From Thermodesulfovibrio sp. N1 (lineage in GTDB: Bacteria > Nitrospirota > Thermodesulfovibrionia > Thermodesulfovibrionales > Thermodesulfovibrionaceae): a stretch of DNA of 63,529 bases. Below the pieces are notes generated by a model. That model was not told the DNA's origin. It made no database searches and saw only the letters and a list, made by a program, of their open reading frames with translations. Below are positions 1 through 63,529 of the stretch, in pieces. The position numbers and the translations under genes are program-made. The stretch spans positions 1-63,529 of the forward strand of contig NZ_MAVV01000003.1 in the NCBI RefSeq assembly GCF_001707915.1. The letters are read 5' to 3'. Numbering within the stretch: position 1 is the stretch's first letter; each line of letters starts with the position of its first letter.

Positions 1-275
1 CCTTAGTCTGAACGAAGTGAAGGGGAAAGGTTCCCTCCTTTTCTGTCATTCCAATGGGATTTAATGTCCTGAGGAGTTTCTCGTTATTCTCTAGATATGG
101 AAAAAAGTAGGGGATTCTTCGGGCTAACGCCCTCAGAATGACCTTCAAATTGTCACCCTGAGGCAAAGCCGAAGGGTCTCTTTTTTTTAACAAGGAGGGG
201 ATTCTTCACTACGCTATCGCTTCGTTCAGAATGGCAACCTACTCAGTCTGGACAGCACTGACCTCACGGCAATTT
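1..275. repeat. REP-like intergenic element, right part
   Basis: No convincing gene lies here. The stretch is built of modules that recur elsewhere in the window: GATTCTTC...TCAGAATG half-sites and CCTGAGGCAAAGCCGAAGG. The same modules are seen near 10380, 19070 and 22920. It ends at 267-275 with CGGCAATTT, which matches the right end of the inverted-repeat-bounded elements at 18988-19201 and 22866-23164. The left end lies outside the window. Between 276 and 371 only a short open stretch without a credible start is visible. Confidence 0.6.
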
Positions 276-371
276 TTAGTAAAATTGATGATAATCGGAG
301 GAATAGAAAATTAAACAAATTTTTCATCAAATTGCAAGAGCTTACAGAAGAATTGATAATGGAAGGATTAT

Positions 372-1364
372 TTAATAAAACTCTGGTTTCAGAGTCCTGT
401 TCATAAGGTCATCAGTAGCTTTTTTGGGATCTTTACCTTCATAAATTACCTGATAAACTTGCTCTGTTATGGGCATTTCAATTTCTAATTTTTTTGAAAG
501 TTCCATTGCTGATTGACTTGTCTCAACTCCTTCTGCAACTGAGCGCATACTTTTTGTAATTTCCTCAAAAGTTTCGCCCTTTCCAAGTCTATATCCAACA
601 GTATAGTTTCTTGAAAGAGTAGAAGTGCAGGTAAGAAAGAGGTCTCCAAGTCCGCTTAATCCTGAAAAAGTTCTTTCTTTTGCTCCCATTTTTTTACCAA
701 GTCTCATTATCTCATGTAATCCCCTTGTAATTAGTGCAGCCCTTGCATTGTTGCCAAGTTCAAGGGCATCACAAATTCCACTTGCAATAGCAATTACATT
801 TTTTACTGCTCCTCCGATTTCTGCACCAATAGGATCATCGTGTTCATAAACTCTAAAATAATGAGTGCTAAATATCTCCTGTAGCAAAAGCCTTTCCTTT
901 ATATTTGCTCCTGAAATTGTAACAGCAGTTGGCTTTTCTTTAGCAACCTCTATCGCAAAACTTGGTCCAGAAAGAACATATATTTTTTTGTTAAGAATTT
1001 CCTCAAGAATTTGTGAAGGGGTTTTTAAAGTATTTTTTTCTATACCCTTTGATGCACTTACAATAATATTTTCGTCATTAATTTTATTTTTAAGTTGGGA
1101 AAAAACATTTCTTATAAACTGAGTTGGAACAACATTTATAATAAATCGGGCTTTTTTTATTGCTTCAAAAAGATCGTCAGTGCAGATAAGACTTTCTGGG
1201 AGAGAAATTCCAGGTAAATAAACAATATTTTCTCTTTTGTTATTAATAGAATCAACTATCTCCTTTTCCCTTGCCCAGACTATTACATCAAATCCCTTTT
1301 TTGAAAGCAGAGAAGCAAGGGTTGTACCCCAGCTTCCTGCTCCTATGACAGCAATATAAGACAT
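372..1364 (-). CDS. gpsA: Glycerol-3-phosphate dehydrogenase [NAD(P)+]
   Basis: This cytosolic enzyme reduces dihydroxyacetone phosphate to sn-glycerol-3-phosphate, the backbone for phospholipid synthesis. The 330-residue protein has the usual family length. The N-terminal Rossmann motif GAGSWG is at residues 8-13, the family lysine is in GGAVKN (K188), and SGLGDLFLTC (about 236-245) and SRNYTVG (251-257) are the substrate-side signatures. The start follows two bases after the stop of the upstream acyl-CoA synthetase on the same strand, so the two genes are probably one transcript for lipid metabolism. The assignment is firm. Confidence 0.97.
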   Translation of the reverse strand: MSYIAVIGAGSWGTTLASLLSKKGFDVIVWAREKEIVDSINNKRENIVYLPGISLPESLICTDDLFEAIKKARFIINVVPTQFIRNVFSQLKNKINDENIIVSASKGIEKNTLKTPSQILEEILNKKIYVLSGPSFAIEVAKEKPTAVTISGANIKERLLLQEIFSTHYFRVYEHDDPIGAEIGGAVKNVIAIASGICDALELGNNARAALITRGLHEIMRLGKKMGAKERTFSGLSGLGDLFLTCTSTLSRNYTVGYRLGKGETFEEITKSMRSVAEGVETSQSAMELSKKLEIEMPITEQVYQVIYEGKDPKKATDDLMNRTLKPEFY

Positions 1365-1366
1365 GT

Positions 1367-2980
1367 TTATTTTAATTTACCAAATTCTTTAAGTTTTAGT
1401 TCCTTTCTTTTTATCTTACCGCTTATTGTTTTAGGAAGTTCATCAACAAATTCAATTTTTCTTGGATACTTATATGGCGCTGTTTCTTTTTTAACAAAAT
1501 CCTGAATATCTTTTATTAGTTCCTCAGAAGGAGTATAATCTTGTGTAAGAACAATAAAGGCTTTAACAACCTCTCCTCTAACTTCATCGGGGCTTGCAAC
1601 AACCGCTGCTTCTTTTACTGCAGGATGTTTAATCAATGCACTTTCAACTTCAAAGGGTCCTATACGATAGCCAGCACTTATTATAACATCGTCCTCTCTA
1701 CCTACAAACCAGAAATATCCTTCCTCATCTTTATATCCGCGATCTCTTGTGTAATACCATTCTCCCTTAAATGCGGAAGCCATTTCTAATTTATCCCCTA
1801 TGTATTCTTGGAAAAGACCAACAGGTCTTTGAGGATTTATTTTTATGGCAATATTACCTTCAGTGTTTGGTGGAAGAGGATTACCATCATCATCTATTAC
1901 ATCAATATGAAACCCCGGAGTTGGTAGCCCTGTTGCACCAGCTTTCATTGGGATAAATCTGAACATCGCAAGTGTGTTTACTGTTTCAGTCTGTCCATAG
2001 CCATTGTAAATCCATTCACCAGTTGCTTCCTTCCATATATTTATAATTTCAGGATTAAGAGGTTCTCCAGCTGCAACAAAATGTCTTACAGTTTTAAATT
2101 TCAATTCATTAAGGGGATACTCTTTTACAATCATCCTGTATGCAGTAGGTGGTGCACATAGAGTGTTTATTTCGTATTTTTTCAAAGTTTCAACAATAAG
2201 GGCTGGAGAAAATTTACCCTTTCTAAAATAGGTAAAAACTGTTGCTCCCATGTTCCATGGTCCGAAAAAACTTGACCATGCAGCCTTTGCCCAACCAGTA
2301 TCTGATAAATTCCAATGAATATCTCCATGTTTTAAATCAAGCCAGAACTTGCCTGTGATTTTATGAGCAAGGGGATAGCTTACCTGTGTATGAAGTACCA
2401 TTTTAGGTAAACCTGTTGTTCCTGAAGTGAAAAATATAAAGGCAGGGTCTCTTGACAATGTTCTTTCACCAATAAAAGGTTCACTATTGAATAAATCATC
2501 GTATTTTTTCCATCCTGCTTGGTTGTCAACATTTATCAATATAATATCTTTTTCATAATTATTAACTGCTGCTTCTATTTTTGACGCATTTTCAGAATCT
2601 GAGATTACTGCTTTAATTTGTGCTGCCTTTAATCTATATTCAATATCTTTTGTTGTTAAAAGGGTTGTTCCAGGGATGGAAACAGCATTAATTCTCATTA
2701 AAGCAAGTATAATCACCCACCATTGAGGTATATTTGGTAATAATACTAAAACCTTGTCTCCCTTGTTTATTCCAAGTTTTTTAAATCCACCTGCTAATTT
2801 ACTTGAAAGTACTGTTAAATCTTTAAAACTGAATTTTACTGTGCTTTCTCCATTTGTCCATATAAGAGCTGTGGCATCACCCCATTTATCAAAGACATCA
2901 AGGGGGAAAGAAAAAGTCTCTGGTGCTTCGAGTTTGAAGTTTTTGACTTCCTGATAATAGGCTTTCATAGATTCTTGCAT
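1367..2980 (-). CDS. AMP-forming acyl-CoA synthetase, medium-chain/acetyl-CoA-synthetase-like
   Basis: This is a member of the ANL adenylating superfamily. It activates a carboxylic acid to acyl-AMP and then to acyl-CoA. The 537 residues carry the P-loop-like TSGTTGLPK (185-193), the A5 motif NGYGQTET (326-333), the hinge TRDRGYKD (about 411-418) and the C-terminal catalytic lysine in PKTISGK (K522). The early W/G-rich pocket and overall length resemble the ACSM medium-chain group more than classical 650-residue acetyl-CoA synthetase. The substrate cannot be read from the sequence. A strong ribosome site (GGGAGGGG) precedes the ATG at 2980. gpsA follows after two bases. Confidence 0.9.
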   Translation of the reverse strand: MQESMKAYYQEVKNFKLEAPETFSFPLDVFDKWGDATALIWTNGESTVKFSFKDLTVLSSKLAGGFKKLGINKGDKVLVLLPNIPQWWVIILALMRINAVSIPGTTLLTTKDIEYRLKAAQIKAVISDSENASKIEAAVNNYEKDIILINVDNQAGWKKYDDLFNSEPFIGERTLSRDPAFIFFTSGTTGLPKMVLHTQVSYPLAHKITGKFWLDLKHGDIHWNLSDTGWAKAAWSSFFGPWNMGATVFTYFRKGKFSPALIVETLKKYEINTLCAPPTAYRMIVKEYPLNELKFKTVRHFVAAGEPLNPEIINIWKEATGEWIYNGYGQTETVNTLAMFRFIPMKAGATGLPTPGFHIDVIDDDGNPLPPNTEGNIAIKINPQRPVGLFQEYIGDKLEMASAFKGEWYYTRDRGYKDEEGYFWFVGREDDVIISAGYRIGPFEVESALIKHPAVKEAAVVASPDEVRGEVVKAFIVLTQDYTPSEELIKDIQDFVKKETAPYKYPRKIEFVDELPKTISGKIKRKELKLKEFGKLK

Positions 2981-3076
2981 GGAACCCCTCCCAAAAATTT
3001 TTAGAATAATCTTACATCATATAATAAAGAAAAGAATGTTTGCAAGCAGGAAGTTTTATCTGATAGAATAGACCTT

Positions 3077-3904
3077 GTGATTAGTGGAAAGACAAAGATT
3101 ATAGGCATATTTGGAGACCCCATAGAACATACCCTTTCTCCCCTCATGCACAATGCAGCCTTTAAACATCTTAAACTTAACTACTGCTATGTTCCCTTTA
3201 ATGTAAAAAGAGAACAATTAAAAGAAGCTGTGCAGGCAATAAAAGCTTTGAATTTAATTGGTGTAAACATCACAGTTCCTCATAAAGAAGCTGTAATTCA
3301 GTATCTTGATGAATTATCAGAAGAGGCAAGATACATTGAAGCAGTGAACACCATTTTAAATGAAAATGGAAAACTTATAGGATTTAACACAGATGCAAGA
3401 GGTTTTATTATATCTTTAAAAAAAGAAAAAGTTTTGGTGAAAGATAAAAACATTTTAATCTTAGGTGCTGGAGGAGCTGCAAAAGCTATTGCATACGGGA
3501 TTTTGAAGGAAGGGGGGAACCTATACATTTTTAATAGAACCCTATCAAAGGCATATAAAATTAAGGATTCTTTTAGTGGAATTGGTAAGATTGAAGTAAT
3601 TGAAGAGTTAAACAATGAATTGATGGAGAAAATTCAAATAATAATCAATGCTACTTCCTTAGGTTTAAAAGAAAAGGATCCTATGCCACTTAATCCATCT
3701 TTACTTAAAAAAGAACATGTCTTTTATGATATTGTATATCCAGAAACTCCCATAATGAGGGAAGCAAAAAAATTTGGATGCAAAACTATTGGTGGACTTG
3801 GTATGTTACTTTGGCAAGCAGCTTTAGCCTTTGAAATATGGACATCTAAACCCGCTCCAATAAAAGTTATGAAAAAATTTTTAAAAAATAAAAAAAACTA
3901 TTGA
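3077..3904 (+). CDS. aroE: Shikimate dehydrogenase
   Basis: This enzyme reduces 3-dehydroshikimate to shikimate with NADPH, in the pathway that begins with the aroF product encoded at 26659. The 275 residues show the substrate loop SPLMHN (21-26), the catalytic lysine in NITVPHK (K70), the aspartate in NTDARG (D106) and the nucleotide-binding [10 protein letters not shown] (130-139). The start is GTG; no strong ribosome site is visible and no better in-frame start exists. The gene is divergent from the acyl-CoA synthetase gene, with about 96 bases between them that must hold both promoters. The C-terminus is lysine- and asparagine-rich and runs up to the promoter of pilM. Confidence 0.96.
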
Positions 3905-3929
3905 CAAAAGTTAAAAAATTTGATACAAC
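3901..3929 (+). promoter_or_regulatory. Candidate sigma-70-type promoter of the pil operon
   Basis: TTGACA (3901-3906) and TACAAC (3924-3929) are separated by 17 bases. The -35 overlaps the aroE stop codon. Transcription would begin around 3936, only some six bases before the pilM ATG at 3942, and no Shine-Dalgarno sequence is visible, so pilM may be read from a leaderless or nearly leaderless mRNA. This is inferred from sequence only. Confidence 0.45.
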
Positions 3930-3941
3930 TATACATAACTT

Positions 3942-4886
3942 ATGATGATAGGTATCGAAATAGAACCCTCCGCTATTAAATCTGCTTTAGTTAGAAAAAA
4001 GGGTGGATATGAGCTTTTAAATTGGGAGATATTTGAACTTCCAGAAGGAGTTGTAAAAAGTACAGGCATTGCTGATATTGATACACTTCTAAAAAATTTA
4101 ATAAAAATTCCAGCAAAATTTGAGCTAAAAAATCCTCAGGTTGCCTTTTCAATATCTGGACCAACTAATTCAGCAATTAGAATTCTTGAACTTCCATATA
4201 TTGATGAAAATGAAATAGAGCTCAACCTTCCCATGGAACTTGACAAATATATACCTTTTAGCGTGAAAGAAGTTTTCTATGATTATCAAATAATAGAAAA
4301 ATCAAAAAATAAAAATACAAGCAAGGTAATTGTGGCTGTTGCATTAAAAGAACTTGTTAATGATTATGCCAACATATTGGAAAAAGCTGGAATGATACCT
4401 CTTGTAGCTGATATTAGTTGCCTTGCCCTTTATAATGTTTATGAAGTTAATTATCAAGAACCTTCAGTATCTGCTATTGTAAATATTGGTGAAAATGTTA
4501 TTAATTTTAATATTGTGAAAGGCAGACAACCATTATATATTAGAGATAGCATCAATGCTTACAATATACCTATTGAAAATGCCAATGAAGATGAAATAAG
4601 AAATTATGCCGATGAAGTTTCAGCAGAGATATACAAACAGGTAGAGTACTTTAAAACAATAAATCCTGAAAATCCTGTTGAAAAGGTTTATATTACAGGA
4701 ATACCAACGGTATCTCCTCTATTCTTGCAGGCTTTACAGGAAAGGCTTGATATTGACATCTCCCTTTTCAATCCCTTTAAAAATATTAAGATTCACAAGG
4801 ATATCTCATTAAAAATGCAAAAATACTCTGCTATATCATCAATCTCAATAGGTTTATCTTTAAGGGGTACGGAGAAAATAAAATGA
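3942..4886 (+). CDS. pilM: Type IV pilus inner-membrane platform protein PilM (actin-like ATPase)
   Basis: PilM is a cytoplasmic FtsA/actin-like protein that binds the N-terminal tail of PilN and links the pilus motor to the alignment complex. The 314-residue product begins with the actin-fold phosphate-1 region MIGIEIEPSAIKSALV, and later shows ISGPTNSAIRILELP and the second nucleotide-binding region AIVNIGENVINFNIV, all typical of PilM. It is the first gene of a pilMNOPQ operon and overlaps pilN by four bases (ATGA). Two ATG codons lie in tandem; the second (3945) would serve equally well. No ATPase (pilB/T) or pilC gene is present nearby. Confidence 0.92.
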   Translation: MMIGIEIEPSAIKSALVRKKGGYELLNWEIFELPEGVVKSTGIADIDTLLKNLIKIPAKFELKNPQVAFSISGPTNSAIRILELPYIDENEIELNLPMELDKYIPFSVKEVFYDYQIIEKSKNKNTSKVIVAVALKELVNDYANILEKAGMIPLVADISCLALYNVYEVNYQEPSVSAIVNIGENVINFNIVKGRQPLYIRDSINAYNIPIENANEDEIRNYADEVSAEIYKQVEYFKTINPENPVEKVYITGIPTVSPLFLQALQERLDIDISLFNPFKNIKIHKDISLKMQKYSAISSISIGLSLRGTEKIK

Positions 4887-5497
4887 TAAAGATAAATCTT
4901 TTACCAAAAAGAGAGATAAAGAGGGCTGCAAGCCCAATAGGGGAGGGAGTATCAAAGGATATTTTACTTAAGCTTGCTCTGCCTGTTGGAGTAGTTGTTC
5001 TGTTAGTACTGGCAGTGTTTGCTTACATGGAAATTACAAAATCAAGCCTTAAAAAGGAAATAGAAGACCAGAAAAAAATACTTGCCCAACTTCAACAAAA
5101 AATTGAAGAGGTAAAAAAATTCGAAGCTTTAAATAAGGATATTGAGACGAAGACAAAATTAATAGAAGAATTAAAAAAGAAGCAGTCAGTACCTGTAACA
5201 ATTTTAAGTTCAATTGCAAAAACACTACCAGAGGGTGTATGGCTTACAGAGGTTAATTATGGAATGCCAGTTAAAAAAGAAGGTGGTCAAACAGCAGACA
5301 AAGAAAAAGAAAAAATGGCAGAAAAAACAATTGTGACAAAGGGTTTTGGTTTTTCAAATTTAAACATAGTTGCTTTTGTAGAAGCCTTAAAGAAATCTCC
5401 TGATTTTTCCGATATTAATCTTGTGGAAACGCAACAGACCATATATGATAATGTGCCAGTTTATAAATTTATTTTAGAATTCAAATTAAAGGAATAG
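4883..5497 (+). CDS. pilN: Type IV pilus assembly protein PilN
   Basis: PilN is a bitopic inner-membrane protein that heterodimerises with PilO and anchors PilM. The product starts with MIKINLLPKREIKR, which contains the conserved INLLP motif that docks into PilM. A single transmembrane helix follows at about residues 30-50, then a coiled coil (about 52-100) and a periplasmic ferredoxin-like domain. The 204 residues match the family. A lysine/glutamate-rich insert (about 130-148) is present in the periplasmic domain. The start overlaps the pilM stop, so translation is coupled. Confidence 0.93.
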   Translation: MIKINLLPKREIKRAASPIGEGVSKDILLKLALPVGVVVLLVLAVFAYMEITKSSLKKEIEDQKKILAQLQQKIEEVKKFEALNKDIETKTKLIEELKKKQSVPVTILSSIAKTLPEGVWLTEVNYGMPVKKEGGQTADKEKEKMAEKTIVTKGFGFSNLNIVAFVEALKKSPDFSDINLVETQQTIYDNVPVYKFILEFKLKE

Positions 5498-5501
5498 AAA
5501 A

Positions 5502-6122
5502 ATGGATTGGGGAAATATTTCACCAAGAAACAGAATTTTGTTAATGATAGTTTTACCATTAGCAATTCTTATATTATTTTATTCTCTATATTTTACCTCC
5601 GGTTTCGAAGAACTGGACAAATTAAAAAAGGAAAATCAGGCATTAAAAGAAGAAATAGCTAATGCACAAAGAATAGCTGCAAAATATGAAGAGCTTAAAA
5701 AGATGAATGAGGAACTTACAAAGAAAATGGAATACCTGAAAACTCTTTTACCAAAGGAAGCTGAGGTTTCTGATGTTTTAAAAAGAGTGTCTGAACAGGG
5801 AATACAAAAGGGTTTAATTGTTACCCTCTGGAGACCAAAAGGAAAAGAAGTTCACGAATCTAAAGAAATATATAAAATCCCTGTAGAAGTAAAAATAAAA
5901 GGTAAATATCATACATTTGGTTTATTCTTTGCTGATATATCAAAAATTGAAAGAATAATAAATGTAAACACTATTGATTTTAAAGCGGGAAATGTTGATG
6001 AAAGAGGCGAGATTAAATTAGGTGCTGACCCTACAATGCTCAATGCTAACTTAGTTATTACTACATATTCACTTATTCCCGATGAAGAAAAGAAAAAATT
6101 AAAAGAACAACAAAAGAAATAG
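5502..6122 (+). CDS. pilO: Type IV pilus assembly protein PilO
   Basis: PilO pairs with PilN in the inner-membrane alignment complex. The 206-residue protein has a short cytoplasmic tail with RNRILLMI, one transmembrane helix (about 12-31), a coiled coil (about 33-80) and a ferredoxin-like periplasmic domain that ends in a charged KKKLKEQQKK tail. The YHTFGLFFADISKIERI segment is typical of PilO. The gene lies four bases after pilN and two bases before pilP. Confidence 0.92.
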   Translation: MDWGNISPRNRILLMIVLPLAILILFYSLYFTSGFEELDKLKKENQALKEEIANAQRIAAKYEELKKMNEELTKKMEYLKTLLPKEAEVSDVLKRVSEQGIQKGLIVTLWRPKGKEVHESKEIYKIPVEVKIKGKYHTFGLFFADISKIERIINVNTIDFKAGNVDERGEIKLGADPTMLNANLVITTYSLIPDEEKKKLKEQQKK

Positions 6123-6124
6123 CT

Positions 6125-6637
6125 ATGGAAAGAAAAAGAATTCTTACAATTATATTGTTGATTTTATTATTAGTGCTAATTGTATATGGAATTTTCCAAT
6201 ATACTACAATAGTACCAAAACCTGAATTACAAAAAGCTCAACCAAAACCCGCTACATTAGCAATAGAGGATAAAAAATCCGATAAAAGTTCTCAGTTAGC
6301 ATCTTCCTATGATGCTGTAACTTTTAGAGATCCCTTTACTCCTTTAATAGTTAGAAAAGAAAAGGGTACTGGAATTTCAATTCTTCAAAACTATGAAATT
6401 GAAGAGCTCAGATTAAGTGGAGTAGTTAAAGATAATGGAGGCTTTAAAGCTTTAATAAAAACTCCTGATGGAAGGCACTTTGTTGTTAAACAAAATGACA
6501 AGATAGGATTACATGGCGGCAGAATATCTAAAATTAATAAGGACAGTATCGAGATTAAAGAGACTGCTAAATCCTATACAGGAGAAATTATACAGGTAAC
6601 AAAAACATTGAAATTAAGAACGGAGGAAGGGCAATGA
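6125..6637 (+). CDS. pilP: Type IV pilus assembly protein PilP
   Basis: PilP bridges PilN/PilO to the outer-membrane secretin PilQ. The 170-residue protein has an N-terminal hydrophobic segment (about 5-24) that looks like an uncleaved anchor, since no lipobox cysteine is visible. A proline/lysine-rich linker precedes the HR-like beta domain, which includes the family motifs RDPFTP (about 68-73), LRLSGVV and HGGRISKI. The lack of a lipidation cysteine differs from the Pseudomonas and Neisseria proteins. It overlaps pilQ by four bases (ATGA). Confidence 0.88.
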   Translation: MERKRILTIILLILLLVLIVYGIFQYTTIVPKPELQKAQPKPATLAIEDKKSDKSSQLASSYDAVTFRDPFTPLIVRKEKGTGISILQNYEIEELRLSGVVKDNGGFKALIKTPDGRHFVVKQNDKIGLHGGRISKINKDSIEIKETAKSYTGEIIQVTKTLKLRTEEGQ

Positions 6638-8784
6638 TAAATAGGGGTATTATTTTAATAGCAATATGTTTTTTATTAATTTCTTCTTCTTTATGGGCAG
6701 GTGAGATTAATTCTGTAGTTTCTGAGGGCAATAACCTTAGGATACAGCTTTCTGATAAGTCTGATTATAAAATAATTCCATCAGAGGACCCCTTTAAGCT
6801 TAAAATAGAGCTTTTATCTGCAAAGCCCGGAATCCTTAGCAAAAAAATCCTTTATCATGAGGGTCTAATAAGTGAAATATCAGCTCAGCCTACCAAAAGA
6901 GGAAGCATTGTTGAAATTTTACTGGCTGAACCATCTTCATGGGAGATAAAAAATGATGCAAATATTTTGGTTGTTACTTTTAATCCAGAAACAAAAAAAT
7001 CTGTTGAATCTAAGGTTTCAAAAATAATAGAGCTTTCAATGGAAAAAACTGAAGATGGATTTGAGATATCCATTCAAGGTGATGGTGAACTTCCTGAACC
7101 TAAAATTACAAAGTCTGATGATTATGTTAATTTGGAGTTTTACGGTGTAATATTTGATACAGAACCATCAAAAGACATTCCCTTGTCTGTAAAAAGAGAA
7201 GGCGAAACCTTAATATTGAGCTTTGCTTTAGGGAAAAATATAGAAATTGAACCTCTTTATCTTGGTGATGAATTAATTCTTGATATTAAAAAATCCAAGG
7301 TAGCAGAGGATTTAAAGGTTGCCAAAACTGCAAAAGAAGATTCCAAGAAAACAGTCAAGAAAGAAAAAATAGATATTTCTGCTCCAGTAATTACCCCTTC
7401 TGCAGAGAAAACCATATCCCTTGACCTTCAGGATGCAGATATTGTTGGTGCATTGAGACTTCTTGCTGAGACAGGTGGATACAACTTAGTATTACACCCA
7501 CGAGTAGGAGGAAAAATTACACTTAACTTAAGAAATGTTCCTTTAATGCAGGCTATTGATATAATCTGCAAAAATTCCAATCTTGTCAAACTCGAGGAAG
7601 AAAACAATGTTATAAGAGTTTTACCTATTGAATCATACATGATCGAGCTTGTTTTAGAAAAAAAGGAAACAAGGGTATACAAATTAAAATATGTAAGACC
7701 ATCAAATGTTTTACAGAGAACAGCAGATTTAAGAACAGCTCTTGCTGATTCAAAAATATTTCAATTTTTTGGAGTTGAAACTATTCAAGTAGAAAAAGAT
7801 CCGAAAACAGGAATGATTGAATACAAAGTATCAAGCATTCCAGAGAAAAAAGAAACAGAAAAAACAATTAAATATCAAACAGCAACTGAAACAAGAGAAG
7901 AAACAACAACTAAAGTAATAGGAATATCTGTTGATGAGCTAACGGGGTCTCTTATTATCAATGCTCCTCTTTCAATTCACAAAGAAATAGAAAAAGTAAT
8001 AGCCAAGCTTGATGTTCCACAAAAACAAATTCTTATAGAGGCAAGAATCATAGAAATTAGTAGTTCCTTTTCAAAGAGCCTTGGTTTTGAATGGGGAATT
8101 AGATGGTCTCCACCCGGTTCAAGGACAACAATTGGTGGTTCCCAATCTGGCGCTAATGTTCCAGGTGGAAGTACTCCAGTAGCAGTTAATCTTCCCGCTG
8201 GCACAGGAAGGGTTGCTCAGGGAACATCAGCAATAACAGTGGGTTATCTAAATGCCGCCGGTACTTTTGCCCTTGATTTGAGAATTTCAGCACTTCAGCA
8301 GACAGGTAAAGGAAAGGTTATATCAAATCCAAAAATTGTAACCATAGATAATCAAAAGGCATTAATAGTTCAAGGTGAAACAATTCCTTACGGTGAACTT
8401 ACAACATCAGGTGGCGTAACCAATGTAACAACTAAATTTAAAGATGTAGCAATACAACTTGATGTAACACCAAGATTAACGGAAGATGAAAAGATTAATC
8501 TTTATGTAAATTTTTTAAAAGAGGACTTAGTTGAATTTGTTAATATAGGAGGCGTTCTCGCACCGAGAACAATAAAGCTTTCCTCTGCTACAGAAGCAAC
8601 AATTTTAGACGGGGAAACCCTTGTTCTTGGTGGAATATATAAAAAGACAGACAGAATGTCAAATTCAAAGGTACCCGGTCTTGGTGATATTCCTCTTGTT
8701 GGAGAATTATTTACAAGCAGGGGTAGGGATGAGGATATTTACGAAGTTTTAATATTTATCACACCAAGAATTTTAAGAAACTAA
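6634..8784 (+). CDS. pilQ: Type IV pilus secretin PilQ
   Basis: PilQ forms the outer-membrane channel through which the pilus passes. The 716 residues contain a signal peptide (about 1-22), an AMIN-type region (about 25-200) that would bind peptidoglycan, a lysine-rich linker, an STN/N0 domain (about 260-320, with ISLDLQDADIVGALRLLAE), an N1 domain with a low-complexity threonine/glutamate loop (about 395-420), and the C-terminal secretin domain (about 470-716) with VPGLGDIPLVGELF. It is the last gene of the pilMNOPQ run; a response regulator follows after twelve bases, so the two-component genes may be co-transcribed. Confidence 0.95.
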   Translation: MINRGIILIAICFLLISSSLWAGEINSVVSEGNNLRIQLSDKSDYKIIPSEDPFKLKIELLSAKPGILSKKILYHEGLISEISAQPTKRGSIVEILLAEPSSWEIKNDANILVVTFNPETKKSVESKVSKIIELSMEKTEDGFEISIQGDGELPEPKITKSDDYVNLEFYGVIFDTEPSKDIPLSVKREGETLILSFALGKNIEIEPLYLGDELILDIKKSKVAEDLKVAKTAKEDSKKTVKKEKIDISAPVITPSAEKTISLDLQDADIVGALRLLAETGGYNLVLHPRVGGKITLNLRNVPLMQAIDIICKNSNLVKLEEENNVIRVLPIESYMIELVLEKKETRVYKLKYVRPSNVLQRTADLRTALADSKIFQFFGVETIQVEKDPKTGMIEYKVSSIPEKKETEKTIKYQTATETREETTTKVIGISVDELTGSLIINAPLSIHKEIEKVIAKLDVPQKQILIEARIIEISSSFSKSLGFEWGIRWSPPGSRTTIGGSQSGANVPGGSTPVAVNLPAGTGRVAQGTSAITVGYLNAAGTFALDLRISALQQTGKGKVISNPKIVTIDNQKALIVQGETIPYGELTTSGGVTNVTTKFKDVAIQLDVTPRLTEDEKINLYVNFLKEDLVEFVNIGGVLAPRTIKLSSATEATILDGETLVLGGIYKKTDRMSNSKVPGLGDIPLVGELFTSRGRDEDIYEVLIFITPRILRN

Positions 8785-8796
8785 TGATAAATTTAA

Positions 8797-9441
8797 ATGC
8801 GCATTCTCCTCATAGAGGATGACAGAGTTTTAGGTGAAACCTTAAAGGATTACCTCTCCATCCATGAAATAGAGACAATCTGGTTATGGGATGAAAGGGA
8901 ACTTCCAAAGATAATCAGAAATCATGAATTTGATGTAATAGTAATTGACCTAATTCTTAAATTTTCCTCAGGAGAGGATATAATAGCAGTACTAAGAAAA
9001 GCAGGCATAAAAACTCCCATATTAGTAATAACTGCCAAGAGAGGAATAGAAAACAAAGAAGAATGTTTCCTTAAAGGTGCTGATGATTACCTTACAAAAC
9101 CCTTTGATTTTAAAGAACTTGTACTCCGTATAAAAGCATTAGGCAAAAGAAGACACATAGAAAGCATAATAAACATTGGTGATATAACAATAAATCTTGA
9201 TGCAAAAACAATTCATAGAGGTACTGAAGAAATAAAAATATCAAAAAAGGCATGGCAAGTTCTTGAAATTCTTTTAAGAAAAAGAGGGGAAATCGTTGAC
9301 ACCGATACAATTCTCAATTATGTTTGGTCTGATAAAGATGTAGGAGAGGAGATTGTAAGAGCCTACATAAAAGAGTTAAGAAAGATTCTGCCACCAGAAA
9401 GTATTAAAACCTATCTAGGAAGGGGATATAAAATAAGTTGA
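8797..9441 (+). CDS. OmpR-family response regulator
   Basis: This is a phospho-accepting transcription regulator paired with the histidine kinase at 9438. The receiver domain (1-115) has the acidic pair ED/D at residues 7-9, the phosphorylation aspartate D51 in VIVIDLI and the lysine in LTKPF. A winged-helix C-terminal domain (about 125-214) ends in the typical YLGRGYKIS. It sits directly between pilQ and the pilin gene, where many bacteria have the NtrC-type PilR, so a role in pilin expression is plausible but not shown. A broken copy lies at 22175-22820. Confidence 0.92.
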   Translation: MRILLIEDDRVLGETLKDYLSIHEIETIWLWDERELPKIIRNHEFDVIVIDLILKFSSGEDIIAVLRKAGIKTPILVITAKRGIENKEECFLKGADDYLTKPFDFKELVLRIKALGKRRHIESIINIGDITINLDAKTIHRGTEEIKISKKAWQVLEILLRKRGEIVDTDTILNYVWSDKDVGEEIVRAYIKELRKILPPESIKTYLGRGYKIS

Positions 9442-10265
9442 AGTTTCAGATAAAAATAATTATAGCCTTTTCATTAACTCTTGCAGTAATACTTTTTTAT
9501 TTAAACACAATGGTAATAAACTTTATAGACTACATGAAAGAAGACTTAATGCTTCAGCTTCAGGATAAAAGGGCTTTCATAAAAAGAGATTTCATAGAGA
9601 ATAAATTTCAGGAATATGTAAAAAATGTTTTACTTTGGGAGTTTCTGCTTGTCTTAAGCTTGATGCTAATTTTGTATAAGGTCATAGAAAGAATTACAAA
9701 ACAGGAAAGGGATTATAAAGAGCTTCTTGAACTGATTCTTCTTACATTATCTCACAAATTTGGTAATTTTTTGACATCCCATAGAGGTAACATAGAAATT
9801 CTTAAACTCAGAAATGATGAAAGGGCATTGCAGAGGCTTGAAAAGAGTTGCACCTTTATGCAGGAAGATTTAAACAAAGTAATAGAAACCATAAATCGCT
9901 TTAAAGAAGCATCCTTTGAAAAGGAAAAAATAAACTTAAAGGAGTTAATTGATAAATTTTTAAGCCTCATTGAAACAGAAAAAAGGATATTAATCACTGC
10001 AAAGGATATTAATGTTTATGCAAACAGGCAAAACTTTGAAAACATTGTTTTTTCTCTGCTTGAAAATGCCCTTAAATATTCAAAGGAAAGGATTCACATA
10101 AAGGTTTGCAAAAACTATCTTGCCATTAGAAATGATATTTATGAAACTGAAAGAGGCTCAGGCATAGGATTAAAAATAGCCCAAGCCCTTGCAAAAAAAG
10201 AGGGCTTTAAAATAAAATATCGTGCAAAGGAAGATAGCTTTATTTTAATCTTAAAATTCACATAA
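9438..10265 (+). CDS. Compact sensor histidine kinase
   Basis: This membrane kinase is the partner of the preceding regulator. Translation starts at TTG (9438-9440), overlapping the regulator's TGA as TTGA, and the same arrangement recurs in the second copy near 22178. Two transmembrane helices (about 6-28 and 63-82) flank a short periplasmic segment of about 35 residues, followed by an H-box SHKFGN with H106 instead of the usual HExxxP. The N-box is ENIVFSLLENALKYS (N210) and the G-box GSGIGL is at 240-245. The usual DxGxG G1 box and ATP lid are almost absent, giving a small 275-residue protein. Kinase activity is inferred. Confidence 0.85.
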   Translation: MKFQIKIIIAFSLTLAVILFYLNTMVINFIDYMKEDLMLQLQDKRAFIKRDFIENKFQEYVKNVLLWEFLLVLSLMLILYKVIERITKQERDYKELLELILLTLSHKFGNFLTSHRGNIEILKLRNDERALQRLEKSCTFMQEDLNKVIETINRFKEASFEKEKINLKELIDKFLSLIETEKRILITAKDINVYANRQNFENIVFSLLENALKYSKERIHIKVCKNYLAIRNDIYETERGSGIGLKIAQALAKKEGFKIKYRAKEDSFILILKFT

Positions 10266-10327
10266 TTTTCACAACATTAGGTAGGAAATAGTGTATGATA
10301 TTAAATATGAAAAACTATAATTCCCAT

Positions 10328-10650
10328 TTATTCCGTCATTCTGCATCTTTTTATTGTCATTCTGCATCTCTTTCTTGTCATTCTGAGCGAAGCGATAGCG
10401 AAGCGAAGAATCCCCTCCTCATTAAAAAGAGGAATGAGATCCTTCGCCTTCGGCTCAGGATGACACTTAAAGAAATTAAAACACTCAGGATGACATTTAA
10501 AGGGATTAAAACGCCCATGATGACACCAAAGGTGATTAAAACACTCAAGATGACACATAGGCGGATTAAAACACTTAGGATTAAAAAGGGAGAGATTCCT
10601 CGGGACATCGAGTCCCTCGGAATGACGAAAAGGAGAATAACTAATGAAAA
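10328..10650. repeat. REP-like element with internal tandem repeats
   Basis: The stretch between the histidine kinase and the pilin carries no real gene. It has three TCATTCTGC modules, the half-site pair GTCATTCTGAGCGAAGCGA / CTTCGGCTCAGGATGACA, a 30-bp tandem array (10454-10580) and a closing GATTCCTCGGGA...TCCCTCGGAATGAC module. Open frames exist on both strands here but encode only CHPE-type repeats, the known signature of translating such elements. Confidence 0.75.
10454..10580 (+). repeat. 30-bp tandem repeat, about 4.2 copies
   Basis: Units begin at 10454, 10484, 10514 and 10544, with a partial fifth at 10574. Each reads roughly CTCAGGATGACA, a variable six to eight bases, then ATTAAAACA. 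The start of each unit is the end of the flanking REP-like element, so the array looks like amplification of the element's edge. The units differ at about four to eight positions. There are no unique spacers, so this is not a CRISPR. Confidence 0.85.
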
Positions 10651-10687
10651 TAAAGGAAAAGGGGGTGAGAAAAGTTAGTTTAAACAG

Positions 10688-10706
10688 TGGTTTCCTTTGG
10701 AAACCA
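10688..10706 (+). promoter_or_regulatory. Perfect hairpin in the pilin mRNA leader
   Basis: TGGTTTCC-TTT-GGAAACCA forms a perfect 8-bp stem with a three-base loop, ending 13 bases before the pilin ribosome site (GGAGGT near 10720). No U-tract follows, so it is not a terminator. A 5' hairpin that stabilises a highly expressed mRNA, or a regulator-binding palindrome, are both possible. Confidence 0.5.
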
Positions 10707-10731
10707 TAAAAATTATTTTGGAGGTTTAAGT

Positions 10732-11115
10732 ATGAAAAAACTATTTATCAGAGACCAGAAAGGTTTTACCCTTGTTGAGTTACTCATTGTTGTTGCAATT
10801 ATTGCAATCCTTGCAGCAATTGCAATTCCACAGTATCAGAAGTACAGAAAAAATGCAGCTGTCTCATCACTTCAGTCAGATGCAAAGAACTGTCTTAATA
10901 CGGCAATTGCTGATTATACTGCATCTATTCAGGCAGGATCAACAGATCCTACTGTTAGTACTGATAATTGCGTAACAGGTGCATATACAGCATCATGCTC
11001 AGCTTCTGGCAATGTAGGAGAAAGTTTGGTAGTTACCTGTACAGGAACAGGAATTGCATCGGGTGTGACTTGTACTGCTACAGAGGGTGGTGTAGCAGGT
11101 TGTACTGGAGTATAA
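10732..11115 (+). CDS. pilA: Major type IV pilin
   Basis: This is the structural pilus subunit. The start at ATG 10732 is chosen because GGAGGT lies just upstream and because it gives a normal class III leader: [11 protein letters not shown] is cleaved before [22 protein letters not shown]. The mature helix carries F1 and E5 and is followed by a serine/threonine/alanine-rich globular domain with six cysteines, enough for up to three disulfides. The protein has 127 residues. The composition is unlike its neighbours and suits a surface protein, possibly glycosylated by the DUF2723 product two genes downstream. A terminator-like hairpin follows. Confidence 0.95.
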
Positions 11116-11121
11116 AATATA

Positions 11122-11145
11122 AAAGGGGGGGCTTTTGCCCCCTTT
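11122..11145 (+). terminator. Terminator-like hairpin after the pilin gene
   Basis: AAAGGGGG pairs with CCCCCTTT around a loop that includes CTTTTG, immediately after the pilin stop. Only a short interrupted T-tract follows. It probably ends most transcripts after pilA, so that the downstream pilin and minor-pilin genes are expressed at a lower level by read-through. Confidence 0.7.
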
Positions 11146-11154
11146 AAAAATTTT

Positions 11155-11523
11155 ATGAAAAATAAAAAATGTAAAATAAATTCAAAGGGCTTTACACTTT
11201 TAGAGTTATTGATTGTTACTGTAATAATTGGTATTCTTGCTTCAATAGCAATTGTTCAGTACAATAAGTATCAAGTCAATGCAGTTAAATCTCAACTTCT
11301 CTCTGATTTAAGAAACTGTATTGCCGATATTGCAAGAAGCACTCAAACAGGCAATACAGATTTAAATTCTATAGTAGCAAACTGTACTAAATCACCAAAT
11401 ACTGAAAGTATTACTCTTGTAAATACAGCTCCAATAAAACTTCAGGCAACCTCACCAGTAGGACCCTTTGAATGTGAATACAATGAAACAACAGGCAGAG
11501 TCACCTGTAATAATCCCTTTTAG
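11155..11523 (+). CDS. Second type IV pilin-like protein
   Basis: A prepilin with leader MKNKKCKINSKG followed by FTLLELLIVTVIIGILASIA, with glutamate at position 5 of the mature protein. The 122 residues carry three to four cysteines in a small C-terminal domain. It resembles the major pilin in the N-terminal helix (YNKYQVNAVKSQLLSDLRNC versus [20 protein letters not shown]) and is probably a diverged paralogue. The ATG lies only nine bases after the terminator hairpin, with no clear ribosome site. Its 3' end overlaps the next gene. Confidence 0.88.
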   Translation: MKNKKCKINSKGFTLLELLIVTVIIGILASIAIVQYNKYQVNAVKSQLLSDLRNCIADIARSTQTGNTDLNSIVANCTKSPNTESITLVNTAPIKLQATSPVGPFECEYNETTGRVTCNNPF

Positions 11524-13364
11524 TATAATTGCCTTTATAATTCTCTTTTTGTTCTATCTTTTCTCTTTAAATCCAATTTTGCCAACCGGTGATGCTGGCG
11601 GACTCATCACTGCTTCATATCTTCTTGGAACAGCCCATCCACCAGGTTATCCACTTTATTCAGAATTAGGAAAATTATTTACATTTTTACCATTTGGCAA
11701 CATAGGTTACAGGGTTTCATTACTACCCTGTTTTTTTTCAGTTTTAACACTTTTTTTGGTTTATTTAATTGTAAGAAAACTGACTGAAAAAAACTCTATT
11801 TTCCCTATTATTGCAGTACTTTTCCTTGGAGTATCCTATTCCTTTTATTTTCAGACAATAATTGGTAAATTCTATCCAATTAATGCTTTAATTGTTTTAC
11901 TGCTTGTTTTCATAGGAATAAAGGTTATTGATAGCGGATTTGAAAAGAGATATGCCTATTTGTCCTCATTTTTATTGGGAGTATCAACGGGACTTCATCA
12001 TACGGCTTTATTTATGACAATCCCATTATTTATTTTAGGGTTGTTTTATTTTAAAGCCTTTGTAAGAAGTCTTCCCCTTTCATTACTTTTTTTCTTCATT
12101 GGTTTTTCTGTAAATCTTCATGTTTATATAAGGAATCTGAAAGATGCCTTTTTGGCAGTAAGAAAGGCAGGTGAGACCCCCTCTTTTTTAGATATTCTGT
12201 TAAGAAAGTTTTACAAAGAAGGAGAATCCCTTCAGGCTGTAACTACAACTCTTTCAACCTTTGAAGGATTCCATAATGCAATTAAAAATTTCCTATACAT
12301 GATAGATGCAAATTTTGGCTATGTAACAGCAGTTTTTTTTATTTTGGGATTATTCTATCTTTACAGAAAAAGCAGGCGGGTTTTGCTCTTTCTTTTTGTT
12401 TCTTTTTTAATGTTTTCCTTGGTATTGGCAAAAATTACATTCAGCGGCGAAATCAGGGATAATGAAGGAAGTCTTTACATAGTTGGAAATCAGTATTTTA
12501 TCCCTGCCTTTTGTCTTTATGTAATTTTTTATGACAGCGGGGATATACTTTTTTGTAGAAAAAATAAAAAAAATGAAACTTTTTTATAAAACCCTTCCCC
12601 TTTTTTTCATTGTTATTCCATTAATTTTTATTCCCATGAGATTTTCCCAAACAGGGCAGTCAAACAACTGGGCGCTTTACTACTACAGCAAAGATGTTCT
12701 TTCAACTCTGCCTGTATCATCAGTTTTAAATACCTACGGAGATAACAAATCCTTTGGAATATGGTATACAAAATTAGTTGGCAGATACAGAGACGATGTC
12801 TGTCATCTTGTAGTATTCAGATATGAGGCAACTCAATGGAATATGGAAGGATGTAAGCCAGAGACAATATATAAAAATTTTTATCCCGAAGTTTACAGAA
12901 ATGACATAGTTGAATTAATAAACAAAAGGCTATATTACTCAACTATAGGACTTTCAGAGATTCATCCTTACTTTGAATCCTTTGATACCCTTCCATACAG
13001 TCTTGTGTATATTTATTTCCCAAAGGGTAAAATAACAGAAAAAGAGAGAAAATTTGTAAATGGATTAAACATAAATAATGAAAGATTCATAACGCCTTCT
13101 TACTGTTTAAATCATGGCACCGATGACCCTTTAACTTTTTCAGTATGCCGATTTGTAAGCATTGCCTATTTAAACATTGCAAGCAGTATTGAACCAGAGA
13201 AGAAATTTGGCACTTTTGCTCTTGATACAACTATAAGATACGGCAATACCCATGAACCATTCAGAGTTAAAATTAACATTGGGAAAGAAAATGAATACTA
13301 TATGGATTTATACGAAAAAATAAGGAGATACAATGCCAGAGAAAAAGCTTTCCTATTACCTTAA
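11468..13364 (+). CDS. DUF2723-type membrane glycosyltransferase, frameshifted at a T6 run
   Basis: Two overlapping frames (11468-12589 and 12531-13364) form one protein if one T is removed from T6 at 12525-12530; the corrected length is 631 residues. The N-terminal half has the DUF2723 (TMEM260-like, GT-C fold) signature: GDAGGLITASYLLG then AHPPGYPLY (about 39-63), and about nine membrane helices. The join restores a helix running LYVIF-MTAGIYFFVEK. The C-terminal half is largely non-membrane. The vertebrate homologue TMEM260 is a protein O-mannosyltransferase, so between pilin genes the product is a candidate pilin glycosyltransferase (inference). An alternative start is ATG 11483. Confidence 0.72.
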
Positions 13365-13971
13365 ACCAATTCTGTTATTGTTAATTTTTGCTGTAACTGC
13401 CTTGCTTACAAGACAGTTTTTTTATCAGCTAAAACATATGAATGAGGCAGATGCAAGCTCTGGTATTGAAAAAATAAAAGCCTTTGAAAGAGTAATTTTG
13501 AATCACTTTCCTTTAAGTCCCTATACAAAAAATGCGGTTGATAAAATTTTAATAGAATGTGAGGGATTTATTAAGACCGATGAAAAGCTTTACTGCTATG
13601 AAACATTAAGAAGCAGTCTTATACAAATCAAAAGTTTTTATCAACCCTATGAAGATACAATAAAAAAAATAAATCCAAAGATTGCAGAGTTAAGGGCAGA
13701 AAGTATGATTTCATGGGAGTATAACAATTTAACTAAGAAAGATTTTGAAAGAATTTATACTGCCCAGCTTGCTCTTTTAAATTATAACAATGCTCCTTCC
13801 CAATTATGGAGTGCTGTTACAGTGTTTTCATTAATCGGCTGGATTTCTACAATAATATTTTTGATTATGAAGGGATTTACAAAAAATCAAAATCGCCGAT
13901 ATATAGTAACAGGCATATTGATTTATTTAGTATTTTTTCTACTTTGGTTGTGTGGACTTTATTTTGCATAA
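13333..13971 (+). CDS. Unknown three-helix membrane protein of the pilus operon
   Basis: I do not recognise this 212-residue protein. It has one N-terminal membrane helix (about 11-27), a roughly 125-residue mostly helical domain with several cysteines and tyrosines, then two C-terminal helices (about 158-177 and 188-210). The topology suggests a domain outside the cytoplasm held between membrane segments. It overlaps the end of the DUF2723 gene by 32 bases and precedes the minor pilins, so a role in pilin modification or pilus assembly is a reasonable guess from position only. Confidence 0.7.
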   Translation: MPEKKLSYYLKPILLLLIFAVTALLTRQFFYQLKHMNEADASSGIEKIKAFERVILNHFPLSPYTKNAVDKILIECEGFIKTDEKLYCYETLRSSLIQIKSFYQPYEDTIKKINPKIAELRAESMISWEYNNLTKKDFERIYTAQLALLNYNNAPSQLWSAVTVFSLIGWISTIIFLIMKGFTKNQNRRYIVTGILIYLVFFLLWLCGLYFA

Positions 13972-14013
13972 ATTCTATTGCATAAATTTGTAATATGTGA
14001 TAAAGTTAGATTA

Positions 14014-14487
14014 ATGATGAAAAAGATTTTGGGAAATAAGGGATTTACTCTTGTTGAATTACTTGTTGTCATTGGAGTGATTACAATTCTTGCTTCAATT
14101 GCAGTGCCTTCTGTTATGAAGTATTACAAAACCTATAAATACGGTGATTATATTTACTCAATGGAAAATCTTGTTAGATGGGCAAGGATGACAGCAATGG
14201 AAAGAAGCAATAACATAGGATTGTGTGTTGACTCAACAAATAAAACTTTTACAATTGTAAATATGGGAGTAGTTAGAACAGGAATTTGTGTTGGACAAGT
14301 ATTGCAAACATTGAGAATTGAACATGACTTTGTCTCTATTTCAGGCTCTGGTGCTGCCTTTGACCCAAGAGGTTTTGCCATATTTACAGGGAATGTTTGC
14401 ATAACCGATGGTGAAAAATATTACAAGGCAGTTATCAGTAGATTCGGAGCAATAAGAATTGAAAAGGGCACAGGTGGATGTACATGA
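14014..14487 (+). CDS. Minor pilin, GspH/FimT type
   Basis: A prepilin with leader MMKKILGNKG and mature FTLVELLVVIGVITILASIA. The following region with YSMENLVRWARMTAMERSNNIGLCVD and the C-terminal GDGEKYYKAV-like strand pattern fits the GspH/FimT pseudopilin family that initiates pilus assembly. The start is placed at ATG 14014 because the longer reading would put 12 non-typical residues before the leader. It is the first of four consecutive minor pilins and overlaps the next gene. Confidence 0.85.
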   Translation: MMKKILGNKGFTLVELLVVIGVITILASIAVPSVMKYYKTYKYGDYIYSMENLVRWARMTAMERSNNIGLCVDSTNKTFTIVNMGVVRTGICVGQVLQTLRIEHDFVSISGSGAAFDPRGFAIFTGNVCITDGEKYYKAVISRFGAIRIEKGTGGCT

Positions 14488-14861
14488 ATTATAAATCAGA
14501 AGCAGGTTTCACATTGATTGAAGCATTAATTTCTGTATTTCTTGTAGCACTTCTTGTGATTGGTGTTGTAGGGCTTATAACTTCTTTTGGGAAATTTACA
14601 AGGCAAGACTTGGTTGGAATGTGCTTGGTGCAAGCTGCTTCTTCTGGTATTGAAGCTAAAAGAGCCAATCCCTCATTAACTTCAGTAGATGTTAGATGCG
14701 GAGGATACACAATAAGGGTTAATATTACAGGTAATCCTCCTACAAATCCTCCTGCAATGGGTTCTGGACAGTCTGCCTGCGCAGATGTAGTTGCAACAGC
14801 AACTATTGGGGATAGAACTATGGTATTAAGAGATCAAGTTTGTAATTTTCCAGAGGGATAA
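14484..14861 (+). CDS. Minor pilin, PilV/GspI type
   Basis: A short prepilin (125 residues) with leader MNYKSEAG and mature FTLIEALISVFLVALLVIGVVGL. The EAL pattern at positions 5-7 is typical of the PilV/GspI group. ATG 14484 is preferred over 14478 because AGGTGG (14472-14477) is then spaced six bases upstream. The globular part is proline/glycine-rich (NPPTNPPAMGSG) with four or five cysteines. It overlaps the preceding gene by four bases (ATGA). Confidence 0.84.
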   Translation: MNYKSEAGFTLIEALISVFLVALLVIGVVGLITSFGKFTRQDLVGMCLVQAASSGIEAKRANPSLTSVDVRCGGYTIRVNITGNPPTNPPAMGSGQSACADVVATATIGDRTMVLRDQVCNFPEG

Positions 14862-14863
14862 AA

Positions 14864-15796
14864 ATGAAAGTAAATTTTTATAAGATTTTGGACAATAAAG
14901 GATTAACACTTGTTGAACTAATGATGGCGATTGTAATTAGTACCATAGTTCTGGCAGCAATAACCTCTCTTTACATAACTACTGATAAAGTTTTTAAAAA
15001 AACAAAAGATGTTTCCGATGTAAAAGAAACTACTAAAGGAGGAATGGCACAACTTGAATGGCTTTTTCAAAGATGGGGAGCTTCTACTCCCTGTCTCAAT
15101 ACAGATCCGACTCAATGTACTCTTGTAGACCTTGCCTGTAATGCTGGCGGGACTTTTACATATCCACCGCAAAGTTCTATGTGTATAACAATCAATGATG
15201 CCAATCCCTGTGATGAAGTTTACTTTTATGCAAATCTTTACGGAAATGGCTTTGTTCATATACCTACAATAGAATCACCTATTAAAATGAATATAAAAAG
15301 CTGTCGCCTTTCAACGGTATCAAGACATAACTGTTATCACATAAAAAGAGGTGCAAAATTTATAAGAGACAATAATGGAATTCCATATATTTTCTCTCTT
15401 TCTGGGCTTAATGATAATAATCTTGTTTGTATTGACGGTACCTTAGACCCAAATGGTCAAATAGATCCAACAGCAACTGCTTACTCTTCAAATCAGGGAT
15501 ATACTTACAATCCAAGCGATTATACCTATGGTTTTGAAGGTGGAGAAATAATTTTGAGAGTGCCCCATAGAATAAGATTATACTGCCAGAATAATTCTCA
15601 AGATAATAATACATTATGGCTTTATATGCAGGCTACAGATATGGCTACAAACTGTAATGATAATGAATCTCCTCAACCTTTAATTCCGGTAAATTCCTTT
15701 CAGGCTTCCATTGAAGGTCAGGGAATAAGAATAACAATCGATATAAGAGGAAATAATGGAAATAGAATGACTGTTGAAAGAGTCTATGGGAGGTAG
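14864..15796 (+). CDS. Minor pilin, PilW/GspJ type
   Basis: A 310-residue prepilin with leader MKVNFYKILDNKG and mature LTLVELMMAIVISTIVLAAITSLY. Note leucine instead of phenylalanine at mature position 1. The length and the conserved MAQLEWLFQRWG helix fit PilW. The large C-terminal domain is rich in cysteine, asparagine and tyrosine, as expected for an extracellular tip protein. It lies two bases after the PilV-like gene and two before the PilX-like gene, clearly one operon. Confidence 0.85.
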   Translation: MKVNFYKILDNKGLTLVELMMAIVISTIVLAAITSLYITTDKVFKKTKDVSDVKETTKGGMAQLEWLFQRWGASTPCLNTDPTQCTLVDLACNAGGTFTYPPQSSMCITINDANPCDEVYFYANLYGNGFVHIPTIESPIKMNIKSCRLSTVSRHNCYHIKRGAKFIRDNNGIPYIFSLSGLNDNNLVCIDGTLDPNGQIDPTATAYSSNQGYTYNPSDYTYGFEGGEIILRVPHRIRLYCQNNSQDNNTLWLYMQATDMATNCNDNESPQPLIPVNSFQASIEGQGIRITIDIRGNNGNRMTVERVYGR

Positions 15797-15798
15797 AA

Positions 15799-17607
15799 AT
15801 GAATAATAGAGGATTTTCTTTAGTAACTGTATTAATTTTATCTTTAATTATTTTCGTAATTGGTGGTACAGGAGCCTACATTGCTACAACTAATTTAAAA
15901 ACTACACAGGCAGATACAAGATACAATATTGCAGAAAAGGCATCAAATGTAGGATTACTCAGAGCCTTTGATGAGATAAACCAAACAGGCACAGGTGGTA
16001 ATGATAGAACAATTACAGGAACAGTAGGTAATGCAACATATAATACAAGAATTATGTTTGGTGGTAAAAATATCTGGTTTGTAAGTTCAGAGGGTTTCAT
16101 CGGAAATTCAAGAGTTATTAAAACAGCCATCTTTCAGGGTTATTATGGTGTTGGGCTATATACAGTGAGAGGAAATGTCAATGCTACATTGGGTAGCGGC
16201 GTAAGGCTCACTGGTTGTGATCGCGCTCCTGAACCAGATTGTCTGGTGCCATCCTTTATAGCATCTGGCACAATATCAACACCAGGTATTACTCCACGAA
16301 CTTGCCCTGCTGATGCAGGAGGTGCAGGTGTTTATGGACAGCCGCCTATTCTTAATTTGAATCAAGGTGATTTGTCAAGAATATTTTTCAAGGTAAAGTG
16401 TTTTAATAAGTATGGTGATTCTTCCTGTAATTTAAGCCTCCTTGATTATTTAGAGTATGATTATGGAAGGGATACTGACTTTAATCCTCCACACCAATAT
16501 ATTAATTTTCAACAAAATGTAAATAGATTAGGGATACCTATAGTTACTCTTCATCCTTTTGTTACCACACCTCCTACTGTTGACCCAGATTGTACCTTTA
16601 GACGAGATATTCAAAATATTGACTTAGGAAGTTCTCCTTATATTAACTGTACACGGCAAATTTATTTAGAGCCTCAAGATAATAATATTACTATTACAAT
16701 AACAGGAGATGGAAACAGAGGTGGACAGAGAGTGGCAATCTTTGCCAATTCAGCAAGAATTAATAGTATCACTTTTAATAATGCAAGAAACTTCAGGTTA
16801 TTTACTAACAGGACTACAACTATTGATAATTCCCAAGACTTCAAATTATACACTTCAGGCACTACAACCTTACAGGGCACCATCAGAAATTTCCGACTTA
16901 TTAGCACTAACACAGTAACTGCTGCTGCAAACGCTATAATAACAACCTCAGAAGATAATATATTTAATACAATAGTAATTGGTCCTACTACTGCAACTGC
17001 TTTAAACACTAATACTTCACCACAAAACTTTGTTTCAAGCGGTGGCATAACCATTAATAATTCAAATATATTTGCAAGAAGTTTAAGATTTGCCAATGGT
17101 AGCGCAGTTAGAATCTTAAATAGTCTGGTCTATGTATATGCCTATGCCTGTCCTAACTGCCCAAGAAATACAAGTACATCTTCATTAGATGCTTGTGATA
17201 GCAATAACCTTTGGTGTGGGTGGTTTGGAGATGGTATAAGTTTAAATATCGGAAGAGATGGTGCAGGAAATGCCCAGCCTGTCCTTTTTATCTCAAATAA
17301 TACCACAGTAAGAACAGTCAATCCTTCTAGCACAGCATTTATTTGGGGTGTTTGGTATGGCGAAGATGTTACTTATCTTAGATGGGTTGGCACAGCCACT
17401 CAAGACTTAAGAGGTTTTTTAATCAGAAACTTTCCTGAAAATCTTACCTTAACAATAAATATTGGATCAGGATTTACCCTATCATTCAATAAGGCTATAA
17501 TAGATACCATTACAAACAGGTATAGATTTTTCAGGGAAGTTGAATGCGTCCGTGACCCCCTTACACCAAAAGCACAGATGATTCAAACTCGTATGGTTAA
17601 TTACTGA
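15799..17607 (+). CDS. Giant PilX-type minor pilin with beta-rich passenger domain
   Basis: The N-terminus MNNRGFSLVTVLILSLIIFVIGG is a PilX-type prepilin signal without glutamate at position 5, followed by an amphipathic helix (to about 70). The remaining 530 residues form a large extracellular domain. Residues about 300-480 consist of serial short strands rich in N, T, S and I (such as NNARNFRLFTNRTTTI and TTTLQGTIRNFRLI), suggesting a right-handed beta-helix. Cysteine pairs (ACPNCP and others) are present. At 602 residues it is far longer than usual PilX (about 150-200). It would sit at the pilus tip and may bind a ligand or surface. A terminator is not evident after it. Confidence 0.8.
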   Translation: MNNRGFSLVTVLILSLIIFVIGGTGAYIATTNLKTTQADTRYNIAEKASNVGLLRAFDEINQTGTGGNDRTITGTVGNATYNTRIMFGGKNIWFVSSEGFIGNSRVIKTAIFQGYYGVGLYTVRGNVNATLGSGVRLTGCDRAPEPDCLVPSFIASGTISTPGITPRTCPADAGGAGVYGQPPILNLNQGDLSRIFFKVKCFNKYGDSSCNLSLLDYLEYDYGRDTDFNPPHQYINFQQNVNRLGIPIVTLHPFVTTPPTVDPDCTFRRDIQNIDLGSSPYINCTRQIYLEPQDNNITITITGDGNRGGQRVAIFANSARINSITFNNARNFRLFTNRTTTIDNSQDFKLYTSGTTTLQGTIRNFRLISTNTVTAAANAIITTSEDNIFNTIVIGPTTATALNTNTSPQNFVSSGGITINNSNIFARSLRFANGSAVRILNSLVYVYAYACPNCPRNTSTSSLDACDSNNLWCGWFGDGISLNIGRDGAGNAQPVLFISNNTTVRTVNPSSTAFIWGVWYGEDVTYLRWVGTATQDLRGFLIRNFPENLTLTINIGSGFTLSFNKAIIDTITNRYRFFREVECVRDPLTPKAQMIQTRMVNY

Positions 17608-18650
17608 ATATGAATTAGTTTGCAAAAATATCTCATTGACATAAATAAAGAGTACAATTTTCCTGAGTTTATCAACTTAATTTTGTAACTTATTGAAAAT
17701 ATTGAATTTTATTTTTTAAAAATACAAATTTTTTATACAACAGACTTGTAACTTTCTAATTTTTCTTATTTTTTCCGACTTTGAACATTTAATTCACAAA
17801 TCAACCCATAAAATTTTTAAAGTAAATATATCATATTGAAAAATTCCCCCTGTAATGCCTAATTATAGAAAAGTACAGAGAGGTTAATAAAGTAAAGCAG
17901 AGGATTGTCCTTCATTTGGGCACTGCGAGGCTTTCTTTTAAAATTGTGTAAAGCATTATAAAACTCTGCTTTAATTCATAAAAAGCTCCAGCCAACTTAA
18001 TGTTTGATTAATATAGCCTTCATCATGTAAATAAGATAACTGAATAAACAAATTCGTCTTCAAATCTTATATGAATGAAAATACTTCTTTCTTCTGGATA
18101 TTTTAAAGAGACTGTCAAAACCCAAATTTTCATAAACCCCTCTTACCCAGTATATGTGTAACTCTTTTAAATCTAATTCTACTGCAGTAAATATTGCCTC
18201 AATAAAAACTGCAGAAAACTAAGAAGGTAAATTTTTTTCTTGTTTTAAAATACTGTAGTTGCTGTGAGATTAATTCTTCAATGCTTTACTCTACATTGCA
18301 ACTTCAGAATAGACAATGCCAAGAGATTTACATATTTCCTGTACAGTATCTTTGCCTTTGTATATTCATTACTAACTTTCCGATCCATTTCAGATTAAAT
18401 AACACATAAAGCACCTAAGGGAAAACTCAAAAGTGTAGTGCTTAACTATTTTATAAAATCCTTTAATATCAATTACTTAGACAAAAAAATTGGTCAAAGT
18501 CGGGGATATAGTTATGTTAAAAGAGACTTTTCATAAGTACCTTTATGAGGATTTAATCCAGAGGGGCTATAAAGTTTTGAATAACAAAGTAATTGGTTTA
18601 CCGAGATATTATGGAGATTTAGAATTTTTTGAAAAGGTAAATGAGGTTAT
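17608..18650. other. Decayed, gene-free AT-rich region
   Basis: About 1 kb without an intact gene. On the minus strand between about 18360 and 18060 a frame interrupted by several stops reads KDTVQEICKSLGI...FSAVFIEAIFTAVELDLKELHIYW, vaguely like a transposase with a helix-turn-helix and a catalytic-core strand; I cannot name a family with confidence. On the plus strand a 51-residue frame (18514-18669) starts MLKETFHKYLYEDLIQRGYK but is not recognisable. The region looks like old mobile-element debris. Confidence 0.5.
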
Positions 18651-18968
18651 TCACAAGGGCATTTCATAGGAAAAGTAAATTTTCACTCCCTTTTCTTGAG
18701 CATAGGCTCTTACAGGAGGTGATGTTTGATAGGTTACTGAAAGGAGAATTTTTTTTCCTTTGATGAATCTTTCAATTTTTTTACAAATTCAAGAAATTCA
18801 TCAATATCTCTTTTCTTTTAACTGAGTTTTGCAATCACCAATTATCCAGACTCTCTTGCCATCTTTTTTAGCTTCACCAAATATGTTTATTTCCTCATGT
18901 TTCTTTGGTGCGATTTAAATGAAATCTCTTTTAAGATTCAGAGTTTGAACATTTAACAACTCTTCCAT
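18651..18968 (-). pseudogene. Degraded PD-(D/E)XK-nuclease-like gene, C-terminal part
   Basis: The minus-strand translation has stops and a frameshift but reads clearly in pieces: EEINIFGEAKKDGKRVWIIG then DCKTQLKE, then after the shift DIDEFLEFVKKLK, and finally ILLSVTYQTSPPVRAYAQE and VKIYFSYEMPL before a TGA at 18651. The acidic EIN...GDCK pattern is the core of the PD-(D/E)XK fold (last acid-x-lysine). It resembles the C-terminal half of the live gene at 19357 in layout. The N-terminal coiled coil is missing. Confidence 0.65.
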
Positions 18969-18987
18969 TATCGCTTTATGTTTACAT

Positions 18988-19201
18988 AAAATTGCCGATG
19001 GAAAAAAATGAATTTACCTTTTCTTATCATTCTGCCCCCTTTTTGTCATCCTATCTCCTTTTTTGTCATCCTGAGGCAAAGCCGAAGGATCTCATCCTTT
19101 TTCACCTGAAAGGTTTCTTTAATGAGAGATTCCTCGGGGTATTGAACCCCTCGGAAAGACAATGGAGAAGGAGATTCCTTATCTTTTCTATCGGCAAATT
19201 T
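18988..19201. mobile_element. MITE/REP-like element with 11-bp inverted ends
   Basis: The 214-bp unit begins AAATTGCCGAT (18988-18998) and ends ATCGGCAAATTT (19190-19201), an 11-bp perfect terminal inverted repeat. Inside are GTCATCCTGAGGCAAAGCCG (about 19063-19084) and GAGATTCCTCGGGG...CCCCTCGGAAAGAC (about 19123-19160), the paired half-sites also found at 10600 and 23090. It encodes no credible protein; an 83-residue frame across it is a product of the repeats. Confidence 0.65.
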
Positions 19202-19356
19202 AGGGTTTATTATTTCCTTTACAGAAAGAAAAAATTATGCTAAATTTTCCTTCTAAGAATGAAATAGACAGACAAGTTGTAAATGAATTAAGGGATATAA
19301 TTGACAATCAGGGCAAAAATTGATATAGTAAATTAAGAAATCTTAAGGAGTAAAAG

Positions 19357-20082
19357 ATGAAAACCTTAGAACACAGAGTTGAATCCCTTGAAAGTCTTCT
19401 TGGTCAGTTTATCATAAACCACGATATTGCATTAAGAAGACTTGAGAATAAAATAGATAGATACATAGAAGAGATGCAGAAGGATAGAAAAGCCTCTGAA
19501 GAGAGACTTCAAAGACAAATTGAAGAGATGGAGAAGGATAGAAAAGCCTTTCAGGATGAAATGAAGGCGTTCAAAGATGAAATGAAGGCGTTCAAGGATG
19601 AAATGATAGATTTCAAAAGAAGGCAGGAAGAGGAAAACATCAGAAAAAACAAGGAATGGAGTGCCCTTGCAAAAAAGATGGGAACTATTGTTGAAGACCT
19701 TATAGCACCTGCATTAAGACCTACTTTAAGCAAATACTTTGGCTGTGAAGTTACTATGGAAGGTCAGAGAATTTTCAGAAGAAAAAACGGTGAAGATTAC
19801 GAAATAGATGCCATTGCAGGCTGTGAGAATAAAATTTTCATGATAGAGGCTCGTTCAACTCCAAAAGTTGAAGATGTCAAGGAAATTAAGGACAAAGGTA
19901 AGAGATTTTTTGAATTTTTCCCTGAACATAAGGATAAAGAATTAATTATAATCTTTGGTAGCATTACCTTTCCAGAGAATGTAATAAAGTACGCAAGCAA
20001 AAGAAATGTTTATGTGCTTGCATGGAGAGAATGGCAGTACATGGATATTCTAAATTTTGATGAAGTAAGAAGGTCAGGATAA
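19357..20082 (+). CDS. Coiled-coil plus PD-(D/E)XK-like nuclease-fold protein (DUF3782-like)
   Basis: The N-terminal 95 residues form a long charged coiled coil containing heptad-length repeats (DEMKAFK at about 67-87). The C-terminal domain (about 105-241) has the order of a PD-(D/E)XK fold: YEIDAIAG, then KIFMIEARSTPKVEDVKEI. In this family the last motif is usually E-x-K; here it is EAR, so a catalytic lysine is replaced and activity is doubtful. A ribosome site (AAGGAG) precedes the ATG. A degraded relative lies at 18651-18968. The biological role of the family is unknown; association with mobile-element-rich regions is common. Confidence 0.75.
   Translation: MKTLEHRVESLESLLGQFIINHDIALRRLENKIDRYIEEMQKDRKASEERLQRQIEEMEKDRKAFQDEMKAFKDEMKAFKDEMIDFKRRQEEENIRKNKEWSALAKKMGTIVEDLIAPALRPTLSKYFGCEVTMEGQRIFRRKNGEDYEIDAIAGCENKIFMIEARSTPKVEDVKEIKDKGKRFFEFFPEHKDKELIIIFGSITFPENVIKYASKRNVYVLAWREWQYMDILNFDEVRRSG
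19555..19617 (+). repeat. 21-bp tandem repeat inside the coiled coil
   Basis: Three consecutive 21-bp units (19555, 19576, 19597) encode DEMKAFK, DEMKAFK and DEMIDFK. The first two differ by one base. Twenty-one bases equal one coiled-coil heptad, so the duplication lengthens the coil without breaking register. Confidence 0.85.
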
Positions 20083-20228
20083 TTCATTCGGCAGGCTCTG
20101 AGGCAAAGCTGAAGGAAGCTTTTTTGTCATCATAAAGGGATCAATACTCCGAAGACTCTTTCCATAATTCTTTGTAAATAAAAACGTTGAGATTCTTCAC
20201 TTTGCTCGGAATGTTCCGTATCCATTTG
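20083..20228. repeat. Degenerate REP-like remnant
   Basis: Recognisable but eroded modules: CTCTGAGGCAAAGCTGAAGG (about 20096-20115) and GAGATTCTTCACTTTGCTCGG (about 20190-20210). No inverted ends and no gene are visible. Confidence 0.5.
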
Positions 20229-20545
20229 TCAAGTGGTCAATAAATCTTCTCTAAAGGGTTGACCACTTTTTAATACCCCAAAGGCTTGCCTTATTAACTT
20301 ATATCCCACTGCAATTAATGCTAACTTCTTTGCTTTACCCCTACTTATCAACCTTTGATAAAATTCCCTACAATATTTATTCGCCCTTATAGCTGAAAGT
20401 CCACATAAATAAAGTATTTTCCTTACATATCCACTTCCCCTTTTCTTTATACCTCCTCGCCCCTTAACAGTACTACCACTTTCTGATGGAGAAGGACATA
20501 TACCTATAAAACTCCCTAATTTCTTCGCAGTGTTGTAGGACTTTT
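20229..20545 (-). pseudogene. IS110-family transposase, C-terminal fragment
   Basis: The frame carries the C-terminal (Transposase_20/IS116) region of IS110-type transposases: TAKKLGSFIGICPSPSESGS, then VKGRGGIKKRGSGYVRKILY and the end GVLKSGQPF. The N-terminal DEDD catalytic half is missing, so it is dead. Upstream of about 20545 the sequence changes to an unrelated signal-peptide-coding stretch, marking the junction. The first 15 or so codons of the long open frame (to 20579) are not transposase. Confidence 0.85.
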
Positions 20546-20625
20546 CCAGTAAGAAACAATTCATCAACACAGAAAGCAAATGAAGGTATTAAAAATAATA
20601 CAACTAAAATTAAAATCTCTCTCAC
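20540..20625 (-). pseudogene. 5' stub of a secreted-protein gene cut by the IS110 fragment
   Basis: A good ribosome site (AAAGGAGG) precedes GTG at 20625. The frame encodes a clean signal peptide, MREILILVVLFLIPSFAFC, followed by VDELFLTGKV, and then runs into IS110-derived sequence. Only about 28 codons remain. The identity of the lost protein cannot be told. Confidence 0.55.
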
Positions 20626-20723
20626 CCTCTACCCTCCTTTTTATGTAATTACATTATAACGCCTGAAATCTTAAAAATCGTGAGGATTGTGTGAGAGGAA
20701 AAGTGGGATTTCGAGTTAGGCTA

Positions 20724-21020
20724 TCACTTAAAAAACAATGCTAAAATTGCTACAAGGGTTCCAATCTGACCAACCCAAAAAATAAACATCCATCTTATAA
20801 GGTCTGTTTTTGTTTTTTCTATTTTTGCTTCAAGTTCGGAAATTTCTTGCATGGTAGCAGACCTTAACTCAGCGATGTCCTGCTTGGTTGAAAGAATATC
20901 CTTTTTTCTTTCAAATTCTTTTTCTACTTTTAAATCAATGAATTCAATAAGGATTTTTGCAGAACTCTCTCCAATTTTCTCTTTCAAAGCTTCATAAATT
21001 TCTATTTCAGTTACTGGCAT
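20724..21020 (-). CDS. Small coiled-coil membrane protein (DUF1640-like)
   Basis: The 98-residue product begins with a helical, acidic segment (IEIYEALKEKIGESSAKILI), continues as a coiled coil (about 30-72) and ends in one hydrophobic helix (WMFIFWVGQIGTLVAILALF, about 77-96). This layout matches the DUF1640/CCDC90-like proteins that occur in several copies in some thermophiles. No enzyme function is indicated. It stands alone between the IS110 fragment and the second two-component system. Confidence 0.75.
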   Translation of the reverse strand: MPVTEIEIYEALKEKIGESSAKILIEFIDLKVEKEFERKKDILSTKQDIAELRSATMQEISELEAKIEKTKTDLIRWMFIFWVGQIGTLVAILALFFK

Positions 21021-21287
21021 GATTAATTATAACATAAAGTTAAATATGCATTGTAAAAATCGGAATCTTTTCAATAATAAGATTGTTAATACTTTCTTTT
21101 TGTTTTTCAAATATTTTCATTAAAATTTTTGCCTCTGAAAGTTTGAATTTCCTGCAACAAGGCATTTTTTTCAAAAGGATACCTGAATCCTTTTTCTTAA
21201 GTCTGATATGTTTTAGTAAATTTATTTCCATTTAAATTAAACTTTTTTAGAAGTATACTTCCAATATTTTATAAATTTTTATAAATT

Positions 21288-22178
21288 TTAGAATTTCAAA
21301 GTCAATAAGAAATGTTCCCCCTTTGCTCGATATTTGATAGTATAGCCAGATTTTTTTGCAAGGTAATCCACAATTTGTAATCCTACTCCTGATCCTTTGT
21401 CGGACTCGGCAATATCATTTCTTACAGCAAGAAATTTTTTAAAAATCTTTATATGAATTTTACTGTTTGAGTATTTAAAGGCATTATCAATGATTAAAAA
21501 TAGAATTATTTCAATGGTCTCTTCGTTTGCTTTTGTCAAAGAATCCTTTAAACTTAGTATAATTTTTTTTCTTGTTTCAAATTTTGAGATTATTTTCGTC
21601 AATATTTCTTTGAGATTTATTTCCTTGATATCTTTTCTAAAAGCAGGCAATTTTTTTACTGTTTCGATTGTTTTTGTTATTTCTTCATTCAGAATGTTAC
21701 AACTTGTATGAAGTCTTTCAATTATTCTGTTTTCAGGCTTTATTCTCAATATTTCTAAGTTTGTTTTCATGACTGAAAGAAAATTTCCGATTTTATGAGA
21801 CATTACAAAAATAAGAAGTTTTAAAAATTCTTCATATTCTATTTCTTTTTTGCTTATTGCAACTAATACTCTATAAAATAGATACATAAGTAGCAAAACA
21901 AGTAAAGACTCCCATAGAAGCACTGTTTTTGCATATTTTTTGAATCTATCATCAATGTAATTCTGGTCAATAATGAGCTCTTTGTCATATCTTTTTATAT
22001 GGAGCGGAAGTGGATAATTTTTATCTTTTTCAAGAATTTTCTGATACAATGCAAGGGTCTCCTCAAAATGTCTTTGTTGTTCTTCATTAAAAAAATAAAG
22101 AGTGACAAAATTAATAATAGAAAATATGAGTACTACTATTATTGCAAAAATTATTAACAGCTTTGTCTGAAAGCTCAA
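21288..22178 (-). CDS. Compact sensor histidine kinase, second copy
   Basis: A paralogue of the kinase at 9438. The 296 residues have two transmembrane helices (about 7-29 and 87-104), a periplasmic loop of about 55 residues that is longer and different from the first copy, an H-box SHKIGN (H128), the N-box-like IIDNAFKYS and the G-box GSGVGL (about 265). The DxGxG box and lid are again missing. The start is TTG, overlapping the regulator's TGA exactly as in the first copy. The kinase frame is intact while its regulator is broken, so it may act through the other regulator or be decaying. Confidence 0.82.
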   Translation of the reverse strand: MSFQTKLLIIFAIIVVLIFSIINFVTLYFFNEEQQRHFEETLALYQKILEKDKNYPLPLHIKRYDKELIIDQNYIDDRFKKYAKTVLLWESLLVLLLMYLFYRVLVAISKKEIEYEEFLKLLIFVMSHKIGNFLSVMKTNLEILRIKPENRIIERLHTSCNILNEEITKTIETVKKLPAFRKDIKEINLKEILTKIISKFETRKKIILSLKDSLTKANEETIEIILFLIIDNAFKYSNSKIHIKIFKKFLAVRNDIAESDKGSGVGLQIVDYLAKKSGYTIKYRAKGEHFLLTLKF

Positions 22179-22820
22179 CTTAATTTGTATCCTCTCCCTT
22201 TGTAGTTTTCAATTGCTCCTTCTGGAAGTATCTTTCTTAATTCTTTTATGTATGTCCTTATAACTTCATCTCCTACAGCTTTTCCTGCCCATACATAATT
22301 AAGTATTGTCTCATTATCAACAATCTCTCCTCTTCTTTATTATTAATAATGTATGCAAATCCCATGCAGTCTTTGAAAGTTTTAATTCTTCATTGCCTCG
22401 CTTGATTGTTTTCGCATCAATATTGATAATTATATCACCTATATTCATTATACTTGGCAATCTTTTTCTTTTGCTTAATGCTTAGATTCTTAGAACCAGC
22501 TCTTTAGGTTCAAAGGGTTTTATTAGATAGTCATCAGCTCCTCTGAGAAAACATTCTTCTTTATTAGAGAAATCCTTTTTTGCTGTCAAAATTAGGATTG
22601 GTGTTTCTATTCCTTTCTCTCTTATATAAGTTATTAAATCTTCGCCACGAGAAAATTTCAATATTAAATCAAGTACAATAACATCAAAGGAGTAAACATT
22701 TAGTACATTAGACAATTTCCTTTCGTCATGGAGCCAGAAGGTTTCTATTTTTTCAAGTTTGAGATATTCTACGAGGCTTTCACCAAGAGCTTTATCATCT
22801 TCTATTATGAGAATTTTCAT
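22175..22820 (-). pseudogene. Broken OmpR-family response regulator, second copy
   Basis: The receiver domain (MKILIIEDDKALGES...YLIKPFEPKELVLRI) is intact for 112 residues, then a TAA (22482-22484) replaces the AAA lysine codon found at the same place in the first copy (LVLRIKAL). Read-through continues as NIGDIIINIDAKTI, and a one-base insertion near 22331-22350 shifts the frame before GEIVDNETILNYVW and the end NYKGRGYKLS. Total length is 646 bases versus 645 for the intact regulator, which agrees with one insertion. The DNA-binding domain cannot be made. Confidence 0.88.
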
Positions 22821-22865
22821 TAATTAAATGTTACAGAAAAAAATTAGAGTTTTCAATATGCACTT

Positions 22866-23164
22866 AATTTTGGCGATATAAAAGTGCAATCTTTTACGAT
22901 TTAGTCATCCTGACCCTGAGCATATTCGAAGGGGAAGGATTTCATCTTTTTCACCTTTGAGGTGTCTAATGGGAGATTCTTCGAGGACATAAAGCTCCAT
23001 AATGATTATATAAAAAAGGAAGGTCATTCCGAAGGAGCGTAAGCGACTGAGGAATCTCCTCCTTTTTCACCAGATAGATTCTTTAATGAGAGATTCCTCG
23101 GGGTATATAAACCCTCGGAATGACTGCATAAACGAAAGATTGCTTTTATCTCTATCGGCAATTT
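22866..23164. mobile_element. MITE/REP-like element with inverted ends
   Basis: The unit starts with TTGGCGATA (22870-22878) and ends with TATCGGCAA (23153-23161), inverted repeats with one mismatch and the same termini as the element at 18988-19201. Inside are GTCATCCTGACCCTGAGCAT (about 22904-22923), GAGATTCTTCGAGG and GAGATTCCTCGGGG...CCCTCGGAATGAC modules. It fills the gap between the broken regulator and rarA and ends 12 bases beyond the rarA stop. No gene is present. Confidence 0.6.
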
Positions 23165-23175
23165 CAGGTTCAAAC

Positions 23176-24420
23176 TTAGGGATTGTAATATTTTTTCCTT
23201 TTGGGAAGGTAATCTTGCTTAACATATCTTCCATAATCATGGGGATATTTATATCCTTTACCGTGTCCGAGTTTTTTAGCTCCTTGATAATGGGCATCTT
23301 TTAAATGTTCGGGTACAGGTAAGGTAGGCTCTTTTTGAATATCCTGCATAGCCTCTTCAATTGCCCTATAGCAGGCATTGCTTTTTGGAGCCTTTGCTAC
23401 ATATATTGCTGCTTGTGCAAGTATTATTCTTGCTTCCGGCATTCCTATTATTTCAACTGCCTGTGCTGCTTGAGTTGCAATAATCAGTGCCATAGGGTCT
23501 GCGTTTCCTACATCTTCACTGGCTGCGATAATAATCCGACGAGCAATAAAACGAGGGTCTTCTCCAGCATAAATCATCTTTGCAAGCCAATAGACTGTTG
23601 CATCGGGATCACTTCCTCTCATGCTTTTTATAAAAGCAGAAATTGTATTATAATGCTGATCTCCTGCTTTGTCATAGACAATATGTTTTTTTTGAATACT
23701 TTCTTCTGCTGTTTTAATGTCAATATTAATAAAACCCCTTTCATCAGGCTTTGTTGTTAAAACAGCAATTTCTAAAGCCGAAAGAGCTTTTCTTGCATCT
23801 CCATCAGAGAATTTCGCAATATGATATAAGGCTTCATCGGTAATCTTAATATTTAAATGCCCAAGACCTCTTTCTTTGTCTAAAAGAGCCCTATTAAGAA
23901 TTTTTATGATTTCTTCTTCTGAGAGGGGTTTGAGTTCAAAAACATGACTTCTTGAAAGTAAAGCAGAATTTATATAAAAGAATGGATTTTCTATTGTAGC
24001 ACCAATAAGAATTATACTTCCCTCTTCAATGTCAGGAAGTAAAGCATCCTGTGAAACCCTATTGAGTCTATGAATTTCATCAATAAAGAGTATTGTTTTT
24101 TCTCCCTTGCTTTTTCTATTTCTTGCAATGGTAAGTTGTCTTCTTATTTCATCAATATTTAATGTAGTGGCGTTTAACCAATGAAAATGAGCCTTTGTTT
24201 TTGAAGCAATAATTCTTGCTAAAGCTGTTTTCCCAACCCCAGGAGGACCATACAATATAAGGGATGTAATCCTGTCAGAGTCAATTGATCTTTTTAAAAG
24301 TTTTCCTTCAGAAAGTATATGTTCCTGTCCCACATATTCATTTAAATCCTTTGGTGCCATTCTGTAAGCAAGGGGTTCTTCTTTCGGAGGCTCTATTACT
24401 TCATTAAAGAGATTACTCAT
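23176..24420 (-). CDS. rarA: Replication-associated AAA+ ATPase RarA (MgsA)
   Basis: RarA acts at stalled or gapped replication forks and is related to the clamp loader. The 414 residues have the Walker A motif GPPGVGKT (58-65), Walker B DEIH (114-117), sensor 1 GATIENP (about 142-148) and the C-terminal tetramerisation domain with DPDATVYWLAKM and GEDPRFIARR. The N-terminus also shows RMAPKDLNEYVGQEHI, typical of the family. It overlaps the HD-GYP gene upstream by four bases. The 3' end abuts a REP-like element. Confidence 0.95.
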   Translation of the reverse strand: MSNLFNEVIEPPKEEPLAYRMAPKDLNEYVGQEHILSEGKLLKRSIDSDRITSLILYGPPGVGKTALARIIASKTKAHFHWLNATTLNIDEIRRQLTIARNRKSKGEKTILFIDEIHRLNRVSQDALLPDIEEGSIILIGATIENPFFYINSALLSRSHVFELKPLSEEEIIKILNRALLDKERGLGHLNIKITDEALYHIAKFSDGDARKALSALEIAVLTTKPDERGFINIDIKTAEESIQKKHIVYDKAGDQHYNTISAFIKSMRGSDPDATVYWLAKMIYAGEDPRFIARRIIIAASEDVGNADPMALIIATQAAQAVEIIGMPEARIILAQAAIYVAKAPKSNACYRAIEEAMQDIQKEPTLPVPEHLKDAHYQGAKKLGHGKGYKYPHDYGRYVKQDYLPKRKKYYNP

Positions 24421-25679
24421 TTTATATTCCCAAGCATTTTTATAAATTCTATAAGAAGCGATTTATCATAATCCTTTTTTTCTCTTGTAAGAATTGATAA
24501 GGCAAAGAAAGGAGTTAAAGGAGCCTTGTAGGGTCTTCTTGTTGTAAGAGCATCATAGCAGTCAGCTATTGCTGTAATTCTTCCAAAAAGTTCGATTTCT
24601 TCTTCCTTTAAACCATAGGGGTAACCTCTTCCTGAGAGTTTTTCATGGTGTTGTAAAATTGCAGGATAGGATTCCTTAGGAACTTCTTTATTTTCTTTTA
24701 TTATTTCATAACCAGAAATTACATGTTGTTGAATTATTTTGTATTCTGTATCTGTTAATTTGCCCTGTTTGTTTAAAATTTCATGGGGTATTTTTGTTTT
24801 ACCAATATCGTGTAACATAGCACCAATACCAAGTTTTTGAATTTTTTCCTTTTCCAGTTTAATATGAATACCAAGACCTATTGATAAAACTCCTACATTT
24901 ATACTGTGTGTATAGGTATAGTAATCATATCCCTTTAGGGTTAATAGCCCATATATTGAATCTGGTTCCTCTATAACTTTTTTTATAATGTCATCTACCA
25001 GATTTTGCACTTCTTTAATTTTTTTGCCACTTCTTGGATCTTTTAACAGCTCTTTCATTACCACCTTGGAATTCTCTTTGAATATAATGTTTGCAATTAT
25101 TTTTTTATCTTCTTCTGAAATGTCTACATTAGCTAATTTGTCTTGAAGCCCTTTAATATATTCCTCATAAAGGGGAATATCCTTTTCTTCAATAACTAAT
25201 TCTCCTTCAACTGAAAATATATCTTCAGTAATCACTACAGGATTTTTATCAGAGGCATTTATTATTTTGGTAAATTCAAGATTTTTTAGATTATAGATGG
25301 GGAAATTTATTTCTGTCCCTGGAACAAGCAGTTTTTTCTCAATTTGATAATGCTTTTCTTTGAAAAAAGAATAATTGCTGAAGGCAACTTTAATATCCTG
25401 AACTTTTGGTTTGACGGGCTTTTTTGATAAGTAGTATTCCAAACTTTTTATTTCGGTCTTGTCGAGATAAACATAATCAAAGCCTTTTTCTTCTAATATT
25501 TCAAGAAAAATCCTATTTAGAATGTTACCTCTGTTAAAAACTTTCTTTACAACACCATTGTCTTTTACATAAACATTAAAGGGTAAGGCTATGCCTGTTT
25601 GAAGTCTTTTGGTTTCAACTTTTATTAAACCTTCAGTTGGGGTAATCTCTTTGATCTGGTATTTGAAGTTTACAGCCAT
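24417..25679 (-). CDS. HD-GYP domain protein (probable cyclic-di-GMP phosphodiesterase)
   Basis: The C-terminal half (about 245-400) is an HD-GYP domain with HDIGKTKIP (290-298) and HHEKLSGRGYP (344-354); the GYP signature is intact although threonine before it is arginine. The N-terminal 180 residues are a non-enzymatic region with beta-strand character (LQTGIALPFNVYV) that resembles sensor regions in other HD-GYP proteins. No transmembrane helix is seen, so it is cytosolic. It is the first gene of a two-gene unit with rarA, an unusual partner. Confidence 0.9.
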   Translation of the reverse strand: MAVNFKYQIKEITPTEGLIKVETKRLQTGIALPFNVYVKDNGVVKKVFNRGNILNRIFLEILEEKGFDYVYLDKTEIKSLEYYLSKKPVKPKVQDIKVAFSNYSFFKEKHYQIEKKLLVPGTEINFPIYNLKNLEFTKIINASDKNPVVITEDIFSVEGELVIEEKDIPLYEEYIKGLQDKLANVDISEEDKKIIANIIFKENSKVVMKELLKDPRSGKKIKEVQNLVDDIIKKVIEEPDSIYGLLTLKGYDYYTYTHSINVGVLSIGLGIHIKLEKEKIQKLGIGAMLHDIGKTKIPHEILNKQGKLTDTEYKIIQQHVISGYEIIKENKEVPKESYPAILQHHEKLSGRGYPYGLKEEEIELFGRITAIADCYDALTTRRPYKAPLTPFFALSILTREKKDYDKSLLIEFIKMLGNIK

Positions 25680-25722
25680 AATTAATTATCTCAAAAAAGC
25701 CTATTTAATGTAAAATATTAAG

Positions 25723-26381
25723 ATGGAACAAATTATATATCCCGATAATTTAAAAAATACAGGTTGTCAAGCCTTTTTTACAGAAAAAATTTTTCTATTG
25801 AGCTTTTTACTAATAAATATCAACTCTATCTACCCATTCAAAGGCACACAGACAATATTATAATTATCGACAAATACTCCAAACCTCAAGTAGCAGATTC
25901 TGTGCTCACTGACAATAAAGAACTTTTTATAGGGATAAAAGTAGCAGATTGCCTACCAGTGCTTCTTTATGATCCAGTAAAAAAAGTAATCGGAGCTATA
26001 CATGGAGGATGGAGAAGTACAGCAAAGGCAATATTGAAAAAAACAATCTTAAAAATGGTAGCAACTTATGGTTGTAAACCTTCAAATATTCTTATTGCTA
26101 TGGGACCAAGTATTAAAGGTTGTTGTTATGAAGTAGGTGATGAAGTAATAGAAGCTTTGAAATTAGAGACTCCTTCAAATGAATTTGTTTTAAGAGTAAA
26201 TGGTAAAAGTCATGTTGACCTTGCCACTGCTAATTTAATTCAGGCAATATCAATAGGTGTAAAAAGAGAAAATATATGGATTTGTTCATCCTGCACCCGA
26301 TGTAATACTGAGCGATTTGCTTCTTACAGATATGAAGGTAAAAAGGCTGGTAGACAATACGGAATAATCGGAATGTTATAA
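25723..26381 (+). CDS. pgeF: Purine nucleoside phosphorylase of the YfiH/laccase-domain family, frameshifted at A6
   Basis: The family (formerly multicopper polyphenol oxidase) hydrolyses or phosphorolyses purine nucleosides and helps peptidoglycan editing. The start at ATG 25723 gives MEQIIYPDNLKNTG and AFFTEK, then the frame is lost at A6 (25784-25789) and continues as NFSIELF in the -1 frame. One added A gives a 219-residue protein of normal length. Zinc/active-site residues are present: ADCLPVLL, HGGWRSTAK (His), GPSIKGCCYEVG (Cys) and CSSCTRC. A TTG at 25764 could start only the second part. The promoter of tRNA-Pro overlaps its stop. Confidence 0.85.
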
Positions 26382-26382
26382 T
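26374..26382 (+). promoter_or_regulatory. Extended -10 promoter of tRNA-Pro
   Basis: TGTTATAAT is a perfect extended -10 (TGnTATAAT). The tRNA begins eight bases after it, at 26390. A weak -35 (TAGACA at 26351-26356) is too far away, as is usual for extended -10 promoters. The site overlaps the pgeF stop codon. Transcription from it could continue into the aroF leader, because no terminator separates the tRNA from that leader. Confidence 0.6.
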
Positions 26383-26389
26383 AAACAAA

Positions 26390-26463
26390 CGGGGTGTAGC
26401 GCAGCTTGGTAGCGCTCACGGTTCGGGACCGTGGTGTCGGAGGTTCAAATCCTCTCACCCCGA
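26390..26463 (+). tRNA. tRNA-Pro (anticodon CGG)
   Basis: Acceptor CGGGGTG pairs with CACCCCG, with discriminator A at 26463. The anticodon stem CACGG/CCGTG encloses the loop TTCGGGA, giving anticodon CGG at 26424-26426. The T-arm has GGTTCAAATCC. CCA is not encoded. It lies between pgeF and the aroF attenuator. Confidence 0.95.
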
Positions 26464-26485
26464 TAGAATTGATAAGGGAGAAGGT

Positions 26486-26536
26486 ATGAAAATTTCTGCT
26501 AAAAATTATTTCTGGTTTGGCTTTTACTTTAACTAA
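26486..26536 (+). CDS. Aromatic-rich leader peptide of the aroF attenuator
   Basis: A 16-residue frame, MKISAKNYFWFGFYFN, with a ribosome site (GGGAGAAGG at 26476-26484). Eight of the last nine-to-ten residues are aromatic: five Phe, two Tyr, one Trp. It is followed at once by the antiterminator and terminator arms. This is the classic layout of a ribosome-mediated attenuator that senses charged tRNA-Phe, tRNA-Tyr and perhaps tRNA-Trp. The downstream gene, DAHP synthase, makes the first step of their synthesis. Confidence 0.85.
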   Translation: MKISAKNYFWFGFYFN

Positions 26537-26537
26537 T

Positions 26538-26593
26538 CTGCCTCTGGCAGTTTAGTCTGTAAAAAAATACTTAAGCAGACAAGTCAGGGGCAG
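26538..26593 (+). promoter_or_regulatory. Antiterminator pairing of the aroF attenuator
   Basis: CTGCCTCTG (26538-26546), directly after the leader-peptide stop, can pair with CAGGGGCAG (26585-26593) with one G-U pair. That would occupy the 5' arm of the terminator. Alternatively CTGCC (26538-26542) pairs with GGCAG (26546-26550) as a small local hairpin, which frees the terminator. A ribosome stalled on the aromatic codons would favour the first form; a ribosome at the stop codon would cover the first arm. Confidence 0.7.
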
Positions 26594-26622
26594 ACAGTTA
26601 CCCCTGATTTGTCTGCTTTTTT
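26575..26622 (+). terminator. Rho-independent terminator (attenuator) before aroF
   Basis: GCAGACAAGTCAGGGG (26575-26590) pairs over all 16 positions with CCCCTGATTTGTCTGC (26601-26616), with one G-U pair, around a ten-base loop, and is followed by six T. It stands between the leader peptide and the aroF ribosome site, so it must be bypassed for aroF expression. Confidence 0.93.
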
Positions 26623-26658
26623 ATTTATTTAAAATACTTTAAAGGAGGAGGTTTAAAA

Positions 26659-27672
26659 ATGGTAATTGTAATGAAGCCAGAAGCAACAGAAGAGCAATTA
26701 AGGCAAGTTATCGCAAAAATTGAGGAACTCGGTTACAAACCCCATGTAATCTATGGTGCTACAAGAAATGTAATAGGAGCTGTTGGAGATGAAAGAGGAA
26801 AGTTTATTTTACAAAGCCTTGAAGTTTTAGATGGCGTTGAAGCTGTTATTCCTATTTTAAAACCCTACAAACTTGCCTCAAAGGAGGTAAAAAAGGAAAA
26901 AACTATTATTAATGTTGGCGATATCTCTATAGGTGGAAGCGACCTCATTATTATTGCAGGACCCTGTGCAGTGGAAAATCAAGAACAAATTGTAAAAACA
27001 GCAATGACTGTGAAATCATTAGGTGCTCACATTTTAAGAGGCGGTGCTTATAAGCCAAGAACCTCTCCTTATGCTTTCCAGGGACTTGGCGAGGAAGGTT
27101 TAAAATTACTCAAAAAAGCAAGTGAAATCTCTAAGATGCCTGTAGTAACAGAGGTAATAAATCCAGAACATGTTGATTTAGTCTGTGAATATGTTGATAT
27201 TCTTCAAATAGGAACAAGAAATGCTCAGAATTTCGAACTTCTTAAAAGAGTTGGTCAGGCTGACAAGCCTGTAATTCTTAAAAGAGGGATGTCAATGACT
27301 ATCAAGGAATGGCTTATGAGTGCTGAATATATCTTAAGTGAAGGAAATATGAATGTGATATTATGCGAAAGAGGAATAAGAACCTTTGAAACTTCCACAA
27401 GAAATACCCTTGACCTTTCAGCTATAGTGGTGCTTAAAGAAGAAACTCATTTGCCTGTTATAGTTGACCCATCCCATGCTACAGGATATGCAAAGTATGT
27501 TTTACCAATGGCTTTAGCTGCAGTGGCTGCAGGTGCTGATGGTTTAATGATAGAGGTTCATCCTAATCCTGAAAAAGCTTTTTCAGACGGTCCTCAGTCT
27601 CTTAACTTTGATGCCTTTGGTAAATTAACAGAAAAAATTAAGAAGCTGACAGAAATTATAAAAGAATGTTAA
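26659..27672 (+). CDS. aroF: 3-deoxy-D-arabino-heptulosonate 7-phosphate (DAHP) synthase, type I-beta with FL domain
   Basis: This enzyme condenses phosphoenolpyruvate with erythrose 4-phosphate, the first step of aromatic amino acid synthesis. The 337 residues comprise an N-terminal ferredoxin-like domain (about 1-70, [18 protein letters not shown]), known from the Thermotoga enzyme to confer Phe/Tyr feedback inhibition, and a TIM barrel with AGPCAVEN (100-107), [16 protein letters not shown] (127-142), KRGMS, and DPSHATG. AAAGGAGGAGG gives a strong ribosome site. An attenuator upstream adds transcriptional control by aromatic amino acids, so the step appears to be regulated at two levels. 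Confidence 0.97.
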
Positions 27673-27935
27673 CCATAGCGAATTTTCATTAAAATTATTA
27701 CGGAGATTAATATTAAAGAAACAAAATTTGCTAATATTACAGGGAATTCTTTGATAAGAATTCCATAAAAAAACCAAAGGAGAATTCCTATGCCTAAAAA
27801 AACAAACATGGCAAGAGAAACATCCTTGGCAGATTTGGTTTTATAGATTTTTATTGCCTGTGGAATAAGAGCTGAAGTTGTTATAATACCTGCTATTGTT
27901 CCGATTAAATCTGAAAAAATTGAAATATTTTCCAT
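27669..27935 (-). CDS. SemiSWEET-type transporter
   Basis: A three-helix membrane protein of the MtN3/SemiSWEET family, which dimerises to form a sugar-transport pore. The 88 residues contain the PQ motif in TTSALIPQAIKIYKTKSAKD and helices at about 5-25, 38-58 and 63-83. ATG 27935 is chosen because GGAG lies six bases upstream; the longer start at 27947 has no ribosome site. It overlaps the aroF end by four bases on the opposite strand. Substrate unknown. Confidence 0.85.
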   Translation of the reverse strand: MENISIFSDLIGTIAGIITTSALIPQAIKIYKTKSAKDVSLAMFVFLGIGILLWFFYGILIKEFPVILANFVSLILISVIILMKIRYG

Positions 27936-27986
27936 TGAAAACTCCATAGTTTATATTGTATTATTAAACAATAAATTTTTGAAACT

Positions 27987-28835
27987 ATGACAAAAATAGA
28001 AAAAATAAGAATAGAAATTCAAACACTAAAAAAGCTACCTACTCTATCGCATTCTGCAATGAAAATATTAAATTTAACAGAAAATGAATCAACCCATCTT
28101 GATGAACTTGTAAAAATTATAGAAAATGATCCGCCAATTTTGTCAAAAGTTCTTGGAGTAGCAAATATACTTTATTTAGGATATGGATATAAAATAACTA
28201 CGGTAAAGGACGCTCTTTTTAAAATTGGATTTAATACTTTAAGAAATATAGCCTTTGGAATTTCTATTTTCAGTCTTTTTAAAAGTTCAGGGCAAAAAGA
28301 AATAACTTATAGAAAACTTTTTAAACATTCAATCGCAACAGGAGTAATAAGCAAATTCATATCAGAAAATATACTTGATTATAATGATGAGACAGCCTTT
28401 ACTTGTGGAATGCTTCATGATATAGGTTTATTTGCCCTTCATTATTTAAATTATGAAGCCTATGTAAAAATAGAAAATCTTGTATTACAGGGGAAAACAA
28501 TTGTCGAAGCAGAAAATGAAGTTATTGATTTAGATCATTCAATAATAGGAAAGTGGCTTTCTGAATGGTGGGGTTTACCTGAGGAGATTGGAGAAGTAAT
28601 ACTTTATCATCATGAAAATCCAGCAACTTTAGATAATAAATATCGAAAAAATATAGCATTGGTGCATCTTTCCAATTTTATTTCTGAAAGAATAGGATTT
28701 GGAATATTTGACGGAGTTCAGGAATCTACTTTTTATGAATACGGAATATATAGCATATTTACTTTACCAGAAATCAATGAATTAATAAACTACATAAAAA
28801 ATGATTTACCCTTTGAGGAGATAAATATAATATGA
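27987..28835 (+). CDS. HDOD domain protein
   Basis: The 282-residue protein is nearly all HDOD domain (about 10-215), with LPTLSHSAMKILNL, the VANILYLGYG helix, GMLHDIGLFAL and YHHENP. HDOD proteins are HD-related signalling modules that usually lack hydrolase activity; here HD and HH residues are partly kept. It overlaps the following GGDEF gene by four bases (ATGA), so the two probably work together in one signalling pathway. Confidence 0.9.
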   Translation: MTKIEKIRIEIQTLKKLPTLSHSAMKILNLTENESTHLDELVKIIENDPPILSKVLGVANILYLGYGYKITTVKDALFKIGFNTLRNIAFGISIFSLFKSSGQKEITYRKLFKHSIATGVISKFISENILDYNDETAFTCGMLHDIGLFALHYLNYEAYVKIENLVLQGKTIVEAENEVIDLDHSIIGKWLSEWWGLPEEIGEVILYHHENPATLDNKYRKNIALVHLSNFISERIGFGIFDGVQESTFYEYGIYSIFTLPEINELINYIKNDLPFEEINII

Positions 28836-30082
28836 GAGATTTTTTAGAAAAATTGGGGAATCTTTTAGAAATTGAAAATTATAAGAAACTTCAAACAGAA
28901 GAATTAAAAAAAGCAATTTTGCAATCTATGCATAAGAAAGATAAAGTAAGCTATAAATTATTAGATATTTTTGAGGATATGTCTTCAAATTGTGAAATTA
29001 ATATTAGAATAATTTCACTTATAAACTTACTGATAAACAGAATTTATCAAGAAAAGGATAGAAATATAAAAAGCTTTATTTCTTTTGCCTTAGAAGAAAT
29101 TGCCCGATTATTACCAATTGAAAACATCTCTTTAATGGAAAAAGATTCTAAAAGGAATTATCTAATTTTAAAATTTGCATCAGGTAAGATAAAAATAAAA
29201 GATTTCAGAATTAAAAAATTTCCTATTGAAGATTCTTTATCAGGGCAGGCATTCAAAAGTGGAAAATATATTTATATCCCTGACACTGAGGTTGACCCCA
29301 GATTCAATAAAAAATTATCTAACCTGCCTATTAAATCATTACTATCTGTGCCATTAAAAGAAGGAGATAAAGTAATTGGTGTTATGAATTTTTCCCATGC
29401 TATAAAAAATGCCTTTAATGAAATGGTAATTCATATGCTTGTCAGTTTTACAAATCTATTTTCTTCCATATTGACCCTTTTCAAACTTTATAGGGAAAAC
29501 CTTCATTTTAATTCTCGGCTAAAAAAGGAAGTTAATAAGAAAACAATAGAAATTCAGCGGATGAATATAAAGCTATATAAAACCTCCATAACTGATCCCT
29601 TAACAGGACTTTATAATCGAAGATTTTTCTCCCAGAGATTAGAAGAGGAATTCAATAGATTTTTAAGATACGGAAGTAATTTCTGTCTTGTCATACTTGA
29701 TTTAGATAAATTGAAATATATAAATGACACCTATGGACACTTAGAGGGTGATAGAATATTAAAGATTTTTGCTAAAATATTGGCTAAAAGAACTCGTAAA
29801 GAAGATGTTGTTGCAAGAATAGGAGGAGATGAGTTTGCCTGTATTTTAGTGGGCTCTAATATTGAAGGAGCAAAAATATTTACTGAAAGAATTAAGGAGG
29901 ATTTAAATAAAAATTATAAAAAAGAAAAACTAACATTTTGTGCAGGTGTTGGATGTTTAAATAAAGGAGAGTATTTTAAATTTTATAAATCCTATAAGGA
30001 ATTTTTCAAAGAAGTAGATAAAACCCTCCTAAAAGCAAAAAAGATAAAGGATTCTGTAAAAATAATTGAAATTGATAAATAA
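28832..30082 (+). CDS. GAF-GGDEF diguanylate cyclase
   Basis: A probable cytosolic diguanylate cyclase making cyclic-di-GMP. Residues 1-70 are helical. A GAF domain spans about 72-215 (LPIENISLMEKD, SLSGQAFKSGKYIYI, SVPLKEGDKVIGVMNF). After a short coiled coil, the GGDEF domain (about 250-412) has DPLTGLYNRRFF, an intact GGDEF at 331-335, and the inhibitory I-site RKED (322-325) five residues before it. It is translationally coupled to the HDOD gene. Targets for the signal include the two HD-GYP proteins in this window. Confidence 0.93.
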   Translation: MRDFLEKLGNLLEIENYKKLQTEELKKAILQSMHKKDKVSYKLLDIFEDMSSNCEINIRIISLINLLINRIYQEKDRNIKSFISFALEEIARLLPIENISLMEKDSKRNYLILKFASGKIKIKDFRIKKFPIEDSLSGQAFKSGKYIYIPDTEVDPRFNKKLSNLPIKSLLSVPLKEGDKVIGVMNFSHAIKNAFNEMVIHMLVSFTNLFSSILTLFKLYRENLHFNSRLKKEVNKKTIEIQRMNIKLYKTSITDPLTGLYNRRFFSQRLEEEFNRFLRYGSNFCLVILDLDKLKYINDTYGHLEGDRILKIFAKILAKRTRKEDVVARIGGDEFACILVGSNIEGAKIFTERIKEDLNKNYKKEKLTFCAGVGCLNKGEYFKFYKSYKEFFKEVDKTLLKAKKIKDSVKIIEIDK

Positions 30083-30103
30083 TCTATGCTAAATTTTAAA
30101 CTT

Positions 30104-30120
30104 AGAGTCTTTGACTCTTT
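30104..30120 (+). terminator. Weak terminator-like hairpin after the GGDEF gene
   Basis: AGAGTC-TTT-GACTCT followed by TT. The stem is six pairs with no mismatch, but the T-tract is short. It lies just before the structured rpsB leader. Confidence 0.4.
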
Positions 30121-30129
30121 AAAACACAT

Positions 30130-30177
30130 GCCCTAAAAATTTCCCGATGGTCCTCTTTGAGGTTTAGGGAAAAGGGC
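30130..30177 (+). promoter_or_regulatory. Structured leader of rpsB (candidate S2 autoregulatory element)
   Basis: Three nested stems are compatible: GCCCT/AGGGC (30130-30134 with 30173-30177), TTTCCC/GGGAAA (30140-30145 with 30167-30172) and CCTC/GAGG (30152-30155 with 30159-30162). An AAAAT bulge and a GATGGT/TTTA internal loop separate them. It ends about 18 bases before the rpsB ribosome site. Many bacteria control rpsB by S2 binding to such leaders; that this is one is inferred. Confidence 0.5.
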
Positions 30178-30206
30178 AGAGGAAAAACCAATTAAGGAGG
30201 CTTTTT

Positions 30207-30992
30207 ATGGCAGTAGTTACAATGAAAGAACTTCTTGAAGCAGGTGCTCACTTTGGTCATCAAGTCAAACGCTGGAATCCCAAAATGAAAAAGTATATTT
30301 TTGCTGAAAGAAACGGGATTCACATAATTGACCTGCAAAAGACAGTTAAAGGAATTGAGGAAGCCTATGAATTTATTAAAAGTGTAGCATCTCAGGGAAA
30401 TGGAATTCTTTTTGTTGGAACAAAAAAACAAGCTCAAGAAGCAATAGCTGAGGAGGCAAAAAGAGCAGGAGTATATTATATTAACAACCGTTGGCTTGGA
30501 GGAATGTTAACTAATTTTTCCACAGTTAGAAAAAGTGTTGAAAAATGGCAGAGAATTGAACAGATGAAAGAAGACGGAACTTTATATCTTCACACCAAAA
30601 AAGAAATTGCCAAACTTGAAAAAGAAAGACAGAAACTTGAAGTCAATCTAATAGGAATAAAAGATATGATGGAACTGCCTAAGGCTATATTTATTGTTGA
30701 TATAAAGAAAGAAAGGATCGCTGTTGCAGAGGCAATAAAACTTGGAATTCCCATAGTAGCAATTGTTGATACAAACTGTGATCCTGACCTTGTTGATTAT
30801 GTAATACCTGGTAATGATGATGCTATAAGAGCAATTAAGCTTATAACTTCTAAGATGGCAGATGCTGTTTTAGAGGGCAAAGAAATTCTGATTAAAAAAC
30901 TTGAGGAAGAGGCTGAAAAAGCAGCAATAAAAGAAAAAATACTCCAGGAAGAGGAGTATCAGAAATCAATGGATGAATACATAGAACAGTAA
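30207..30992 (+). CDS. rpsB: 30S ribosomal protein S2
   Basis: S2 binds late to the 30S subunit at the head-body junction. The 261-residue protein shows [20 protein letters not shown] at the start, the [12 protein letters not shown] signature (about 92-103) and [25 protein letters not shown] precedes the ATG. It heads the conserved rpsB-tsf-pyrH-frr operon. The C-terminus has an acidic coiled extension typical of thermophile S2. Confidence 0.98.
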
Positions 30993-31007
30993 AAAGGAGG
31001 AAATCAT

Positions 31008-32875
<1,868 letters not shown>

Positions 32876-32879
32876 ATAA

Positions 32880-33269
32880 ATGAAAATTGATGATGAAAGA
32901 AAAGATAGACTAAAAAAAATGCTAAATAAAATGAAAGAACAGATTATACAAGAAGACAGAGAAGAGATGAAAAAGTTTCAAACCGGTGAGAAAAGACAAA
33001 TTGTCGAAGCTGTTATGGATGATGCAGATTTAAGTGCCATTGATATATCAGAAGACATTAGCTTGAAACAATTAAGTACCCACAGAGACATTTTAAAAAA
33101 AATAGAAGAGGCATTGAGAAAACTTGAAGAAGGTACATATGGAATATGTGAGATGTGCGGGGATGAGATTTCTGAGCAAAGACTGAAAATTCTTCCCTTT
33201 GCAATTTATTGTAGAGATTGTCAGGAAAAAATAGAAATGATGGAAAAATTTGAAGGGGAAGAGGGTTAA
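32880..33269 (+). CDS. DksA/TraR-type zinc-finger protein
   Basis: A 129-residue protein with an N-terminal coiled coil (about 1-85) and a C-terminal C4 zinc finger, CEMCG...CRDC (about 97-118), followed by QEKIE. DksA-type proteins insert into the RNA polymerase secondary channel and act with ppGpp. The acidic coiled-coil tip needed for DksA activity (DxxDxA) is plausible in MDDADLSAID (about 45-54). It follows frr after four bases, so it may be the last gene of the rpsB operon, and meets truA tail to tail with a four-base overlap. Confidence 0.88.
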   Translation: MKIDDERKDRLKKMLNKMKEQIIQEDREEMKKFQTGEKRQIVEAVMDDADLSAIDISEDISLKQLSTHRDILKKIEEALRKLEEGTYGICEMCGDEISEQRLKILPFAIYCRDCQEKIEMMEKFEGEEG

Positions 33270-34030
33270 TAAATAATTCTCTCTAAAAAAAGTCCTTGGG
33301 GAGGGGCTGTTCTTAATGGATTTGGCCTCTCCCCTTTTTTTATAGCTTTTTTAACAGCCTCTATTGTTAAACCACCTCTTCCTATTTCAATTAAACATCC
33401 TACAATATTTCTTGCCATATATTTTAAGAATCCATCTGCTTGTATTCTAAATTTTATAAATGAACCATTTAAATCCATATCCATAAAGGAGAATTTGTTT
33501 AAAAATTCTAAATTTATTTGATAAACAGTTCTGACCTTGTCTTTAACATCGGTACTCCCAGAAAAAGATTGAAAATTCATGGTACCAATCAAAATTTCCT
33601 TTGCCTGATTCATAATTGATAAATCAAGTTTTATTGGATAATGCCATACATATCTTTTAAGAAAACATGAACAATCCTCATCAATGCAAAGATAATAAAT
33701 ATAGGATTTTTTCTTAACATCATATTGAGGATGAAAATTTTCATCCACCTCTTCTAAATCAACAATTCTAATATCTGGAGGAAGATTAACATTTATAGCT
33801 TTTTTTAAAATATCAAGGGAAAATTTTAAATCAAAGCTGAATGTAGCAACCTGTCCGAGGGCATGGACTCCTGCATCTGTTCTTCCTGAACCTCGGATTT
33901 TGATATCTGATTTTAGGATTTTTGATAGAACCTCTTCAATGGTTGCCTGAATACTTTTTCCTTTTTTTTGTCTTTGCCAACCGTTGTAATTTGTTCCATC
34001 ATATTCAATAGTCATTTTAATTTTACCCAT
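33266..34030 (-). CDS. truA: tRNA pseudouridine(38-40) synthase TruA
   Basis: TruA converts uridines 38-40 of the anticodon stem to pseudouridine. The 254-residue protein has YDGTNYNGWQRQ near the start and the catalytic aspartate D52 in RGSGRTDAGVHALGQ. The QADGFLKYMARNIVG motif and NPLRTAPPQGLFLERI end are also present. It is a single gene, convergent with the DksA-type gene. Confidence 0.97.
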   Translation of the reverse strand: MGKIKMTIEYDGTNYNGWQRQKKGKSIQATIEEVLSKILKSDIKIRGSGRTDAGVHALGQVATFSFDLKFSLDILKKAINVNLPPDIRIVDLEEVDENFHPQYDVKKKSYIYYLCIDEDCSCFLKRYVWHYPIKLDLSIMNQAKEILIGTMNFQSFSGSTDVKDKVRTVYQINLEFLNKFSFMDMDLNGSFIKFRIQADGFLKYMARNIVGCLIEIGRGGLTIEAVKKAIKKGERPNPLRTAPPQGLFLERIIY

Positions 34031-34084
34031 AGTTTTAAATTATAACATTTTGATACTTCTTATTCTTTCAGGTTAAAATATTTC

Positions 34085-35164
34085 ATGCAAAAGACAGGTA
34101 TTGCTGAACTTCCACTCCATAATGGTAAAGCTCCAAGATGGCTCTTCAGCAGAATGAAAGCCCTTGCAGAATCATTTGTAGAAATCATGATTATTGAATT
34201 TGGTAAAAAAGAAATTTTGCGAAGAATGTCTGATCCATTCTGGTTTCAGGCTTTTGGGTGTTTGCTTGGATTTGATTGGCATAGTAGCGGACTAACCACA
34301 ACTGTCACAGCAGCAATTAAAGAAGCTTTGAAGGATAAAAAAAAGGAATTCGGAGTCTTTGTTGCTGGGGGCAAGGCAAATACTGCCTTACAGACTCCTC
34401 AGGAAATACTAAATTACGCCGAATCCTTTTGTTTTGATCCAACCCCCTTTATTTATGCAAGTAGACTTTCGGCAAAGGTAGATAATGTAGCAGTTCAGGA
34501 TGGATTTAATTTATATCATCATACTATCATATTTACCGATGAAGGAGATTGGTGCGTAATACAGCAGGGAATGAATAGTAATCTTTGTGTAGCAAGAAGA
34601 TATCATTGGTTAAGTTATAATCTTAAAAGCTTTGTTGAAGAACCGCATACTGCTGTATGTTGTGATTTAAAAACAGAGGCTTTGAATTTTACAGCTATTG
34701 AATCATCTTCTTTAAGGGAAAAATCTGTATCGCTTTCCTGTGAGAAACCTGAAAAAACTTTAAAAGAGATTAAAAAGGTTAAAGAACTTATTATGCCGAA
34801 AAGACATTTTTTAACATTGGAAGATATAACGCCAGAAAATATCTACAAAATTTTAATCAAAACCTATGAAAAACAACCTTGTAATTTTGAGTCATTACTA
34901 GAAATTAAAGGGGTAGGAGCAAAAACCCTTAGAGCTTTAGCTTTGACATCGGAACTTCTTTATGGAACACCTATTAGTTTTAAAGACCCTGCCCGTTATA
35001 GTTTTGCCCATGGTGGTAAAGATAGAATACCTTATCCTGTCGATAGAAAGCTTTACGATAAGACCGTTGATGTTTTAAGAAAAACAATTGAAGAATCTAA
35101 AATAGGCAGAACTGAAAAAATTTTCGCATTAAGGAGATTGAATCAATTTTTTAAGCTGGCGTAA
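34085..35164 (+). CDS. DUF763 protein
   Basis: The 359-residue protein belongs to DUF763, a conserved family found mostly in archaea and thermophilic bacteria, of unknown function. Typical parts are MQKTGIAELPLHNGKAPRWL, WFQAFGCLLGFDWHSSGLTT, DEGDWCVIQQGMN and a C-terminal helix-hairpin-helix-like LLEIKGVGAKTLRALALTSE (about 275-294), followed by DPARYSFAHGGKDRIPYPVD. The hairpin motif suggests nucleic-acid binding; this is inference. The gene is divergent from truA and overlaps the next gene by 14 bases tail to tail. Confidence 0.9.
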   Translation: MQKTGIAELPLHNGKAPRWLFSRMKALAESFVEIMIIEFGKKEILRRMSDPFWFQAFGCLLGFDWHSSGLTTTVTAAIKEALKDKKKEFGVFVAGGKANTALQTPQEILNYAESFCFDPTPFIYASRLSAKVDNVAVQDGFNLYHHTIIFTDEGDWCVIQQGMNSNLCVARRYHWLSYNLKSFVEEPHTAVCCDLKTEALNFTAIESSSLREKSVSLSCEKPEKTLKEIKKVKELIMPKRHFLTLEDITPENIYKILIKTYEKQPCNFESLLEIKGVGAKTLRALALTSELLYGTPISFKDPARYSFAHGGKDRIPYPVDRKLYDKTVDVLRKTIEESKIGRTEKIFALRRLNQFFKLA

Positions 35165-35654
35165 GAACTTTATCTTCAAGTCTTTGAATTCTTATTAAAA
35201 CATCGTCAATTACTTCTTTTTGAGAAAGAGCTTTTTTTAGTTCTGTTTTGATTGAGGATATTTCGATATAGAGTTGATCAATTCTTTGATTTGTCTCGTC
35301 AATTCTTGCACTCAGTTGAGAGTTTAAATTATCAATTCTTGTGCTTAGTTTCCAATCTAAATCATCAATGCGTTTATTAGTATCATCAATGCGTTTGTTA
35401 GTATCATCAATGCGTTTGTTAGTATCATCAATAGATTTTCTTATTTGTCTTAATTCATTTTCAATATTAATCTGACGATTTTCCATCGCTGTCATTCTGT
35501 TTTCTATTGCTGTCATTCTTGCATTCATTGATTCTATTGCTATCTGAAATCCTGCAAGTTGTCCTGTAACAGTGTTTTTAAAATCTTTAAATTCTTCCTT
35601 TATTTCTCCAAGAATTAAATCTCTTATTCTTTCTGCTATTTTTTCCCATTCCAT
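35151..35654 (-). CDS. Coiled-coil protein with heptad repeats
   Basis: The 167 residues are predicted to be almost entirely coiled coil. The centre has repeats of IDDTNKR (four in a row, about 74-101), and before it MTAIENRMTAMENR. No membrane helix or enzyme motif is seen. Similar proteins are found upstream of nuclease-like or mobile genes in thermophiles, but no function can be given. It follows proB on the same strand after about 34 bases, with a ribosome site (TTGGAGGA) of its own. Confidence 0.72.
   Translation of the reverse strand: MEWEKIAERIRDLILGEIKEEFKDFKNTVTGQLAGFQIAIESMNARMTAIENRMTAMENRQINIENELRQIRKSIDDTNKRIDDTNKRIDDTNKRIDDLDWKLSTRIDNLNSQLSARIDETNQRIDQLYIEISSIKTELKKALSQKEVIDDVLIRIQRLEDKVLTPA
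35362..35424 (-). repeat. 21-bp tandem repeat inside the coiled coil
   Basis: Three units of 21 bp start at 35362, 35383 and 35404 (TCATCAATGCGTTTGTTAGTA, first unit one base different), plus a partial fourth at 35425. Each unit encodes one heptad, IDDTNKR. Confidence 0.88.
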
Positions 35655-35688
35655 AATGCTCCTCCAATTATTTTAATACTATCAAAAA

Positions 35689-36786
35689 TCATATTAAAAT
35701 AACAAGATTATCTCTGTGAATAATTTCATCGGAATATTTGTAACCTAAAATTTTATTTATATCAGAGGATTTTTTCCCTTTTATTAACCTGATTTCACAG
35801 GAGGAGTAATTAACTAATCCTTTTGCAATTCTTTGACCATTTTCATCAATGCAATAGACTGCATCTCCTATATCAAAATCACCTTCAACTTTCTTTATTC
35901 CTGAAGGTAAAAGACTTTTTCCATTTTGTATTAATGCCTTTACAGCACCGCTGTCAATATATAAATTCCCCTTTGACCTTGTTGCATAGGCTATCCAGCC
36001 CTTGCGAGAGGTTACTCTGTGACTTATTGCTTCAAAGTAGGTACCAATACTCTTACCTTCTAATACTGCTTTTATATTTCCGTATTTTCTTCCACTTACA
36101 ATATGAACAGGTACACCAAAGGAAGTTGCTTTTTTTGCAGCAATTACTTTAGAGTACATTCCTCCTGTTCCATATCCTGTTGAAGTTGGTTTTGCAATAT
36201 TTTCAATCTCCTTTGAAAATTCTTTGACATGCCTGATTATCTTTGCATCTGGGTCTTTTTTAGGATCTGATGTGTAGAGTCCTTCAACATCAGATAGAAT
36301 TATTAAATGATTAGCCTCGATAAGTCCGGAAACCAAGGCTGCAAGCTGGTCATTATCACCAAATTTTATTTCATCAGTGGCAACAGTATCATTTTCATTT
36401 ATTATTGGAATCACTTTCATCTCAAGGAGTGTTAGAATCGTATTTTTTGCATTTATATATCTAATCCTGTCACTTAAATCATCTCTTGTAAGAAGAATCT
36501 GAGCTATGTGTTTCCCATATTGTAAAAAATACTTTTCATACATCCACATTAAAAGAGGTTGACCTACTGCGGCTGTTGCTTGTTTTTTTCTTATTTCCTT
36601 TGGCTTATTTTTTAGTCCGAGTTTTCGAAGCCCTGACGCAATTGCCCCAGATGAAACCATTACAATTTCTATTGAACGATCAGTCAACTCTGATATTTCT
36701 TTTGCAAGGAAATGAATTCTTCTCTGATTAATTCGACCAGCTTTGTCTGTTAAAAGATTGCTCCCTATTTTTACTACTACTCTCAT
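35689..36786 (-). CDS. proB: Glutamate 5-kinase with PUA domain
   Basis: This enzyme phosphorylates glutamate, the first step of proline synthesis. The 365 residues have the amino-acid-kinase domain: KIGSNLLT at the start, VSSGAIASG (about 44-52), NENDTVATDEIKFGDNDQLAALVSG, and GTGGMYSKVIAAKKA. The C-terminal PUA domain (about 275-355) carries KSLLPSGIKKVEGDF. It overlaps obgE by four bases, so it is co-translated with it. A proA gene is not seen in the window. Confidence 0.96.
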   Translation of the reverse strand: MRVVVKIGSNLLTDKAGRINQRRIHFLAKEISELTDRSIEIVMVSSGAIASGLRKLGLKNKPKEIRKKQATAAVGQPLLMWMYEKYFLQYGKHIAQILLTRDDLSDRIRYINAKNTILTLLEMKVIPIINENDTVATDEIKFGDNDQLAALVSGLIEANHLIILSDVEGLYTSDPKKDPDAKIIRHVKEFSKEIENIAKPTSTGYGTGGMYSKVIAAKKATSFGVPVHIVSGRKYGNIKAVLEGKSIGTYFEAISHRVTSRKGWIAYATRSKGNLYIDSGAVKALIQNGKSLLPSGIKKVEGDFDIGDAVYCIDENGQRIAKGLVNYSSCEIRLIKGKKSSDINKILGYKYSDEIIHRDNLVILI

Positions 36787-37787
36787 TTTTTATTACTCAC
36801 TTTCTCTGAAAGATATTCTAATAATTTATCGATTCCTTCTTTTTTTACTGCACTTATTGGGAAAAAATCAATCCTTTTTTCTTTACAGTAATCTTTCAGC
36901 CTCTTAAGCCTTTTCCCTTCGTAGGCTATATCAATTTTTGTTCCCACAACAGCAAAGGGTTTATTTATAAGTTTAGGGTTATAAAGTTCAAGTTCCTTTT
37001 GGATCTTTTCAAAATCCTCTACAGGGTCTGATTGAAGATAATCTGATACATCTACGAGATGGAGAATTAAAGAGGTTCTTTCTACATGTCTTAAAAATTG
37101 ATGCCCTAATCCAGCACCTTTATGGGCTCCTTCAATTAATCCAGGAATATCGGCAACAACAAAGCTTTGGTAGTCTTTATATTTTACTACACCTAAAACA
37201 GGAGTAAGAGTAGTAAAAGGATAATCAGCAATTTTTGGACGAGCAGAACTTATTATTGATATTAAAGTTGATTTTCCAGCATTTGGAAGACCTATGAGTC
37301 CAACATCAGCAAGAAGTTTAAGTTCAAGAATTATCCATTTTTCTTCACCTTTTTGTCCTGGTTGAGCATATCTTGGAGCTTGATTTGTAGGAGTTGCAAA
37401 ATGGGCGTTTCCAAGACCTCCTTTGCCTCCTCTGGCTACTATAAACTCTTTGCCATCTTGATTAAGGTCTATAAGTATTTCTTCTGAATCAGCATCTTTA
37501 ACAACTGTACCAATAGGAACTTTAATTATAAGGTCTTCACCATCCTTACCTTTCATGTTACTACCTTTTCCGTGTTCACCACGCTTAGCTTTATATGTCT
37601 TCTGATACTTGTGATCAAGGAGAGTATGAAGTTCTGAAGAAGCTCTTATTATAACATCACCGCCTTTTCCACCGTCACCACCATCAGGTCCGCCCTTAGG
37701 TACATATTTTTCTCTGCGAAAGCTTATACAGCCTCTTCCACCATCGCCTGCTTTTACATATATTTTTACATAGTCAACGAATTTCAT
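36783..37787 (-). CDS. obgE: GTPase ObgE/CgtA
   Basis: Obg is a ribosome-associated GTPase involved in 50S maturation and stress. The glycine-rich Obg fold (1-158) has GDGGRGCISFRREKY and GGPDGGDGGKGG. The G domain follows with GLPNAGKST (about 165-173), DIPGLIEGAHKGAGLGHQFL and GTKIDI. The 334 residues end without the C-terminal OCT domain. It lies in a hisG-rplU-rpmA-obgE-proB operon. Confidence 0.97.
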   Translation of the reverse strand: MKFVDYVKIYVKAGDGGRGCISFRREKYVPKGGPDGGDGGKGGDVIIRASSELHTLLDHKYQKTYKAKRGEHGKGSNMKGKDGEDLIIKVPIGTVVKDADSEEILIDLNQDGKEFIVARGGKGGLGNAHFATPTNQAPRYAQPGQKGEEKWIILELKLLADVGLIGLPNAGKSTLISIISSARPKIADYPFTTLTPVLGVVKYKDYQSFVVADIPGLIEGAHKGAGLGHQFLRHVERTSLILHLVDVSDYLQSDPVEDFEKIQKELELYNPKLINKPFAVVGTKIDIAYEGKRLKRLKDYCKEKRIDFFPISAVKKEGIDKLLEYLSEKVSNKK

Positions 37788-37797
37788 ATAGAAGAAA

Positions 37798-37816
37798 GGG
37801 GTGGACTTTCCACCCC
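37798..37816 (-). promoter_or_regulatory. Hairpin between rpmA and obgE
   Basis: On the minus strand GGGGTGGA-AAG-TCCACCCC forms a perfect 8-bp stem, twelve bases after the rpmA stop, followed by TTTCTTCT. This could be a partial terminator that sets obgE/proB below the ribosomal protein level, or a processing site. Confidence 0.5.
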
Positions 37817-37828
37817 GCTGATTTTTAT

Positions 37829-38098
37829 TTATTGGGTAGGTTGAGTAACTGGATAAACGCTTACTTTAAGTCTTTCTTTGTCTTTTCTTTCAAATTTAAC
37901 AACCCCGTCAATTAATGCAAAAAGTGTGTAATCAGAGCCTACACCTACATTGGCTCCGGGATGAAACTTTGTTCCCCTTTGTCTAACCAATATGTTACCT
38001 GCTTTAACAAACTGCCCACCAAATCTCTTAACACCCAATCTTTTTGCTTTACTGTCTCTACCATTTCGAGAACTTCCTACTCCTTTTTTATGTGCCAT
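37829..38098 (-). CDS. rpmA: 50S ribosomal protein L27
   Basis: L27 reaches toward the peptidyl-transferase centre with its N-terminus. The 89-residue protein starts [20 protein letters not shown] and has [20 protein letters not shown]. There is no N-terminal extension needing cleavage as in Firmicutes. It follows rplU after about 28 bases with an AAGGAGGAA ribosome site. Confidence 0.98.
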
Positions 38099-38125
38099 TT
38101 TATTCCTCCTTGTTTCTTAAATTTT

Positions 38126-38434
38126 TTAAACAATTTCCTTAATTTTTACTTTAGTAAAAATTTGTCTGTGTCCCTTTAGTTTGTGAATAGCTTTTTTTGA
38201 TGGTGGTCTGTAAACAAGAATTTTGTCATCCTTTTTTGTTTCAATTACTTGAGCTTTAACTTTCATCCCCTCAATATAGGGATTACCTACTTTGATGCTT
38301 TCTGAAGATTTAAAAAGTAATACTTTCTCAAAAATTACTTCATCTCCTGGATTTAAATTTAGTTTGTCAATTTTTAATATGTCTCCTTCTTTTACTTTAA
38401 ATTGTTTTCCTTTTGTTTCTATGACTGCGTACAT
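38126..38434 (-). CDS. rplU: 50S ribosomal protein L21
   Basis: A 102-residue L21 with MYAVIETKGKQFKVKEGD at the start and KVKAQVIETKKDDKI and the YRPPSKKAIHKLKGHRQ signature near the end. It lies 15 bases after hisG on the same strand, leaving no room for a separate long leader, so it is probably transcribed with hisG. Confidence 0.98.
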   Translation of the reverse strand: MYAVIETKGKQFKVKEGDILKIDKLNLNPGDEVIFEKVLLFKSSESIKVGNPYIEGMKVKAQVIETKKDDKILVYRPPSKKAIHKLKGHRQIFTKVKIKEIV

Positions 38435-38449
38435 TATAAATCACCTCCG

Positions 38450-39328
38450 TTATGGAATTACTTTATTAAGTGGATACTCTACAAAACCAGATGCTCCAGC
38501 ATCTTTAAGTTTTGGTAGAATTTCTCTTACTTTTTTCTCATCTATTATAACCTCTAAGGCATACCAATTTTCATCATAAAGTTGGGATATTGTTGGAGAA
38601 TGTAAAGAATTAAGTAAGCTCAATACTCTCTTTAGAGATTCTTTAGGAACATTCATTTTAAGCCCCACTTTTTCTTCTGCTAAAAGAGCACCCTTAAGAA
38701 GTATTGCGATGTTTTCCATTTTCTTTTTTTTCCAGGGATCTCTCCATGAATTTCTGTTTGAAATAAAACGGGTTGTTGACTCAAGTATAACTTCAATTAC
38801 ACGAAGTTTGTTAGCCCTTAAAGATGTTCCTGTCTCCGTTAAATCTACAATTGCATCGGCAAGATAAGGAGGTTTGACTTCTGTAGCACCCCATGAAAAG
38901 TAAACTTCTGCTTTTATTCCCTTATTTTTTAGATATCTCTTGGTGTATCCCACTAATTCTGTAGCAATTCTCTTGCCCTGTAAGTCTTCAATTTTCTTTA
39001 TAGGAGAGTCTTCTGGAACAGCTATGACCCATCTAACGGGTCTAAACCCCTCTTTTGCATATTTCAACTCAGCAACTTCTACAACATCAACATTTTGTTC
39101 AAGTAACCAATCATATCCAGTAAGCCCGCAGTCAAGATAACCTTCTTCTACATATATGGGAATTTCCTGTGCCCGTAAAAGCATACAAGATATTTCTTCA
39201 TCATCGATTACAGGATAGTAAGACCTGTGTGATACATGTACATTAAAACCTGCTTTTTTAAAAAGTTTCAATGTGGATTCTTGAAGACTTCCCTTTGGTA
39301 ATCCTAATTTTAAAATCTTTTCTGCCAT
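38450..39328 (-). CDS. hisG: ATP phosphoribosyltransferase, long form
   Basis: HisG catalyses the first step of histidine synthesis. The 292 residues are the long, self-regulated form: the two-lobed catalytic part (1-205) with [23 protein letters not shown], and [24 protein letters not shown] (split over about 165-188), then the ACT-like C-terminal domain (about 212-285, KVGLKMNVP) that binds histidine. Its place at the head of the rplU-rpmA-obgE-proB operon is unusual. The start region faces the HU gene. Confidence 0.96.
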
Positions 39329-39440
39329 ATTTTTATTAAAACCCCCAATATTTGCTTAGAAATATTATTTTAAAATTATCTTTTATTTTCAGTCAACTAA
39401 ATTTTAGTTCAATTTTTTTAATTAAAAATAAAAAAAACTC

Positions 39441-39469
39441 TTGACAATCTTTGTAAAATTTGGTATTGT
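39441..39469 (+). promoter_or_regulatory. Promoter of the HU gene
   Basis: TTGACA (39441-39446) and TATTGT (39464-39469) with a 17-base spacer, about 45 bases before the HU start. AT-rich flanks suggest an UP element. This is one of the clearest sigma-70-type promoters in the window. Confidence 0.65.
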
Positions 39470-39513
39470 TTACTTCAAAGTAAAAAATTATTCTTTAAAA
39501 GGAGGTCATTATC

Positions 39514-39786
39514 ATGACAAAGGCAGATTTAATCAGCAAGGTAGCAAGTAAAGCGCAGTTAACAAAGGCTGAAGCAGCAAAAGCTCTTGATGCTACAATT
39601 GAAGCAATTAAAGAAGCTCTTAAAAAAGGAGATAAGGTTACACTTGTTGGATTTGGAAGCTTTTATGTAACAAAGAGAAAAGCCAGAAAAGGAAGAAATC
39701 CAAGAACAGGTCAGGAGATTAAAATTCCTGCAACAAAAGTTCCTAAATTTACAGCAGGTAAATCTTTAAAAGACTCTGTGAAATAA
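39514..39786 (+). CDS. DNA-binding protein HU
   Basis: A 90-residue histone-like protein that bends and compacts DNA. It has MTKADLISKVASKAQLTKAE at the start, the GDKVTLVGFGSFYV strand and the RKARKGRNPRTGQEIKIPA arm. AAAGGAGG is the ribosome site. A terminator hairpin follows, so it is a single-gene unit. Confidence 0.98.
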   Translation: MTKADLISKVASKAQLTKAEAAKALDATIEAIKEALKKGDKVTLVGFGSFYVTKRKARKGRNPRTGQEIKIPATKVPKFTAGKSLKDSVK

Positions 39787-39809
39787 TTCTTATTTTTTTA
39801 ATTAAAAGA

Positions 39810-39829
39810 GGGGAGGTCTATGCCTCCCC
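39810..39829 (+). terminator. Terminator after the HU gene
   Basis: GGGGAGG-TCTATG-CCTCCCC, a perfect 7-bp stem, followed by AATTTGTATT. The T-tract is interrupted. Confidence 0.65.
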
Positions 39830-39856
39830 AATTTGTATTAGAAAAATGATTTTAAA

Positions 39857-40999
39857 GTGACAAAACATTACAATTTATTTTTTAATTTAGCCTTTCCAAA
39901 TAAAGTACCAACAAAACAACAAATAAAAAATCTTATATTAAAAGTTTCTGATTTGTTTACCAATCTCGAAGCTGAAAGACCCGCTGATTATATGAATTCT
40001 AAAGAAGTGCTTACAGGTTATCTTATATACTTTGTACCTGTTAATTTATCGAAAATTTATAATATTTTTAAAGAATTAGCAATGCATAATAAGTTTTTAA
40101 AAAAGAATGAATTACGAATAATAGATTTAGGATGCGGACCATCACCTGCAGTAGTTCCCATTTTTGATTTAATAGAGGAGGGAAAATTAAGGATAAATCA
40201 TATCAGATATGCAGGAATTGATTCAGAAGAAAAGGCTTTAAAAATAGGAGAAAAAATAGTTCAAAAAACTAAACCTGAAAAAGTATCTATTAAAGCTGAA
40301 TTTATAAAAGGTGATTTACTTGATCTTTCTCTTTATAAAACTTTAAGAGATATCAAGCCCGATATTATTATCTTTTCTAATTCCTTAGGTGAAATTTTTG
40401 ATAAAAGAGGGATTAACATAGATGAATTTATAAATCTTATTAAACCTTTTACATATAAAAATCCTGATCTTACTTTGATTTTAATTGAACCAGGTACAAA
40501 AAAAGCATCAATGAGGCTTCATGGAATAAGAGATAACTTAATAGAAAAACTTAATTTTTATCCCTATAGTCCCTGTCTTAATAATTTGCCTTGTTCAGCG
40601 CTTAAGGCAAAAAACTGGTGCTATGAGGAAAGAAAATGGTCTCCTCCTGAATATCTGGTTTTTTTAAGTTCTGTTGGATTACAGATTAATTATCTAAAGT
40701 TTAGTTATGTTGTATTGAGAAGAGATAAAGCTAACATTAGTGATATATTCGATACAGATGGTCATATAATAAAAAATACAAGTCATCTTTTAAATGAAAA
40801 AGGTAAGGTTAGGTTATGGGCTTGCTGGAATGGAAAACTCATTGATATGGAAAAATTAAAAAGAGATTTGAATGAAGATGATAATTGGCTAAAAATAAAA
40901 AAGGGAACCTATTTTTCAGTTGAAGGTGTAATATTTCTTTCAGACAAAAAAGTCAGAATTCCTAAGGATAGTGAAATCAAAATTCTTTATGAACCTTAA
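39857..40999 (+). CDS. Rsm22/METTL17-like methyltransferase-fold protein
   Basis: The 380-residue protein belongs to the Rsm22 family, known from mitochondrial small-subunit assembly factors. Residues about 95-200 form a SAM-binding fold (RIIDLGCGPSPAVVPIFD). A cysteine set SPCLNNLPC, NWC and WACW (C-x5-C-x8-C plus a fourth further on) matches the pattern that binds an iron-sulfur cluster in METTL17. The start is GTG at 39857 with no strong ribosome site. Whether it methylates 16S rRNA or acts structurally is open. A bidirectional terminator follows. Confidence 0.82.
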   Translation: MTKHYNLFFNLAFPNKVPTKQQIKNLILKVSDLFTNLEAERPADYMNSKEVLTGYLIYFVPVNLSKIYNIFKELAMHNKFLKKNELRIIDLGCGPSPAVVPIFDLIEEGKLRINHIRYAGIDSEEKALKIGEKIVQKTKPEKVSIKAEFIKGDLLDLSLYKTLRDIKPDIIIFSNSLGEIFDKRGINIDEFINLIKPFTYKNPDLTLILIEPGTKKASMRLHGIRDNLIEKLNFYPYSPCLNNLPCSALKAKNWCYEERKWSPPEYLVFLSSVGLQINYLKFSYVVLRRDKANISDIFDTDGHIIKNTSHLLNEKGKVRLWACWNGKLIDMEKLKRDLNEDDNWLKIKKGTYFSVEGVIFLSDKKVRIPKDSEIKILYEP

Positions 41000-41010
41000 A
41001 AATTTTTTAT

Positions 41011-41033
41011 AGAGGGCGGAGCCTCCGCCCTCT
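41011..41033. terminator. Bidirectional terminator between the Rsm22-like gene and glnA
   Basis: AGAGGGCGGA-GCC-TCCGCCCTCT, a perfect 10-bp stem with a 3-base loop. It lies twelve bases after the Rsm22-like stop and four bases after the glnA stop (minus strand); AT-rich flanks on both sides allow it to serve both genes. Confidence 0.85.
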
Positions 41034-41037
41034 TAGA

Positions 41038-42372
41038 TTAAAGAATCGGTAAATATCTTTCTAATTCATAGGGGAATATTCTTATACGGTAGTCATCCCA
41101 TTCCTTTTTCTTGCTTTCAATAAGATTTGTGTATATGTGATCTCCTAAGGTTTCTCTAAGTATTTCACTTTTTTCGGCATATTCAATGGCTTCAATTAAA
41201 CTTCCTGGAAGATTGTCTATCCCCAAAGCTTTTCTTTCTTCTGGATCAAGATGATAGACATCTTTTTCAATGGGTTCAGGAAGTTTATAATTCTTTTCAA
41301 CTCCAGTTAATCCAGCATTAAGCATACATGCAAAGGCAAGATAGGGATTACACGCAGGGTCTGGACTTCTTAGTTCAATTCTTGTTGCCTTTTCTTTCCC
41401 AGGTTTATAGAGGGGCACTCTTATAAGAGCAGATCTGTTTCTTCTTGCCCAACATATATAGACAGGAGCTTCATAGCCAGGGACTAATCTTTTATAGGAA
41501 TTAACCCATTGATTTAAAACAAGGGTAATCTCTTTTATATGAGTTAAAAGTCCTGCTATGTAACTTTTTGCAACATCTGATAGATAGTACTTGTCTTTTG
41601 GATCAAAGAATGCATTTTTATCACCTTTAAATAATGACTGATGGGTATGCATTCCACTTCCATTTTCCCCAAAAAGGGGTTTTGGCATAAAGGTAGCATA
41701 AACTCCGTGCTGTTTTGCAATCTCTTTTACTACAACTCTATAGGTCATTACAATATCAGCCATCTCAAGAGCTTCAGCATATCTTAAATCTATTTCATGT
41801 TGAGAAGGTGCAACTTCATGATGGGAATACTCTACCTTAATGCCCATTTGTTCTAAAGCTAAAATAGTGTCTCTTCTAAGGTCTTCTGCAGCATCTAATG
41901 GATAATCAAAATATCCACCTTCATCAAGAGTCTCTGTGCCTTTATCGTTTTTGAAATAGAAAAACTCAAGTTCTGGTCCGAGATAGAAGGTATACCCTTT
42001 TTTAGAAGCCTTTTCAAGATTTAGCTTGAGTATGTATCTTGGATCTCCTTTGTATGGAGTTCCATCAGGCTCATAGATATCACAAAACATTCTTGCAACA
42101 GGGCTTTCTTTTGGCCTCCAAGGAAGTATTGCAAAGGTAGTTGGGTCAGGTCTTGCAATCATATCTGATTCATCAATTCTTGCAAATCCATGAATTGAAG
42201 AACCATCAAAACCCATACCTTCTGAAAAGGCTACTTCAAGTTCTTCCACCGGCACGGCAAAACTTTTTAACTGTCCGAGAATATCAGTAAACCAGAGTCT
42301 TACAAATTTAACATTGTAATCCTTTACAAGTTGCATAACATCCTTTTGATCCCTTGGTTTTGAGTAAGTCAT
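41038..42372 (-). CDS. glnA: Glutamine synthetase type I
   Basis: GlnA makes glutamine from glutamate and ammonia. The start at 42372 (MTYSKPRDQKDVMQLV) is chosen because GCAGGAGGA lies just before it; the longer frame to 42387 would begin inside the ribosome site. The 444 residues have the beta-grasp domain and catalytic motifs DGSSIHGFARID, GPELEFF, HHEVAPSQHEID, NGSGMHTHQS and RNRSALIRVPLY. Size and the LPGSLIEAIEYAEKSE end suggest the I-alpha type without adenylylation. A small hairpin, GAGGC-AAA-GCCTC (42399-42411), lies in its mRNA leader. Confidence 0.96.
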   Translation of the reverse strand: MTYSKPRDQKDVMQLVKDYNVKFVRLWFTDILGQLKSFAVPVEELEVAFSEGMGFDGSSIHGFARIDESDMIARPDPTTFAILPWRPKESPVARMFCDIYEPDGTPYKGDPRYILKLNLEKASKKGYTFYLGPELEFFYFKNDKGTETLDEGGYFDYPLDAAEDLRRDTILALEQMGIKVEYSHHEVAPSQHEIDLRYAEALEMADIVMTYRVVVKEIAKQHGVYATFMPKPLFGENGSGMHTHQSLFKGDKNAFFDPKDKYYLSDVAKSYIAGLLTHIKEITLVLNQWVNSYKRLVPGYEAPVYICWARRNRSALIRVPLYKPGKEKATRIELRSPDPACNPYLAFACMLNAGLTGVEKNYKLPEPIEKDVYHLDPEERKALGIDNLPGSLIEAIEYAEKSEILRETLGDHIYTNLIESKKKEWDDYRIRIFPYELERYLPIL

Positions 42373-42732
42373 AAAATCCTCCTGCATTCATATTTACTGA
42401 GGCAAAGCCTCTTTATATAAAACTCCGTAAGTTTTTAAGTTTCAAAAATAGTTAAACATATTTTTATAAAACTTTTCCAATAGATTTAAGAAATTTTAAA
42501 CGGCTAACGGTTGCCATATAGACATTATATTGGAAAGAAATTTTTTTGTCAATATAAGAGAAAAATTCTTATATGAAAAATGAATAATAAAATGGTAAAA
42601 TTTGACAGTTTTCAAAGATTGATTAGAGAATTGTCAGAATAAAAATTTTTTGAACAAATTTGAGCCTAAGCATTACTTAATAAAAAATTAATATTTCAAT
42701 TAAGTGAAAAATAAAAAAAGAGGAGGTGAATA
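42373..42732. promoter_or_regulatory. Divergent intergenic region between glnA and a secreted repeat protein
   Basis: This 360-base AT-rich gap must hold promoters for both sides. Visible structures are the hairpin at 42399-42411, a quasi-palindrome GGCTAACGGTTGCC (42502-42515, 5 of 7 pairs), and a perfect inverted repeat ATATAAGA...TCTTATAT (42552-42574). TTGACA occurs at about 42602 on the plus strand, but no good -10 follows. No gene is seen. Confidence 0.4.
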
Positions 42733-43134
42733 TTGAAAAGGATACTTTTTATTTTAATTATGCTGTTCTTTTTCACAGTTTTTATTACTGCAGACATCTA
42801 TGGGCAAACACCGATTAACAAGTCACCACTGAATAATGCACCACCTAAGGTTAATGAAAACATTCCAAAGGAAAAACCTAAACCAACTGTTAAGAGCAGG
42901 GAATTCAGAAACATTAACTTAACAGCCACCCAGATTTCAAAGAGCAGAGAATTCAGAAACATTAACTTAACAGCCACCCAGATTTCAAAGAGCAGAGAAT
43001 TCAGAAACATTAACTTAACAGCCATCCAGATTTCAAAGAGCAGGGAATTCAGAAACATTAACTTAACAGCCACCCAGATTTCAAAGAGCAGGGAATTCAG
43101 AAACATTGATTTTATTGTTACCCCCTTTAGATGA
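42733..43134 (+). CDS. Secreted protein made of four 16-residue repeats
   Basis: I do not recognise this protein. It starts at TTG after a strong AGGAGGTGA site. Residues 1-24 are a signal peptide ending near ADIYGQ. A proline/asparagine/lysine-rich linker (about 25-53) follows, then KSREFRNINLTATQIS repeated four times (about 54-117, third copy with one change), then a truncated fifth copy, KSREFRNIDFIVTPFR. The repeat is basic and amphipathic. The DNA copies are nearly identical, so expansion is recent or kept uniform. The neighbour at 43227 is also a small exported protein. Confidence 0.8.
   Translation: MKRILFILIMLFFFTVFITADIYGQTPINKSPLNNAPPKVNENIPKEKPKPTVKSREFRNINLTATQISKSREFRNINLTATQISKSREFRNINLTAIQISKSREFRNINLTATQISKSREFRNIDFIVTPFR
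42892..43083 (+). repeat. 48-bp tandem repeat, four full copies
   Basis: Units start at 42892, 42940, 42988 and 43036, each 48 bp and encoding 16 residues, with a partial diverged copy from 43084. Copies differ by only one or two bases (for example GGGAATTC versus AGAATTC, and ACCCAG versus ATCCAG). There are no spacers, so it is not a CRISPR. Confidence 0.95.
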
Positions 43135-43226
43135 AGAGCAAAAAGTTTTGAGATATTGAATTTATAGAAGTAAGAATTTTTGATCTACAAAAAGTAAAAA
43201 ATGAAAAGCAAAAACAAGGAGGAAAA

Positions 43227-43646
43227 ATGAAAGTAAAATTTAGTATTTCTTTAACCCTATTGGTAATTATTGCCTTAGTAGTATTCTCAGTAAGCTTTGT
43301 ATTAGCCCATGACCCTTCACTTACTAATCATCCAGGATTAAGTCATATTCATGTTAAAGGAAAAATAACTGCACCAGATGGTTCTCCTGCTCGTCTTCCC
43401 AGTGGTGCAATGATTGGTGGTAAGTCAGGTGAAGTATTTGATCTGATAGCTATTGAATGTCATGCTAATCCGAACGAAGTTGTTACCTCTCCGATTAATC
43501 CTAATACTGGAGAGTATGAAATTATTTTTTATTTCAAAAACCATACCGAAAGATGTCGTGAAGAGTTTGACGTAAGACCCATGTGGCCAGAAAGAATGAG
43601 ATTTATAAATGCTCCGGGTTATGAGTTAAAGAGGGCAGCAAGATAG
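43227..43646 (+). CDS. Small histidine-rich secreted protein
   Basis: I cannot assign this to a named family. The 139 residues begin with a clear signal peptide (1-27, ending FVLA). The mature protein starts HDPSLTNHPGLSHIHVKGKI, with four histidines in 16 residues, and continues as a beta-rich domain (GKITAPDGSPARLPSG, GEYEIIFYF) that resembles carboxypeptidase-regulatory-like sandwiches. Two cysteines could form a disulfide. Metal binding is a guess from the histidines. AGGAGG precedes the ATG. It lies 92 bases after the repeat protein and ends in a strong terminator. Confidence 0.8.
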   Translation: MKVKFSISLTLLVIIALVVFSVSFVLAHDPSLTNHPGLSHIHVKGKITAPDGSPARLPSGAMIGGKSGEVFDLIAIECHANPNEVVTSPINPNTGEYEIIFYFKNHTERCREEFDVRPMWPERMRFINAPGYELKRAAR

Positions 43647-43681
43647 TAAGTAATTAACTCTTATATCGGATTGCTAAAAAC

Positions 43682-43715
43682 ATCAGAGGAAGGATTTAGC
43701 CTTCCTCTGATATTT
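43682..43715 (+). terminator. Strong terminator after the secreted-protein pair
   Basis: ATCAGAGGAAGG (43682-43693) pairs perfectly over 12 bases with CCTTCCTCTGAT (43700-43711) around a six-base loop, followed by ATTTTAATTT. It may also serve cca on the opposite strand. Confidence 0.85.
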
Positions 43716-43729
43716 TAATTTATAGACTT

Positions 43730-44941
43730 TTAAAGATCTTTTTTGAAATAATGTTTCTTTATTTCTTCTACTGCCTGTTCCTTTGTAGAAATTTTACCTG
43801 CTAATATAAGGATTTCTATTCTTTGTAATATCTCCCCTATTAGAGGAGATGGTTCAAATCCAAGATTAATAAGATCATCACCCTTTATTAGCGGGAGTTT
43901 TTTCTTGTTTCTTAAATAAACCTTTTTATAAAAGTCCTCAATCTCTTCATAGAACCATTTTCTTGAAGTACCAAGAGGATCTTTGCTCATTCCGTATATC
44001 AGGGCAGGTTGTAGAATATGCTCAAAATCTTTGATAAATCTAACTTTGTCAAGCAAAGTTTCAATTTTTTTTATTCTTGTGCCAGCTTTAATTAAAGCTT
44101 CGCAAAATTTTTGTTCTTTCCTCGAAGGTTTAATATTTTTTAATAAATCTGAGGAATGAAAATCAAACAAAGTTACAAATTTAAAACAGTTTAAATGTTT
44201 TATCTCTCTTTTTGAATTAATTAACAGTTCTTCTGCTATCTTTAAAGCTTCTATATGAGGTTTTAACGGCAGATAATCTGAAGTTTTGAATATACTTCTA
44301 AAGATATCATCTTCTATGATTAATTTTACGGTTTTATAGCTTCTTTCAACAGAAAAAATCTTCCAGAGTTCTTCCTTTACTCTTTCTTTTGCTGTAATTT
44401 TCATTAAAGGGGCATATTTTTTTAAAGCCTCCCTTGTTTTTTCTTCAATTTCGAATTCTAATGTAGCATGAAATCTATAAGCTCTCAGTACTCTGAGTGG
44501 GTCTGTCTTAAGATTTTCTTCATTTACCATCCTTATTATTTTATTTTTTATATCTCTCATTCCCTCAAAGGGATCAATAATTTTATCCATAGATAAGGGA
44601 ACAGCCATTGCATTTATAGTGAAGTCTCTCTCACTTAAATCAGTTTCAATTGAATCTCCTCTTAATTGAGAAAAATCTATAGTTACATTGTCTTTTACAA
44701 CTCTACCAATTGAAAAATTTTCATCAAGTAAAACAAAACTTCCTCCAACTGTTTTTGAAAACTCCCTTGCAAGTTCAATAGTCTCAGCATTAATTGCAAA
44801 ATCTAAATCTTTTATTTCTTTTTTAAGAAGTAAATCTCTAATCGTCCCTCCGACCAGATAGGAATTATGAAAGAGTTTTTTTGATATTAAAAAATTTGAA
44901 ACTTCTTTGAAATAGGGATTTTCTTTAAATTTATCAAACAT
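43730..44941 (-). CDS. cca: CCA tRNA nucleotidyltransferase / poly(A) polymerase family
   Basis: A class II nucleotidyltransferase that adds or repairs tRNA 3' CCA ends. The 403 residues start with SYLVGGTIRDLLLKKEIKDL and DFAINA (about 28-55), which holds the GG motif and the catalytic aspartates, then ERDFTINAMA (about 105-114) and RVLRAYRF. CCA is not encoded in the three tRNA genes of the window, so such an enzyme is required. The choice between CCA- and A-adding activity (this phylum may split them) cannot be made here. It lies four bases after dtd on the same strand. Confidence 0.87.
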   Translation of the reverse strand: MFDKFKENPYFKEVSNFLISKKLFHNSYLVGGTIRDLLLKKEIKDLDFAINAETIELAREFSKTVGGSFVLLDENFSIGRVVKDNVTIDFSQLRGDSIETDLSERDFTINAMAVPLSMDKIIDPFEGMRDIKNKIIRMVNEENLKTDPLRVLRAYRFHATLEFEIEEKTREALKKYAPLMKITAKERVKEELWKIFSVERSYKTVKLIIEDDIFRSIFKTSDYLPLKPHIEALKIAEELLINSKREIKHLNCFKFVTLFDFHSSDLLKNIKPSRKEQKFCEALIKAGTRIKKIETLLDKVRFIKDFEHILQPALIYGMSKDPLGTSRKWFYEEIEDFYKKVYLRNKKKLPLIKGDDLINLGFEPSPLIGEILQRIEILILAGKISTKEQAVEEIKKHYFKKDL

Positions 44942-44944
44942 GTC

Positions 44945-45385
44945 TCACCTCGAATTTATAATAAAAGTTACAGGTCCTTCATTGATAAGGCAGACATGCA
45001 TAAATTTTCTGAATATTCCCTCTTTTACTGGAACTCCTTTTTCTTTTAAAGATTCAATAAATTCTACATATATTTTTTCTGCTTCCTCTGGAGGCATTGC
45101 TTTATCAAAGGAAGGTCTGTTTCCTCGACTACAGTCTCCCGCAAGAGTAAATTCTGATACAATTAGTATTTCTCCATTTACATCTACAACTGAAAGATTC
45201 ATTTTTCCACGGGAGTCTTCAAAAATTCTCAAGTTTATAATTTTTTTAACAATATAATCTATGTCCTTTTTATTATCTCCTCTCTCAATTCCTAAAAATA
45301 CAACAATACCTTTTTTAATTTCTGATATAATTTTGCCATTAACTTTTACATCTGCTTTACTTACTCTTTGGATTAATGCTATCAT
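44945..45385 (-). CDS. dtd: D-aminoacyl-tRNA deacylase
   Basis: DTD removes D-amino acids (and glycine from tRNA-Ala) as a translation quality check. The 146-residue protein has the family size, with MIALIQRVSKADV at the start, the SEFTLAGDCSRGNRPSF motif (about 77-93) with the catalytic threonine, and the GPVTFIINS motif with the cis-Gly-Pro at the end. It is upstream of cca on the same strand, a sensible tRNA-maintenance pair. Confidence 0.97.
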   Translation of the reverse strand: MIALIQRVSKADVKVNGKIISEIKKGIVVFLGIERGDNKKDIDYIVKKIINLRIFEDSRGKMNLSVVDVNGEILIVSEFTLAGDCSRGNRPSFDKAMPPEEAEKIYVEFIESLKEKGVPVKEGIFRKFMHVCLINEGPVTFIINSR

Positions 45386-45405
45386 TTATGCTAATATATC
45401 ATACA

Positions 45406-46470
45406 ATGTTTGAGGAAGTCTCTACAATATTAGTGGTTGACGATGAAGAGGTTAATCTTGAATTAATCAGTGCAATTTTTTCAAATGTACCCAACATCAT
45501 TGTCCTTACAGCCTCAGATGGATTAGAAGCAATGGAAATTCTTAAAAAACAGAGTCCTGATGTTATTGTGCTTGATATTAGAATGCCAAAAATGTCAGGT
45601 ATGGAAGTTTTAGAGTACTTAAAATCTGACCCTCAGACTTCTCTGATTCCTGTAATTATTCTGTCAGGTGATGAAAATGAAAGAAAAAGAGCTTTGAACA
45701 TGGGTGCTTCAGATTTTATTGGGAAACCCTTTGATTCCGAAGAACTTAAATTAAGAATTATGAATAATCTCAAAGTAAAAAAATACAATGATTTAATTAA
45801 AGACATAAATGAGGTCCTTCAAAAAGAGGTAATGAAAAAGACTCAGGAATTAAGAATAGCTTTAGAACTTGCAAGGGAAGCTGAATATGAAATGGTTATT
45901 AAGTTTGGTATGATTTCTGAATTTAGAGATGAAGAAACAGGCGCCCATATTAAAAGAATAAGTTTCTATGCTCAGCTATTAGGAAAGTTATATGGATTGT
46001 CTGAGGAAGAGCAAGCCCTTCTTCTTTATGCTGCTCCTTTACATGATGTAGGTAAAATAGGGATACCAGATAATATTTTAAAAAAACCTGGTCCTCTTAC
46101 ACCAGAAGAGTTTGAAATAATAAAACTTCACACAACTATTGGAGCAAAAATTTTAGAATCCGACCCAAGATTTTTAACTTTAAAAGCTGGGAGAATAATA
46201 GCAGAACAGCATCATGAAAAATGGGATGGGACAGGATATCCTTATGGACTTAAAGGAAAGGATATTCATCTTTATGCAAGAATTGTTGCAATATGTGATG
46301 TTTTTGATGCAATGACCTCAGATAGAGTATATAGACCTGCCTTCAGTGTTGAATCTACTTTAAATATCATGAAAAATGGCAGAGGTACTCATTTTGATCC
46401 TGATATTTTTGATCTTTTCATAAATAATATTTCAGATTTCATAAAGATTAAGGAAACATTTAAAGATTAA
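45406..46470 (+). CDS. Response regulator with HD-GYP output domain
   Basis: The product has an N-terminal receiver domain (about 1-120) with VVDDEEVNLELI, the phospho-acceptor in VIVLDIRMPKMSG and the lysine in IGKPFDSEE. A coiled linker follows, then an HD-GYP domain (about 170-350) with HDVGKIGIPD and EQHHEKWDGTGYPYGL, intact for cyclic-di-GMP hydrolysis. ATG 45406 (MFEEVSTILVVDDEE) is preferred; the frame is open to 45376 but that would overlap dtd, which is divergent. No ribosome site is evident. It overlaps panC by 11 bases tail to tail. Confidence 0.92.
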   Translation: MFEEVSTILVVDDEEVNLELISAIFSNVPNIIVLTASDGLEAMEILKKQSPDVIVLDIRMPKMSGMEVLEYLKSDPQTSLIPVIILSGDENERKRALNMGASDFIGKPFDSEELKLRIMNNLKVKKYNDLIKDINEVLQKEVMKKTQELRIALELAREAEYEMVIKFGMISEFRDEETGAHIKRISFYAQLLGKLYGLSEEEQALLLYAAPLHDVGKIGIPDNILKKPGPLTPEEFEIIKLHTTIGAKILESDPRFLTLKAGRIIAEQHHEKWDGTGYPYGLKGKDIHLYARIVAICDVFDAMTSDRVYRPAFSVESTLNIMKNGRGTHFDPDIFDLFINNISDFIKIKETFKD

Positions 46471-47305
46471 CTAATAAATTATCTATAAGTCTTGTGTCTC
46501 CAATTTTAACTGCAATAGCAATTAAACAAACATCTTTCAATTCTTTTAATTCATTAAGAGTAAAGGGATCGAAAACCCCAGCATACTGAATTTCTTTTAT
46601 AAGAGGTTCTTTTTTCAAAAGATTTTGAATTCTCTCGGAAACCTCTAATGGATTAATTTTTGCTTTTAAAAGTTTTTCTCCCTCTTTTAGACATTTATAT
46701 ATAACTGTGGCAGATTTTCTTTCAATTTCATTCAAATAACTGTTTCTTGAACTCATTGCTAATCCATCCTGATCCCTTATAGTAGGACATACTATGATTT
46801 CCACATCAATGTTTAAATCTTCTACCATTTTTTTTATAATTAAAGTTTGTTGATAGTCTTTTTGACCGAAATAGGCTCTATTTGGATTTACTATGTTGAA
46901 AAGTTTACAAACAATGGTTGCAACTCCACGAAAATGACCCGGTCTGAACTTCCCACATAATTTATCACTTAGATTTTCAACATTAATATAGGTACTGTAA
47001 CCATTAGGATATAAAGAATTAACATCAGGTAAAAATAAATAGTCTATTTCTATATTTTTTAGTTTTTCGCAGTCTTTATCAATATCACGAGGATATTTTT
47101 CATAATCTTCACCAGGAGCAAACTGGATAGGATTTACAAAAATACTTACTACAGTAATATCATTTTCTTCCTTTGCCCTTTTTATTAAAGACAAATGTCC
47201 TTCATGGAGAGCTCCCATTGTAGGAACAAAACCAATAGTCTTGCTTTTTATTTTTAAATTTTTGGTTATCTCTCTCATCATTTTAGGTACTCTTATTATT
47301 TCCAT
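46460..47305 (-). CDS. panC: Pantothenate synthetase
   Basis: PanC joins pantoate and beta-alanine with ATP to make pantothenate for coenzyme A. The 281 residues show GFVPTMGALHEGHLSLIKRA (about 26-45) with the HxGH nucleotide motif, FVNPIQFAPGEDY, GHFRGVATIVCKLFNI, and FGQKDYQQ; KMSKS is represented by MSSRN. It is a single gene between two convergent or divergent neighbours. Confidence 0.97.
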   Translation of the reverse strand: MEIIRVPKMMREITKNLKIKSKTIGFVPTMGALHEGHLSLIKRAKEENDITVVSIFVNPIQFAPGEDYEKYPRDIDKDCEKLKNIEIDYLFLPDVNSLYPNGYSTYINVENLSDKLCGKFRPGHFRGVATIVCKLFNIVNPNRAYFGQKDYQQTLIIKKMVEDLNIDVEIIVCPTIRDQDGLAMSSRNSYLNEIERKSATVIYKCLKEGEKLLKAKINPLEVSERIQNLLKKEPLIKEIQYAGVFDPFTLNELKELKDVCLIAIAVKIGDTRLIDNLLVNL

Positions 47306-47365
47306 CCCTTCGTCTCCCTATAAATTAGTTTTTTGAAAGAAATTATTTTATGATATATTTATTTT

Positions 47366-48010
47366 ATGTTTTTTCTCAAAAAATTAGCCACTTCACTTAT
47401 TTTGCCTCCTGGGTTTTTTATAGTTATATTTCTTATGATTTTTATTTTAGTGAAAAAGCATAAATTATTGCGTTTTATATCAATTTTTATGGCTTTTTTT
47501 ATTTATTCAATTTCAATTGAACCAGTAAAAGATTTTTTAATTACACCTTTAGAAAAATTCTATTTTCAACCTTCGGAATTAAAAGGTGATGTAATTATTA
47601 TTCTTGGAGGAGGTGTTTACAATTCTGGCTCTTTAAAAGAGGATACTGTTAATCGCCTGTTAGAAGGGTATATGTTGTATAAGAAAATAAAAACTCCCAT
47701 AATTCTTTCAGGAGGGAATACAGAAGGTAAAACAGGTGAAGTTAAGATAATGGCAAGGATTTTAAAGGAATTGGGAGTTAATGAAAAATTCATAATAGAA
47801 GAGAGCAAAAGCAGAGATACATCAGAAAATGCTAAGTATGTAGCTAAAATTTGTAAGGAAAAAGATTTCAGAAAAATTATACTTGTTACTTCTGGCTATC
47901 ATATGAAAAGGGCAGTTATATTTTTTAATGATAAAGGATTTGAGGTGGTGCCATATCCAGTTGATTTTAAAAGAGATGGACACTATACAGTATACAGTTT
48001 TTTTACCTAA
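47366..48010 (+). CDS. ElyC/YdcF-type DUF218 membrane protein, C-terminally truncated
   Basis: The DUF218 family includes ElyC, linked to envelope (undecaprenyl-carrier) metabolism. The 214 residues have two membrane helices (about 10-30 and 35-55), then the DUF218 domain with GDVIIILGGGVYNSG, PIILSGGNT, ESKSRDTSENAKY and LVTSGYHMKRA. The frame stops at TAA 48008-48010 after YTVYSFFT, but the same frame continues for 23 codons as ILVPFVNSAKAIREYIALL, very like the normal C-terminus. Thus a nonsense change or paired indels in the T7/T4 runs have cut off the last 24 residues. Confidence 0.8.
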   Translation: MFFLKKLATSLILPPGFFIVIFLMIFILVKKHKLLRFISIFMAFFIYSISIEPVKDFLITPLEKFYFQPSELKGDVIIILGGGVYNSGSLKEDTVNRLLEGYMLYKKIKTPIILSGGNTEGKTGEVKIMARILKELGVNEKFIIEESKSRDTSENAKYVAKICKEKDFRKIILVTSGYHMKRAVIFFNDKGFEVVPYPVDFKRDGHYTVYSFFT

Positions 48011-48210
48011 ATTTTAGTTCCCTTTGTAAATTCAGCAAAGGCAATAAGAGAATATATTGCCCTTTTAATTTTGCTGATATAATTGTTAGATTAAAAAGAT
48101 GAAAAATATTGACAAATTTTAGTGATTTAAAATTTGACAAAGTAAGAGATTTTAAGGTAATTTATAATTTTAAGTCTAACTGATAAATTAATTTGAGGTG
48201 GGGTATAAAA

Positions 48211-48642
48211 ATGAAAACAGTCTTTGTTAAAAAAGAAGATGTAAACAGAAAGTGGTGGATTTTAGATGCTAAGGGCCAGACTCTTGGAAGGTTTGCTTCA
48301 AGAATTGCAAAAATATTAATGGGTAAAAACAAACCCAACTATACTCCAAACGTAGATAATGGAGATTTTGTTGTGGTTGTGAATGCTGAAAAAATTAGAG
48401 TAACAGGGAAAAAATTAAATCAAAAAGTTTATTATCATCACACTGGTTATATCGGCAATCTAAAGGCAGAAACTCTTAAAGAAAGATTAGAAAAAAAACC
48501 AGAGGAAGTTATTGTTGATGCTGTGTGGGGAATGCTTCCCAAGACAAGATTAGGAAGAAAGATGATAAAAAAATTAAAAGTTTACAGAGGTTCAGATCAT
48601 CCTCACATTGCACAGAAACCTGAACCTCTTAAAATAAATTAA
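48211..48642 (+). CDS. rplM: 50S ribosomal protein L13
   Basis: A 143-residue L13. ATG 48211 ([20 protein letters not shown]) is chosen because GAGGTGGGG lies upstream; the longer TTG frame reads through that site. The protein has [20 protein letters not shown] and the [20 protein letters not shown] signature. It heads rplM-rpsI-argC. TTGACA at 48134 with TAATTT 18 bases downstream is a possible promoter. Confidence 0.98.
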
Positions 48643-48659
48643 AGTTTGAGGTGAAAGTA

Positions 48660-49046
48660 ATGTCTGAGAATTTAGCCACAGGAAGAAGAAAAAGATCAAT
48701 TGCAAGAGTTATTTTATTGCCCGGTTCAGGTAAAATTACAGTAAATAATAAGCCAATTGAAGAGTATTTCCCGAGAGAAACATTAAGAATGATTCTTATG
48801 CAACCCTTTCAAGTAGCTGGTGTGACAGGTAAATACGATGCGATTGTAAATGTTACCGGTGGAGGATTAAGCGGGCAGGCTGGAGCGATAAGGCATGGAA
48901 TTGCAAGAGCTCTTGTAAGTATCAACCCTGATCTGAAGCCAAAACTAAAAAAAGAAGGACTTCTTACCAGAGATCCAAGAGAAGTAGAAAGAAAGAAATA
49001 CGGTCAGCCAAAGGCAAGAAAGAGATTCCAGTTCTCTAAGAGATAA
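48660..49046 (+). CDS. rpsI: 30S ribosomal protein S9
   Basis: A 128-residue S9. ATG 48660 ([17 protein letters not shown]) is chosen because GAGGTGA lies just upstream. It has [36 protein letters not shown] and the basic tail [16 protein letters not shown] that reaches the P-site tRNA. It follows rplM after 17 bases. Confidence 0.98.
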
Positions 49047-49047
49047 A

Positions 49048-50088
49048 ATGCTCAAAGTTTTTATATGCGGTGGAAGCGGTTATACAGGGGCAGAACTTTT
49101 AAGGATCCTTGCAGGACACAATGAAGTAAATGTAGTTGGAGTAACTTCTGAAAAATCAGCAGGGATGGCAGTTAATAGCCTTTTCCCTGCTTTTTTTATT
49201 TATAAAGATTTAAAATTTGAAAATCTGAATGTAGATGCTATAAAAGACAGGGCTGATGTTTATTTTCTTGCTCTTCCTCATGGTAAATCTCAACAAGTAG
49301 CTTCAGAACTTGTTCAATATGGTAAAAAAGTAATAGACCTTTCTGCAGATTTTAGAATAAAAGATGCAAAAGCCTACTCATTGTGGTATAAAACTGAACA
49401 TCTTTATCCCTCTCTTTTAAAAGAAGCAGTTTATGGTTTACCTGAAATATACAGAGATAGAATAAAAGAGGCAAAACTTATAGCCAATCCTGGCTGTTAT
49501 CCAACAAGTGTTATTCTTCCTCTTTATCCTTTTTTAAAAGGAAATTTGATAGATACCCATACTATTATTGCTAATTCCTGTTCAGGAGTCTCGGGAGCAG
49601 GTAGAAAAGCTGAAATTGCTCTCAGTTACTGCGAAGTAAATGAGGATTTTAGAGCATACAATGTGGCAAAACACAGACACACCCCCGAGATTGAACAGGA
49701 GTTAAGTTATGCTGCTGGTAGTTCATTAACCATAGATTTTACAACCCATTTATTGCCTCTTAACAGAGGGATTCTTTCAACAATATATGCTAATCTGAAC
49801 AAAGAGTTAAAAACAGCAAATGCTATAGAAATACTTATAGAACAATACGGGAATGAACCCTTTATTCAAATTATGCCAGAGGGTGAAGTCCCAAGTATTA
49901 AGTATGTAAAGGGAACAAATTATTGTTATATTGGGGCAGTATGTAATCCAAGAACTAAGAGATTAATTCTTATCTCTGCAATAGACAACCTTGTAAAGGG
50001 AGCTTCAGGACAGGCTGTACAAAATATGAACATTATGTTTGGAATTGATGAAACCAAAGCCCTTAAAAATCTTGCACTGTCTCCTTAA
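49048..50088 (+). CDS. argC: N-acetyl-gamma-glutamyl-phosphate reductase
   Basis: ArgC performs the third step of arginine synthesis. The 346 residues begin MLKVFICGGSGYTGAELLRI with a GxxGxxG nucleotide motif, and have the catalytic cysteine in ANPGCYPTS (about C150) and the HRHTPEIEQEL signature. It starts one base after the rpsI stop, so a biosynthetic gene is coupled to the ribosomal operon. It overlaps mnmA by 26 bases tail to tail. Confidence 0.97.
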   Translation: MLKVFICGGSGYTGAELLRILAGHNEVNVVGVTSEKSAGMAVNSLFPAFFIYKDLKFENLNVDAIKDRADVYFLALPHGKSQQVASELVQYGKKVIDLSADFRIKDAKAYSLWYKTEHLYPSLLKEAVYGLPEIYRDRIKEAKLIANPGCYPTSVILPLYPFLKGNLIDTHTIIANSCSGVSGAGRKAEIALSYCEVNEDFRAYNVAKHRHTPEIEQELSYAAGSSLTIDFTTHLLPLNRGILSTIYANLNKELKTANAIEILIEQYGNEPFIQIMPEGEVPSIKYVKGTNYCYIGAVCNPRTKRLILISAIDNLVKGASGQAVQNMNIMFGIDETKALKNLALSP

Positions 50089-51085
50089 TAATTCCTCCTC
50101 CTAAAACTATATCATCTTTGTAAAATACAGCACTCTGACCGGGTGTTGGTGCAAATTGAGGCTCGTCAAAAACAACCTTAGCTTTTTTATCCATTACAGT
50201 GACGGTAGCTTTTTCAGGATTCATGGCATAACGAATTTTAACTTCACATCTGAAATCGCTTTCTATATCATAAAGCCAATTTAGTTCTTCCACATAAAAT
50301 TCTCTTATAAAAACCTTATCTTTCCCATCCACATAAATAGCATTAATGTTTGGGTCTATTTTTACAACGTATAATGGATATGGCGAGGCAATACCGATTC
50401 TTTTTCTCTGACCTATTGTATAAAGATGAATGCCTCTATGTTGACCAATAATTTTACCTGTTGAGAGGGAAATAATCGGTCCATAGGATGAGGTTTTAAG
50501 CATTTCATAGTATCTTTTTTCTTTAAGAAAACAAACTTCTGCGCTTTCCTCTGCTGACTTTGAAGGAATATTGGCTTTTTCAGCAATTTCCTTTACCTGT
50601 TCTTTTGTATATTCTCCGATAGGAAAAATTAATTGTTTAAGAAAATCCCTTTTTATTCCATAAAGAAAATAGGACTGGTCTTTTTTTCTGTCAATTCCTT
50701 TTGCAAGATAGCAATTTTTATTTTTTCTTAAAATCCTTGCATAATGTCCTGTAGCAAAATATTTTGCATTTAATCTGTCAGCTATATTTTTTAGGGCAGG
50801 AAATTTTATGTATTTGTTACAAAGAATACAAGGGTTTGGCGTTAAACCACTTTTGTAACCTTCAAAAAATGGATTTACAACATAGCTTTTGAAGGATTCT
50901 CTTAAGTCTTCAATGTGAATTTTGATATTGAGAAATTTTGCCGATTCCTTTGCAAGCTCAATATTGGCAGGGTCATCATAAAGAACAAAATATACTCCTT
51001 CAACAGCCCTTTTATCTTTAAGTAGCAAATAGGCTACAGTAGCTGAATCAACTCCTCCGCTCATTGCCACAACTACTTTTTCCAT
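50063..51085 (-). CDS. mnmA: tRNA-specific 2-thiouridylase MnmA
   Basis: MnmA thiolates U34 of tRNA-Lys, -Glu and -Gln. The 340 residues have the PP-loop MSGGVDSATVAYLL at the start, the catalytic cysteine in LTPNPCILCNKYIKF (about C98), ATGHYARI, KDQSYFLYGI, and the second cysteine in SAEVCFL. The C-terminal beta barrel ends APTPGQSAVFY. It is a single gene. Confidence 0.97.
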   Translation of the reverse strand: MEKVVVAMSGGVDSATVAYLLLKDKRAVEGVYFVLYDDPANIELAKESAKFLNIKIHIEDLRESFKSYVVNPFFEGYKSGLTPNPCILCNKYIKFPALKNIADRLNAKYFATGHYARILRKNKNCYLAKGIDRKKDQSYFLYGIKRDFLKQLIFPIGEYTKEQVKEIAEKANIPSKSAEESAEVCFLKEKRYYEMLKTSSYGPIISLSTGKIIGQHRGIHLYTIGQRKRIGIASPYPLYVVKIDPNINAIYVDGKDKVFIREFYVEELNWLYDIESDFRCEVKIRYAMNPEKATVTVMDKKAKVVFDEPQFAPTPGQSAVFYKDDIVLGGGIIKETVQDF

Positions 51086-51223
51086 TTTTTTATTGTATCA
51101 GAGAGAGTTCGTAAAATTGAAAAATTCTCTTAAGGTTTCATCGGAAGGAATTAAGAACTTAATAATATGGACATTCTCCTTATAGCGAAGAAAATTCCTT
51201 CTATGTGGTATTATAATTTTATT

Positions 51224-51310
51224 GGAGAGGTGCCAGAGTGGACGATTGGGGCGGTCTCGAAAACCGCTGTGGGTTTACACTCACCGAGGGTTCGAATCCC
51301 TCCCTCTCCG
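51224..51310 (+). tRNA. tRNA-Ser (anticodon CGA)
   Basis: A long-arm tRNA of 87 bases. Acceptor GGAGAGG pairs with CCTCTCC, discriminator G at 51310. The anticodon stem GCGGT/ACCGC encloses CTCGAAA, giving anticodon CGA. A variable arm (GTGGGTTTACACTCAC) and T-arm GGGTTCGAATCCC follow. CCA is not encoded. A TATAAT is seen at 51212-51217, but that is too close to the mature 5' end to be a normal -10 unless the start is at the tRNA itself. Confidence 0.95.
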
Positions 51311-51679
51311 TCATCCGATAAATTTTTTAATTATTTTTTCTTCATATTCAGGAAAATCTTCAAGATAAAAGGGAGTTTTTCTGCCAATATTGAGTTTAAG
51401 TATTTTAAAATTAAGTTCTCTTATTTTTCTGATTCTTACTTCGTCATCATCTATTGTTTTTAAAAGCTCCTTTAAATCTATTATTTCTTTTCTTATTTCC
51501 ATCTCAGGAGGAATACATCCTGCATTTTTAAGAATTTTATAAGCAAGTCTTAAATCTTCAGGTACCCAGCTAAGGTCTTCAAGTTTCAGAGGTTTTCCCT
51601 TGTTTGGAAGGTCATCAAAAAGTCCCTGTTCCATTGCTTCACGAATTTTTTCTTCAGCTATTTTTTCAAATATATCCAT
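51311..51679 (-). CDS. DUF1992 (DnaJ homologue subfamily C member 28-like) protein
   Basis: A 122-residue protein matching DUF1992: MDIFEKIAEEKIREAMEQGL, then FDDLPNKGKPLKLED and AYKILKNAGCIPPEMEIRKE. The family occurs in bacteria and as a domain of DNAJC28 in animals. Its function is not established. It is mostly helical and cytosolic. The stop codon directly abuts the 3' end of the convergent tRNA-Ser gene. Confidence 0.88.
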   Translation of the reverse strand: MDIFEKIAEEKIREAMEQGLFDDLPNKGKPLKLEDLSWVPEDLRLAYKILKNAGCIPPEMEIRKEIIDLKELLKTIDDDEVRIRKIRELNFKILKLNIGRKTPFYLEDFPEYEEKIIKKFIG

Positions 51680-51731
51680 TAATTTATATTGGCAGAAAAT
51701 TTTTATAAAAAGTCAAATTTTTGTAGGTTCT

Positions 51732-52324
51732 TTACCTAATTGAAGAAATTAAAAATTCTTTAAATTTTTCGGGAATAATCCATTCTATACCAAGTTTGTC
51801 AGCCCATTTAATAAGTCCCTGATCACCTGTTATCAAAGTTGCTTTTATTTCTAAAGATAAAAATATCAAATCAACATCTTCTTTACTGTCGATAATTCCT
51901 TCTCTTAAAGCTTCTCTGTATTTTTTTCTTAAATCTTTAATAGTATCCTCAATGCCCTTTTGGGATACGGTCTTTACTGCGTGTTCTGCAGATCTTAATC
52001 CTTTGTTTATTCTTATTCTCATTTCCTCTACAAGTTCATAAAAAAATATAGCAGGACATAAAATCCTATGTTTATCAGGTGATTTAATTCTTATTAGATA
52101 ATAAAAGTCCCTCGAAAGTTTTTTTTCATCGATAAAATAAAACAATTCTTTAACTACAGAAGAAGGCATATAAAAGTCAAAAGATGGACTTTTTTTCGCC
52201 AGATTTAAGAATTCATTTATAGCTTCTTCAGGAGTTTTTCCGAAAGGACTTCTTACGTCTGGATTTACAAAAATACTTGTATCTAATACTATTTTTCTTC
52301 TTTTTTTAAAAAGGAAAAAATCAT
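51732..52324 (-). CDS. RNA ligase partner protein (PIN domain), frameshifted near its start
   Basis: The family consists of PIN-domain proteins encoded beside a DRNA-type RNA ligase; no ligase gene is in the window. The long open frame begins at an internal ATG (52169), but the same frame is open upstream and reads KIVLDTSIFVNPDVRSPFGK, the true N-terminus. If the A7 run at about 52302-52308 (T7 on the plus strand) had one more base, ATG 52324 would overlap the lapB-like stop (ATGA) and give 197 residues. PIN residues visible are LDTS (first Asp), EELV, DSKEDVDLI and TGDQGLIKWA. Confidence 0.8.
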
Positions 52325-53633
52325 TTTATGAGTTCACAACCTCTAAAATCTACTTGAAAACTATTCCAGTCACCACATTTGGAACATCTTCCTGTCCATT
52401 CTTCAAATTGAGATTTGCAAACTTTGCAACTATAATTTATAGAGGAAATCCTGTTTTCAGGGCATAATTCCTTAAATGAAGAGAGGGCTTTTAAAGTTTG
52501 ATTTCTTCTCAGATAAAGATACCCTTTAATGCAATAAAGTTTAGGGTTTGTATATACAGCAGTATCTATTGAGTCTAAAATATCCATTGCATCATCAATC
52601 ATTTCTAAACGATAATATAATCTGCCAAGTAGCATTTTAAGTTCATTATCATTTGGAGATTCATTTATAGCTTTGATGTAAGACTGAATTAATCTTTTTG
52701 GATCGCCAATGCTTATAAGTAAGTCTTCAAGTCTAATGAGTAAAATTTTTGATTTATGTTCAAAATAGGCTTTTTCAATTAAATTTATAGCCTCTTCTAA
52801 TTCACCCTTTGAGATTAAAACTTCAACCATGCCTAAATAGGAAGGAATAAAATTTGGATGGGATTTGATTAAAGTTGAAAAAATTCTTTCAGCATTTTCT
52901 AAGTTTCCTTGTTCAAGGTTTACTCTTCCGTATTCATAGGAATATCCAATTAATTTGTTTTCTTCCTCCAACTTTTTTGAATTAGATACCATTTTAATAA
53001 TTTTTTTCTGAATATTTATTAACTCTTCCCATTTTTCCATTTTTTCAAGAATGTTTCTCATTTTATAATGGGCTAATAAATTATCTGGCTCTATGCTTAA
53101 AATCTGATCTATATATTTTAATGCGAGCTCATTATCATTCATTTTTTCCATCATATCTTCAAGTGAAAGAAGGGGTATGATATTTTTGGGATCGAATTCA
53201 TAGGCTTTTTATAATATTTAAGGGCTGTTTTGAAATCTTCTTCTTTTATTGCGATATCTCCCAATCTAATAAGTGCATCAATATGTTCTGGTTCTTCGTT
53301 TAATATTTCCTGTAAAGCTTCTTTTGCTTCTGAAGTTTTATCACGCATAATTGCATTAAGTGCCTTTGCATAATATTCTTTGATTTTTTCTTCTCTTTTC
53401 TGCCTTTTTTGTGTTTGAATTTTATTGATAAGTCCAACTGTATCCCTTATAAAAAAAACAATAAAAATAAAAAAAGCACCGAAACTGACGGAAATCAGAA
53501 TTAGGGCTATTTTAGACATTTCATAGTAAGAGCTAAAAGGTATTTTTAAAATAATAGATTCCTTATTTTCAACCGCAAATAAACCAATAATTGTTATAAA
53601 AATAAGTATTAAGAAAATATACAATTTCGCCAT
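52321..53633 (-). CDS. lapB: LapA-LapB fusion (tetratricopeptide regulator of LPS synthesis), frameshifted at A5
   Basis: The N-terminal part (MAKLYIFLILIFITIIGLFA...) has the two-helix LapA/DUF1049 layout (about 5-20 and 36-58), followed directly by TPR repeats and a C-terminal rubredoxin-like zinc motif, CKVCKSQF...CSKCGDWNSF, diagnostic for LapB/YciM. In E. coli these are two adjacent genes; LapB controls LpxC turnover by FtsH. The frame breaks at 53206-53210 (five A on the coding strand); one added A joins YYKKAYEFDPKNIIPLLSL and gives 437 residues. ATG 53633 has GAGGGG upstream. The last codons overlap the next gene. Confidence 0.82.
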
Positions 53634-53735
53634 AAAAAACCCCTCAGCTTTATTTTCTAAATTATAACTCAAAAGAGATAGAAAAATTAATATTAATTGA
53701 CAAATAAATATATAAATATGTTAATTTTATAAGTC

Positions 53736-53808
<73 letters not shown>

Positions 53809-53917
53809 TTAGATTTTTCAAGGGTTTTCAAAAGTTAAAATTATTAACATATAACTTAGTATTTTTAAGAAAGTTGTAAAGTGAAATTGATAATTTTGGG
53901 ATAATTATTTTAAAGAA

Positions 53918-54583
53918 TTAGCTAAAGAGAGATGATAGGGCTCTGATGTCCTTGATTAAAATTTTGCGATTTTGTTCAGTTATATAGCCTAATCGTTTAA
54001 GTTTACTTATAATTCTGATTGCTGTTTCTGTTGTTGTTCCACTTAACTCAGCAAGTTCCTGTTTTGTAATTTTTAAATTTATTAAAATTCCATCATTTGT
54101 TTTCTCTCCATATTTATTTGCGAGTTTAAGCAACTGATAGGCAATTCTTGCAGAAACATTCTCTAAGGCAATCTTCTGAAGATTTTCAATTCCTGATTTA
54201 AGTCTCATTGTTACGTGATGAAGAATTTCAGAGTGTAGTTCGGGATATTCTTTCAGAACCTGCAAAAAAATATTACTTTTTATTTTTCCTATTTCACAAT
54301 CTTCCATGGCAATAGCATTTGCTGGATAGGGAAAGTTTTTTATAACTGCAAGAGCACCAAAAACATCAGGTGCATTAATTATTTCAAGGACTACTTCTCT
54401 GCCATCTGTGGCAATTTTTGAGATTTTTATTTTTCCTTTCAAGAGGATGTAAAGCCAATCGGGTTTTTGTCCTTCATGAAAGATAAAATCTCTTTTTTTG
54501 GTTTTGAAAGAAATTAGATTCCTTTGTAGAATTTCTATATCTTTTTGATTAATGTTCTTAAAAATAAATATTTCTTTGAGCAT
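53918..54583 (-). CDS. CRP/FNR-family transcription regulator
   Basis: The 221-residue protein has a cyclic-nucleotide-binding-like beta roll (about 10-120, FIFHEGQKPDWLYILLKGKI) and a winged-helix with LKITKQELAELSGTTTETAI (about 169-188), the DNA-reading helix being of the FNR/Crp type. No N-terminal cysteine cluster is seen, so it is not an iron-sulfur FNR; it may sense another small molecule or heme. It lies 11 bases after paaK, on the same strand, and could be part of that operon. Confidence 0.9.
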   Translation of the reverse strand: MLKEIFIFKNINQKDIEILQRNLISFKTKKRDFIFHEGQKPDWLYILLKGKIKISKIATDGREVVLEIINAPDVFGALAVIKNFPYPANAIAMEDCEIGKIKSNIFLQVLKEYPELHSEILHHVTMRLKSGIENLQKIALENVSARIAYQLLKLANKYGEKTNDGILINLKITKQELAELSGTTTETAIRIISKLKRLGYITEQNRKILIKDIRALSSLFS

Positions 54584-54594
54584 TGCGCTTTTAA

Positions 54595-55890
54595 CTAATT
54601 TCTCTTGTCAATTACTCTTTTTAATTTTCCATCTACTTTTTCTAAGGAACGTTTTTCTGCGAGCTTTACATTAAAGGATAAACCAAATTCCGATGAAAGC
54701 CTATCTTTAAGTATATTTATTAATTGGCTTTGTTCCTTCATTACATCGGAAAATATATCTTCTGTTACTTCAAGTAAAATTGTGATGTTGTCAACTCCTG
54801 ATTGTCTTTCAAGTATAATCTGATAATTTGGTTGTTTACCTTCTATTTCATATAAAATAGCTTCTATCTGAGAGGGAAAAATTTTTAAACCTCTTATAAT
54901 TATCATATCGTCTGTTCTTCCCATAATCCGATCAATCCTTCTAAAGGTTCTTCCACAGGGACATTGTCCTGGTAAAAATCTTGTTAAGTCACCAGTTCTA
55001 AATCTCAATACAGGAAACGCTTCTTTTGTAAGAGTTGTTATAACAAGTTCCCCTGTTTGCCCTTCTTCCAATGGTTCAAGAGTATGAGGATCTATTATTT
55101 CAAATAGAAAATGGTCTTCATTTATGTGTAATCCGTTTTTTTCCAAACATTCTCCAGCTACACCAGGTCCCATAACTTCACTTAATCCATAATTATCTGT
55201 CGCTGTTATTTTAAGTTTTTCTTCAATTTCCTTACGCATTCTTTCTGACCAGGGTTCAGCTCCAAAAAGTCCGAATTTAAGGGATAGAGAATTAGGATTT
55301 ATGTCTATTTCAAGTATTGTATTGGCGATTAAAAGGGCATAAGATGGAGTAGATATGAGGGCTGTGGTTTTATAGTCCTGCATTATTTTTATTTGTTTTT
55401 TAGGATTTTCAATTGATATGGGAATAACTGAGGCTCCTATTTTTTCTGCTCCATAATGAAAACCAAAGGCACCTGTAAAAAGTCCATAGTTAAAGGCAAT
55501 TTGTATTACATCATCCTTTGTAATTCCTCCAGCTGAAAGGACCCGTGCAACAAGTTCAGACCATATTTTAAGATCACCTCTTGTATATCCAACAACAATA
55601 GGCATACCAGTCGTACCAGAAGAGGTGTGAATCCTTACTACCTCTCTTAATGGAACAGCAAATAATCCATAGGGATAATTCTCTCTCAAATCATTTTTAG
55701 TTGTGAAGGGAATTTTTTTTATATCTTCAATACTGCTGAAAGAATCAGGGTCTATTCCTTGTTTGTCAAACATTCTTCTGTAAAAAGGCACATTTCTGTA
55801 AACTCTGTGGATAGTTGATTGAAGCCTTTCAAGTTGAAGTTGTTTAAGGTCTTCTCTGTCAATGCATTCTTTTTCTTTATCCCATATCAT
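54595..55890 (-). CDS. paaK: Phenylacetate-CoA ligase family protein
   Basis: An AMP-forming ligase of the PaaK type. The 431 residues have YRRMFDKQGIDPDSF, the P-loop HTSSGTTGMPIVVGYT (about 92-107), YGLSEVMGPGVAGEC (about 235-249), LRFRTGDLTRFL and the C-terminal KVDGKLKRV with the lysine. The genuine substrate may be phenylacetate, another aryl acid or indolepyruvate-derived acid. It follows livF after 11 bases; the pairing of such a ligase with a Liv transporter suggests the operon takes up and activates aromatic or branched-chain compounds (inference). Confidence 0.9.
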   Translation of the reverse strand: MIWDKEKECIDREDLKQLQLERLQSTIHRVYRNVPFYRRMFDKQGIDPDSFSSIEDIKKIPFTTKNDLRENYPYGLFAVPLREVVRIHTSSGTTGMPIVVGYTRGDLKIWSELVARVLSAGGITKDDVIQIAFNYGLFTGAFGFHYGAEKIGASVIPISIENPKKQIKIMQDYKTTALISTPSYALLIANTILEIDINPNSLSLKFGLFGAEPWSERMRKEIEEKLKITATDNYGLSEVMGPGVAGECLEKNGLHINEDHFLFEIIDPHTLEPLEEGQTGELVITTLTKEAFPVLRFRTGDLTRFLPGQCPCGRTFRRIDRIMGRTDDMIIIRGLKIFPSQIEAILYEIEGKQPNYQIILERQSGVDNITILLEVTEDIFSDVMKEQSQLINILKDRLSSEFGLSFNVKLAEKRSLEKVDGKLKRVIDKRN

Positions 55891-55901
55891 AGTAACCTCC
55901 T

Positions 55902-56642
55902 TTAAATTCTTAATTCTGCATCAAGGTCTCTGCCAAGATAGGCTCTCTGCACATCTTTGTTAGAAAGCAAATCCTCGGCAGTTCCTTCTAAAATAATTCT
56001 TCCAGTTTCAATAACATATCCTCTGTTTGCTATTTTTAAAGCACTTCTTGCGTTTTGTTCTACAAGGAGAACTGTAAGCCCGTAAAGTCTTTTTAACTCT
56101 ACAATATGCTGAAAAACTTCCTTTATAATATTCGGAGCAAGTCCCATACTTGGTTCATCAAGAAGAATAAGTTTGGGTTTTGACATTAAGGCTCTTCCAA
56201 TTGCAAGCATTTGTTGTTCTCCACCAGACAGAGTCCCAGCAAGTTGTTTTTTTCTTTCCTTAAGTTTTGGAAATAAATGATAAATTTTATCGAGTTCCTC
56301 TTTAATTTCCTTTCTTTTTTTTAAACTATATTTACTATATCCTCCAATTAAAAGATTTTCCTCTACTGTAAGAGTTTTAAAAATCAAACGCCCTTCTGGA
56401 ACCTGTGATATTCCCATTTTAACAATATTTTCAGTAGATTCTTTTGTTATATCCCTTTCTTCGTATATAATGCTTCCAGAAGAAGGTTTGATAAGCCCTG
56501 AAATAGTTGAAAGCAAAGTGGTTTTACCTGCTCCATTACTTCCAATTAAAGCTACTATTTCGCCTTTTTTTATATGAAGAGAGATTTTTTTCAGCGTGTA
56601 AAGTTTTCCATAATAAACATCTATGTTTTTAAGTATAAGCAT
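55902..56642 (-). CDS. livF: Branched-chain amino acid ABC transporter ATPase LivF
   Basis: One of two ATPases that drive the Liv importer. The 246 residues have Walker A GSNGAGKTT (about 34-42), the LSGGEQQML signature (about 138-146), Walker B LILLDEPSMGLAP and the LLVEQNARSALKIANRGYV region typical of LivF. It begins directly after the livG stop (TGA-ATG). Confidence 0.96.
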   Translation of the reverse strand: MLILKNIDVYYGKLYTLKKISLHIKKGEIVALIGSNGAGKTTLLSTISGLIKPSSGSIIYEERDITKESTENIVKMGISQVPEGRLIFKTLTVEENLLIGGYSKYSLKKRKEIKEELDKIYHLFPKLKERKKQLAGTLSGGEQQMLAIGRALMSKPKLILLDEPSMGLAPNIIKEVFQHIVELKRLYGLTVLLVEQNARSALKIANRGYVIETGRIILEGTAEDLLSNKDVQRAYLGRDLDAELRI

Positions 56643-57416
56643 TCAATCTTCCTCACCAAGATAGGCAGTAATTACATCAGGATTTTTCTGAATAGATAAG
56701 GGATCACCCTCTGCAATAACTTTTCCAAAGTTTAGAACAGTTATTGTATCACTTATACCCATAATCAGTTCCATATCATGTTCAACAATGAGTAAGGTGA
56801 TTTGTTTTTCTTCTTTTAAATTTTTTATAAGAATGCTTAAATTTTTAGTTTCTCTAATATTAAGTCCTGCAGCTGGTTCATCAAGAAGCATTAATATGGG
56901 ATCTGCTGCAATAGCTCTTGCAATCTCAAGAAGTCTTTGTTCTCCTACGGGTAAATTTTTAGCATATTCGTTTTTTCTATGATTAAGTCCAACATAATCA
57001 AGTATATTAAGGCTTTTGGTAATTATATCTTTTTGGACTTTCCTAACACTGTTTAACATTAATCCAGATTTTATAAATCCTGTTTCATATTTTAAATACA
57101 TTCCCACCATAACATTTTCTAAAACTGTCATTTCTCCAAATAATTCAAGATTTTGAAAGGTTCTTGCAATGCCTATTTTTGTTCTTTTCTCAGGTGGAAG
57201 TTTATTAATAGGTTTATCATTAAAGATTATTTCTCCAGAATCCGCTGTTTCTAAACCACTTATAATATTCATTAAAGTTGTTTTTCCCGCACCATTTGGA
57301 CCAATAAGAGCATGGATTTGACCAGTTTTAACTGAAAAACTAACATTTTCAAGAGCTTTAAGTCCACCAAAACTTTTCGATATATTTTTTATTTTAATTG
57401 TTATCTGTGAATCCAT
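56643..57416 (-). CDS. livG: Branched-chain amino acid ABC transporter ATPase LivG
   Basis: The second Liv ATPase, 257 residues. Walker A is GPNGAGKTT (about 38-46), the region RTFQNLELFGEMTVLENVMVG is typical of LivG, the signature motif is degenerate (LPVGEQRLLEIARAIA) and Walker B is LMLLDEPAAGLN, followed by VEHDM. The degenerate signature (PVGEQ) is the rule in this subfamily. It overlaps livM by 16 bases. Confidence 0.96.
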   Translation of the reverse strand: MDSQITIKIKNISKSFGGLKALENVSFSVKTGQIHALIGPNGAGKTTLMNIISGLETADSGEIIFNDKPINKLPPEKRTKIGIARTFQNLELFGEMTVLENVMVGMYLKYETGFIKSGLMLNSVRKVQKDIITKSLNILDYVGLNHRKNEYAKNLPVGEQRLLEIARAIAADPILMLLDEPAAGLNIRETKNLSILIKNLKEEKQITLLIVEHDMELIMGISDTITVLNFGKVIAEGDPLSIQKNPDVITAYLGEED

Positions 57417-58336
57417 CTTTTGTATGTGTCTATAGTCATGGGTACTAAGCCTTTTCTCATAAAAAGAAGAAATAGTGTTAAAATTAATCCATAAAGGAGT
57501 ATGTCGAACTCTTTAAATCCCCTTAATACTTCTGGAAGAATTGTTATAATAAGAGCACCTACTATACCTCCCCATATGTTAGATATTCCACCAATTACTA
57601 CCATCATCAAAAACAAAACAGAATGAAAAAGTGAAAAACTACTCGGACTTAAAAATGTTACATAATGGGCATACATTGCTCCTGCTAAAGATGCATATAT
57701 AGAACTTAAGATAAAAACTTTTATTTTTAGCTTTGTCAAATTAATGCCAGCAGTTTGAGTTGCTATTTCACTTCCATGCATAGCTTGAAGAGCTTTCCCT
57801 GTCATAGAATTAATAAGATTTAAAGAGAAAATCATGATTACTACGACACACATCCAGACAAGATAAAAATAATCATTTGTTGATGTAAAGGTATATCCAA
57901 AAAGATTCATTTTAGGAATATCTCCAAAACCAGAAGGTCCTCCTGGTCCCCATTCATGAAGTATAATATGGATTATCTCCCCAAATCCCAATGTAGCAAC
58001 TGCCAGATAATGTCCTTTAAGTCTTAATGCAGGGATTGCAAGAATTATGGCAGCAGTCGATGAAACCAAAAGGGCTAAAAAAATGCTTAATATAACGGGT
58101 AGTCCAAAATGCAAACTCAATATAGCTGAAATATAAGCTCCGATTCCATAAAAAGCAGCCTGTCCAAGAGATATTTGCCCAGCATATCCCATGAGTATTG
58201 TGAGTCCAATTGCTACTAAAGCATTTATCCCTGCAAAAATTCCTATTGTATGAAGATAAGTATCTTTGATTACTATCGGGAATATAATAATTACTAAAGT
58301 TAAAATTAAAAGACTAAGTATATTACCTTTACCCAT
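57401..58336 (-). CDS. livM: Branched-chain amino acid ABC transporter permease LivM
   Basis: An inner-membrane permease with eight to nine hydrophobic helices in 311 residues. The motif GYAGQISLGQAAFYGIGAY (about 50-68) and the permease loop GHYLAVATLGFGEI (about 106-119) are diagnostic. It lies one base after livH. Confidence 0.95.
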   Translation of the reverse strand: MGKGNILSLLILTLVIIIFPIVIKDTYLHTIGIFAGINALVAIGLTILMGYAGQISLGQAAFYGIGAYISAILSLHFGLPVILSIFLALLVSSTAAIILAIPALRLKGHYLAVATLGFGEIIHIILHEWGPGGPSGFGDIPKMNLFGYTFTSTNDYFYLVWMCVVVIMIFSLNLINSMTGKALQAMHGSEIATQTAGINLTKLKIKVFILSSIYASLAGAMYAHYVTFLSPSSFSLFHSVLFLMMVVIGGISNIWGGIVGALIITILPEVLRGFKEFDILLYGLILTLFLLFMRKGLVPMTIDTYKRWIHR

Positions 58337-58337
58337 A

Positions 58338-59225
58338 TTAAAATTTTCTTAATCTTAATGTTTCAGTTTTACCAAAAATTCCAGCAGGTCTAAAAAAGAG
58401 AATGAACAGCATAATCAAAAGAGCTACAGCATCTTTAAAGCCAGAATGAATATATCCTGCAGTGAATGATTCCAGTATTCCAAGAGTAAATCCACCAACA
58501 ACTGCACCTCTTCCTCTTCCAAGTCCTCCCATTATAGCAGCACAGAATCCTTTAACAGAAAGCATAGCACCTTTATCATACTCCATAAGTGATATAGGAG
58601 TTATTGCTATTCCTCCAATTGCACCAATAAGACCACTTATAATAAATGAGAGCATAACCATGTTTGAAACATTAATCCCCATCAGCCTTGCTGCTTTTAT
58701 ATCAAGGGAACAGGCTTTCATAGCTCGTCCAAGCATTGTTTTATTAAAGAAAAGATAAAGAATGACAATACTTAATGCAGTAATTCCTATAACCCAAAGA
58801 GTCTGCTGGGTTATGACAGCGCCATAAATAACTAATGGTTCTCCCTCTGTGAAAGGTGGATATGTGTAAGGATCTTTACCAAATTTAAACATTAGAAGTC
58901 CTCTAATTAGAATAGATACAGCAATGGTAACCATTATCATAAGAAGGAGGTCACCTTTTTTAAGGAGAGGCTTAATAGTAAGCCTCTCCATGAGTAAAGC
59001 TACAGTAGCTGCTACAGTTAAAGTTAGCGCTACAGAAGTGGCAAAGGGTAAATTCATTCCTTCAAGAAAAAACCACATCATAAGTCCGCCAATAACAACA
59101 AATTCTCCCTGAGCGAGATTCAGAATAGAGGTGGAATTGTAGACTATATTAAATCCTATTCCAACCAAAGCATAAACAGAACCTGTTGTAAGTCCTGAAA
59201 AGAGAAATTGTAGTAATAAACTCAT
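58338..59225 (-). CDS. livH: Branched-chain amino acid ABC transporter permease LivH
   Basis: The partner permease, 295 residues with about eight helices. Motifs are LTTGSVYALVGIGFNIVYN (about 13-31), LNLAQGEFVVIGG (about 35-47), and the permease loop MKACSLDIKAARLMGINV. GGLGRGRGAVVGGFTLGI near the C-terminus is also typical. The start is eight bases after livK. Confidence 0.95.
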   Translation of the reverse strand: MSLLLQFLFSGLTTGSVYALVGIGFNIVYNSTSILNLAQGEFVVIGGLMMWFFLEGMNLPFATSVALTLTVAATVALLMERLTIKPLLKKGDLLLMIMVTIAVSILIRGLLMFKFGKDPYTYPPFTEGEPLVIYGAVITQQTLWVIGITALSIVILYLFFNKTMLGRAMKACSLDIKAARLMGINVSNMVMLSFIISGLIGAIGGIAITPISLMEYDKGAMLSVKGFCAAIMGGLGRGRGAVVGGFTLGILESFTAGYIHSGFKDAVALLIMLFILFFRPAGIFGKTETLRLRKF

Positions 59226-59233
59226 TTAAGTAA

Positions 59234-60385
59234 TTATTTTAATATTTCCCAGTCACCATTTTTTACAATAACCATCTCAAAGGCTGTCATATCAAGTCCA
59301 CAGTGGTCATTAGGAGACATATTAAAAATACCTCCTGTGCCAGGCCAGTTTTTAATTTTATTTTCAATGTAATCTCTGATTTTTTTCTTATCAGGTCCTG
59401 CATTTTTCAGGGCATCTACTACAATCATCAATGCATCATAGGCATGGCCACCAAAGGTGCCTGGTTCACTCTTATAACGAGCTTCATAATCAGTAACATA
59501 TTTTTTCAAAAGAGCTTTTTGAGGATGTTTATCAGGAAGTTTATCCCAAATAACAAGTCTGCCAAGAGGAGCAATTACTCCTTCTGCAGCCTTACCTGCT
59601 AATTCAATATTTTTCTTGCTACCCCATCCATGACTCTGAAATAGAGGGATTCCCATTTTAAGGGCGTGCCAGTTTTTTGTAACTATGACCTGTCCAGGTC
59701 CAACAGACCAGTTTATAACTGCTTGAGCTCCAGCAGATTTTATTTTTACAAGCTGGGTTGTCATATCTGTATCTTTAGGACCATATCTTTCATCAGCTAC
59801 AACAGATATGCCAAATTTTGGAGCTAATTCAAGAAGGGCTTTTCTACCTGCATCACCGAAACTTGTTGTTATTGTTATTATGCCAACTTTTTTTATACCC
59901 GTCTTTTTCATGTATGTATAAATTGCCTCTACTGCACTTGTATCATACTGGGCAGTTTTGAATACCCAGTATCTTTCTTTTACAGGTTGGGTTATACTTG
60001 CTCCAGCAGCAACTGAAATAAGAGGAGTTTGAGCAGATGTTGTAATAGGAATTACTGCCATTGATTCTCCTGTAGTAGATGGTCCAATAATGGCAAGGAC
60101 TTTGTCTTTTTCAATTAATTTTTTAGCTGCAAGCACAGCCTGAGTTTCATCACTTTTTGAATCTTCAATTATTACTTCAAGGGGATGACCATTAATGCCA
60201 CCAGCTTTATTAATCTGTTCTACAAGCATTAGCACAGTATTTTTTTCTGGTTCACCAAGAAAGGAGGCTGCACCTGTTACTGAAAAAATAGCTCCAATTT
60301 TGTAAGGTTCTTTGCAATAAGATGGAGAGGTCCATAAAATTATAAAAGCTAAAATAATTAATAATAACTTCCCAAAAAACTTCAT
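59234..60385 (-). CDS. livK: Liv-type ABC transporter substrate-binding protein
   Basis: The periplasmic binding protein that delivers the substrate. The 383 residues start with a signal peptide (about 1-24), then YKIGAIFSVTGAASFLGEPE (about 28-47) and NKAGGINGHPLEVIIEDSKS, typical of the Peripla_BP_6 fold. FGGHAYDALMIVVDAL is near the C-terminus. AAGGAGGA is the ribosome site. Ligand specificity of this family is broad; the nearby paaK gene points to aromatic or branched-chain acids. It is the first gene of the livKHMGF-paaK operon. Confidence 0.93.
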   Translation of the reverse strand: MKFFGKLLLIILAFIILWTSPSYCKEPYKIGAIFSVTGAASFLGEPEKNTVLMLVEQINKAGGINGHPLEVIIEDSKSDETQAVLAAKKLIEKDKVLAIIGPSTTGESMAVIPITTSAQTPLISVAAGASITQPVKERYWVFKTAQYDTSAVEAIYTYMKKTGIKKVGIITITTSFGDAGRKALLELAPKFGISVVADERYGPKDTDMTTQLVKIKSAGAQAVINWSVGPGQVIVTKNWHALKMGIPLFQSHGWGSKKNIELAGKAAEGVIAPLGRLVIWDKLPDKHPQKALLKKYVTDYEARYKSEPGTFGGHAYDALMIVVDALKNAGPDKKKIRDYIENKIKNWPGTGGIFNMSPNDHCGLDMTAFEMVIVKNGDWEILK

Positions 60386-60397
60386 GATATCCTCCTT

Positions 60398-61132
60398 TTA
60401 CTTTGTTTTATCTATTCTTTTTACCTTCTTATGTAAAGCCTCTATTTCCTCCTTTGTAAGGGATCTATACTGTCCTGGCTTTAGTTCTCCCAATTTTACT
60501 CCATCAATGGCGATTCTTATAAGTCTTATTACAGGATGACCAACTCTTTCAAGCATCTTACGAATCTGTCTTTTTCTCCCCTCATGAAGAGTTATTCTTA
60601 TCCATGAGTTTGCTTTAAGTTTTCTTACAAGATTAACGCTTACTGGTATAGCTAGTTTACCATCAATTTTTATACCCTTTTTTAATTTTTCAATTGTCTC
60701 TGACTCAATGATACCATCAACCTTTACAAGATAAGTTTTTTCAACTTCTGAACTTGGATGCATAACATGATAAGCAAGTTCTCCATCATTGGTAAGAAGA
60801 AGTAGTCCTTCTGAGTCAAAATCAAGACGACCAACTGGATAAACTCTGAACTTTATACCTTTAATAAAATCTTTTATTGTTGGTCTTCCCTGGGGATCAA
60901 TCAGGGAAGTTATTACTTTTCTTGGTTTATAGAAAGCATAATAAACTTTAGGCTCTGGTTTTATAAGAAGCTTCCCGTCAACCTTAATATAATCTTTTTC
61001 AGGATCTGCTTTCTGTCCAAGTTGAGCAATTTGACCGTTTACAGTGACTCTTCCCTCTTTAATTAATTCTTCTGCCTTTCTGCGGGATGCAATTCCATAT
61101 TCTGATAATATTTTCTGTAATCTTTCGAGCAT
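60398..61132 (-). CDS. rluB: 23S rRNA pseudouridine synthase of the RluB family
   Basis: The protein modifies a uridine of 23S rRNA (position 2605 in E. coli for RluB). The 244 residues have an S4 domain (about 1-60, LQKILSEYGIASRRKAEELI) and the catalytic domain with YPVGRLDFDSEGLLLLTNDG (about 93-112, catalytic Asp), and RKRQIRKMLERVGHPVIRLI-like sequence (HEGRKRQIRKML). It lies four bases after the SurA-like gene and twelve before livK on the same strand. Confidence 0.93.
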   Translation of the reverse strand: MLERLQKILSEYGIASRRKAEELIKEGRVTVNGQIAQLGQKADPEKDYIKVDGKLLIKPEPKVYYAFYKPRKVITSLIDPQGRPTIKDFIKGIKFRVYPVGRLDFDSEGLLLLTNDGELAYHVMHPSSEVEKTYLVKVDGIIESETIEKLKKGIKIDGKLAIPVSVNLVRKLKANSWIRITLHEGRKRQIRKMLERVGHPVIRLIRIAIDGVKLGELKPGQYRSLTKEEIEALHKKVKRIDKTK

Positions 61133-61135
61133 ATA

Positions 61136-62179
61136 TTAATCCATAATCTCTATGTATGCCTTTTGTCTAAGACTTCGTACCCAAAGTTTATAACCCTTCT
61201 TAAATTTTTCCTCTTCAAGCAGAGCTCGAACATAGTTTTTTAAAGCTTCTGAGTCCCTTTTAAAACATTTTCCATCAAGTTTAAAAATGTATATACCATT
61301 TGCTGTCATCATAGGTTCACTAATTTGACCTATGTTCATTTTTGAAAAGAGATTTAAAAGTTCTGGTGAAATCTCACTTGTCTTAAGAAGTCCAATTGAA
61401 CCACCTGATTTTGATGAAACATCTTCACTAAATTGAGAAGCCACTTTGCTGAAGGACTCACCTTGTATGAGTCTTTTTAAAATTTCATTGATTATATTTT
61501 TCATTTCATCTTCTTTTTCCCTGGCCTTGACGAATATTTGACTTACATAATAACCTTCTTCATCACAGGATAATTCTGGATGGGAAGCAATATAATTATT
61601 TACCTCTTTTTCAGTAATAATAATCTTGCTTCTTACCAATGAATTTAATGCTCTACCAATTAATATTTGTTCCCTAAGCATTTTTCTGTAATCATTTAGA
61701 GTCATTCCTTCTTTTTTAAGTGTTTCTATGAAGGCTTCATCAGTGAGGTTATATTTGTTCTTTATGTCTTTGATAGCACCCTCAATTTCACTTTCAGCAA
61801 CAAAAATTCCATATCTTTCTGCTTCATCAATTTGAAGCTTTGTATCAATTAATTTTTCAAGGAATTCCTGTTCATGGTTTTTAAAATATTTAAATTTTTC
61901 ATCAGGATTTAATGCCTTTAACTCATCTTTAAAGGTGAATTCCATGAATTTATAAAGCTCACTCCATGTAATAACTTCTTTATTTACTACCGCTACCACT
62001 TTGTCAACAAAGAATTTGTTTTCTTCTGCAAATGCCAAAGAGACAAGAGGGAGAGGCAAAGCGGAAGGTTCTCCTTCTTTAGAAAAATCTAAGATAGACT
62101 GAAATAATAAAGTTGTTATTAAAGTAAGAAAAACAGCAATTTTTACCAATTTTGAATAATTTTGAATAAACCTGAACAT
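61136..62179 (-). CDS. SurA-like periplasmic peptidyl-prolyl isomerase/chaperone
   Basis: A chaperone for outer-membrane proteins. ATG 62179 (MFRFIQNYSKLVK) is chosen because AGGAGA lies just upstream; the frame is open further but would then overlap hypE. One hydrophobic segment (about 12-29) is a signal or anchor. A SurA N-terminal domain follows (VDKVVAVVNKEVITWSELYK), then one parvulin domain (about 200-300, YYVSQIFVKA, QGESFSKVASQFSEDVSSKS, GGSIGLLKTSEISPELL). Only one PPIase domain is present (347 residues), against two in E. coli SurA. Confidence 0.9.
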   Translation of the reverse strand: MFRFIQNYSKLVKIAVFLTLITTLLFQSILDFSKEGEPSALPLPLVSLAFAEENKFFVDKVVAVVNKEVITWSELYKFMEFTFKDELKALNPDEKFKYFKNHEQEFLEKLIDTKLQIDEAERYGIFVAESEIEGAIKDIKNKYNLTDEAFIETLKKEGMTLNDYRKMLREQILIGRALNSLVRSKIIITEKEVNNYIASHPELSCDEEGYYVSQIFVKAREKEDEMKNIINEILKRLIQGESFSKVASQFSEDVSSKSGGSIGLLKTSEISPELLNLFSKMNIGQISEPMMTANGIYIFKLDGKCFKRDSEALKNYVRALLEEEKFKKGYKLWVRSLRQKAYIEIMD

Positions 62180-62195
62180 CTTTATCTCCTTAAAT

Positions 62196-63194
62196 TTAAC
62201 ATATTCTTGGTAACTGTTCTCCCGGAAGCATGTCAACCAATCTTGTTCCTCCAATAGATGTTTTAAGTAAAACTTTGCCTCCACCTCCTGTTATCTCTCC
62301 AATTATAGCAGATTCTTTCCCAAAGGGGTGTTTTTTTATTAATTCTAATATTTCTTCTGCTTTTTGAGATTCTACTATTGCAACAAAAATTCCTTCATTG
62401 GCAACATATAGAGGGTCAAGTCCTAAAAGGTCACATGCTCCTTTGACAGTATCATGGACTGGAATTGAATTTTCGTAAATTGTTATATCTTTTCCTGAAT
62501 CCACAGCAAGCTCTTTCAATGTTGTGGCAACTCCTCCACGGGTTGGGTCTCGCATTATTTTTATTGCTGAAGCAAAATTTTTCATTATTTCATTTATAAT
62601 TCCGTTTAATGGTCTTGTATCACTTAGCACAGGAGGTTCAAAGGTAAAACCATTTCTTTCTGCCATAACAGCAATTCCATGATTTCCAATTGAACCACTT
62701 ATCAAAACCTTATCTCCTACTTCTATTTTTAAAGGTGAAAGCTCAACTCCATCTGGTACTATACCAATTCCTGAAGTATTTATAAAAATTCCATCTCCTT
62801 TTCCTTTATCAACAACCTTTGTATCTCCTGCAACTATTTTTATATTTGCTTCCTTTGCTGATTTAGATATACTTTTCAAAATTCTTTCAAAATCAGAAAT
62901 TTGGAAGCCTTCTTCAAGAATAAATCCTACTGTTAAATAAAGAGGTATAGCACCGACAACCGAAAGATCATTCACAGTTCCATTTATTGCAAGGTCACCA
63001 ATATCACCGCCAGGGAAAAAAATCGGTGAAACTGTATAGGAATCAGTAGTTATGGCTATTTTACCTGAATGATTAATATTAACTATTGCTGAATCCATGA
63101 GGGTGGGAAGCTCAAACACAGGAGCAATATATTTTTTTATAAGGTCATGCATTAATTTCCCACCACTTCCATGGCCAAGAAGAATTCTATCCAT
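62196..63194 (-). CDS. hypE: Hydrogenase maturation protein HypE
   Basis: HypE dehydrates the thiocarbamoyl group on its C-terminal cysteine to thiocyanate, the cyanide donor for the [NiFe] site. The 332 residues start MDRILLGHGSGGKLMHDLI, have TTDSYTVSPIFFPGGDIGDL (about 51-70) and DPTRGGVATTLKELA, and end in PRIC with the required C-terminal cysteine. It overlaps the neighbouring gene by eight bases. Other hyp genes must lie elsewhere or just beyond the window. Confidence 0.96.
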   Translation of the reverse strand: MDRILLGHGSGGKLMHDLIKKYIAPVFELPTLMDSAIVNINHSGKIAITTDSYTVSPIFFPGGDIGDLAINGTVNDLSVVGAIPLYLTVGFILEEGFQISDFERILKSISKSAKEANIKIVAGDTKVVDKGKGDGIFINTSGIGIVPDGVELSPLKIEVGDKVLISGSIGNHGIAVMAERNGFTFEPPVLSDTRPLNGIINEIMKNFASAIKIMRDPTRGGVATTLKELAVDSGKDITIYENSIPVHDTVKGACDLLGLDPLYVANEGIFVAIVESQKAEEILELIKKHPFGKESAIIGEITGGGGKVLLKTSIGGTRLVDMLPGEQLPRIC

Positions 63195-63529
63195 GACTTA
63201 CCTCCACTTTTATTTCTACTGGTTCACTTTCTTGTAAAGGACCTTCAGAGGAAATTTTATAAAAAATAGGCTTTTTTAAGTTATTAATATTATACTCAGC
63301 ATCAAAAAATAAAGGAATCATTGTTTCCCCAATTAATATAAAATCCGAATCAACTTCTATTTTCCTATAAACTTTGTATATATTAACCCATTTCTCAGGA
63401 ACTTCTTTCCATGATATGTAAACACCATTCTCATTTACTGTAAAGAACACTTCTTCTGGTTTGGATGGAATAAAATCATAAAGAGGGACTTTAATTTCAG
63501 TTCCTTTGCCTTCAATGTAGATATTAGGC
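63187..63529 (-). CDS. C-terminal part of a fibronectin-type-III-like protein (cut by the window edge)
   Basis: The frame is open to the window end (PNIYIEGKGTEIKVPLYDFI...), so the start is outside. The visible 113 residues form a beta-rich domain with VNENGVYISWKEVPEKWVNI and YKVYRKIEVDSD, the pattern of a fibronectin-III-like module. Function unknown; such modules are common on lipoproteins. It overlaps hypE by eight bases. Confidence 0.6.
   Translation of the reverse strand, partial: PNIYIEGKGTEIKVPLYDFIPSKPEEVFFTVNENGVYISWKEVPEKWVNIYKVYRKIEVDSDFILIGETMIPLFFDAEYNINNLKKPIFYKISSEGPLQESEPVEIKVEVSHG

Follow-up and report, generated by a model that had tools for sequence, protein, structure and literature searches.

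A very probable ribosome-mediated transcription attenuator ahead of the DAHP synthase gene aroF in Thermodesulfovibrio and its relatives in the order Thermodesulfovibrionales

How is aroF, the gene that stands at the entry of the shikimate pathway, controlled in Thermodesulfovibrio sp. N1? The question is raised by a 63,529-nt stretch of DNA (contig NZ_MAVV01000003.1, positions 1 to 63,529 of the forward strand; hereafter the window, 32.5% GC, from a 1.9-Mb genome), in which a sequence-only reading had placed a complete ribosome-stalling attenuator directly before this gene. The features of the locus are the following.

25764-26381, + strand: pgeF, ending 8 nt before tRNA-Pro
26374-26382, + strand: putative extended -10 promoter element TGTTATAAT, overlapping the pgeF stop codon; predicted start at about 26388-26390, the 5' end of the tRNA
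26390-26463, + strand: tRNA-Pro (anticodon CGG), no encoded CCA (ARAGORN; Rfam tRNA)
26474-26480, + strand: Shine-Dalgarno sequence AAGGGAG of the leader peptide, found in the sequence
26486-26536, + strand: leader peptide ORF MKISAKNYFWFGFYFN with its stop codon, 16 codons; ATG 22 nt past tRNA-Pro
26532-26556, + strand: protector (anti-antiterminator) hairpin ACUAA.CUGCC/GGCAG.UUUAGU, -11.4 kcal/mol, z -3.9
26537-26596, + strand: antiterminator, helices 26537-26548/26583-26594 and 26555-26560/26575-26580, -25.6 kcal/mol in all, z -5.7
26573-26622, + strand: intrinsic terminator, 18-bp stem 26573-26590/26601-26618 and a run of six T at 26617-26622, -30.9 kcal/mol, z -8.2
26659-27672, + strand: aroF-1, type I-beta DAHP synthase (Pfam PF00793) with an N-terminal ferredoxin-like regulatory domain (Pfam PF18152); NCBIfam PRK08673

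Feedback inhibition of the T. maritima DAHP synthase via its ferredoxin-like domain is established, and this enzyme (1rzm/3pg9) is the closest solved structure to AroF. A convergent gene of the PQ-loop/SWEET type follows aroF downstream. A second DAHP synthase gene (aroF-2, near pheA, hisC and tyrA) is split at contig ends in the assembly, as is trpE; the split sites of these two genes lie at G000:C25 end/C20 end and at G000:C1 end/C46 start. Elsewhere in the window, an ORF at 20229-20579 on the minus strand looks by eye like the C-terminal part of an IS110-type transposase and is probably a fragment.

Every part that the sequence-only reading had listed, namely the ribosome site, the 16-residue frame, the first antiterminator helix and a terminator with six T, lies in its place before aroF. 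The terminator stem measures 18 bp instead of the 16 bp given there, and the second antiterminator helix and the protector hairpin had not been listed; the tRNA-Pro gene 22 nt before the leader ATG had been missed too. The fold of the 221-nt leader region is 4.6 standard deviations better than that of shuffles. Positions 26575-26580 and 26583-26590 are used by both large structures, and because both 3' strands of the antiterminator sit in the 5' half or the loop of the terminator, antiterminator and terminator are mutually exclusive. The peptide requires more caution: the 63.5-kb window holds five short ORFs in which a run of 9 residues includes 7 or more aromatics, and the chance of such an ORF is 0.0003-0.0008 per random 159-nt stretch. 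Taken alone, the aromatic peptide is weak evidence in DNA of 32.5% GC; taken jointly, the peptide, the structures and their conservation are far beyond chance.

The attenuator element is present in 13 of 16 Thermodesulfovibrio genomes, directly before the orthologous aroF, and model searches placed a single copy per genome, always ahead of this gene. A related leader precedes the orthologous aroF in 13 genomes of families f5, f10 and f13 of the Thermodesulfovibrionales. All four elements (peptide, protector, antiterminator, terminator) persist in the 13 genus genomes and can be recognised in 13 further genomes of the order. The refutation check set by the sequence-only reading, loss of the peptide or of a pairing in close relatives, has therefore turned out to favour that reading. 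No convincing further copy was found in the genome of the window, where the weak model matches (E 0.12-0.54) are at chance level; the DNA upstream of trpE showed no similar leader by eye, and a covariance-model search covering trpE and pheA likewise gave no convincing match.

Within the genus, a purine-rich Shine-Dalgarno sequence stands before the leader ATG in all 13 genomes. The N-terminal codons vary freely, and the alignment shows an aromatic core kept in 13 of 13, with 7-8 aromatics per 9 residues in most leaders and codons that change synonymously or from aromatic to aromatic. Counted back from the stop codon, position -2 is Phe (13/13), -3 is Tyr in 12 leaders and Phe in one, -4 is Phe (13/13), -5 is Gly or Ser, -6 is Phe or Tyr (13/13), -7 is Trp in ten, Tyr in two and Cys in one, and -8 is Phe in 10 of 13. 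Which residues are sensed? It is possible, with the odds somewhat against it, that the attenuator is real and senses Phe only, the Tyr and Trp codons being passengers. Phe is the sole residue common to all 26 leader cores of the genus and the other families; Trp is missing from three of the 13 genus leaders (G122, G123, G125), and some cores of other families lack Tyr. The C. glutamicum aroR-aroF attenuator (Neshat et al., 2014) is, as reviewed in PMC11802643, induced by Phe and not by Tyr limitation despite its Phe-Tyr-Phe leader. Against a Phe-only sensor, the near-universal Tyr of the genus at -3 and the presence of Trp in 23 of the 26 leaders, including a WWW in G010, are more than would be expected of passengers. 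These patterns suggest that Phe is the dominant sensed signal, and the earlier wording that Phe, Tyr and perhaps Trp would be sensed at once is a fair one, in which Phe may be taken as universal, Tyr as nearly so in the genus and Trp as absent from three leaders.

The pairings of the leader are conserved as well. Over the 13 genus genomes, both sides of the terminator stem have changed in 6 pairs and 11 cells, compared with 2.5 and 4.1 in shuffles, values that were reached by 1 (pairs) and 0 (cells) of 500 shuffles. For the antiterminator 92.6% and for the protector 92.3% of the cells are paired over the same genomes, while slid controls gave at most 45% for either. Variation of protector and antiterminator within the genus is too small for strong covariation; the antiterminator hardly covaries there (1 cell) because its 5' arm is nearly invariant. 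In the other families the antiterminator does covary, with 8 cells of double changes that none of 500 shuffles reached, and so does the terminator.

The effect of ribosome position was modelled by constrained folding, in which the RNA extended as far as the last nucleotide of region 3 and the ribosome footprint was kept unpaired. A ribosome standing on the aromatic codons leaves 8.4-15.9 expected antiterminator pairs and one at the stop codon 0.2-3.3, in all 13 genus genomes and with the same result at 37, 55 and 65 C. Nine leaders of other families behaved alike: a ribosome on the aromatic cluster lets the antiterminator form, and after its passage the antiterminator is lost. Folding with no ribosome gave a mixed picture. 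Five leaders of other families (G105, G109, G098, G097 and G101) form less than 1 antiterminator pair, and in the f10 leaders the protector wins; in untranslated genus RNA at equilibrium, completion of region 3 tips the balance towards the antiterminator and away from the weak protector. The default state of the genus leader in the absence of a ribosome is therefore uncertain in these models.

On the strength of conservation, covariation and constrained folding in 13 of 13 genomes, the ribosome-stalling attenuator that had been suggested is well supported, and we consider it very likely that aroF is controlled by ribosome-mediated transcription attenuation. In the proposed mechanism, RNA polymerase would start just upstream of tRNA-Pro and transcribe first the tRNA, then the leader. 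With charged tRNA-Phe (and tRNA-Tyr and, less so, tRNA-Trp) in good supply, the ribosome would reach the UAA codon and its footprint would cover the 5' arm of the antiterminator; the terminator would then form, and only tRNA-Pro with a short trailer would be made. When aromatic aminoacyl-tRNA is short, the ribosome would wait on the Y-F-W-F-G-F-Y-F codons and disturb the protector, leaving the antiterminator arm free; region 3 would be taken up by the antiterminator, no terminator would form and aroF would be transcribed. For this scheme we infer that transcription terminates or reads through as described, that it responds to amino acids, that the tRNA is transcribed together with the leader and aroF, and that the tRNA is processed at its 3' end.

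The part played by the tRNA gene can be approached through its surroundings. Of 15 genus genomes, most have a TATAAT element, often in the form TGTTATAAT, that begins 13-16 nt before the first nucleotide of the tRNA; in G120 the distance is 27 nt, and G113 has no such element. Genomes with a shifted pgeF stop codon (G115, G119, G120) retain it. A simple sigma-70 scan found no site at tRNA-Pro, a good -35 being lacking; the TATAAT element is a putative promoter. The leader follows tRNA-Pro within about 25 nt in 11 of the 13 genus copies, too little room for a separate promoter and terminator. In one of the genomes (G124), about 12.8 kb separate tRNA-Pro from the leader, and since the attenuator is kept there, the tRNA is not essential to it. 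In another (G114), the final 23 nt of the tRNA are repeated directly before the leader, at the end of a masked insertion. As a separate observation, the 3' end of tRNA-Pro resembles an integration site (G124: L093/L156; G114: L164). The tRNA-Pro(CGG) gene has no encoded CCA in the window (26464) and in most genus genomes; a CCA is encoded in the three outgroup genomes examined (L165-L167) and in G124, where the tRNA stands apart from the leader. With a tRNA that lacks an encoded CCA, 3' maturation would therefore yield a leader mRNA whose 5' end is short and which carries the Shine-Dalgarno sequence. Judged from this layout, a single promoter probably serves tRNA-Pro, leader and aroF as one transcription unit, in which the attenuator would double as the terminator of tRNA-Pro. 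It seems rather likely to us that tRNA-Pro is made in every round with the attenuator as its terminator, that tRNA 3' processing gives the leader mRNA its 5' end, so that aroF alone is made conditionally, and that the RNA family is leaderless elsewhere in the order and carries a Shine-Dalgarno sequence behind the tRNA.

The leader and aroF-1 are both missing from two genomes of the genus, G113 (99% complete) and G117; tRNA-Pro is kept in them and directly meets the downstream PQ-loop gene. Trees of the second DAHP synthase place G113 beside G112 and G117 beside G125, and both G112 and G125 have the unit; support for G117/G125 is moderate, and the G117 genome is only 68% complete, its locus itself being readable. 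Because G113 and G117 stand on different branches, leader and aroF-1 have been lost together twice independently. These losses bear on a plainer explanation, by which the hairpin would be a mere terminator of tRNA-Pro, aroF would have its own promoter downstream and the aromatic ORF would be due to chance in AT-rich DNA. The hairpin does lie directly behind the tRNA gene, short aromatic ORFs are not rare in the window, and inspection by eye shows a weak TTGTCT-15-TAAAAT at the 3' end of the hairpin. Against it speak G113 and G117, where the tRNA stays and the hairpin is gone along with aroF, the conserved antiterminator and protector, and the aromatic codons, which are kept in all 13 genomes and also in other families where no tRNA stands upstream. 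The promoter scan found no promoter between terminator and aroF, and the gap between them is not conserved and goes down to 26 nt. We regard the plain tRNA terminator as very unlikely and retain the attenuator.

How far does the attenuator extend beyond the genus? Two covariance models were built, R1 from the genus sequences and R2 from the other families only, with no genus sequence. R1 found G020 (E 4.8e-5) and G015 (E 0.006). In the opposite direction, R2 found the leader of the window at 26502-26614 with E = 2.9e-8, plus most other copies of the genus, and its strong matches all lie before aroF, including one added genome (G009) that was checked. Across 396 sampled genomes of the phylum, R2 had no match outside the order, under strict filters that may pass over distant forms, and an automated leader search at aroF loci of other phyla (L004-L080) gave scattered aromatic ORFs only and no full layout. 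Leaders of the other families, for example MHNICFSYFSFYFWYGFYFRPSA (G105) and MQNRFFFFGFGFWYGFYFRPSALDRG (G021), have no ribosome site, and in most of them a TTGAC(A) -35 is followed by a -10 ending about 6 nt before the ATG; they are probably leaderless, i.e. translated from the 5' end. The f5, f10 and f13 leaders (L098-L108, L215) have a second GC-rich, terminator-like hairpin between the attenuator terminator and aroF, some 30-90 nt before the gene. A pairing (4:5) between the 5' arm of this hairpin and the 3' arm of the first terminator would be possible; it showed no excess over shuffles or slid controls, in a region where the alignment is poor. A different group of leader peptides, e.g. 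MNNPYRLYWRNYYRFTNFIGMKCEGAHTHK, was observed ahead of more distant aroF genes in the same order (L109, L110, L111, L113, L117 and L124); these are probably leaderless too, are rich in Tyr, Arg and Phe, and each has a terminator.

An RNA that senses an aromatic amino acid or an uncharged tRNA directly, as a riboswitch or T-box and with no leader peptide, would also fit a layout of terminator and antiterminator, and aromatic genes of other bacteria are under T-boxes (as reviewed in PMC1262725). Yet Rfam, with T-box, Phe_leader and Trp_leader included, gave no match at E up to 1 in positions 22000-32000 of the window except the tRNA; no large conserved aptamer is present upstream, where the gap between tRNA and ORF is only about 22 nt, and the conserved part is the coding frame together with its spacing to the arms. 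Direct sensing of this kind is highly improbable, and the peptide-based attenuator is kept as the working explanation. In the relatives, Rfam gave nothing above threshold; two matches below it, MIR8008 (L090) and RcsR1 (L099), were regarded as spurious. If the attenuator reading is correct, a family of regulatory RNAs absent from Rfam would run through the Thermodesulfovibrionales and control entry into the shikimate pathway, as one attenuator in two forms, leaderless with its own promoter or placed behind a tRNA gene. The second form suggests a simple way for a regulated biosynthetic gene to share the promoter of a tRNA. The covariance models and the natural losses make the attenuator directly testable.

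The sequence-only reading knew of no such leader for aroF in this lineage. This holds for the lineage, for which our literature search (most subscription papers lay outside it) returned no paper joining Thermodesulfovibrio with leader-peptide attenuation; elsewhere, attenuators of aroF are known. The nearest in logic is aroR-aroF of C. glutamicum, which, as described in PMC11802643 and PMC4046766, also has a leader with Phe and Tyr codons before a DAHP synthase gene and works by ribosome-mediated attenuation. It belongs to another phylum, its leader has only Phe-Tyr-Phe as opposed to 7-8 aromatics in 9 residues in Thermodesulfovibrio, and those accounts describe no upstream tRNA gene where Thermodesulfovibrio has tRNA-Pro; the two were compared by description. 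The uORFC-13-1 motif, with attenuation proposed from comparative data, is likewise a uORF with one or more Phe codons and a terminator, exclusively upstream of aroF (PMC8632094). According to that paper it is confined to Acholeplasma and unassigned environmental sequences, and it differs in having its own promoter and RBS and a U run that encodes one or more Phe. E. coli pheL-pheA and trpL-trpEDCBA share the logic of control codons, protector, antiterminator and terminator; they differ in their target genes, have no Rfam match to the window and contrast with the weak protector found here. As predicted for the relatives in other families, the attenuator RNA rnTrpL of S. meliloti starts at the leader AUG (PMC7298713), but it is a Trp leader, and the copy in the window is not leaderless, having a Shine-Dalgarno sequence and standing behind a tRNA. 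The C. glutamicum ilvB leader has also been reported to lack a ribosome binding site (a title cited in PMC4046766). The principle of attenuation is thus textbook knowledge, and what appears new, within the literature searched, is an order-wide RNA family with an unusual tRNA-linked form in Thermodesulfovibrio.
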